Origin: an uncultured Holosporaceae bacterium
GTDB taxonomy: Bacteria; Pseudomonadota; Alphaproteobacteria; RUG11792
DNA length: 34,717 nucleotides
Direction: 5' to 3'
Assembly: GCA_946408175.1 (NCBI GenBank)
Contig: CAMJRB010000004.1
Location: 1-34,717 of the forward strand
The stretch's first letter is position 1. Each line of letters starts with the position of its first letter. Both the position numbers and the translations under genes were made by a program. Positions 1 through 34,717 of this stretch are shown here, one piece after another. Under the pieces are notes generated by a model, which searched no databases, had not been told where the DNA came from, and saw nothing but the letters and a program-made list of their open reading frames with translations.

Positions 1-51
1 GAAAATAATTGCTAATTTATACTTTTTTAATAAAAAGAATTCGCATGGTAC

Positions 52-80
52 TTGACGGATATTATAAAATATATTAGAAT
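52..80 (+). promoter_or_regulatory. Sigma-70-type promoter for the poly-G gene
   Basis: TTGACG at 52-57 and TAGAAT at 75-80 are separated by 17 bases, close to the sigma-70 consensus. The promoter lies about 28 bases upstream of a strong Shine-Dalgarno sequence (AGGTGG, 106-111) and an ATG at 115. It supports 115, not 191, as the start of the exported protein. Confidence 0.7.
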
Positions 81-114
81 ATTAATTGTTAAGTAATTAA
101 GTTATAGGTGGCCC

Positions 115-201
115 ATGAAATACTTAAAATTTTTAACAACCTCATTAATAATATTGGGGGGGGGGAGGTACAAACATAAATTGTCACTCTATGGAGGTTA
201 A
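115..201 (+). other. Out-of-frame signal-peptide leader ORF
   Basis: The ATG at 115 follows AGGTGG at 106-111 and opens a 28-codon frame beginning MKYLKFLTTSLIIL, a positively charged start and hydrophobic core typical of a signal peptide. It closely resembles the start of the exported protein at 3445 (MKYLNKILLSIAIV). As read, the frame runs through the G tract and stops at TAA 199-201, one base out of register with the 351-codon frame that follows. Removing one G would give a single 375-residue exported protein whose junction reads GGGTNINCHS before the Met encoded at 191. The leader is therefore probably the true N-terminus of the downstream gene, with this copy in the OFF state. Confidence 0.7.
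156..165 (+). repeat. Homopolymeric G10 tract, candidate phase-variation switch
   Basis: Ten consecutive G residues lie inside the signal-peptide coding sequence of the first gene, in a window where G is otherwise rare. Tracts of this kind change length by slipped-strand mispairing. Nine G (or twelve) would join the leader to the downstream frame, while ten breaks it. A sequencing or assembly error in a homopolymer is the main alternative. Confidence 0.75.
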
Positions 202-1246
202 TAATACAACAAATGTAACAGTTAATACAGATGAGAGATATAATAACATGTGTGTTGCTCCATTAATCAAATCTAAAACAGTTTGTGCAAAAAGCTTTTA
301 TGAAAAATATTCTCACCATATACCTAGAGAATACACAATAGATGGTATTATAAAGTTTTGTAAAAATAATGATGCTTTTGCTGTAATAGATTGTATTATA
401 GATTTTGCAACAATTTGTAATAAAATTGCATATTCCTTAATTTATGGTTCGCAAATGCAATATAAGAAATATAGTTATACAAAATCTAAGAATGCATTAA
501 ATGATTGGGCAAATAGCCTTAGGAACATTTCTGGTGGTATAATTCTCAAGCAAAAAGAGTATGATTCTTTCTTTTTCGTTCACGATGAATTAATTAATAA
601 GAGAATTATTGTTTTTAGTAATTTCTTAAAACGCCTTGATTCAGAAATTAAAGATGCAGATTTCAAAATATTCAATGATCCAAACTGTTTAGAACAAAAT
701 ATTTATTTAGTACAACTATTTAAATATTTAGGCAATAGAATACTAACACTATCGTGGAATGCATTGGACTCAATGTATAAAACCATTTCTGAGCTTGACA
801 AATCAAAAGATAATAAAAATATAAAAGAAGAATTAGAAAATTCTATACTCGGAAATATAATATTTCCATTTTATAATAATCTAAATAAAATGAAAGATAA
901 TTTATATGAACTAAAAAATTATATTAGGTGTATAGATTACAATAAAAATATATTAGACGAACAATTAAAATCTACTGCAGATTATATTGAGGATGTATTA
1001 CTTAATAGTCAAATACATATGTATAATTATTATTATACTAATTACAAAGAGTTGAAATATATAAAAAAGACAAAAAGAAGTAAGAGTCTGCGCAAGAAAA
1101 GTCTAATGTCTCGTAATGAATATTATCAGAATCGTTTAAAAACAGAAAAAATATTCCCAAAAGTCATTGAACACGAATATCCTACAAAGACTGACGACTT
1201 TGATGTAATAACTAGTGATTTGTATATAGATGAAGTCTCACAGTAA
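191..1246 (+). CDS. Unknown, probably exported protein (phase-variable N-terminus)
   Basis: This 351-codon open frame matches no family I recognise. It is mostly hydrophilic and helical, rich in Asn, Lys and Tyr, with a basic patch near residues 295-315 (KKTKRSKSLRKK) and an acidic C-terminus. The ATG at 191 has no usable Shine-Dalgarno sequence: the nearest GGAGG is about 22 bases away and a second lies after the ATG. The strong ribosome site is at 106-111, in front of a signal peptide one frame off. I therefore infer that the real protein is a 375-residue secreted product made only when the G tract has nine bases, and that 191 is the first Met after the mature-region boundary. It is followed by a bidirectional terminator shared with dnaK. 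Function unknown; a surface or effector role fits the signal peptide but is not shown. Confidence 0.65.
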   Translation: MEVNNTTNVTVNTDERYNNMCVAPLIKSKTVCAKSFYEKYSHHIPREYTIDGIIKFCKNNDAFAVIDCIIDFATICNKIAYSLIYGSQMQYKKYSYTKSKNALNDWANSLRNISGGIILKQKEYDSFFFVHDELINKRIIVFSNFLKRLDSEIKDADFKIFNDPNCLEQNIYLVQLFKYLGNRILTLSWNALDSMYKTISELDKSKDNKNIKEELENSILGNIIFPFYNNLNKMKDNLYELKNYIRCIDYNKNILDEQLKSTADYIEDVLLNSQIHMYNYYYTNYKELKYIKKTKRSKSLRKKSLMSRNEYYQNRLKTEKIFPKVIEHEYPTKTDDFDVITSDLYIDEVSQ

Positions 1247-1261
1247 TATATTCCAAGGAAA

Positions 1262-1290
1262 AATAGGGATTTGATTCCCTATTATTTTTA
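1262..1290. terminator. Bidirectional intrinsic terminator
   Basis: AATAGGGA at 1262-1269 pairs with TCCCTATT at 1276-1283 around a six-base loop. T-rich runs lie on both sides, so it can end transcription of the unknown gene from the left and of dnaK from the right; the two genes converge here. Confidence 0.8.
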
Positions 1291-1292
1291 TA

Positions 1293-3152
1293 TTACTTTG
1301 GTTGTTCTGGATTATTATTATCTTGTGGGTTTTGATTATTATTATTTTGAGCTTCTTTATACATTATTTCTCCTATTTTCATTGATGATTGTGTTAGTGT
1401 ATCAATTTTGTTTTTTATATCATCTACGTTATCTGTTGTTATAGCTTCTTTTAATGCATTTAAATCACTTTCTATTTTACTTTTATCATCAGTGGATAAT
1501 TTTTCTCCGTAATCTTTCAATCCTTGTTCAGTAGTATTAATCAAAGATTCTGCTTTATTTTTCTGCTCTATTAATTCTTTTCTCTTTTTATCTTCTTCAG
1601 CATTACTTTCAGCATCTCTCAACATTTGCTGTATATCAGCTTCTGATAATCCTCCTGAAGATTGAATTCTAATATTCTGTTCTTTGCCAGTAGCTTTATC
1701 CTTTGCTGAAACATTAACTATACCATTAGCATCAATGTCAAAAGTTACTTCTATTTGAGGTACTCCCCTACGAGCCGGTGGTATTCCTAATAAATCAAAT
1801 TCCCCCAATAATTTATTCTGAGCTGCTAGTTCTCTTTCTCCTTGATAAACTTTTATAGTTACTGCACTTTGATTATCTTCAGCAGTTGAGAATACTTGAC
1901 TCTTCTTGGTAGGAATTGTAGTATTCTTATCAATTAATCTAGTAAATATACCCCCGAGTGTTTCAATACCTAATGATAATGGAGTTACGTCAAGTAATAA
2001 TACATCCTTTACATCTCCTTGTAATACTCCTCCCTGAATAGCTGCTCCTAAAGCTACTACTTCATCAGGATTTACTCCCCTATTAGGGTCCTTACCGAAG
2101 AATTGTTTAACAGTCTCTATTACTTTAGGCATTCTGCTCATACCACCTACTAGTATTACGTCTTTTATATCACTTGTAGTTAATCCAGCATCTTTTAATG
2201 CTACTTTACATGGTTCTATTGTTCTTTTAATTAAATCATCTACTAATGATTCAAATTTAGCTCTAGTCAACTTTACATTTAAATGTTTAGGACCAGAAGC
2301 GTCAGCTGTTAAGAATGGTAAGTTTATTTCAGTTTGTAAAGAAGAAGATAATTCTATTTTAGCTTTTTCAGCAGCTTCTTTTAATCTCTGTAGGGCCATA
2401 GCATCTTTCTTTATATCTATGCCAGTATCCTTTTTAAATTCCTCTGCTAAGTATTCAATAATTCTATTATCGAAATCTTCACCACCGAGGAAAGTATCAC
2501 CATTAGTAGCTTTTACTTCAAATACTCCATCCCCTAATTCAAGTATAGATACATCGAAAGTACCTCCACCCAAATCGTAAACAGCTATTGATCCATTACT
2601 TTTTTTATCCATACCATAAGCCAAGGCAGCAGCTGTTGGCTCATTTATTATTCTTAATACTTCCAAACCAGCTATACGACCTGCATCTTTAGTAGCTTGT
2701 CTTTGAGAATCATTAAAGTAAGCTGGAACAGTTATTACAGCTTTGCTTACCTTTTCTCCAAGATGGGCTTCAGCTATTTCTTTCATTTTCATTAATATGA
2801 AAGCACTTACTTGACTAGGACTATAGTCTTTACCTCCAGCATTCACCCAAGCATCACCAGCTGATGAATTAACAATACTATAAGGGACTAATCCTTTGTC
2901 TTTCTGTACCATAGGATCGTTAAATTTTCTTCCTATCAATCTTTTTACTGCGAATATTGTATTATCGTGATTAGTTACTGCTTGGCGTTTTGCAGGTTCT
3001 CCCACTAATCTTTCACCATCTTTAGTAAAAGCAACTATTGATGGAGTTGTTCTTCTACCTTCTAAATTCTCTATTACTTTACCACTTTGACCATCCATTA
3101 TTGCAACACATGAATTAGTTGTACCTAAATCTATACCTATAACTTTTGACAT
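1293..3152 (-). CDS. dnaK: Chaperone DnaK (Hsp70)
   Basis: This is the ATP-dependent Hsp70 chaperone that binds exposed hydrophobic stretches of unfolded proteins, working with DnaJ and GrpE, neither of which is in this window. The 619-residue product starts with the phosphate-1 motif [12 protein letters not shown] and carries [14 protein letters not shown] and LVGGMSRMP of the ATPase domain, the linker [16 protein letters not shown], and a complete substrate-binding domain. I place the start at 3152 (MSKVIGID), with AAGGA about 9 bases upstream; an upstream in-frame start at 3179 would lie inside the operator. Oddly, the C-terminus ends in an Asn/Gln/Pro-rich stretch ([16 protein letters not shown]) rather than the acidic EEV-type tail common in bacterial DnaK. 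Upstream are a sigma-70-type promoter and a CIRCE element, so HrcA repression is likely. Confidence 0.97.
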
Positions 3153-3172
3153 AATATTTATCCTTTTATAAA

Positions 3173-3199
3173 TTAGCACTCTCTGCTACCATCTGCTAA
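3173..3199 (-). promoter_or_regulatory. CIRCE-like operator (HrcA site) of dnaK
   Basis: On the plus strand TTAGCACTC (3173-3181), nine bases, then ATCTGCTAA (3191-3199) match the CIRCE consensus TTAGCACTC-N9-GAGTGCTAA. One arm is perfect and the other has six of nine bases. It sits between the promoter and the ribosome site, overlapping the expected transcription start, the usual place for HrcA repression. Confidence 0.8.
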
Positions 3200-3200
3200 C

Positions 3201-3229
3201 AGGATAACATAGATATGTATTGGGGTCAA
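3201..3229 (-). promoter_or_regulatory. dnaK promoter
   Basis: Read on the minus strand, TTGACC (3229-3224) and TATCCT (3206-3201) are 17 bases apart. The -35 side also reads CTTGACCCC, so a heat-shock sigma-32 promoter overlapping the same place cannot be excluded. Confidence 0.65.
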
Positions 3230-3362
3230 GTGCAAATTATGGGACAAAATATTATTTGTAACATATGTGTATATCTTAAAGTATAATATTGCCTTAACAT
3301 AATAGTAAATTATTTAGTATTTGATGAACTATAATTTTTTTATAAAAATGTAATAAATAGTA

Positions 3363-3389
3363 TTGACATTAACTATATCTTAATATAAT
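3363..3389 (+). promoter_or_regulatory. Promoter of the first coiled-coil exported protein
   Basis: A perfect TTGACA (3363-3368) and a perfect TATAAT (3384-3389) are separated by 15 bases, shorter than the optimal 17. They lie about 55 bases upstream of the start at 3445, in a region shared with the divergent dnaK promoter. Confidence 0.6.
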
Positions 3390-3444
3390 TTATTATTATA
3401 AATGACATTTTATGTTTAACTTTATTACGAATAGGAGGAGTTTT

Positions 3445-5607
3445 ATGAAATATCTTAATAAAATACTACTATCAATAGCTATAGTAAGCAGTTCCATTAA
3501 TGCAATGGATAAGAATAATCCATTAGGAAATAATACTAATGATTTAGCACAAAATGATACTACTAAGAAATTATCTACTAAGCATTTAATAAATAATTGG
3601 GAACCAACAATAAAAGATGAACAAAAATTGAAAGTTATATTTGGTAAATTCGAGGAAATAACGTCTCAATTAGCAAAAAATTTAAACGGGATTTTTAAGT
3701 CATTTACGCAATACGTAATGAGATGTGACGCTATGCAAGATAAATCAAAAAAACAGTTAAAGAAATTGGAAACTGACATATTAGAAATATCTCAAAAAAT
3801 TGGAGAAGTAAATGCTATAAATACTTTCGCCTCATCAAGTGTATGGTCACATGGTAATCATGGGTATAGCATGTCTCATTATGAAACCCGATTTAATAGC
3901 ACTCTTGCACGGCTTGAATTTAAAGAAATTATTAAAGATATTAAAAAACCAACTTATACTAGTGAAATAAAGGATGTATTTCAGAAGATAAATATAAAGG
4001 ATTATAATGAGTTAGCAATTGATATGCCTACAAGTGCTGTTCAATATGCTTCAATTAGCAATTTATTGAACAATATAAATGATAAAAATAGTACAATATA
4101 TGAAATATTATATGCTTTAAATAATAAAAGTGAGCGTTTATCAGGAAATTTTAAAACATTTAAAGATATGATTAATCAAAACTTAGTCAATATTACGGAA
4201 ATGTCAAGCAAATTACAGATATTAAATAATCAATTAAAATACGCTAATACTAACATTAATAAATTAGCAAAGAGTGCTTTATATACTAATAATCTTAATA
4301 AATATTATGATGCATGTACTTGTGCATTAAAAGCAAATTTAAACTTTAACAACAATAGTATACCATATAAAATGGAGGTTGCAACACTGGATTTTGATTC
4401 AGACTATATTATGCTACAAGAACATAAAAATCAATCTAATAACAAATTGAATTACACAAAATCAGAAAATAATAGTAAATCTAATAATGAATTGGCAATT
4501 CAGGAGGATAAACCATTAAGTGAAGAAGCTGATATTAGTACATTAGAATATAAGCTTAATGTATTAGAAAAGTTGATTAATAAATTAAGAAATGTTAATG
4601 AGACAACAAAAGATGTTCTGATTAATATTAGGAAGAAATTACTAAATTTTATTACTATTAATAAAGCATTACTACAGGAATATCCAGCGTTCCAAAAGGC
4701 AGTAAATGATACAATAAATGATATTGATAGTAATGTACAAATTGTATTAAATAATAACCATAATATTACTAATAGAATAAACATAGTACACAAATATGAA
4801 ACTGGACAGAAATTAAGTGAAATCAGCACATTAGAGACACGTCGACTAAACATGCAGAAAGCATATGGCATTTTAAAAACTAAGAACAAGATAATTGAGG
4901 ATCAACAAGACAAAATTAATTATTTAAGGAGTCAAAACCAGCGTTTGGTAGGGGAGCTCAAAAAAAGTGGTGCAGCACCAGAGAGCATCAGGGAAGTATT
5001 AAACCTCAATAATTCTAATAGAGAAAGAAGTAGAGAAAAAGAAATAGAACAGGGAAAACGAAACAATGAAAAAGGTGCCAAGAACAATCAGAAATCGCAA
5101 AGGGTAATAAACATTTGGAAGCCAATTAGTAATAAAAGCAATAAAGATAAATATAATAGGTACAAAAAAACTAAATCAAATAATCAAGAAAATACAATCA
5201 ATTATTTCCCAAACAATAATGAATACAATAGCAGAACAGGGAATAAAGAAAAAATTAGAAACAACAAAGGAACACCGAAGCAAATAAACTATAGAAATGA
5301 TGTTAGACAAAATGATAAAATCAAACGTGATTATATAAGAAATAAAGATGAATATAGTAGGGACACAAACATTAAATTCAATAGTCAAGGAAATAACATC
5401 AATTACTTCCAAAAAAATACTGGAGAAACTATAAATAATTCTCAGATAGAAAGACCCAAAGCAAAAGAACTAGAAACAGAAAGAAAGTCTAACAAAATAG
5501 CAAATAAACAAGGCGCTAATAACAATATGATAACTCTTAAGCACTTTAATCCTACTGTACTCTACTCTTTTCAGGGAAAAAGCAATATAGAGAACGAAAA
5601 TCAATAG
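3445..5607 (+). CDS. Large exported coiled-coil Asn/Lys-rich protein, unknown
   Basis: I do not recognise a family for this 720-residue protein. The start at 3445 is set by AGGAGG (3433-3438) and a clear signal peptide, MKYLNKILLSIAIVSSSINA followed by MD. The mature part is long, polar and mostly helical, with heptad-like stretches (about residues 375-510). A basic low-complexity C-terminal third begins at NRERSREKE (about residue 525), and an Asn-Tyr-Phe motif is repeated at about 582 (NTINYF) and 650 (NNINYF). The next gene on this strand has the same plan, the same RERSR motif and the same final ENQ, so the two look like diverged paralogues. After the TAG stop the frame stays open for 20 more codons rich in Ser, Asp and Glu. 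It is most likely secreted to the surface or host; function unknown. Confidence 0.85.
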   Translation: MKYLNKILLSIAIVSSSINAMDKNNPLGNNTNDLAQNDTTKKLSTKHLINNWEPTIKDEQKLKVIFGKFEEITSQLAKNLNGIFKSFTQYVMRCDAMQDKSKKQLKKLETDILEISQKIGEVNAINTFASSSVWSHGNHGYSMSHYETRFNSTLARLEFKEIIKDIKKPTYTSEIKDVFQKINIKDYNELAIDMPTSAVQYASISNLLNNINDKNSTIYEILYALNNKSERLSGNFKTFKDMINQNLVNITEMSSKLQILNNQLKYANTNINKLAKSALYTNNLNKYYDACTCALKANLNFNNNSIPYKMEVATLDFDSDYIMLQEHKNQSNNKLNYTKSENNSKSNNELAIQEDKPLSEEADISTLEYKLNVLEKLINKLRNVNETTKDVLINIRKKLLNFITINKALLQEYPAFQKAVNDTINDIDSNVQIVLNNNHNITNRINIVHKYETGQKLSEISTLETRRLNMQKAYGILKTKNKIIEDQQDKINYLRSQNQRLVGELKKSGAAPESIREVLNLNNSNRERSREKEIEQGKRNNEKGAKNNQKSQRVINIWKPISNKSNKDKYNRYKKTKSNNQENTINYFPNNNEYNSRTGNKEKIRNNKGTPKQINYRNDVRQNDKIKRDYIRNKDEYSRDTNIKFNSQGNNINYFQKNTGETINNSQIERPKAKELETERKSNKIANKQGANNNMITLKHFNPTVLYSFQGKSNIENENQ

Positions 5608-6041
5608 AATGTTAGTTCAGATTCAGTGAGTAGTAATGAAAGTTACTCAGAGAACGATAGTCTTGATTAATTTTTAGTCAATAAGATCAGTGCATTGTTG
5701 TTTATAGTACACTTTGCACTTTATTTCTTTTATATCAAATTTTTTTATTATATTCTTACGAATAATAATTATTGAACTATAATACATATTAATTTACAAA
5801 ATAAATTCGAATCTAATATTTATCAATTACTTATAATAGACAAGTATATAACAATACTTTTTGCATTGCATTCAATTATGTAATTATAATAAAATGTTAA
5901 TGACATGTTAACCTAATACAATTTAAAATAGATTTAAGGGGGATTTTTTCATTGTTTTGATATTCTCAAAATATCTCTGAATATTATTATTTTAAATATT
6001 TTAACATGCTTAATTTTTTAATAGAAATAATAGGGGGGTTT
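5608..6041. other. Intergenic gap between the two coiled-coil protein genes
   Basis: No gene is supported here. The first 63 bases continue the upstream frame past its stop (to TAA 5668-5670). AGTGCA (5689-5694) and TGCACT (5715-5720) could form a weak hairpin followed by a T-rich run, a possible terminator. An AAGGGGG at 5936-5942 resembles a ribosome site but is followed by no supported frame. Confidence 0.5.
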
Positions 6042-7895
6042 ATGCAAAATATTGATAAAAGTTTACGCTGTGCCATATCCATTGCATTAATGGCTAGTAG
6101 TAATTTATATGCTAGTGATGAGCCAGATATTTTTGATGAAATAAGTTTCAGTAAAAATAACATAATAAATAATAATGGAAATAATAATACATTAATACCA
6201 AATACAATTGAAACTATAAATAATAATAATGAGCCAAAATTAAATGAAAAAATTAATACAGTTAATAACCAATTTACTACTATACAAAGTACTAATAATA
6301 ATACACAACAAGAACCAATAAGTATCAAAACTACTAACAATAATATTCATCTAATCCAACAAAATGCACAACGAACTGATAAGACATTACAGGACTTATT
6401 GGCTAAGATGAACCAACAAGTACAAGAAGTATCCTTGAATTTTAATGAAAAGAATAGTAGAATACAAGAACTGTTAAAATTAATAAAGGATAATCAAAAT
6501 ATTATAATGACGTCATTAGATAAGACATCTAATGAAATAATAGACATAAGTAAAAAGCTTGGTACTTCAGAAGTAGAGCAAAATCAAATCAATACAGCCC
6601 TTGATAATCTAACAAGTAGGATCAACCATAGCAAGTTTCAGAGTACTTTTAATAATGAAATGATTACTCAAAAATCTAGCACTGAAACATTATCGGATAA
6701 TAAGGCTAATATAGAACAATATATATCAAACAATAGGAATATTAACTTAAATTTTCCAGAACTGAATTATGGACCATCAATTGGTAGATCAATAAGTAAA
6801 TTACAAAATAGTACTATGAAAAATCAATTAATTCAATTAAATACTAATATAAATAATTCACTTTATAAGCCATACTTCAATTTGAAACGTGACACTAAGA
6901 ATGAATTCCAAAATATTAATAAAAAACAAATAGAAATTGACAATACTATACAAAATCTTAATAACTTTCTTTATAAAATAAATGAAACTAGTAATGCTCA
7001 ATTAAAAAACACAGCAGATCATAATGAAACAATAAGATACTTCCAAGAAAAAATTAATATTTTATTGGAATCCAATAACCAAAACACACTAACGAGTATT
7101 CCACAATTTAATATTAATAAGGATACTGTACTACCTATTAATAATGATATTATTTTACAATCTGCTAACAATATTGCAAACAATGATGTAAATAAAATTC
7201 AATTACTTGAAAATAGTGATATTGATAATATTAATAGCTCTGTACCAGTAAAAGATGTATTAAGGAATATTAATATAAAATTTAGTTTATTTGATAGTAA
7301 TAATAACGAATTGGATAACAAATTTAATAAATTAAATCAATTAATAAATGCTAGGAATAATAAAACAATTAATAATCTTAATAGCCTAAAAAACAATATA
7401 AATAAAGTATTTAACAAAATAAATAGTGTCTCTTCCTATAATAAGGAACACGTATTAGAAATTAAGAGACAACAGCAATTTATGTGTTGTTTAGAAAACG
7501 AAAAAGGTATTCGTCAAACTCTTACTAATAAATACCAAACATTAAGCAAGGAAAACATAAAATTAAAGAATGATAATAGCGTTTTACACAACTCAGTACA
7601 TTTATGGAAAAGTAAATATAATAATGTTGTAGAAAACAGGAAGAAAAATAGTGATAGTAACATAGACAATAGGGAAAGAAGCAGAGATAGAGAACTAAGT
7701 AATGCAAAAAAATTAAGGAATAATACTAACATGAATAAAAAAGCAATCACTATAGAAATTCACAATAAAAAACAAACAATTAATGGAGCCATTAGATACG
7801 AAAGCAATAATAAGAATAATAAATCTTTATTGCAACCAAAATTTATCCCAAATCCTAAGAAAGTTATATTGGATAGTGAAGATGAAAATCAATAA
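6042..7895 (+). CDS. Large exported coiled-coil Asn-rich protein, paralogue
   Basis: This 617-residue protein is of no family I recognise. The start at 6042 follows AGGGGGG (6032-6038); the signal peptide reads MQNIDKSLRCAISIALMASSNLYA before SDEPD. The first 100 mature residues are extremely Asn-rich, then come long predicted helices, including a coiled-coil segment near residues 480-530. The motif NRERSRDRE at about 541-549 and the acidic end DSEDENQ echo the preceding gene, which has NRERSREKE and ends NIENENQ. Together with matching length and architecture this supports common descent, although overall sequence similarity is low. An intrinsic terminator follows. The likely place of action is outside the inner membrane; whether it reaches the host is unknown. 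Confidence 0.85.
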   Translation: MQNIDKSLRCAISIALMASSNLYASDEPDIFDEISFSKNNIINNNGNNNTLIPNTIETINNNNEPKLNEKINTVNNQFTTIQSTNNNTQQEPISIKTTNNNIHLIQQNAQRTDKTLQDLLAKMNQQVQEVSLNFNEKNSRIQELLKLIKDNQNIIMTSLDKTSNEIIDISKKLGTSEVEQNQINTALDNLTSRINHSKFQSTFNNEMITQKSSTETLSDNKANIEQYISNNRNINLNFPELNYGPSIGRSISKLQNSTMKNQLIQLNTNINNSLYKPYFNLKRDTKNEFQNINKKQIEIDNTIQNLNNFLYKINETSNAQLKNTADHNETIRYFQEKINILLESNNQNTLTSIPQFNINKDTVLPINNDIILQSANNIANNDVNKIQLLENSDIDNINSSVPVKDVLRNINIKFSLFDSNNNELDNKFNKLNQLINARNNKTINNLNSLKNNINKVFNKINSVSSYNKEHVLEIKRQQQFMCCLENEKGIRQTLTNKYQTLSKENIKLKNDNSVLHNSVHLWKSKYNNVVENRKKNSDSNIDNRERSRDRELSNAKKLRNNTNMNKKAITIEIHNKKQTINGAIRYESNNKNNKSLLQPKFIPNPKKVILDSEDENQ

Positions 7896-7928
7896 ATAAG
7901 TGGTTATAATGACATAGGGAAGAATATA

Positions 7929-7966
7929 CCTGTATTTTCTTAAGTATAATACAGGAGATATTTTTA
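7929..7966 (+). terminator. Intrinsic terminator after the second coiled-coil gene
   Basis: CCTGTATT (7929-7936) pairs with AATACAGG (7948-7955), followed by AGATATTTTTA. It lies 34 bases after the stop codon. Confidence 0.7.
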
Positions 7967-8035
7967 CTATGGTCGTTTTGATGATGAATGATATTTGCAA
8001 TTTGTTTTTCTATATTAGTATTTACTAAATTAGCT

Positions 8036-8079
8036 ATTAATATACAGATTATTTGTCCAACTGTCAGTAATAAATTATT
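8036..8079 (-). pseudogene. Duplicated fragment of the lgt 3' end
   Basis: These 44 bases match 8204-8247, inside lgt, with only two differences and in the same orientation. Read on the minus strand the fragment encodes NNLLLTVGQIICIL, the same peptide as in Lgt (NNLLLTVGQILCIL), then diverges. It has no start or neighbouring lgt sequence and looks like a relic of a local duplication. Confidence 0.65.
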
Positions 8080-8142
8080 TCCTTAGTTTTGTACACTATA
8101 GTAGTAAATAAATCTATAGATTTGTCCATAAATATATTATTA

Positions 8143-8952
8143 CTATTTAGTGATTGTTACTTTTTTACTACTTAACCAATAAATTATTAAACTTACTATA
8201 AACATTAATATGCAGAGTATTTGTCCAACTGTCAGTAATAAATTATTAGTAATAAAGATCTCTTCTACATCTTTATAGAATTCTATAATGAATCTTGAAG
8301 TAGAGTAAACTATTCCAAATATTACTGAATATTTTCCAGTTCCGAATGATATCCAGCCATTTCTATTTAAATAAATTACTTGTATAATAAAGGCTAATAA
8401 TCCTTCCGTTAATGCTTCGTATAATTGAGTAGGATATCTAGGAAATGTATCTACTAATGGAAATATTACTCCGTATTCACTAGCCCATACTTTTCCTACC
8501 AGTTCTTGATTGAAAAAATTGGCTAATCTTCCAGTAATTAATCCTGCTGCTGCAGAAATACTTAATATATCTAGTAATAATAACCAAGATATATTTTTCT
8601 TTTTGCAGTACATATAGGTATGCACCATTAATCCTATTAATCCTCCGTGAAATGCTAATCCACCTTTTCTTATATTTAATATTTCAATAGGATTATGTAT
8701 ATAATATTGAAATTCATAAAATAATACATGTCCTAATCTTGAAAATACTATTACTATTATTAGTCCGAAGAATAAAAATGAATCAAATTCATTTAAACTC
8801 AGTTTAGAATATCCTAGAATATTCAATCTTTTAACTATATTATTTGATATATACCATCCTATTAATAATGAAAAAGCAAATAATATGCCGTACCAGTAAA
8901 TATTAAAATTCCCTATTGAAAAAGCTATTGTTGAAGCATTAAGACTAAACAT
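8143..8952 (-). CDS. lgt: Prolipoprotein diacylglyceryl transferase
   Basis: Lgt is the inner-membrane enzyme that moves diacylglycerol from phosphatidylglycerol to the lipobox cysteine of prolipoproteins, the first step of lipoprotein maturation. The 269-residue product has the family signatures: SIGNFNIYWYGILF near the N-terminus, GGLAFHGGLIG (about residues 93-103, with the key His), GRLANFFNQELVGK (about 141-154, with the essential Arg) and STSRFIIEFYKD near the end. About seven hydrophobic segments are visible, as expected. The ATG at 8952 matches the usual family N-terminus, although only a short GGA lies directly before it. A substrate in this window is the lipoprotein BamB. A piece of the 3' end is duplicated just downstream. 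It is transcribed away from the tRNA-Cys/accA unit. Confidence 0.96.
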   Translation of the reverse strand: MFSLNASTIAFSIGNFNIYWYGILFAFSLLIGWYISNNIVKRLNILGYSKLSLNEFDSFLFFGLIIVIVFSRLGHVLFYEFQYYIHNPIEILNIRKGGLAFHGGLIGLMVHTYMYCKKKNISWLLLLDILSISAAAGLITGRLANFFNQELVGKVWASEYGVIFPLVDTFPRYPTQLYEALTEGLLAFIIQVIYLNRNGWISFGTGKYSVIFGIVYSTSRFIIEFYKDVEEIFITNNLLLTVGQILCILMFIVSLIIYWLSSKKVTITK

Positions 8953-8978
8953 TCCAAGTTGTCCAATGAAAATAAAAC

Positions 8979-9007
8979 TTGCATTATATTATTAGTCATT
9001 GTAACAT
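8979..9007 (+). promoter_or_regulatory. Possible promoter for tRNA-Cys and accA
   Basis: TTGCAT (8979-8984) and TAACAT (9002-9007) are 17 bases apart, about 20 bases before the mature tRNA end. Each hexamer has four of six consensus bases. Confidence 0.35.
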
Positions 9008-9027
9008 ATAATTATAGTGAAGGATTC

Positions 9028-9101
9028 GGCCGGATGGCAGAGCGGCCATGCAGAGGTCTGCAAAACCTTTTAGATCGGTTCAACTCCGGTTCCGGCCTCC
9101 A
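9028..9101 (+). tRNA. tRNA-Cys (GCA)
   Basis: A 74-base cloverleaf has acceptor stem GGCCGGA/TCCGGCC, anticodon loop CTGCAAA with anticodon GCA, a T arm containing GGTTCAACTCC, discriminator U73 (a CysRS identity base) and an encoded CCA. The accA start codon lies only 15 bases after the CCA end. Confidence 0.95.
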
Positions 9102-9116
9102 CTTTAGTAAACTCAA

Positions 9117-10070
9117 TTGTTAGATTTTGAAAAATCAGTAGTATCTTTAGAAAAGCAATTATTAGATTTGAGAGCTTCAGCTCAATTGAATGATATTAAT
9201 GTTGCTTCTATAATATCTAAATTGCAAGAAAAAATAGATAAATTACTAAAGCAAATATATAATAAATTAACTCCTTGGGATATTGTTCAAGTAGCAAGAT
9301 TGCCTGAAAGACCTAAGTTTTCAGATTATCTAAATGGTTTCTGTAATGAGTTTATAGAACTGTCAGGCGATAGATTATTCGGAGATGATAGAGCAATAAT
9401 TGGTGGATTTGCCACTATTGATGATAAGAAATGTATAATAATAGGACAAGAGAAAGGATCAGACACAGAATCTAGAATAGAACATAATTTCGGTATGCCA
9501 ATGCCAGAAGGTTATCGTAAAGTATTGAGATTATTTGATTTGGCAGATAGATTTAATTTACCAGTAATAAATATTATAGACACATCAGGAGCTTACCCAG
9601 GATTGGAATCAGAAGAAAGAGGCCAAGCAGAATCAATAGCTAGATGTATTGAGAAATCATTTAGTATTAGAAGTCCAATAATAAGTATTGTTATAGGGGA
9701 AGGAGGATCAGGAGGAGCTGTAGCTATGGCTACTGCTGATTATGTATTAATGTTAGAGTATTCTATATATGCAGTAATATCTCCTGAAGGATGTGCTTCT
9801 ATATTATGGAAAGATGATAGTAAAGCATCTGTAGCAGCCGCTATACAACACATAACAGCCAAGCAATTGTTTGAATTAAAAGTAATAGATGAAATAATAA
9901 AGGAACCGTTAGGAGGAGCTCATAGGAATAAATCATTAGCAATAGAATCAGTGAAAAACGCTATAATAAAATATTTAAATAAAGCAAAATTAATAACTAT
10001 AACTGAAAGAATAAAAAACAGAAGAAAAAAATTCCAGACAATGGGAAATGACTATATAATAAATATATAA
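9117..10070 (+). CDS. accA: Acetyl-CoA carboxylase, carboxyltransferase alpha subunit
   Basis: AccA pairs with AccD (not in the window) to transfer the carboxyl group from biotin to acetyl-CoA, making malonyl-CoA for fatty-acid synthesis in the cytoplasm. The 317-residue product begins LDFEKSVVSLEKQLLDL, the standard N-terminus, and has GDRLFGDDRAIIGG, DTSGAYPG, GEGGSGGAVAMA (oxyanion region) and SPEGCASILWKD. The start must be the TTG at 9117, because a TAA lies three codons upstream in frame. No Shine-Dalgarno sequence is visible between it and the tRNA-Cys end at 9101. The gene is therefore probably co-transcribed with the tRNA, and after tRNA processing the message would have a leader of 15 bases or fewer. 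Confidence 0.96.
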   Translation: MLDFEKSVVSLEKQLLDLRASAQLNDINVASIISKLQEKIDKLLKQIYNKLTPWDIVQVARLPERPKFSDYLNGFCNEFIELSGDRLFGDDRAIIGGFATIDDKKCIIIGQEKGSDTESRIEHNFGMPMPEGYRKVLRLFDLADRFNLPVINIIDTSGAYPGLESEERGQAESIARCIEKSFSIRSPIISIVIGEGGSGGAVAMATADYVLMLEYSIYAVISPEGCASILWKDDSKASVAAAIQHITAKQLFELKVIDEIIKEPLGGAHRNKSLAIESVKNAIIKYLNKAKLITITERIKNRRKKFQTMGNDYIINI

Positions 10071-10109
10071 AACAAATTACTATTCTTGTTTTTATTAAAA
10101 TCTATATTT

Positions 10110-10289
10110 ATGTCTATTGGTTCTTGCTGCATTTCTGTTTGTCCTTTTAGGAATTCTGGTGATTCGCGAAATAAATTTATCATATTCTTGAACTGTATTC
10201 TAGGAATCTATGTTCTACTACTAATGTTTGTAGTAATGATAATATTAAGCGCCATGTTTTACGCCTTTCATCTTTTAGTGCAAAAATAA
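10110..10289 (+). CDS. Possible small membrane protein
   Basis: A 59-codon frame starting MSIGSCCISVCPFRNSG contains one strongly hydrophobic segment of about 25 residues (about 25-50). It follows accA by 40 bases on the same strand. No ribosome site is visible, the frame is short for such AT-rich DNA, and I recognise no relative, so it may be chance. The even hydrophobic span and cysteine-rich start are the only support. Confidence 0.3.
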   Translation: MSIGSCCISVCPFRNSGDSRNKFIIFLNCILGIYVLLLMFVVMIILSAMFYAFHLLVQK

Positions 10290-10624
10290 TATAGCGTCTT
10301 CATTACTCATATTTTCGAGATATAATAATCGGTTAAATGCTAGTTCTTTAATAATCAAGTAATTCTTTCCTATCTAAATAAAAATAATGAGAAATATTGT
10401 TATAAAGACGATAGATAAGGCAATAATAAAGCAGTATTATTATTGCAATATAACTTTTTGTCTGTTAATTTTAATAAAAATTTATTATATTAACACATTA
10501 CCAGTATATATTATATGGTATTTCTTAAGAACAGTTTTATATTGAGTAAATAATATCAACTATTCACATTTATAAGAAATACTATTCTAATGGTAATTAC
10601 TTAATACAACCATCTGAAATAATA
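10290..10624. other. Gene-free stretch downstream of accA with hairpins
   Basis: No gene is supported. GCAATAATA (10420-10428) and TATTATTGC (10438-10446) form a nine-pair hairpin followed at some distance by CTTTTTG, a possible weak terminator for accA. A longer imperfect inverted repeat spans about 10496-10598: ATTACCA and GTATTTCTTA on the left, TAAGAAATAC and TGGTAAT on the right. Confidence 0.4.
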
Positions 10625-11245
10625 TTAGTGGTGAGCAAATATGTCGTAATTACCATCTATCATTAAGTCAAATAATACTCTAGTGGGCAAATATTCAAAA
10701 CAGGCTTTAGCCATTTCCATTCTATTTTCTCGTTTTAATAATATATCTAATTTATTTTTTAATTGATGTAAATATAAAACATCAGTGGCAGCGTACAATA
10801 ATTGTTCTCTACTTAATTCACTACTGCCCCAATCAGTACAAGTTTCTTTCTTGGATATTTCTATTGATAATAATGCATTGCATAGATCTTTCAAGGAATG
10901 CTTATCTGTATAAGTTCTAACTAATTTTGAAGCTATTTTAGTACAATATATATTATTAGTCATTACTCCTAGATATTTATATAACATCATTATGTCAAAT
11001 CTAGCATAATGAAATATTTTTACTATATTTTTATTCTGTAATATACTTTTAATATTTTCCGATGAAGTATAATTATCAAATTGTACTATGTAACTAACAT
11101 TATTTCCTGTACAGAACTGAGCTAAACATAATCGATCCCTATGAGGACATAAACCCATAGTTTCAGTATCTATAGCTACTTCTCGTACATTGTCTAAAAA
11201 CTCTTTGGGTAAATCATTTTTATATACTAATATTGTAGGATGCAT
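10625..11245 (-). CDS. Short RNase D-type 3'-5' exonuclease
   Basis: The product is a DEDD-superfamily exonuclease, in the alphaproteobacterial short form (206 residues) that lacks the HRDC domains of E. coli RNase D. Exo I reads VAIDTETMGL (about residues 24-33, with the paired acidic residues), Exo II has HYARFDIMML (about 108-117), and Exo III includes the ATDVLYLHQL stretch (Tyr-Asp-type; about 170-179). Such enzymes trim the 3' ends of stable RNAs such as tRNA precursors. The start at 11245 (MHPTILVYKND) is chosen by family length; a GTG three codons upstream is possible. No clear ribosome site is visible. It stands alone between accA and murF. Confidence 0.9.
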   Translation of the reverse strand: MHPTILVYKNDLPKEFLDNVREVAIDTETMGLCPHRDRLCLAQFCTGNNVSYIVQFDNYTSSENIKSILQNKNIVKIFHYARFDIMMLYKYLGVMTNNIYCTKIASKLVRTYTDKHSLKDLCNALLSIEISKKETCTDWGSSELSREQLLYAATDVLYLHQLKNKLDILLKRENRMEMAKACFEYLPTRVLFDLMIDGNYDIFAHH

Positions 11246-11378
11246 AAATATCACATAAACGTACTATTCATTTAAATTGTAAACTAACTTTTCATTCTAT
11301 TAAACACAGTTTGTTATTATGTTCATAACATATTAAATAATATATAAAAAATAATTGTTACTATAGTGTTATTTTCAT

Positions 11379-12653
11379 TTAGTGTAGTTTTACATATTCT
11401 AAAATTTTTTCTAATTTAATTCCTCGTGAGCCTTTTAGGAAAAGTATATTATTATTTTCAATATTATTTAATATATTTTTTATTATATTTTCATCTAACT
11501 CTTCATAACATTCTATTTTATTATATTTATTAATGATTTCATGTAGATTCCTATTACCTATGAAGTATATTTTAGTATTCTCTATATTATTTAAAGTCTC
11601 TGCTAATTTATTATGATAATATTCACTATAATTTCCTAACTCTAACATTTCTCCTATTACTATTATTTTACTATTATTAAATTGTTGTAATATTTCCAAA
11701 CTAGCGTTCATTGAAGACGGACTTGCGTTATAAGTATCATCTACCAATATAAATTGCTTATTATTATATTTATATTCTTTATATATACCCCTACCATTCA
11801 ATGGTTTCAGATCTTTAAAGTATTTTAAATAATAATTAATATCTAATCCAAGATTTTCTATTAATGCTATTACTATAGCACTAATGTAAGCATAATGTTT
11901 CCCTATAGTTCCTATACTATATTTAATGTTATTTACTTGTACTAGATTAGTATTATATTGTACTTTATAATGACAATTATTACTAAAACCTATAGATATC
12001 GGGGTTATATTTTTCATTTTACATTTTTCTATTATTAAATTACAAAATTGACAATCTCCATCGTACAGTAATAATCCGTTATTTCTAATGCCATTTATTA
12101 TTGATATTTTTTCATTGGCTAATTCTTCTATGTTTTTAAATTTACCAATATGAGACTCATATATATTAGTAATTATTCCAATATTAGGATTTAAATATGT
12201 TGATAATTCATTTATTTCCCCAATATTGTTAGTACCTAATTCAAAGATTCCTACCTGAGTAGTAGGCTGTATATTACTCAAACATATTGGTAATCCCAGC
12301 ATGGTATTATAATTTCTAATTGAGGCACAGGTTTCAAAACTTTTAGATAATATATAATTAACCCAAGTTCTAGTAGTAGTTTTACCACAACTTCCAGTAA
12401 TTCCTATAAGTGTTTTTATATTTGAATTGTCTAAATAATATTTACCTAGATATTTAAGAGCTTCTATTGAAGATTTAACATATAATATTTTATTACTACT
12501 GGCAGTAATGTAATTAGTATCATCAACTACTACTAAAGATGCTCCATTTTGTAAAGCATCTAGAGCATATTTATTACCATCATTATTTTGTCCTTTTATT
12601 GCTATAAATATATCTCCTAATTTAACTTCTCTACTATCTAGTTGTATTGCCAT
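11379..12653 (-). CDS. murF: UDP-MurNAc-tripeptide--D-Ala-D-Ala ligase
   Basis: MurF adds D-Ala-D-Ala to UDP-MurNAc-tripeptide, the last cytoplasmic step in building the peptidoglycan pentapeptide. The 424-residue product has the N-terminal LDSREVKLGDIFIAIKG stretch, the ATP-binding GITGSCGKTTTR (about residues 84-95), a central domain with FELGTNNIGEI and NIYESHIGKF, and the C-terminal DDTYNASPSSMNASLE and GEMLELG motifs. It begins directly at the conserved MAIQLDSREV segment, so about 20-25 residues that usually precede it are absent. The frame upstream is open for a short distance to a stop but has no standard start codon. Its presence, with lgt and bamB, shows that cell-wall precursor synthesis persists. 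Confidence 0.95.
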   Translation of the reverse strand: MAIQLDSREVKLGDIFIAIKGQNNDGNKYALDALQNGASLVVVDDTNYITASSNKILYVKSSIEALKYLGKYYLDNSNIKTLIGITGSCGKTTTRTWVNYILSKSFETCASIRNYNTMLGLPICLSNIQPTTQVGIFELGTNNIGEINELSTYLNPNIGIITNIYESHIGKFKNIEELANEKISIINGIRNNGLLLYDGDCQFCNLIIEKCKMKNITPISIGFSNNCHYKVQYNTNLVQVNNIKYSIGTIGKHYAYISAIVIALIENLGLDINYYLKYFKDLKPLNGRGIYKEYKYNNKQFILVDDTYNASPSSMNASLEILQQFNNSKIIVIGEMLELGNYSEYYHNKLAETLNNIENTKIYFIGNRNLHEIINKYNKIECYEELDENIIKNILNNIENNNILFLKGSRGIKLEKILEYVKLH

Positions 12654-12750
12654 ATTTATGCCGTATATTATTGTTATTAGTATTTTAAAGCAATAATTTT
12701 TATAATATCAACTTCCAAAGCAATATAAAAAAATAATTATAAAAATATGC

Positions 12751-12780
12751 TTGACTCACAATACACTTGATTGATATAAT
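12751..12780 (+). promoter_or_regulatory. Promoter of the CAU tRNA
   Basis: TTGACT (12751-12756) and a perfect TATAAT (12775-12780) are 18 bases apart, 12 bases before the mature tRNA 5' end. This is one of the clearest promoters in the window. Confidence 0.85.
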
Positions 12781-12792
12781 GAGAGTGTGGAT

Positions 12793-12869
12793 GGGCTTGT
12801 AGCTCAGTTGGTTAGAGCTTCCGACTCATAATCGGGCGGTCGTAGGTTCGAGTCCTACCGGGCCCACCA
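12793..12869 (+). tRNA. tRNA with CAU anticodon, probably tRNA-Ile2
   Basis: The 77-base cloverleaf has acceptor stem GGGCUUG/CGGGCCC, D arm AGCUCAGUUGGUUAGAGC, anticodon loop CUCAUAA (anticodon CAU), T arm GGUUCGAGUCC and an encoded CCA. It lacks initiator features: the 1-72 pair is G-C. The 5' half matches the usual bacterial tRNA-Ile body and C4-G69 is present. I therefore favour the AUA-reading Ile2 tRNA, in which TilS changes C34 to lysidine. Elongator Met is the alternative. Confidence 0.85.
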
Positions 12870-13020
12870 TTCTGTTTTTTTATCGTTTTTTTATATTTCA
12901 TTGTTTGATCATTATTTTTTTAGTAATTGGTATATTGTTTATTTTTATTATATATTTGCAAGTAGATGATATGCATAAAAATGCTAAAATAATTATAATT
13001 GTATTAAGCAAATAAAATCA

Positions 13021-14340
13021 GTGTCCAATAATACAAATTTACAGAATAGTAAACAATTTAAATACTGGAGAAGAAGGACTTTATATTCAATAATGATTGG
13101 TTACGGTGCTTTCTATCTCGTAAGACAAAACTTTTCACTAGCTATACCTTTTATTTGTTCAGAATTAAATATTAATAAAGTAGATATAGGATTATTAATA
13201 TCTATTGGCGGATTATTATATGGCTTAGGTAAATTTTTATTTGGATTATTGGGAGATAAGTATAGTCCTAGATATGTAATGGCAATGGGGCTATTAATAT
13301 CAGGAATTTTAAATATATTAATAGGTATTTCTTCAGTATTTTCAATTATTGCCATATTGTATTTAATGAACCAATTAATTCAAGCTACTGGTGCTCCTCC
13401 TTGTGTAAAACTTATGAAGCACTGGTATAGCGTCAATGAAATGGGTAGAGTGTGGTCTGTATGGACTATGGCTTCTCATATAAGTACTGCTTTAATTACT
13501 TTTTATTTTCCAGTAATTTTATTATATTACGGATGGAAAGCTATATTTTACTTGCCTGGTATTGTAGCAATATTATTAGCTATATTTATATTTAACAGAA
13601 TAATTGATAATCCTAGTTTAACAAATATAGAAAAAAATAATAATGCATCAAATAATAATCATAAATCTCCAGAAGCAAATAATAAAACAACACCTGCAAC
13701 TTCAAATAATAATCAAATAGAAAATAATAAATTATCATTAATAGAAACTATAAAATTAGTTATAAAAAATAAAAATGTGTTATGTGTATCATTTTCTGCA
13801 CTTTTTGTATATATTAATAGAATGACTTTTTTAAATTGGGGGCCAACATTATTAAAAGAGTATAGAAATAGTTCTAATACAGGTATAGGGTATCAAATGG
13901 CTTTGTTTGAAATTTCCGGTATAGTAGGAGCATTAGCAGCTGGATATATATCAGATAAACTATTTAACGGTAGAAGAGCACCAGTAGGAACTGTAAGTAT
14001 GTTTTTATTAGCTATTGTTAATATAATATTTAGATTCATTCCTAAAGAATCATTTATATTGAATTCGATTTGTATGTTAATAATAGGTTTTTTAATTTCA
14101 GCGACTGTAATAGTAGTTAGTGTCTCTGCAACTGATTTTGTTGATAAAAAAATAGCAGCTTCAGCTAATGGGTTTACAGGCACACTGTGTTACATTGGAA
14201 CCGCAATTGCAGGCTTAGGAAATGGATACTTAGCGGAACACTATGGATGGAATTCAGTAGTATTATTAACTATAATATCAGCTTTGCTTGGTAGTATTCT
14301 ACTGTGTATATTATGGGATAAAAAGCCAATTAGTAAATAA
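13021..14340 (+). CDS. OPA-family MFS antiporter (GlpT/UhpT/UhpC-like)
   Basis: This 439-residue, 12-segment membrane transporter belongs to the organophosphate:phosphate antiporter branch of the major facilitator superfamily. The signature YWRRRTLYSIMIGYGAFYLVRQNFSLAIP at the N-terminus (about residues 15-43) and the GDKYSPR loop 2-3 motif support this. Relatives exchange phosphate for glycerol-3-phosphate or hexose-6-phosphate; in an intracellular organism it would import phosphorylated host metabolites, but the substrate cannot be read from sequence. The central cytoplasmic loop (about 200-240) is an Asn-rich low-complexity insertion. The GTG at 13021 is the only upstream start before the first helix and has no visible Shine-Dalgarno sequence. 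It lies 151 bases after the CAU tRNA and ends before a terminator shared with pyrH. Confidence 0.9.
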   Translation: MSNNTNLQNSKQFKYWRRRTLYSIMIGYGAFYLVRQNFSLAIPFICSELNINKVDIGLLISIGGLLYGLGKFLFGLLGDKYSPRYVMAMGLLISGILNILIGISSVFSIIAILYLMNQLIQATGAPPCVKLMKHWYSVNEMGRVWSVWTMASHISTALITFYFPVILLYYGWKAIFYLPGIVAILLAIFIFNRIIDNPSLTNIEKNNNASNNNHKSPEANNKTTPATSNNNQIENNKLSLIETIKLVIKNKNVLCVSFSALFVYINRMTFLNWGPTLLKEYRNSSNTGIGYQMALFEISGIVGALAAGYISDKLFNGRRAPVGTVSMFLLAIVNIIFRFIPKESFILNSICMLIIGFLISATVIVVSVSATDFVDKKIAASANGFTGTLCYIGTAIAGLGNGYLAEHYGWNSVVLLTIISALLGSILLCILWDKKPISK

Positions 14341-14421
14341 AAGTGTAGATAATAGTTCATATATAATACAATATACATATTCTCATATAATATATACTTA
14401 TTAATTAATTATAATATAAAA

Positions 14422-14459
14422 TTATCCCGCACAGTAGTAATAGTATTTATACGGGATAA
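14422..14459. terminator. Terminator between the OPA transporter and pyrH
   Basis: TTATCCCG (14422-14429) pairs with CGGGATAA (14452-14459) around a 22-base loop. On the minus strand it is followed by a T-rich run, so it best serves pyrH, which ends ten bases away. The two genes converge here. Confidence 0.6.
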
Positions 14460-14469
14460 AACAAGTATT

Positions 14470-15189
14470 TTAATTAACTATAGATATTTTTATACTTTTG
14501 TTTAATGCATTTATGAAACAATTATCTTCAAATAGTGAAAAAATATAAATTGGTAATTTTAATTGTTTAGCCAATGAAAAAGCAGCATCATCCATTACTT
14601 GTAAATTATTTTGCATAGCGTAATCGTAAGTTATATTATCTAAATGTACAGCATCAGTATGTATATTAGGATCTTTATCATATACTCCATCAGTCTTAGT
14701 AGCTTTTAATATAGCATCACAATGTGATAGAGATGCCCCTACTACTGATATTGTATCTGTCGAAAAATACGGTAATCCCAAACCCCCTACAAAAATTATT
14801 AATTTGCTTTGTTCTACTAATTTATCTATAGTAAAAGGATTTAATTTCTTAATATTAAAAGGTAAGTCTAATAATGATACTATTTCAGTATCTATATTAT
14901 TATGTTTAAGTACATCTCTAATTATTATACCATTTATAACAGTAGATAACATACCGATACTATCAGCTGTTTCTCTTTTTATTAATTCATTATTATTAAA
15001 ATCTCTACCTCTAATAATATTTCCACCACCTATTACTAATGATATATTAATTCCATTATTAAGAACATTTTTTATATCATTACATAGTTTTTGTAAACTT
15101 AAACTATTGAATTTTTCATTGTTATTACTTAAAAAGAATTCCCCAGATATTTTAATTAATATTCGTTTTGCTAAGACATTTGTATTCAT
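14470..15189 (-). CDS. pyrH: UMP kinase
   Basis: Bacterial hexameric UMP kinase phosphorylates UMP to UDP with ATP, feeding UTP and CTP synthesis. The product shows the amino-acid-kinase fold signatures: RILIKISGEFF at the N-terminus, VIGGGNIIRGRDF (about residues 50-62), ADSIGMLSTVING, FVGGLGLPYFSTDT and KATKTDGVYDKDP near the nucleotide site. I choose the ATG at 15189 (MNTNVLAKRIL, 239 residues), which fits the family; an ATG seven codons upstream (15210) is possible and neither has a strong ribosome site. It is transcribed divergently from the SIMPL-domain gene, with paired -10 elements between them. frr and tsf, common neighbours of pyrH, are absent here. Confidence 0.95.
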   Translation of the reverse strand: MNTNVLAKRILIKISGEFFLSNNNEKFNSLSLQKLCNDIKNVLNNGINISLVIGGGNIIRGRDFNNNELIKRETADSIGMLSTVINGIIIRDVLKHNNIDTEIVSLLDLPFNIKKLNPFTIDKLVEQSKLIIFVGGLGLPYFSTDTISVVGASLSHCDAILKATKTDGVYDKDPNIHTDAVHLDNITYDYAMQNNLQVMDDAAFSLAKQLKLPIYIFSLFEDNCFINALNKSIKISIVN

Positions 15190-15224
15190 AATAAATTTTA
15201 GTGGTTCCATCTATGCAGTGTTAC

Positions 15225-15262
15225 TATTCTAACACAATTATTACTTAAATTATGTTAGAATA
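15225..15262. promoter_or_regulatory. Divergent extended -10 promoters in a perfect inverted repeat
   Basis: TATTCTAACA (15225-15234) and TGTTAGAATA (15253-15262) are exact inverse copies with an 18-base spacer. Each half contains TG-n-TAGAAT, an extended -10 element pointing toward pyrH on one side and the SIMPL gene on the other. No good -35 is seen. The symmetry could also serve a dimeric regulator. Confidence 0.55.
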
Positions 15263-15290
15263 AACAAAAGTTGTAGGATTGAAAATATAT

Positions 15291-16016
15291 ATGAATATTA
15301 TAAGTAAAATTACTGGATTATTTGGAATTGCTTGTTTTACTATTTTAGGATATGATTTAATACAAGTAATAAAAAATAACAAATCTGTAATAAGTGTATA
15401 TGGATTAGCTGACAAAGTTGTTACTTCTGATAGAGCTGTTATGAGTTTTAAGTTTACGGAGAATGGTAATGATGTAAATGATTTAAATGAAAAATTACTG
15501 AGAAGTGAGAAAGTAATATGCAAATTTTTAAATGAACATGGAATAGATAAAAAAGAAATACAAGAAGATAGTGTTGAAATACAAGATAATTATTATGCAT
15601 ATTATTATGAAAATAAGAAATATGGTAAAATGCCTGAAATAAGATATAAAATAACTAAAACATTAGTAGTAGATACTAATAAAGTTGATATATTAAATTC
15701 TTTACAAAGTAAAATTGCTGATTTACTAAAGGATAATGTATTTGTAACTACTAATATTAAATATTCTTATAGTAAATTTGATGATTTAAAATTGCAATTA
15801 ATTGGAGAAGCTACAAAAGATGCTATGGATAGAGCTAAACATATAGAAAAAGTAACTGGCTGTAATCTAAAAAAAATTAGAAACTTATCAACTGGTAAGT
15901 TTAATATATTAGATGGTAGTAATACTAGTGCAGATGGTGAAAGCTGGTCAGATGGGGAAAATAAATATAAGAAAAGATATAGAGTTATAGTTAATGTTAC
16001 TTACGATAAAGATTAA
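15291..16016 (+). CDS. SIMPL-domain (DUF541) membrane-anchored protein
   Basis: The 241-residue protein has one N-terminal hydrophobic segment (about residues 6-24, ITGLFGIACFTILGY) and then a periplasmic SIMPL domain. Family features are the opening ISVYGLADKVVTSDRAVMSFKF, the central ...KTLVVDTNKVDILNSLQSKIADLL strand-helix, and AKDAM/A-type DAMDRAKHIEKVTGCNL near the C-terminus. SIMPL proteins (BP26-like) form oligomers in the envelope; their biochemical role is poorly known. The ATG at 15291 is preceded by AGGA about 11 bases upstream and is preferred to a TTG at 15279. It has a single-gene layout divergent from pyrH and probably ends at a downstream AT-rich hairpin. Confidence 0.85.
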   Translation: MNIISKITGLFGIACFTILGYDLIQVIKNNKSVISVYGLADKVVTSDRAVMSFKFTENGNDVNDLNEKLLRSEKVICKFLNEHGIDKKEIQEDSVEIQDNYYAYYYENKKYGKMPEIRYKITKTLVVDTNKVDILNSLQSKIADLLKDNVFVTTNIKYSYSKFDDLKLQLIGEATKDAMDRAKHIEKVTGCNLKKIRNLSTGKFNILDGSNTSADGESWSDGENKYKKRYRVIVNVTYDKD

Positions 16017-16064
16017 ATACTATATTAAATTTAAAAATAAATGAGATAGTAGTATATAGTATTT
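16015..16064 (+). terminator. AT-rich hairpin after the SIMPL gene
   Basis: AAATACTATAT (16015-16025) and ATATAGTATTT (16054-16064) are perfect 11-base inverse copies starting at the stop codon, followed by a T-rich stretch. The stem is AT-rich with a loop of 28 bases, so termination is only likely. Confidence 0.45.
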
Positions 16065-17117
16065 ATATTAGATTTTATTTCAATATATATTAAATATGAA
16101 TTAGTATTGTAAAGAGAAGATACAAGTATTTTATACTAATAAATAATCAATTTATTTATCAATCTGGAGTGTATTGCTTGTATTGAAAATGTTAATGATA
16201 TGTAATGAAATTATAAAGTATAATTTTTTGTTATATTATGTATATATAATATACTAAGTACGTATTTATACGTGTAGTTATAAATATTATTTCAACTAGT
16301 GATGTATTATTATGTATATTTTTAGAAATACTTCAGGAAAAAGCATAATAGTGTTTATGATAATGTACATGTCATGCATCAAAACGATGCTAAGTAACTA
16401 AAATTATAGTTATATGCAAGATATATATGTAATAAGTGATTTCCAAAAGTGTTGTTTTTTGCAATACTTTATACTAATCGATTTTAAATTATATTAGTGA
16501 TACACCATGGCGCACAATCAATAATACATTGCAAATTATATTACATAATAAAAATACTTTGTACTAAAAAAATTATGTAGATAACAATAGTTTTAAACAT
16601 ACTTTAATACTTTTTACATATAGATATTTTATACATAAAATATTAGTAATAATTTGTAGTGATATAGTTCTCATAATAATAATATAAGGTATTATATATA
16701 AGCCAAAAATGAGCAAAATATAACCCTAATTTAAGGAAGAGCCCACAAACCAATATTCTTTATATTAATTCATAATTAATTGTATATAAAATCAATATTT
16801 ATAAATAATAATATTGCATTTGTTATAAAAAAATATAAAAAGTATAAAGAGCAGTATTTTTAATATATTAGAATATTCCATAATAAAATGATTAATAGTT
16901 TTAATATTCTAAATTATTCCACAATAAATTGTTTTTAATTAACTTTTATTTAGTATCTATGATAAAAAATTATTATGAATTGTTTTGTGTTTGACAACCA
17001 CTGTGTTAACATCAATAATTTTAAAACAACATATTAATACTAACACAGGCTTTGTTTTAAATACAAATAAAAAATATATAATAATTTAATATATTTTTAC
17101 ATTAGTATTATATACTT
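16065..17117. other. About 1.05 kb without a supported gene
   Basis: I see no frame with a start, ribosome site and coding character on either strand, and no tRNA-like fold. There are only short echoes, such as TTTATACTAAT at two places and two imperfect copies of about 30 bases (from 16861 and from about 16908, ending CCATAATAAA and CCACAATAAA). The stretch is probably degraded former coding sequence or an undetected RNA. Confidence 0.5.
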
Positions 17118-17597
17118 TTATTTATATTCAATTGATAATATTGTATAACTTTTTATTCCACTAGGGGTATTAACTTCTATCGAATCATCAACTTTTTTGC
17201 CTATTAATGCTCTAGCTAATGGTGATGTTATTGGTAATAGTCCTGATTTAATATCAGCTTCATCACTGCCTACTATTTGAAATTTTGAAATTACATCTGT
17301 ATCATCATCTACTATTTCAACTGAAGCTCCAAACTTTATTACATCTGATTTTATATTACTTACATCTATTATTGTAGCTTGACTCAATTTTTTTTCTAAT
17401 GCTGTGATTCTTGATTCTATTATAGATTGTTTTTCTTTAGCTGAATGATACTCAGCATTTTCGGACAAGTCTCCTAATGCCCTAGCTGAAGCTATAGCAC
17501 TAATTATAGCTGGTCTTTCAACATTTCGTAAATTTTTTAATTCTTCTTGCAGCTTATTGTATCCATTTAATGTCATAGGAATACTTGTATCACTCAT
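17118..17597 (-). CDS. greA: Transcription elongation factor GreA
   Basis: GreA enters the RNA polymerase secondary channel and stimulates cleavage of backtracked transcripts. The 159-residue product has the N-terminal coiled coil with the conserved IASARALGDLSENAEYHSAKEKQ stretch (about residues 35-57), whose acidic D/E residues sit at the catalytic tip, and the C-terminal FKBP-like domain ending ITSPLARALIGKKVDDSIEVNTPSG. The ATG at 17597 (MSDTSIPMTLNGY) has GTGAG at a good distance and is preferred to one four codons upstream. It stands alone between two gene-poor gaps. Length and motifs are normal. Confidence 0.96.
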   Translation of the reverse strand: MSDTSIPMTLNGYNKLQEELKNLRNVERPAIISAIASARALGDLSENAEYHSAKEKQSIIESRITALEKKLSQATIIDVSNIKSDVIKFGASVEIVDDDTDVISKFQIVGSDEADIKSGLLPITSPLARALIGKKVDDSIEVNTPSGIKSYTILSIEYK

Positions 17598-18297
17598 TTT
17601 TATACTCACAAATTTACAAATAACTATATAAACATAATTATCATATATTTTCAGTAAACTGTCAAGTATAGAAATACAAGAAAAATGATAAGAATTAACA
17701 GTGATATATTATATTATTTATTATTTTTCCAAAATTTTATTTTAAATTATATTATATATAAAATTAATCTTATTGTTTGTAATTGTAATATAAAATTAAT
17801 GTTTAATAAAAGGAAACAAAGTCAGTATTATCTATTAGTATTGAACTATATTAAAACTATTACTGTAAATATTATTATATATTGTAGTTCAAAAATTTAT
17901 TTTAAATTGCAGATTTACTACCTATATTAACATATATATTATTGGTAGTAAAAAATATAAAATTATTACAAGAAATTTACGACAAAACAATATATAATAA
18001 ATTGTAATTTTAATATTATTAAATACATTGATTTTGATATTCAATTCTAAATTGCAGTTTCCTAGAAAAATTTAAAAGACCATTGTGCAATATTTCATAC
18101 AAACCATTGAATATTGCAATATTATTATTATTATGATAAATAAAGGTATAAATTAATAAAAAATTAGTTATATCAGTTAGCACGCTTGTACTAAATTGTA
18201 CAATGTTATTAATTTGCATATAAAAAACAGTAAACATTACACGCACTTTAATTAATATGCAATTTATAATAACAGTCTATATTATAAGTACATTATC
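17598..18297. other. About 700 bases without a confident gene
   Basis: Two open frames lie here, 81 codons on plus at 17685 and 75 codons on minus at 18019-18246. Neither has a ribosome site or a recognisable relative, and both are what such AT-rich DNA gives by chance. The minus frame includes YEILHNGLLNFSRKLQFRIEY, which could be a protein remnant, but I cannot assign it. Confidence 0.45.
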
Positions 18298-18501
18298 TTA
18301 ATTATTTAAATTAAGTTTAATATAATCTCCACTAGTTATTTTCAAAGTACTATTATTAGTTATATTTAATGTACATTGTATTACTTTTTCTGCAATTTTG
18401 GAATTAGGTTTTTTACGTATAACATTTGTTATTTCCTTTGAACCATCACAAGTAATTGTTAATAATTCTAATTTAGTTCCAATAATAGTAGAATTATTCA
18501 T
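18298..18501 (-). pseudogene. C-terminal fragment of a small secreted protein gene
   Basis: The 67 codons here repeat the last 67 codons of the secreted protein at 20384-20917, with about 14 base differences over some 195 aligned bases by eye. Shared stretches include NNSTIIGTKLE, LTITCDGSKEITNVIRKKPNS and the ending GDYIKLNLNN. The signal peptide and first half are missing, and similarity stops at the point where this frame happens to have an ATG with no good ribosome site. It is a truncated duplicate, almost certainly not expressed as an exported protein. A broken Rpn-type gene lies just upstream on the same strand. Confidence 0.8.
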
Positions 18502-18594
18502 TCTTTTATAACTAATAGTTACTATTACATATAATATATTATTAGTATTGTTTTGTAATATTAATCAAAACACATCAAATTATTTAATATAAAA

Positions 18595-19495
18595 TTATAT
18601 TATTTTATTTAATGTTTCTTCAGACAACCCAGTATATTTAGACACTATCTCTATTGATAAACCATCTGCTAACATCTTCCTAGCTGTTTCGATTGCTTTT
18701 TCATGTTTACCTTCAGCTAAGCCTTCTTCTCTAGCTATAGCTTTTTCGCTTTCCTTATCCATTTCGTATTTATCTTGAGCTCTTTGTTGGGCTTTTAATT
18801 GTTCATCAGCAGATATTTTATTCCACAAAGTTTGAGCATCTTTCATACCTTCATCATTGCTTTCTATTATTTCTGGATTTTTAAAGAATTCTATCCAATC
18901 TTTTAAACCTTTACTAATATTTTCTTTTAATTTATCATTATTATTAAATTTATATAATTGCACCCAAATAATACGTGATTTATTAGTAAAACGTTCGTAT
19001 CCCTCTCCCCATCTAGTAGGTATTGTACAATTAACTATTTCTTCAATAGGAGATATTCTATTCAACATAATACCATCTTTTATTCTGTTTTTTATTATCC
19101 AAATACTTATTATATGAGGTTCGTTATAACTTTTACCTTTCTTACTATGCTGCACCATTAAGCTAGATGCATAAAAAACAGATCTACTGTAAAAATCACC
19201 AGTATCTACACATTGAATTTCAACATTGATGAAAGTATCATCATTGGCCTTTACTTCCACATCTAACCTGCTAGCTTTATTATTTCTACCTTCTATCTGG
19301 GTTTGAGCCTTACATGTTATACATGTTCGTCTCTATTACCATCCAATATAGCATTTAATAAAGGCACTGAAGGTGGAGCATATCGAACCGCAGGTTAGAT
19401 TAGCACATAAGACTCCTTTTACTATCTTCTCTTCCAAAGATTCTTTTAAAAGCAAAATCTTCCGTTGGTCTTAGTTTTGCAATCTTTTTATTCAA
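18595..19495 (-). pseudogene. Broken Rpn-family PD-(D/E)XK nuclease/transposase gene
   Basis: The long surviving frame (18595-19260) shows the Rpn/PDDEXK-transposase fold: RLDVEVKANDDTFINVEIQ with the acidic and E-x-Q catalytic residues, FYSRSVFYASSLMVQHSKKG, and the typical C-terminus of repeated AREEGLAEGKHEKAIETARKMLADGLS and a YTGLSEETL helix. The N-terminus lies upstream in another frame, from a TTG at 19495: NKKIAKLRPTEDFAFKRIFG then REDSKRSLM and a stop. A middle piece, LLNAILDGNRDEHV, is in a third frame. About 43 extra bases (19362-19405) sit between the first two pieces and include an inverse copy (19390-19400) of 11 bases found at 19261-19271. Intact relatives promote recombination as mobile nucleases; this copy is inactive. 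Confidence 0.85.
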
Positions 19496-19626
19496 AATAC
19501 TTGTAATCTAATTCTCACCCTGTCTTAATTATATATCATTAATAAATTTAATACAACATATACTATTTATTTTATTTAAATTAATAACAAAAACATCCAT
19601 AATTATTACTATGGATTGGAATTGAT

Positions 19627-20088
19627 TTATCGTCTAGGAATAATTTCAAATTTTGTGTTATTAGTATGAATACTCAAAAATAAATTATTATCTTGACTAA
19701 TTTGTTCCACTATTAATGGTTTGTCAAGTAAATAAAATACTAATACTGGTTTGTAATCGGTATCACTACTTAAATTTAATTTACATAATTGGTCACCAAT
19801 ACTATGAATTTTTTTGAATATTATTACATTGTCATATTTTTTACTTTTAATAATTGATTTCGCTGCTAAATAATTATTACTTTGATTAAAATTATTAGCA
19901 AATTCTGTTAAATTATCAAAACAATGTTTCTGACCATTACAAATCAAATCAATACTACCATTATTGTGTAAATTAATATCCATTTGTGCATTACTATTAT
20001 TAGTAATACAAGTAAGCACTACTGCACAAAAACCTAAAAGCTTTGTAGTTTTAAAAATACGTGAAAAATGCATGGACAACATCTCCAT
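19627..20088 (-). CDS. Small secreted cysteine-containing protein, unknown
   Basis: This protein of about 153 residues has a signal peptide (hydrophobic LLGFCAVVLTCIT, probable cleavage after NNSNA). I start it at 20088 because AGGGG (20103-20099 on the minus strand) lies about 10 bases upstream; earlier in-frame Met codons have no such site. The mature part, INLHNNGSIDLICNGQKHCF and onward, can be aligned with the secreted protein at 20384-20917: a cysteine pair near the start, then alternating strand-like stretches and IIFKKI versus IFFNKL. They look like diverged members of one family. No known domain is recognised. A periplasmic or host-exposed location is inferred from the signal peptide. 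Confidence 0.7.
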   Translation of the reverse strand: MEMLSMHFSRIFKTTKLLGFCAVVLTCITNNSNAQMDINLHNNGSIDLICNGQKHCFDNLTEFANNFNQSNNYLAAKSIIKSKKYDNVIIFKKIHSIGDQLCKLNLSSDTDYKPVLVFYLLDKPLIVEQISQDNNLFLSIHTNNTKFEIIPRR

Positions 20089-20196
20089 ACAAATTAAACC
20101 CCTATGAAATATTATTTTACAACCATTAATAAAATGCAATACCTCAAAATGTTAAAGCCCATTCATAAACTTACAAATGAGCCAAAAAAACAACAA

Positions 20197-20256
20197 CTAA
20201 ATTTCTGAATCAGAATCTTCAATTACTTCATTATTGATATCAAAATTATCTGGCAT
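20197..20256 (-). other. Tiny acidic ORF, possible gene remnant
   Basis: Nineteen codons, MPDNFDINNEVIEDSDSEI, follow an AGGGGA about 9 bases upstream; the frame is also open upstream without a start (INRGSID). The acidic end resembles the tail of the coiled-coil protein ending DSEDENQ. It may be the last piece of a decayed gene. Confidence 0.3.
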
Positions 20257-20383
20257 ATCAATGCTTCCCCTATTTATGACAATCTCACTAGTTACATATA
20301 CAATAATTATTCTTATAAACTAATAAAAATTATTTATACATAAACTAATAAATACTTATAAATATAACCGGAACAATACTACA

Positions 20384-20917
20384 TTAATTATTTAAATTAA
20401 GTTTAATATAATCTCCATTAGTTATTTTCAAAGTACTATTATTAGTTATATTTAAGGTACCTTGTATTAATGTTTCAGTAATTTGGGAATTAGGTTTTTT
20501 ACGTATAACATTTGTTATTTCCTTTGAACCATCGCAAGTAATTGTTAGCGATTCTAATTTAGTTCCAATAATAGTTGAGTTGTTTGCTATTATATCATTA
20601 ATATTTAAAATTATATTTACTACATTACCTGTATTATTTTGTAATACTAAATCAAATACTGTATCGTTACTAACTAATTTATTGAAAAATATATTATTGT
20701 TTTTTTTGTCAATATGAACATTCTCTAATGTTATAGAATTATCAGATGTACTACTTAATTGTTCAGGAATTTGTGTAATATTACACACTACATCTTTATT
20801 ATCATAAGACAACTTGCATTGATTATCATCAATAAAACTAATTACAACTGGAGAACTTTGTGCTACATTATAAATTGTACTAATAACTGCTATAATACCA
20901 ATAAAATTTCTAAACAT
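20384..20917 (-). CDS. Small secreted beta-rich protein, unknown
   Basis: The 177-residue protein starts MFRNFIGIIAVISTIYNVAQS, a clear signal peptide, with AGGGGG (20927-20922) four bases before the ATG. The mature part is rich in Asn, Thr, Ile and Val with short alternating strands. It has a cysteine pair (QCKLSYDNKDVVC, about residues 33-45), a third cysteine in LTITCDGSKE (about 128), and ends GTLNITNNSTLKITNGDYIKLNLNN, a repeated strand pattern. I know no named family. Its C-terminal 67 codons are duplicated at 18298-18501, and it aligns weakly with the gene at 19627 and the pseudogene at 21057. The clustering suggests tandem duplication and decay of one secreted family. Confidence 0.8.
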   Translation of the reverse strand: MFRNFIGIIAVISTIYNVAQSSPVVISFIDDNQCKLSYDNKDVVCNITQIPEQLSSTSDNSITLENVHIDKKNNNIFFNKLVSNDTVFDLVLQNNTGNVVNIILNINDIIANNSTIIGTKLESLTITCDGSKEITNVIRKKPNSQITETLIQGTLNITNNSTLKITNGDYIKLNLNN

Positions 20918-21056
20918 TCAACCCCCTATATGAATACAAATACCAAATCTCAATTACAGGATACGTTATGTATGAATGAAAAAACAAGAGATAAAAAAAC
21001 AACACCCATAAATTTAAAACCTGGGGGTTGCAATCCAACTAACAACAATAATTTCG

Positions 21057-21579
21057 TTAGTTAAATATCAAAGAACCACCATGAGGAACTATTCTAGAAC
21101 GTGGATTATCAATAATATTTTGTATTTGCAAATCACCGTAAATTTCCACAACAGCATCTGACGAATTTTCTAGAACATTAATGTTTACGATATTATTGTT
21201 AGACTTTACTATTAATTTAAAAATGTTATCACCAACTGATAGTTTTAATAAATGTCCATTGCCTTCAAAATTAAATACTACTCTTGGTTTACAATTTGGA
21301 CTACCTTTTACTGACAAGGAACATGTTTTAATAGTTTACATTTCATTAAAGTTTATAGTATTAAATTCAATATTATCAATATTGACAGAAGTTATTCTCA
21401 AATAATTACTAGTAATATTATTTATACCGCTTGATAATTCCATACTATTCATAAATGTTTTACCTTGTTTATTACATTCAACAGAACAGCCAAAATTACT
21501 CATAACAGCACTATATATTTTGCCTAAAGTTGCCCAATGCAACCACTACTATACTCAAAAACTTACTTACGTTAGTCAT
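21057..21579 (-). pseudogene. Decayed secreted-protein paralogue
   Basis: A signal peptide, MTNVSKFLSIVVVALGN, starts at 21579 with AGAGGA upstream. A single-base shift around 21543 moves the rest into another frame, which runs GKIYSAVMSNFGCSVECNKQGK to FNEM, meets one in-frame TAA (21338-21336), and continues in the same frame as TIKTCSLSVKGSPNC and on to IVPHGGSLIFN at 21057. The pattern of early cysteine pair, ELSSGINNITSNYLRI and IEFNTI matches EQLSSTSDNSITLENV and IFFNKL in the neighbour at 20384. With one frameshift and one nonsense codon it should not produce the full protein. Confidence 0.75.
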
Positions 21580-21740
21580 AATAAACATTTCCTCTAAAAA
21601 ACCAACTATCATATGTAGTGTATTATCTTTGGAAATGTTATGTAATAGTGTATTTTACTAAAAATTTCTAATATTTAAAGAATTTGCTGCATTAATAAAA
21701 ATGAAACAAATATAATTTGATATTCAGTAAATAAAAGTCT

Positions 21741-22406
21741 TTATAAAATACTAACTCCCACTTGTATATTTGGATATATTTTATCTATTACTTTTTCATT
21801 AGCGAAATAAATCTTATCACCAGGAATAGCATTTTTAGCTTCAGGATCTATTTGCCAAGAAGTCATTTCTTTACCATTACTATATATTACTACTTTTAAT
21901 CCATTTATTGGAATTATAGTTGAAGTATTATTTAATATAAATCCAGTAATATATATCTTATTCACATTATCCACTGTTTCTAGTCTATACGATATATTGG
22001 ATAATTGTAATGAAGTAACAGTGGATTGAGTAATATTACTTATTCTATTAATTATTAGATTTTGCAATAAATCTTTACTGAAGTACCCTATAGTGCTTAA
22101 TACTACAATTACAGAAGAAATTATATAAAATTTATTAATCCTTTTCTTTTTTAATGTAAATTTAAACTTAGTATTGCTGCGCAAACCAAATTTATTTGCA
22201 ACATTCTTTATTTGTTTTTTTCTATTAGCTTTTATTGGAGTAGCTGTTAATTGCATTACTTTAGTATTACTCAGCCAAAATTTCTTTTGACACTTATAAC
22301 ATCTTAACCACCATCCGTAGCCTAATTTAGGATTTCCTATTGGTGTTTTTAATATTTCAGGTCTTATGTCATAATGACAATTGCAATATGGACATGTAAC
22401 CCGCAT
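21741..22406 (-). CDS. Zinc-ribbon (MJ0042-type) membrane protein
   Basis: The 221-residue protein opens with a zinc ribbon: CPYC at residues 5-8 and CYKC at about 36-39, with GWWLRCYKCQKKFWLS typical of the MJ0042 zinc-finger family. After a basic linker it has one membrane segment (FYIISSVIVVLSTIGYF, about residues 95-111). The C-terminal domain has short strands, ILNNTSTIIPINGLKVVIYSNGKEMTSWQIDP, as in the DUF3426-like proteins that accompany this finger in proteobacteria. Function is not known. The ATG at 22406 starts directly at the finger, as in relatives; a TTG four codons upstream is less likely. It follows rsmD by 76 bases and is probably in the der-rsmD transcript. Confidence 0.8.
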   Translation of the reverse strand: MRVTCPYCNCHYDIRPEILKTPIGNPKLGYGWWLRCYKCQKKFWLSNTKVMQLTATPIKANRKKQIKNVANKFGLRSNTKFKFTLKKKRINKFYIISSVIVVLSTIGYFSKDLLQNLIINRISNITQSTVTSLQLSNISYRLETVDNVNKIYITGFILNNTSTIIPINGLKVVIYSNGKEMTSWQIDPEAKNAIPGDKIYFANEKVIDKIYPNIQVGVSIL

Positions 22407-22482
22407 TGAAAATACCAATTTATAAAATATAGTTTACATTGAAATAATAACAAGAATAATGGTTTATAACCAGTCTATAATA

Positions 22483-23049
22483 TTACTCATTATTACACTT
22501 AATAAATACTACTGATTTGTCTCCTCTATTATTTAATACATAACAAGGATTATAGGTATTTAATAATTCAGGTGTATTTGTTTCAATAACTAATAAAAAA
22601 CCTATACAATTTTTAAATACATTTATTTGTTTTTTTAACAAATTTATTTCTTTATAAGGTGGATCCATAAATATTATTACTTTATCTTTTTTAATATGTT
22701 TCAATACTAATTTCCAATTAATATTTTGTACATTAATATTTTCAATGTAGCTAATATTATTTAGATCTAATTCATTGATATTCTCGTGAATACACTTTAT
22801 AGCAACATTATTGTTATCAAAAAATAATACTTGTTGGGCTCCTAAAGAAGCAGACTCTATACCAAGTGCTCCAGAACCAGCGAATAAATCTATTACTGAG
22901 TACTCTGTAAAATTTATATTAAATCTATGTAATAGACAGTTAAACATAGATTCTTTTAATAAATCAGTAGTTGGTCTAGTAGTTTTTATTTTAGGTAATT
23001 CTATTAATTGTCTTTTGAATTTACCAAATATTATTCTTCCTTTATGCAT
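22483..23049 (-). CDS. rsmD: 16S rRNA (guanine966-N2)-methyltransferase
   Basis: RsmD methylates G966 of 16S rRNA in the 30S P site, using S-adenosylmethionine. The 188-residue product has the family entry RPTTDLLKESMFNCL (about residues 25-39), the SAM motif VIDLFAGSGALGIESASLGA (about 52-71), and the catalytic IFMDPPYKE (about 128-136). The start overlaps the end of der by eight bases (23042-23049), which suggests translational coupling. Length is typical. Confidence 0.93.
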   Translation of the reverse strand: MHKGRIIFGKFKRQLIELPKIKTTRPTTDLLKESMFNCLLHRFNINFTEYSVIDLFAGSGALGIESASLGAQQVLFFDNNNVAIKCIHENINELDLNNISYIENINVQNINWKLVLKHIKKDKVIIFMDPPYKEINLLKKQINVFKNCIGFLLVIETNTPELLNTYNPCYVLNNRGDKSVVFIKCNNE

Positions 23050-24529
23050 TTTTATTATAAGTAGATTGATTTTTAAATATAATTTTTACAGTAACTTCTT
23101 GTAAATTAAAATATCTTTTAAAATGATTAACAATATATCTTTCTTGATCTTTTCTAATTTCTTGTTTTTTCGATACAAATATTATAAAAGTAGGTGGAGT
23201 TTCTCCTATTTGAGTAATATATTTTAATTTAAATTTAATATTAGCACTCATCATTATTTCAGTTTTATTTATATTTTGTAACCAATTATTCAATTTAGAA
23301 GTACTTATTTTTACTTTATGTTTGTTATAGGTTTCTATAACAGTATTAATCATTGTATCCAAATTATCATTATTTACTGCTGATATAAATAAAAATGGCA
23401 CCCCTTTACTAATATGTCTCTTTAAAAATTTAGGTTGGGAGTTCTTTTTATACGGAGTCTTATCATATTTATTAAAAGCTATAACTAGAGCTTTACCTTC
23501 ACTTATTATATTATTAGCTAGTGTAATATCCTGTTTTTCTATAAATCCACATTCCAAACTAGTAGCATCTATTACTAATACCACAACATCAGCATGTCTA
23601 TAAGACCTTAATGTACTAGTTACTGATATTTTTTCTAATTTATCATAAATTTTAGCTTTTCTTCTAACTCCTGGAGTATCTATTATTTTAAATAATTTAT
23701 TATTATAAGAAAAATCAAATACTGCATTTTCTCTAGTGAGTCCCGAGAAATCAGCTACTAATTGTTTATCTTCCCCTAAAAGCTTGTTTACTATAGTAGA
23801 TTTGCCAACATTAGGTCTTCCTACAAATGCTATTTTGATTATATTCTTTTTATTATTACTCTGTATATTATTTATTTCTACTGCATCATTGGTATCTTTT
23901 TTGCTGGTATCTAAATCATTATTATCTATTGTTTCAGTAATATTCAAACTTATATTCTGTTGTTGTTTATTATTATATTCTATATTATTATCTTCAATTT
24001 TAAAATCATCAGGTATTGTATTATACAATATCTCCAATAGTTCATCTATTCCTTGTCCGTGTTCTGCTGATACTGATATTGTCTTTTCAAATCCTAAAGC
24101 TAAAGCATCTATAAAAGCTTGTTCTTTGACTTTTCCTTCACTTTTATTAACTACCAATATTACTTTATTACCGGATTTTCTTAATACTGATGCTGCTTGT
24201 AAGTCGTCAGTAGTAATACCTTCAATAGCATCTATCACAAGCATTATAATATTTGATTCTTTAATAATACTATCTAACTTGTCATTTATAGCTTTTAATA
24301 ATATAGGATTGTCATTACATTCTGCATAATCTAACATCCCAGGAGAATCTATTAATGTTATTTGCTTATCAAATATCTTTATTAATTTCTCTTTGGCATC
24401 CCTAGTAACTCCTTTTCTATTAAAAGTTAAAGCTTGATTAGAACGTACTAGTCTATTAAATAAAGTAGATTTACCTACATTAGTTCTACCCATTATTGAT
24501 ATTTTAAATTTATTATTACTGGAGAACAT
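23042..24529 (-). CDS. der: Ribosome-assembly GTPase Der (EngA)
   Basis: Der has two tandem GTPase domains and a KH-like domain and is needed for 50S subunit maturation. The 495-residue product shows the first domain with GRTNVGKST (residues 14-22), DSPGM and NKSE. An unusually long Asn-rich linker (about 185-230) follows, then the second domain with GRPNVGKST, DTPGV and NKYD, and a C-terminal KH-like part with ...KYITQIGETPPTFIIFVSK. The ATG at 24529 (MFSSNNKFKISIMG) has AAAGGA about 12 bases upstream; a TTG four codons earlier is too close to it. It is followed by rsmD with an eight-base overlap. Order relative to bamB and the yfgM-like gene matches that of E. coli, but here a 442-base gap with repeats intervenes. 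Confidence 0.96.
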   Translation of the reverse strand: MFSSNNKFKISIMGRTNVGKSTLFNRLVRSNQALTFNRKGVTRDAKEKLIKIFDKQITLIDSPGMLDYAECNDNPILLKAINDKLDSIIKESNIIMLVIDAIEGITTDDLQAASVLRKSGNKVILVVNKSEGKVKEQAFIDALALGFEKTISVSAEHGQGIDELLEILYNTIPDDFKIEDNNIEYNNKQQQNISLNITETIDNNDLDTSKKDTNDAVEINNIQSNNKKNIIKIAFVGRPNVGKSTIVNKLLGEDKQLVADFSGLTRENAVFDFSYNNKLFKIIDTPGVRRKAKIYDKLEKISVTSTLRSYRHADVVVLVIDATSLECGFIEKQDITLANNIISEGKALVIAFNKYDKTPYKKNSQPKFLKRHISKGVPFLFISAVNNDNLDTMINTVIETYNKHKVKISTSKLNNWLQNINKTEIMMSANIKFKLKYITQIGETPPTFIIFVSKKQEIRKDQERYIVNHFKRYFNLQEVTVKIIFKNQSTYNKNA

Positions 24530-24606
24530 AAATATTACCAATCCTTTGTTACTTTAACAATATCACACATTTTATCTAATAAACAATTTATTAAAATTTT
24601 ATATTC

Positions 24607-24955
24607 ATACATAAATACTACCTACTTTTTAGTAAAACACCAATTTGCATATATTGTTACTTATTATAATGCATTATTTATCTATTACACAATATATAGC
24701 AACTATTAACATTTTTCATTTGTATACATAAATATTACATACTTTTTACTAAGGTACTATTATCTATATGTTCTTGATTATTATAAGCAACTACTTTCTC
24801 TACTACACAACACTTATTATTTATTAATACGTTATCGTTATACATAAGTACTATCTGGTATTTCCTAATATGCAACTTATATTGTACTATAATATGACAC
24901 ATTTTATATTATTATAATCCACGAAGTTACTTGATACATAACATTTATTGCGTAC
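24607..24955. repeat. Three degenerate tandem copies of about 117 bp
   Basis: The sequence ATACATAAnTA begins at 24607, 24724 and 24840, a spacing of 117 and 116 bases. The flanks keep register: CTATTACACAA at 24682 and CTACTACACAA at 24800 are 118 apart, and ATTATAA precedes both. The copies fill the gap between bamB and der, which holds no gene. Copies have drifted, so the repeat is old; it could be an RNA structure, a protein-binding array or a neutral tandem duplication. Confidence 0.6.
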
Positions 24956-24971
24956 TAATAATTCAAAATCA

Positions 24972-26201
24972 TTATTGAAGAGCATATATATTACCTCTTA
25001 CTTGTGCTAATAGTTTATTATTATCTAATATTGGAGTGTCTGTATAAAATACATGATGTATATATTGCTTTTCAATTACTTTACCGTCTGATAAATTCAG
25101 CTTTAGTATATCAGCGTTGGTACTAAATATCCATAATTGATTGTTTATTAACAATGGTCCATACCAAAAACTCTTCTTATAATTTTTATTTTTCTTAAAC
25201 ATTTCTTTTAAATCTAATTTCCATTGAATATTACCATTATTAATGTCTATACATAATACATTATTATTAGCAATTACAAATATCCATTTATTGTTAACTA
25301 TTACAGGATTAGTAGCAGTTCCTATTTTTTTCTCCCATATTTTAGTTCCTAGTTCAGCATCTAATAGTACCATCATTGAGTTAATATTAGATATTAGGAC
25401 ATTATCTCCTATTATTATTGGACTAATAACAGGTTGTAATAATCCTGCTCCACTGTTATATACATAATTAGGTATTAATAATTCAGACCATTTTAAATCA
25501 CCATTATTTAAGTTCAAAGAAGATATATCACCTGATGAATAAGTTAATATTATATTGTTATTGTATAAAACAGGTTGGCTTGCAGAAAGTATTGTAATCG
25601 GCTCTTCATCCGATGAATAAGTCCAAATTATTTTTCCATTATCTTTATTTAAAGCGTAAGTATAGTTATTTATTGTATTAATTATTATTTTGTCTTTAAA
25701 ACAAACAGGAGCTCCTTTTATTGATGTATCAAAACTCTTCTCCCATAATGTTTTTTTAGATTTAGTACTAAATGCTATTATTTTATCTGTATTGGTTCCA
25801 ATGTATATTATTCCATTATTTATACTAATGGCAGTATATAAAGCACCTGGAGATGGAGCTTTAGTTATAAATTTTTTATATATTAATTTTCCGGTATTTT
25901 TATTAATGCAATGTAAATTACCATTACTATCCACTATATACAGATTCTTATTATCAGTAACTATATTAGATAAAATTGGCGTTTTACCAATTGATCTCTT
26001 CCATAATATATGCAAGTTATTATTTAATTTAGGAGAAGAATTAGCATTAATAACTACATTTTTATTTGGAGATACATCTAAACCATTATAAGTTATACCA
26101 TCAATTGGTTCTCGAGAACCTATAAGAGGTTTTTCTTTATTACACCCAGTAATTAATAATGGCAATATAATTATTGCTAAATGTTTTATAAATTTTATCA
26201 T
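24972..26201 (-). CDS. bamB: Outer membrane assembly lipoprotein BamB
   Basis: BamB is a beta-propeller lipoprotein of the BAM complex, which inserts outer-membrane proteins. The 409-residue product begins MIKFIKHLAIIILPLLITGC, a lipoprotein signal with lipobox LITGC (Cys20), so it needs the Lgt encoded in this window. The rest is built of repeated PQQ-type blades, for example NKNTGKLIYKKFI, NKDNGKIIWTYSS, NLNNGDLKWSELL, DAELGTKIWEKKI and DINNGNIQWKLDL. AGGATAA lies before the ATG. It starts 14 bases after the end of the yfgM-like gene, so the two are probably co-transcribed; der follows after a gap with tandem repeats. Confidence 0.93.
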   Translation of the reverse strand: MIKFIKHLAIIILPLLITGCNKEKPLIGSREPIDGITYNGLDVSPNKNVVINANSSPKLNNNLHILWKRSIGKTPILSNIVTDNKNLYIVDSNGNLHCINKNTGKLIYKKFITKAPSPGALYTAISINNGIIYIGTNTDKIIAFSTKSKKTLWEKSFDTSIKGAPVCFKDKIIINTINNYTYALNKDNGKIIWTYSSDEEPITILSASQPVLYNNNIILTYSSGDISSLNLNNGDLKWSELLIPNYVYNSGAGLLQPVISPIIIGDNVLISNINSMMVLLDAELGTKIWEKKIGTATNPVIVNNKWIFVIANNNVLCIDINNGNIQWKLDLKEMFKKNKNYKKSFWYGPLLINNQLWIFSTNADILKLNLSDGKVIEKQYIHHVFYTDTPILDNNKLLAQVRGNIYALQ

Positions 26202-26215
26202 AAATTATCCTATTA

Positions 26216-27004
26216 TTATTTATCTTTTATTTCCTTCTGTTTATCTGTATCAGAAATTTTACTATTTTTATTATTATTTTCTTTTTCTGATACACTATTG
26301 TTAGATTCTGTTTCAGATAAGTATTGAACTAATTCTCTTGCTCGCTCCAGTACTCCAGCTGGAACATCTTCTGTTGTAGCTAATTGCTCTAATACTAATT
26401 TTGCTTTGTCATTATCTCCTTGTTTTAAATAACAATAAGCTAAAGCTTCCTTGGCAAGTATATCCCAAGACTTCCCTATATAGTTATTAGATAAATTGGC
26501 AATAAAACTAGGCAATTGCATTTTTAATTCTTCTTCAGGCATTAAATCGAGAGCAGTATTAATATAATAAATATAAGCTAATTCTTTTATTGATTTATTT
26601 ACTTTATTATTTTCAAATACTGATTTATATTTACTCAAAGCTTCTTTATCTTGTTTCTCTCTTAATATAGCGGCTTCTTCAAACTTAGCGAGTGCTGCAT
26701 AGTTATGTTTTGAAGACTTTCCTATTTCTTTAAAACCTGTTAGAGCTGTTTTAGTTCTATCTCCAGCTAATTCATTTTGAGAATTAGTAAAACTAGCTGA
26801 AATAGCCTCTCTGTCTTCTAAATCTTGTTTCTGCCATACATTATAACCTATACTAGCAATTAATAATATAGAAACACCAATACTAATTAGTTTTCCATAT
26901 TTTTCCCATATTCTTTTCCAATTTTCTTTACTTATTTCCTCTTGAATACTATCAATAAAACTATCAGTAATTACTTTATCTTCTTTCTTATTATTGTTTG
27001 ACAT
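26216..27004 (-). CDS. YfgM-like membrane TPR protein
   Basis: This protein of about 262 residues has a cytoplasmic N-terminus, one membrane segment (KLISIGVSILLIASIGYNVW, about residues 38-57) and a periplasmic TPR-like helical domain (for example ALAYCYLKQGDNDKAKLVLEQLATTE), ending in a low-complexity Ser/Asn/Lys tail. In E. coli YfgM binds SecYEG and PpiD and helps periplasmic folding; the position directly before bamB and der is conserved. The start is uncertain: 27004 (MSNNNKKEDK) fits the family, but Met codons at 27019 and 27031 are in frame, and GAGAG lies close before 27019. Confidence 0.85.
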   Translation of the reverse strand: MSNNNKKEDKVITDSFIDSIQEEISKENWKRIWEKYGKLISIGVSILLIASIGYNVWQKQDLEDREAISASFTNSQNELAGDRTKTALTGFKEIGKSSKHNYAALAKFEEAAILREKQDKEALSKYKSVFENNKVNKSIKELAYIYYINTALDLMPEEELKMQLPSFIANLSNNYIGKSWDILAKEALAYCYLKQGDNDKAKLVLEQLATTEDVPAGVLERARELVQYLSETESNNSVSEKENNNKNSKISDTDKQKEIKDK

Positions 27005-27031
27005 GCTTAAATGCCACATGTACTCTCGCAT

Positions 27032-27918
27032 ACTTTACTATTTCAGTTTACATACATTTTGTTTATTAAACAAGATTAGTATGTTAATTATTATATGAAG
27101 CCAGTATTTTGCTAGTTATAATTCCAATATTGAAATTATTACACAAAAGTCAATTTCATTATACACATTAGTAATGATTAATATTTGTTAGGTATAAATT
27201 TATATTACAATATTGATGAAGAGTAATGTAGCCTAAAAAAATTTATTATAACATTTAAGCAATAAACTCAGTATTGTCAAGCAATATAAAAAAGTAAATT
27301 ACTCATATTATGTACAATAAATAGTATTCAGTAAAATATAAAGAACTAAATTAGTATAACATATAAATAAAAGTGTATAAATCTTAAAAGTATAATAATA
27401 TTAAAAAATAAAATAATTATAAAAATATATTAAAATAATAAATAAATTACAACATGTAGAATTACCATGTAAAAAAGTCTAACATTAGAAAAAAAAGAAT
27501 ATTAATAATATTTCGAGTATAGTACTATTGGATGTTGTATTACAAGTAATGAAAGAGTTGAATTGCATTATATAAATGATTTTAAGACTAGAACACACTA
27601 TCTAATATATAAAAACTATACTCTGCTAATAATTAAATCAGTTGTTTTAATCGATACTTGAATAATATGGTTTTCTTTTGTCAAGCGCTGATGGAATCAT
27701 ATTAATGTTTCAATATACATCAATGTATTAGTTATGTCAATATATTAAGTTACTTGTTAAATTTAACAAATCAAATAATTTTATAACTAATGTGCTAATA
27801 CATACACTTTACTAACAATATTTAGTTAAGTTATTAAAATAGTAATTTTGCTCAAAATATACGAACTATCCACTATTATTGTTCTAGTAATGTGGATAAA
27901 TTCGTAATGTTCATTATA
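27032..27918. other. About 890 bases without a supported gene
   Basis: The stretch is extremely AT-rich and no frame with coding character is seen on either strand. A perfect 16-base palindrome, TTGTTAAATTTAACAA, lies at 27754-27769. The stretch downstream of gatB and upstream of the yfgM-like gene must hold the promoter of the latter, but I cannot single one out with confidence. Confidence 0.45.
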
Positions 27919-29379
27919 TTATTTGTCCAATAATTCTTTTAGTATATTATTAATCATCTCAGGATTACCTTTCCCCTGTAATAATTTCATAGTTTGTCCT
28001 ACGAAGAATCCAAATAATGCTGTTTTACCGGATTTGTATTGCTCTAGTTGTTTAGGATTATTTTTCAGTACTTCATCTATAGCTTGTTTTATTATATTTT
28101 CATCTTGAATTTGTTCTAAACCTAATTTTTTGACTATATCCTTAGGATTATTATTAGTCTCTATCATATCTGCAAATACAGTCTTAGCTATTTTTCCTGA
28201 AATTGTTTTATCTTGTATTAAATCCACTAAGTAAGCTATGTATTCAATTGGAAAAAGTAATTCATTAATATTTTTATTTTCTTTATTTAAAAACGCAAAC
28301 AATTCACCTAATATCCAATTAGCTATTGATTTAGCTGATTCTGTAGGAGTTTTAGCAGCATTAACAGCTTTTTCATAATAATCAGCTACAGTCTTATCAT
28401 CTACTAATACAGTAGCATCGAATTCGGTTAATTTATAATCATTAATAAATCTCTTTTTTCTAGCTTCTGGTAATTCTGGTAATTCATTTTTTATTTTATC
28501 TATTCTTGATTGTTCCAATATTAATGGTTTTAAGTCTGGATCTGGAAAGTACCTATAATCATCAGCATTCTCCTTAGATCTCATAGTTCTAGTTTCTCCC
28601 GTATTAGAGTTGAATAATCGAGTTTCCTGAGGAATTTTGCGTCCAGCTTCTACTTCCATTATTTGCCTTTGAATTTCATAATCTAAAGCATCTCCTAAGA
28701 ATTTAGTAGAATTAATATTTTTTATTTCTGCTCTATTGCCGAATGGAGTGTCAGGCTTATGAATTGATATATTAGCATCTACTCTTAAATTACCCTTCTC
28801 CATATTACAATCACAAGCACCTATATATTTTAATATATTCCTTAAGGATTTTACATATTGTACAGCTTCATAGGAAGATCGCATATCTGGTTCCGATACT
28901 ATTTCCATAAGCGGTATTCCAGCTCTATTCAAATCTATGAAAGAAAAATGGGGAGCAATATCATGAACACTCTTACCAGCGTCTTGTTCCATATGTATAT
29001 GATGAATCCTTAATCTTTTATTACTTCCATCTTCTAATAAAATATCAATATAACCACCACTAATTATTGGGAAAAACATTTGAGTTATTTGGTACCCAGA
29101 GGGTAAATCAGGATAAAAATAGTTCTTTCTATCAAATCTAGATATTTTATTGACTTTGCCATTAATAGCAATACCTGTTTTTATAGCTTGATCGACTGCA
29201 TAAGTATTTAAAACAGGTAGCATACCAGGCATAGCAGCATCGTAAAAACTAACGTGAGTGTTAGGCTCAGCCCCAAATTCGGTAGGACTCGCGCTAAACA
29301 ATTTAGATTTAGTAGCTATTTGGGCATGAACTTCAAGACCTATAATTACTTCCCAGCCATTTATTAAATTATTGTTCAT
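27919..29379 (-). CDS. gatB: Asp/Glu-tRNA amidotransferase subunit B
   Basis: GatB is the kinase and tRNA-binding subunit of the GatCAB complex, which converts misacylated Glu-tRNA(Gln) and Asp-tRNA(Asn) to the amide forms. The 486-residue product has [13 protein letters not shown] at the start, the metal/ATP region [63 protein letters not shown], and a C-terminal YqeY-like helical domain. The start lies 11 bases inside the end of gatA and has GGAGGAAAG before it, so translation is probably coupled. gatC is not in this window. Length is normal. Confidence 0.97.
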
Positions 29380-30865
29380 ATTCTTTCCTCCACATAATAT
29401 TCTTTCTCAATTCTTCAAAATTAGCTGATTGTTCTATTACATAAGCTACTTTGAAAATGCTTGATTCATCAAATCTATTACCAATTAATTGGATTCCTAA
29501 TGGCAAATTATCTTTACTTGATAATCCACATGGTATAGACATTGCAGGTAATCCAGCTATATTTGCGGTTACTGTAAATATATCATTTAAATACATTTCA
29601 ACTGGAGACATTTGTCCAACTTCTTCTATTCCAAAAGCAGTTGATGGAGTCGTTAAAGTTAGTATTACATCTACACAATTGAAAGCATTCTGTTGAAAAT
29701 CGGATTTGATTAATTTCTGAATCTTTAAAGCTTTATTGTAATATGCATCGAAAAAACCGGCAGATAATACATAAGTACCAGTTAATATTCTTCTTTTTAC
29801 TTCTTCTCCGAATCCTTCAGTTCTTGAATTAACGTATAAATCCTCTATATTGTCACATTGTTCCGATCTATGAGTATACCTGACACCATCATATCGAGCT
29901 AAGTTAGAAGAAGCCTCAGCAGGAGCTATTATATAATAGGCTGGTAAAGCATAAGGAGTGGTTTTTAATGATATATTCACTATAGTACAACCTGCATCTA
30001 TTAACCACTTTTTCGCTTCTTCTATTAATCTTAATCCATCATTATTAAGTCCTTCCAAGTATTCTTTAGGTATTCCTATTTTCATGCCTTTTATAGATTG
30101 TCCCAATACTGATTTATAATCAGGAATACTTACATTTTCAGAAGTAGAATCCTTTATATCGTAACTTGCCATAGCCTTTAGCATTATGGCAGCATCCGCG
30201 ACGTTTTTAGTAATAGGTCCTGCTTGATCTAAAGATGATGCGAAAGCTACCATTCCATATCTTGAACATAATCCATAAGTCGGCTTTATACCAACTAATC
30301 CCGCAAAGGCAGCTGGTTGCCTTATAGAACCACCAGTATCAGAAGCCGTAGCAGCTACACATAAATCAGTAGCGACCGCTGTAGCTGACCCTCCTGAGGA
30401 ACCTCCAGGTACTATTTTCATTGCTTTATTACTCTTTTTACAATAAGGTAAAAAACAAGGCCCAAAATAACTAGTAGTATTAGATGAACCCATAGCAAAT
30501 TCATCCATATTAGTTTTACCTAAAAATACTGCTCCATTATTTAATAAATTCTGAGTAACTGTAGATTCATATTCAGGAATAAAATTTTCTAATATTTTAG
30601 AACAGGCAGTAGTCCTAATTCCTTTAGTGCAATATAAATCCTTAATACCAAGAGGAATCCCTAATAATGGTAAATCTTGTTTTTTATTTATTAACTCATC
30701 AGCCTTTTTAGCACTTTCAATAGCTTTATCAGCACATACAGTAACGAAAGCATTAATATCTTTACAATGCTCTATTCTGTTTAAATAATGCCTAGTGAGT
30801 TCAACGGCACTGAACTCTTTATTAATTAAAGCTTTCTTAGTTTCAAGTATAGTTAAATTTTTCAT
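29369..30865 (-). CDS. gatA: Asp/Glu-tRNA amidotransferase subunit A
   Basis: GatA is the amidase subunit: it releases ammonia from glutamine, which GatB uses on the tRNA-bound amino acid. The 498-residue product has the amidase-signature triad Lys75 (GIKDLYC), cis-Ser156 ([13 protein letters not shown]) and nucleophile Ser180 ([13 protein letters not shown]). The substrate region with [14 protein letters not shown] and the C-terminal [13 protein letters not shown] are also present. GAGGA lies before the ATG. It follows rnj by 24 bases and overlaps gatB by 11, so rnj-gatA-gatB is likely one transcript. Confidence 0.97.
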
Positions 30866-30889
30866 TTTTCCTCAATTAATATTTAATAA

Positions 30890-32557
30890 CTAAAACCTAT
30901 AAATATTTACGTCGACTATAGGTTTCTTTTCACAATATTGAATTATAATTTGTGTTACTTCGTGTCTACATTCTTCTTTTATCTTATTATCATCCTTAAG
31001 TTTTATCAATAATCCAGATATTATCTGTAAAACATTGTTCTTAATTTTATCGAAATTTATTTTACTAATATATATTCCATGTACATTAATATTGCAACTA
31101 TTATTAATTAATTTGTTTGTTTTTTTACTAATAGCAAAACTTACTCCAACACATCCATTTTGAGATAATACAAATCTTTCTCTCAAACAACTATGGTTAA
31201 TTGGAATAATATATTTACCATCAACAGCGTTATATACAACTGTATTATGGTGTAATTTTTTCAATTTTCCTGTATCTTTATCTACTGATACTAAGTCTCC
31301 AGAAGTTATAACAAGAGTATTTTTTATTCCACATTCATCAGCAAATTTTTTATGAGCATGTAACATCACAGGATCCCCATGCAATGGTAGTAGTGCTTTG
31401 GGATTTAGCCATTCGTACATTTTCTTTAGAGCTTGCTTATTAGGATGTCCTGAAACGTGTATATAATCTTCAGTTTCAGCAGTTACAACTTCAACTCCTT
31501 TTTGCGCCAATAAATTCTGCATATTTCTTATACATAACTCATTACCTGGAATTACTTTAGAAGAAAATAAAACTACATCATCTGTATTTAATTTTATTAC
31601 TCTATTTTCTCCTTTAGCTAATTTAAATAAAGCTGATTTACTTTCTCCTTGTGAACCTGTACATAGCATTAATACTTTTTCCGGAGGCATACTAGCAGCT
31701 TGTTCATCAGTTATTACTGATGCTATATTAGATTTTAATGATTTAGTTAAATAATTAGTTTCCGAAACTGCATTTAACATATTTACTATTGATTTTCCAA
31801 TAATTAATACTTTTCTATTATATTTCTTAGCTAATTCAAATATAGAATCTATTCTAGCTATGTTAGAAGCAAAACAAGTAATAGTTATTCTTTTATCTTT
31901 ATAAGTATTTATTAAATTATCAAGAGTATTTTTCACATCATTTTCAGAACCTATATTTCCTTGAACCAATACATTGGTAGAATCGCATAATAAGCAGTCT
32001 ATTCCTTCTTTGCCTATTTCTTTCAATCTTTCAGAATCTACTTTATCTCCTAATAATGGAGTTTCATCTATTTTCCAATCTCCAGTATGAAATATAGAAC
32101 CTCCATCAGTTTTTATATATAAACCACAAGAACCAATTACTGAATGTGATAGAGATATGAATTCTAAAATAAATGGTACAACAGTAATTTTATTACGAGG
32201 CAAAACTGATATAATTTTATTATTATTATACTGTAATTTTCTAGATTTTAATTTTTGTTTTAATACTTCTCTTGAGAATTCAGTTAAATATATTGGACAT
32301 TTTATTTTAGACCAAAAATAATGAATGGCTCCTATATGGTCTTCGTGAGCATGAGTTATAAATATTCCTTTTAAACGATTTTTTAAATTTATTGGAAAAG
32401 ATATGTCAGGTGTTATTACTTCAATTCCTAATTTATTACAGAAAGAAATGCCCAAATCAACCATTATCCAATTATCTCTATATCCAATGAGTGTGCAGTT
32501 AGCACCTATTTGTTCTAAACCTCCAAGAGGCATTACTAATAATTTATTATTATCCAT
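30890..32557 (-). CDS. rnj: Ribonuclease J
   Basis: RNase J is a metallo-beta-lactamase/beta-CASP ribonuclease with 5'-3' exonuclease and endonuclease activity, used in mRNA decay and RNA maturation. The 555-residue product has the zinc motif HAHEDH (His69, His71, Asp73, His74), SHSVIGSCGLYI, FHTGDWKID, LLCDSTNV, the beta-CASP segment with LCTGSQGE, and HVSGHPNKQ, LPLHGDP near the C-terminal part. The ATG at 32557 has TAGGAG about 10 bases upstream. An extended -10 element lies about 50 bases upstream. It is first in a likely operon with gatA and gatB. Confidence 0.95.
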   Translation of the reverse strand: MDNNKLLVMPLGGLEQIGANCTLIGYRDNWIMVDLGISFCNKLGIEVITPDISFPINLKNRLKGIFITHAHEDHIGAIHYFWSKIKCPIYLTEFSREVLKQKLKSRKLQYNNNKIISVLPRNKITVVPFILEFISLSHSVIGSCGLYIKTDGGSIFHTGDWKIDETPLLGDKVDSERLKEIGKEGIDCLLCDSTNVLVQGNIGSENDVKNTLDNLINTYKDKRITITCFASNIARIDSIFELAKKYNRKVLIIGKSIVNMLNAVSETNYLTKSLKSNIASVITDEQAASMPPEKVLMLCTGSQGESKSALFKLAKGENRVIKLNTDDVVLFSSKVIPGNELCIRNMQNLLAQKGVEVVTAETEDYIHVSGHPNKQALKKMYEWLNPKALLPLHGDPVMLHAHKKFADECGIKNTLVITSGDLVSVDKDTGKLKKLHHNTVVYNAVDGKYIIPINHSCLRERFVLSQNGCVGVSFAISKKTNKLINNSCNINVHGIYISKINFDKIKNNVLQIISGLLIKLKDDNKIKEECRHEVTQIIIQYCEKKPIVDVNIYRF

Positions 32558-32605
32558 ATTAATACTACTCCTATATACTCTTCAATATTGTTATTAATTT
32601 ATGTT

Positions 32606-32614
32606 ATTCTAACA
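32606..32614 (-). promoter_or_regulatory. Extended -10 element of rnj
   Basis: Read on the minus strand, TG-T-TAGAAT is identical to the two elements between pyrH and the SIMPL gene. Transcription would start about 40 bases before the rnj ATG. No clear -35 is seen. Confidence 0.5.
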
Positions 32615-33113
32615 TTATTAATTAGTTAAAATGTATATAATTTATAAATCAATTATTATACAGTAAGATTATTTAAAATGTACTATTTCATTTCTTATAT
32701 AAATATAGTTCAGCTAAAAATTTTATATTAAATTAAAGTGAACCATAGTTATATTCTATCATGCAGTACAATAGAGGCTTATAATTTTTATGGGACATAT
32801 AGCAACTGTAATAAAAATAGTTTAATTGTTGCTCTAATACAAAATCAAATATATATTGCAGTTATTATAGTAATAATTAGAAATATATAAATAAGTAAAA
32901 TGTTTTTGTAACAAAAAATTAATAAATTATACTAAATACATAACATGTTATAGAAAAAACTTAACAAGTTGTAAAAAATAAATGTAGTATGCATTAACAA
33001 TAGTTAAAAATATGAACAAACTACAAATTTAGTCAATATTGCAAAATAACAATAAATTTTGCTAATACTATTAATTTTTCATTAAATTAATATGATAAAC
33101 AGTAAAAAATACC
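32615..33113. other. About 500 bases without a supported gene
   Basis: No coding frame, tRNA or convincing hairpin is visible on either strand. It separates the divergent rnj and exported-protein genes. Confidence 0.45.
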
Positions 33114-33142
33114 TAGACATGTTTTCCAAAATATAGTAGAAT
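33114..33142 (+). promoter_or_regulatory. Promoter of the right-end exported protein
   Basis: TAGACA (33114-33119, five of six consensus bases) and TAGAAT (33137-33142) are 17 bases apart. The -10 hexamer is the same as at position 75. The start codon is 31 bases downstream. Confidence 0.65.
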
Positions 33143-33173
33143 AATTGTGATAGGTACTTTCTAGGAGTTCTAT

Positions 33174-34717
33174 ATGAACTTTAATTTAAAAAAATATTTA
33201 GTATTAAGTATAGCAGGATTAGCCGTATGTGGAATGCAATCTAATGCAGCACAATGGTCTAGTTATTATAACAATACGAACAAAATGGATTCAAATTACA
33301 ATTCATCATCGCAGAATTATTTTCCATCAATTATTCAAATAAAAAATCGCCAAGACGAAATAGTTAATACGGATGCATTGAGCAGTTTGAAGGTTCAAAA
33401 GTTTGTCTATCATTTAGTAGGCCGATTGGAAAATCGCGATGAACAAGCACAAGCTAGTGCTCTTATTCATGCTTTGAAATTCAAAGATATTAGACTTTGG
33501 AATGATTTGTACAATTGCGTTAATGCATTTATATTAGAAAGGGATATTGGTAGTGAGTTACTAACGTTATTAAATGATAGTGTTTTATATAACAAACAAG
33601 TATTAGATAACATTGATAATATATTAGGATTAGTAAAGTTCGTCGGAGAAATCCAGCAGTATAATTTGAAATTAAATAATGCTAATTCTGGACAGCAAGG
33701 GACCAAGTTTGTATTTTTTACATTGGATAGTGATGATTTATTTTCTCAATTGTGGAATACACTTATTAAGGTTGATAATTGTGCGAAATTGTACGACAAT
33801 CTGATGAGTTTCCTTGAACAAAACTTAGCAAACAATGTTAGTGATTGTTGCTTAGCAGAATTGCTCGCACGCATATACAATTTTACAACAGATGCAGATT
33901 CAAACAATTGTAGTGAGTTTATACAAAAATTTTCTTATTTATTCAATAAAAAATCTGTTTTTGCGACAACTAAGAATCAAAAAGTTGGTTTAGTATCATC
34001 TTTGAATAAACAGATTGTATCTCCTGGTATTTTGGAGCTTTTTAAGAATGGTTTGGGTACGAGCCAAGCATTGTCCTTAGTTAAAAAAATCGGGTGTCCT
34101 ATTGCACTTAGTAATGATGAAGTTCTAGTATTATCTGCGATATTGCAAAATAAGGATGTTACAAAAATAGGTACTCTGGGTGAACAAAGATATAAAATTA
34201 ATAATTTTTATGACTTAATACTGTGGGTTATTGCTCAATTGAAGGAGACTAGTAATGGCGATGGAAATAATGATTCTAATTCAATAAATAATCAGCCCAC
34301 AAACCCTGTAGTAGATAATTCTGATACTCTAATTAATCCATTGGAAAACAACACTCAAACCAATACTAATACTGGATTATTAAGAAATCAAAATCCACAG
34401 TCAAAGCCATTAAACAATGATAATGATCAATTACATCTACATACTGAAGATACTGAATCGCCTGTCGTCAGACAACAATTTACATTTAAGCCAATAAATA
34501 ATAATACAAACGAAACTCCTGTGAAGCCAAATAATGTGGAGAATAATAAACCTATAGTGGATCCTATAATAAAACCTACATACAAACCAGCTATTGATGA
34601 CCCGACAGATAATAATAACAATGAATATCTAAAGATACCTGGATTAGAAGGTAAGTTTGGTGCTGGAGTAAAGATAAAGAGTATTAAATCATATAGGGAT
34701 TTACCTGCTGGTGTAAT
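33174..34717 (+). CDS. Large exported protein, unknown (runs off window)
   Basis: The frame is open for 514 codons to the window end, so it has no stop here. It starts at 33174 with TAGGAG about 7 bases upstream and a signal peptide, MNFNLKKYLVLSIAGLAVCGMQSNA before AQW; the Cys at residue 19 is not in a proper lipobox. Residues about 50-355 are mixed helical with scattered cysteines, for example DCCLAELLARIYNFT. Residues about 358-483 are a low-complexity Asn/Pro/Thr linker. A new segment then begins, EYLKIPGLEGKFGAGVKIKS, possibly the start of a further domain. Codon choice uses visibly more TTG, AAG, CGC and GTC than the coiled-coil genes at the left end, which use TTA and AAA almost throughout. 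I recognise no family; surface exposure or secretion is inferred only. Confidence 0.85.
   Translation, partial: MNFNLKKYLVLSIAGLAVCGMQSNAAQWSSYYNNTNKMDSNYNSSSQNYFPSIIQIKNRQDEIVNTDALSSLKVQKFVYHLVGRLENRDEQAQASALIHALKFKDIRLWNDLYNCVNAFILERDIGSELLTLLNDSVLYNKQVLDNIDNILGLVKFVGEIQQYNLKLNNANSGQQGTKFVFFTLDSDDLFSQLWNTLIKVDNCAKLYDNLMSFLEQNLANNVSDCCLAELLARIYNFTTDADSNNCSEFIQKFSYLFNKKSVFATTKNQKVGLVSSLNKQIVSPGILELFKNGLGTSQALSLVKKIGCPIALSNDEVLVLSAILQNKDVTKIGTLGEQRYKINNFYDLILWVIAQLKETSNGDGNNDSNSINNQPTNPVVDNSDTLINPLENNTQTNTNTGLLRNQNPQSKPLNNDNDQLHLHTEDTESPVVRQQFTFKPINNNTNETPVKPNNVENNKPIVDPIIKPTYKPAIDDPTDNNNNEYLKIPGLEGKFGAGVKIKSIKSYRDLPAGV

Follow-up and report, generated by a model that had tools for sequence, protein, structure and literature searches.

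A putative lineage-restricted family of small exported proteins with cysteines, including intact, truncated and decayed copies, in the genome of an uncultured Holosporaceae bacterium

The contig analysed here (34,717 nucleotides, contig C4 of the assembly, hereafter named the window) carries, between greA (17118-17609) and the gene of a zinc-ribbon protein (21741-22418), a series of elements on the minus strand, several of which encode small proteins with signal peptides. The question raised by this locus is whether these elements belong to one family that duplicates and decays in place, and what would drive such turnover. The source is a 1.11 Mb draft genome of 59 contigs with 26% GC, from an alphaproteobacterial family in which genome sizes are roughly 0.5-1.1 Mb. 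The nearest named genome in a search with GatA was RUG14087 (72% identity), a metagenome-assembled genome of the RUG series, which we take to be rumen-derived; on account of this relationship a rumen or gut habitat is likely for the bacterium.

Family elements in the window

From greA to the zinc-ribbon gene the order is a partial copy, the relic of a PDDEXK_2 nuclease gene, two open genes (designated 19627 and 20384 after their first coordinate) and a pseudogene. The intact member 20384 (20384-20917) encodes 177 amino acids, with the Sec signal peptide MFRNFIGIIAVISTIYNVAQS and an AGGGGG ribosome-binding site just 5' of the ATG. Its mature chain contains two early cysteines (13 and 24) and a late one (107), and the C-terminal tail is predicted to be beta-rich. 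The second open frame, 19627 (19627-20088), encodes ~153 amino acids from the ATG at 20088, which is most likely the start and is preceded by AGGGG; it has a Sec signal peptide (...KLLGFCAVVLTCITNNSNA) and mature-chain cysteines at 19, 25 and 71. The pseudogene (21057-21579) has its signal-peptide start at 21579. It carries a single frameshift, which falls in the interval from the signal peptide to about 21540, and a TAA stop in frame at 21336-21338, and is otherwise readable to 21057; since there are two lesions, they are not the product of one sequencing error. The partial copy (18298-18569) contains the C-terminal half of 20384 with its stop codon and no signal peptide. It is 87.2% identical to 20384-20656 across 273 bp, and bears a 1-bp deletion and upstream stops. 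The first-pass annotation, which described three same-strand genes with signal peptides, a fourth copy reduced to a C-terminal fragment, and duplication and decay in place, was thus confirmed in these points, with a partial duplicate and a two-lesion pseudogene lying within 3.3 kb. An imperfect AT-rich palindrome of ~190 bp (17838-18026; 71% identity between the sequence and its reverse complement) is located between greA and the partial copy.

Over 67 codons, 20384 and its partial copy gave a pS of 0.20 and a pN of 0.059 (pN/pS 0.29). Eight amino-acid changes were observed, against 14.0 +/- 1.6 under neutrality for 18 random substitutions (P 0.00045), and no stop codon arose among the 18 substitutions, which was also the case in 23% of the neutral draws. 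By these counts, 20384 and its copy diverged for a time under purifying selection and, because the divergence shows constraint, 20384 probably makes a functional protein. Of the 35 differences, 23 fall within roughly 80 nt of the 5' end of the aligned region. The 3' part of the pair may therefore have been homogenised, or may be more strongly constrained. The only selection signal measurable in the family is purifying, not diversifying.

Homology and distribution of the family

Direct alignment of 20384 and 19627 was no better than shuffles (p 0.097) and was rejected as proof of homology; that of 20384 with the pseudogene was also nonsignificant (p 0.15). However, an intact paralog was found on contig C1 (L009:8893-9414) when the genome was searched with 20384 (E 4.1e-6). 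Used as a query, this paralog recovered the pseudogene (E 7.4e-6), 20384 (E 1.6e-5) and 19627 (E 0.012), with shuffle p values of 1.5e-6, 2.1e-5 and 9.3e-5, respectively; the pseudogene and 19627 also match each other (shuffle p 5.1e-5). Hence, the earlier impression that the members can be aligned by eye holds through the C1 paralog and not for the two intact window proteins taken directly, whose family link rests on that paralog because their own alignment is nonsignificant. The profile search that had been proposed was carried out as leave-one-out HMMs of five members; all five were recovered (E 4.8e-8, 5e-6, 1.7e-6, 2.5e-10 and 8.6e-6), each with a match that beats all 500 shuffles of that same member. 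The C1-mediated tests and the HMMs therefore exceed composition-matched controls, whereas the direct alignment of 20384 and 19627 does not.

Two further loci were added by the same genome. Contig C56 carries a decayed copy of 19627 (E 5e-8; 77% nucleotide identity over 126 bp), a remnant that is one of the two weakest members by similarity (E 0.0004-0.003). Contig C26 encodes a 344-amino-acid exported protein with an insert of NAFNKKPI-like repeats (p 2e-4 versus 20384; leave-one-out E 8.6e-6 versus 7.5e-5 for the best shuffle), which is likely to be a distant member and is less secure than any other. The product of the gene just downstream of the C1 paralog (L009:9545-9985), also exported, was rejected as a member (p 0.07-0.34 versus members). 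The family spans four genomic loci: the window cluster, C1, C56 and C26. Judged by similarity beyond composition-matched controls, the window elements and the C1, C56 and C26 sequences appear as one homologous family. That they are unrelated exported proteins, alike through a common Asn/Ile-rich composition, would agree with the shuffle-level alignment between 20384 and 19627, but this reading is highly improbable, being refuted by the C1-mediated shuffle tests and the leave-one-out HMMs for all but L009:9545-9985.

Profile searches of the 34 further genomes in the bacterial family, which include one of the same genus, gave no credible member (best E 0.087, in a sequence with three stops); those of 385 sampled genomes of the class gave only noise-level matches, and those of 398 sampled genomes of the phylum no member at E 0.001. 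The class matches, in two genomes at E 0.003-0.004, were rejected as expected by chance across 385 genomes. The viral, phage and plasmid collections and the GTDB contig collection (scanned with 20384) yielded no relative, and sequence searches of Pfam, NCBIfam and PDB gave no credible one, in agreement with the earlier remark that no described family is known to have the pattern. DUF1120 (PF06551) was the sole Pfam profile that touched 20384 (E 0.17), and membership was rejected because its 12.5 bits are below the gathering cut-off of 21. The same-genus genome has a fragment 5' of greA (L165:3-206), which with an E value of 6.9 was also discarded as a relative. Since no credible member appeared in the family, class and phylum genomes or in the collections, the simplest reading is that, among the genomes searched, the family is restricted to one species. 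The bacterial-family drafts are 59-100% complete, and the same-genus contig terminates just upstream of greA, so that an ortholog could be absent from that assembly only.

Other exported proteins of this genome also occur in paralogous sets. A second birth-and-death family comprises a gene at 152-1243 of the window, a 37% identical copy on C1 (L009:3950-4948) and a frameshifted copy on C7. A third, of large exported proteins (L012:9526-10914, L184:6113-7000, L185:7567-8856 and L182:3607-4617), shows the near-fixed signal region MSKNFLNFLTTSVIILSCGT ahead of diverged bodies. This region in L182 is 78-89% identical over 36 amino acids to two of the others, which suggests possible reuse of the signal peptide or gene conversion at the 5' end. 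Large exported Asn-rich proteins without a Pfam match above cut-off are encoded at 3412-5607, 6006-7895 and 33174-34715 of the window; the first two have a similar layout, with NRERSR motifs near the C terminus, and no significant similarity was reported when they were compared with each other.

Shared protein features and structure models

By inspection of the sequences, every member has an N-terminal signal peptide, and neither a lipobox nor a C-terminal anchor. The early cysteine pair noted previously does exist in each member, within the first ~25 mature residues, but not in fixed columns: it occupies two of three alternative positions, namely 1 and 2 in the C1 paralog and the pseudogene, 2 and 3 in 19627, and 1 and 3 in 20384. 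No cysteine column is invariant in the member alignment, unlike in small cysteine-rich secreted proteins with a fixed disulfide; the odd number of cysteines (three), together with the shifting columns, argues against one conserved disulfide. The genome encodes DsbB (E 5.9e-19), so disulfides are possible. After the cysteines comes a short stretch (NLTEFANNFN in 19627, NIEVFAREFN in the C1 paralog) that is helical in the 19627 model, and alternating strands are predicted next. The C1 paralog, the pseudogene and 20384 share a further tail of ~45 residues, before which 19627 ends. The missing part of 19627 was sought downstream, and the best of six tests (p 0.038) was rejected.

The structure models were built from the window sequences alone, without the C1 paralog in the alignment. 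The model of 20384 consists almost entirely of strands at a low mean pLDDT of 46. That of 19627 has a low mean pLDDT of 56, with the first 50 mature residues in blocks of 64-82, and comprises strands at 4-10, 16-20 and 23-27, a helix at 30-40 and a strand at 44-51. Fold searches with these low-confidence models gave best Foldseek E values of 0.29 and 0.34, and a best VIA Z of 5.0 to unrelated proteins, none of which is a credible match. The translocator beta barrel that marks autotransporter adhesins is absent from these proteins of ~150-177 amino acids, which have no match to a Pfam barrel, and no membrane anchor or recognised catalytic domain was found in them.

Turnover, genomic surroundings and possible role

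The reading that we favour, and consider somewhat probable, is that the proteins are Sec-exported, disulfide-capable and beta-rich, and form a lineage-restricted family undergoing birth and death. The Sec pathway would carry each protein from the cytoplasm, with removal of the signal peptide, and the chain would fold, in the periplasm or outside the cell, as a small domain rich in beta strands (tentatively beta-beta-beta-alpha-beta-beta-beta). This domain would have a cysteine-bearing hairpin, oxidisable by the Dsb system of the cell, and a C-terminal beta tail of varying length. Outside the inner membrane the protein would bind a partner; a binding role is the most likely one because lipobox, membrane anchor, barrel and recognised catalytic domain are all lacking. 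The small size, the fast divergence with kept frames and the lack of a catalytic family fit a binding or inhibitory protein that faces a changing partner. Copies would arise through duplication and rearrangement, diverge and get lost. A molecule of a host or of a rival is most likely the reason for the fast divergence, and the partner is tentatively a host molecule, though at less than even confidence; the weight left beyond a host partner and toxin immunity falls to envelope roles or decay. Turnover driven by host-interaction pressure, as proposed in the first-pass annotation, is plausible, and in a small, rearranged, AT-rich genome, beside nuclease genes, drift and recombination can also produce it.

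Non-adaptive turnover, in which an ancestral exported family is dying in a small drifting genome without pressure from a host, and rearrangement yields duplicates and decayed copies as by-products, is possible but somewhat unlikely. The pseudogene, the fragment, the C56 remnant and the broken PDDEXK_2 gene all lie in gene-poor stretches, the second paralogous family (152-1243, with the frameshifted copy at L185:9228-10210) is also decaying, and at 12 of the 18 differences the fragment has A/T where 20384 has G/C. These observations agree with decay, but the purifying signal between 20384 and its copy, and the persistence of the full-length frames of 20384 and the C1 paralog at 26% GC, do not.

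A second alternative, quite unlikely, is that these are immunity proteins, periplasmic or orphan, which are kept as a changing array against the contact-dependent toxins of rivals (e.g. type VI effectors). Small, signal-peptide-bearing, lipobox-free, cysteine-containing products in decaying local arrays fit what periplasmic immunity genes encode, and the genome has the type VI sheath genes TssB and TssC (E 4.3e-48 and 5.2e-124). However, no recognisable effector gene adjoins any copy, the array is distant from the tss genes and there is no match to the Pfam immunity families. The neighbours of the family genes are greA, the zinc-ribbon gene, PDDEXK_2 genes, mltG, dnaQ, miaA and genes of unannotated exported proteins. 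TssB and TssC are encoded on C2 (L012:2133-4195) between plsY and the gene of a DegP-like exported protease, and no further tss genes were recognised within the 16 kb read.

The PDDEXK_2 (Rpn-like) nuclease relic of the window (18595-19468, minus strand) matches PF12784 with an E value of 1.7e-14 (54.6 bits versus a cut-off of 27.4). It has an open body of 221 codons and an N-terminal part in other frames (scan C4:18742-19293 and 19406-19468). Rpn proteins of the PDDEXK_2 superfamily have been studied for a role in horizontal transfer (PMC5350276), and rpn genes have been reported as toxin-antitoxin genes directed against phages, with C-terminal domains that vary (PMC10327210). The PDDEXK_2 proteins of this genome had no match in PADLOC. 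PDDEXK_2 sequence is present on both sides of the C1 paralog (L009:8277-8350 and 10159-10984) and at the end of C56. In the same-genus genome, the neighbours of the zinc-ribbon gene are gatC and then thrS, and mltG is followed by alaS; both main clusters (C4 and C1) occupy these junctions, which are gene-order breaks relative to that genome.

The family genes might thus be passengers carried by moving or recombining PDDEXK_2 units, an explanation that we regard as improbable. In its favour, three of the four family loci lie within ~2.3 kb of PDDEXK_2 sequence, of which the genome has only 8-9 loci, and 25 bp separate the relic's end from the point where the partial copy breaks off. On a rough estimate, ~4% of the genome is situated no more than 2.5 kb from a PDDEXK_2 locus, so that such an association is unlikely by chance, but the count includes the C56 relic, which was found because that locus was inspected. 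Yet no element boundaries were seen in common between the loci, several PDDEXK_2 loci have no adjoining family member, and both kinds of gene may merely accumulate in permissive intervals. The association would be explained if recombination occurs at these spots, or if both kinds of gene are tolerated in such intervals. Two PDDEXK_2 genes (L009:10159-10845 on C1 and L185:5117-5806 on C7) share 96% of their first 188 residues and differ at their C-terminal ends, each with a frame break in its N-terminal part. Contigs C25, C49 and C56 terminate inside PDDEXK_2 genes; because contigs end within them, these genes are probably near-identical repeats, and likely sites of recombination.

Returning to the exported, beta-rich family under birth and death, its fullest version would have young species- or genus-restricted binders that arose and diverged in a single rumen-type alphaproteobacterial lineage, are shuffled at Rpn-like spots, and attach to or inhibit a (possibly protozoan) host molecule; taken as a whole, this version is unlikely. 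Within 3.3 kb the locus displays every stage in the birth and death of a well-supported, undescribed exported family, from a little-studied alphaproteobacterial lineage of small genomes. If a host or a rival is bound, the loci would be a compact system for tracking duplication, truncation and loss among strains.

Among known systems, Rpn loci resemble this one in that PDDEXK_2 genes or relics flank three of the four family loci and in that two PDDEXK_2 genes vary at the C-terminal end, as reported for the Rpn C-terminal domain (PMC10327210), but the exported family is no part of Rpn. Type VI immunity proteins, whether periplasmic or orphan, are likewise small and exported, with a possible disulfide and growing or decaying arrays, in a genome that has TssB and TssC; unlike them, the family has no effector neighbour, no sequence match and no proximity to tss genes. 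The closest in general features are the lineage-restricted exported orphans of host-associated bacteria, with a signal peptide, narrowly distributed homologs, adjacent paralogs and pseudogenes, and a small AT-rich genome, although none of the described families matches the present one. For known effector families, a route of secretion or a target in the host has usually been demonstrated. The duplication and decay of exported orphans is a phenomenon known in kind, of which this family is a new instance.
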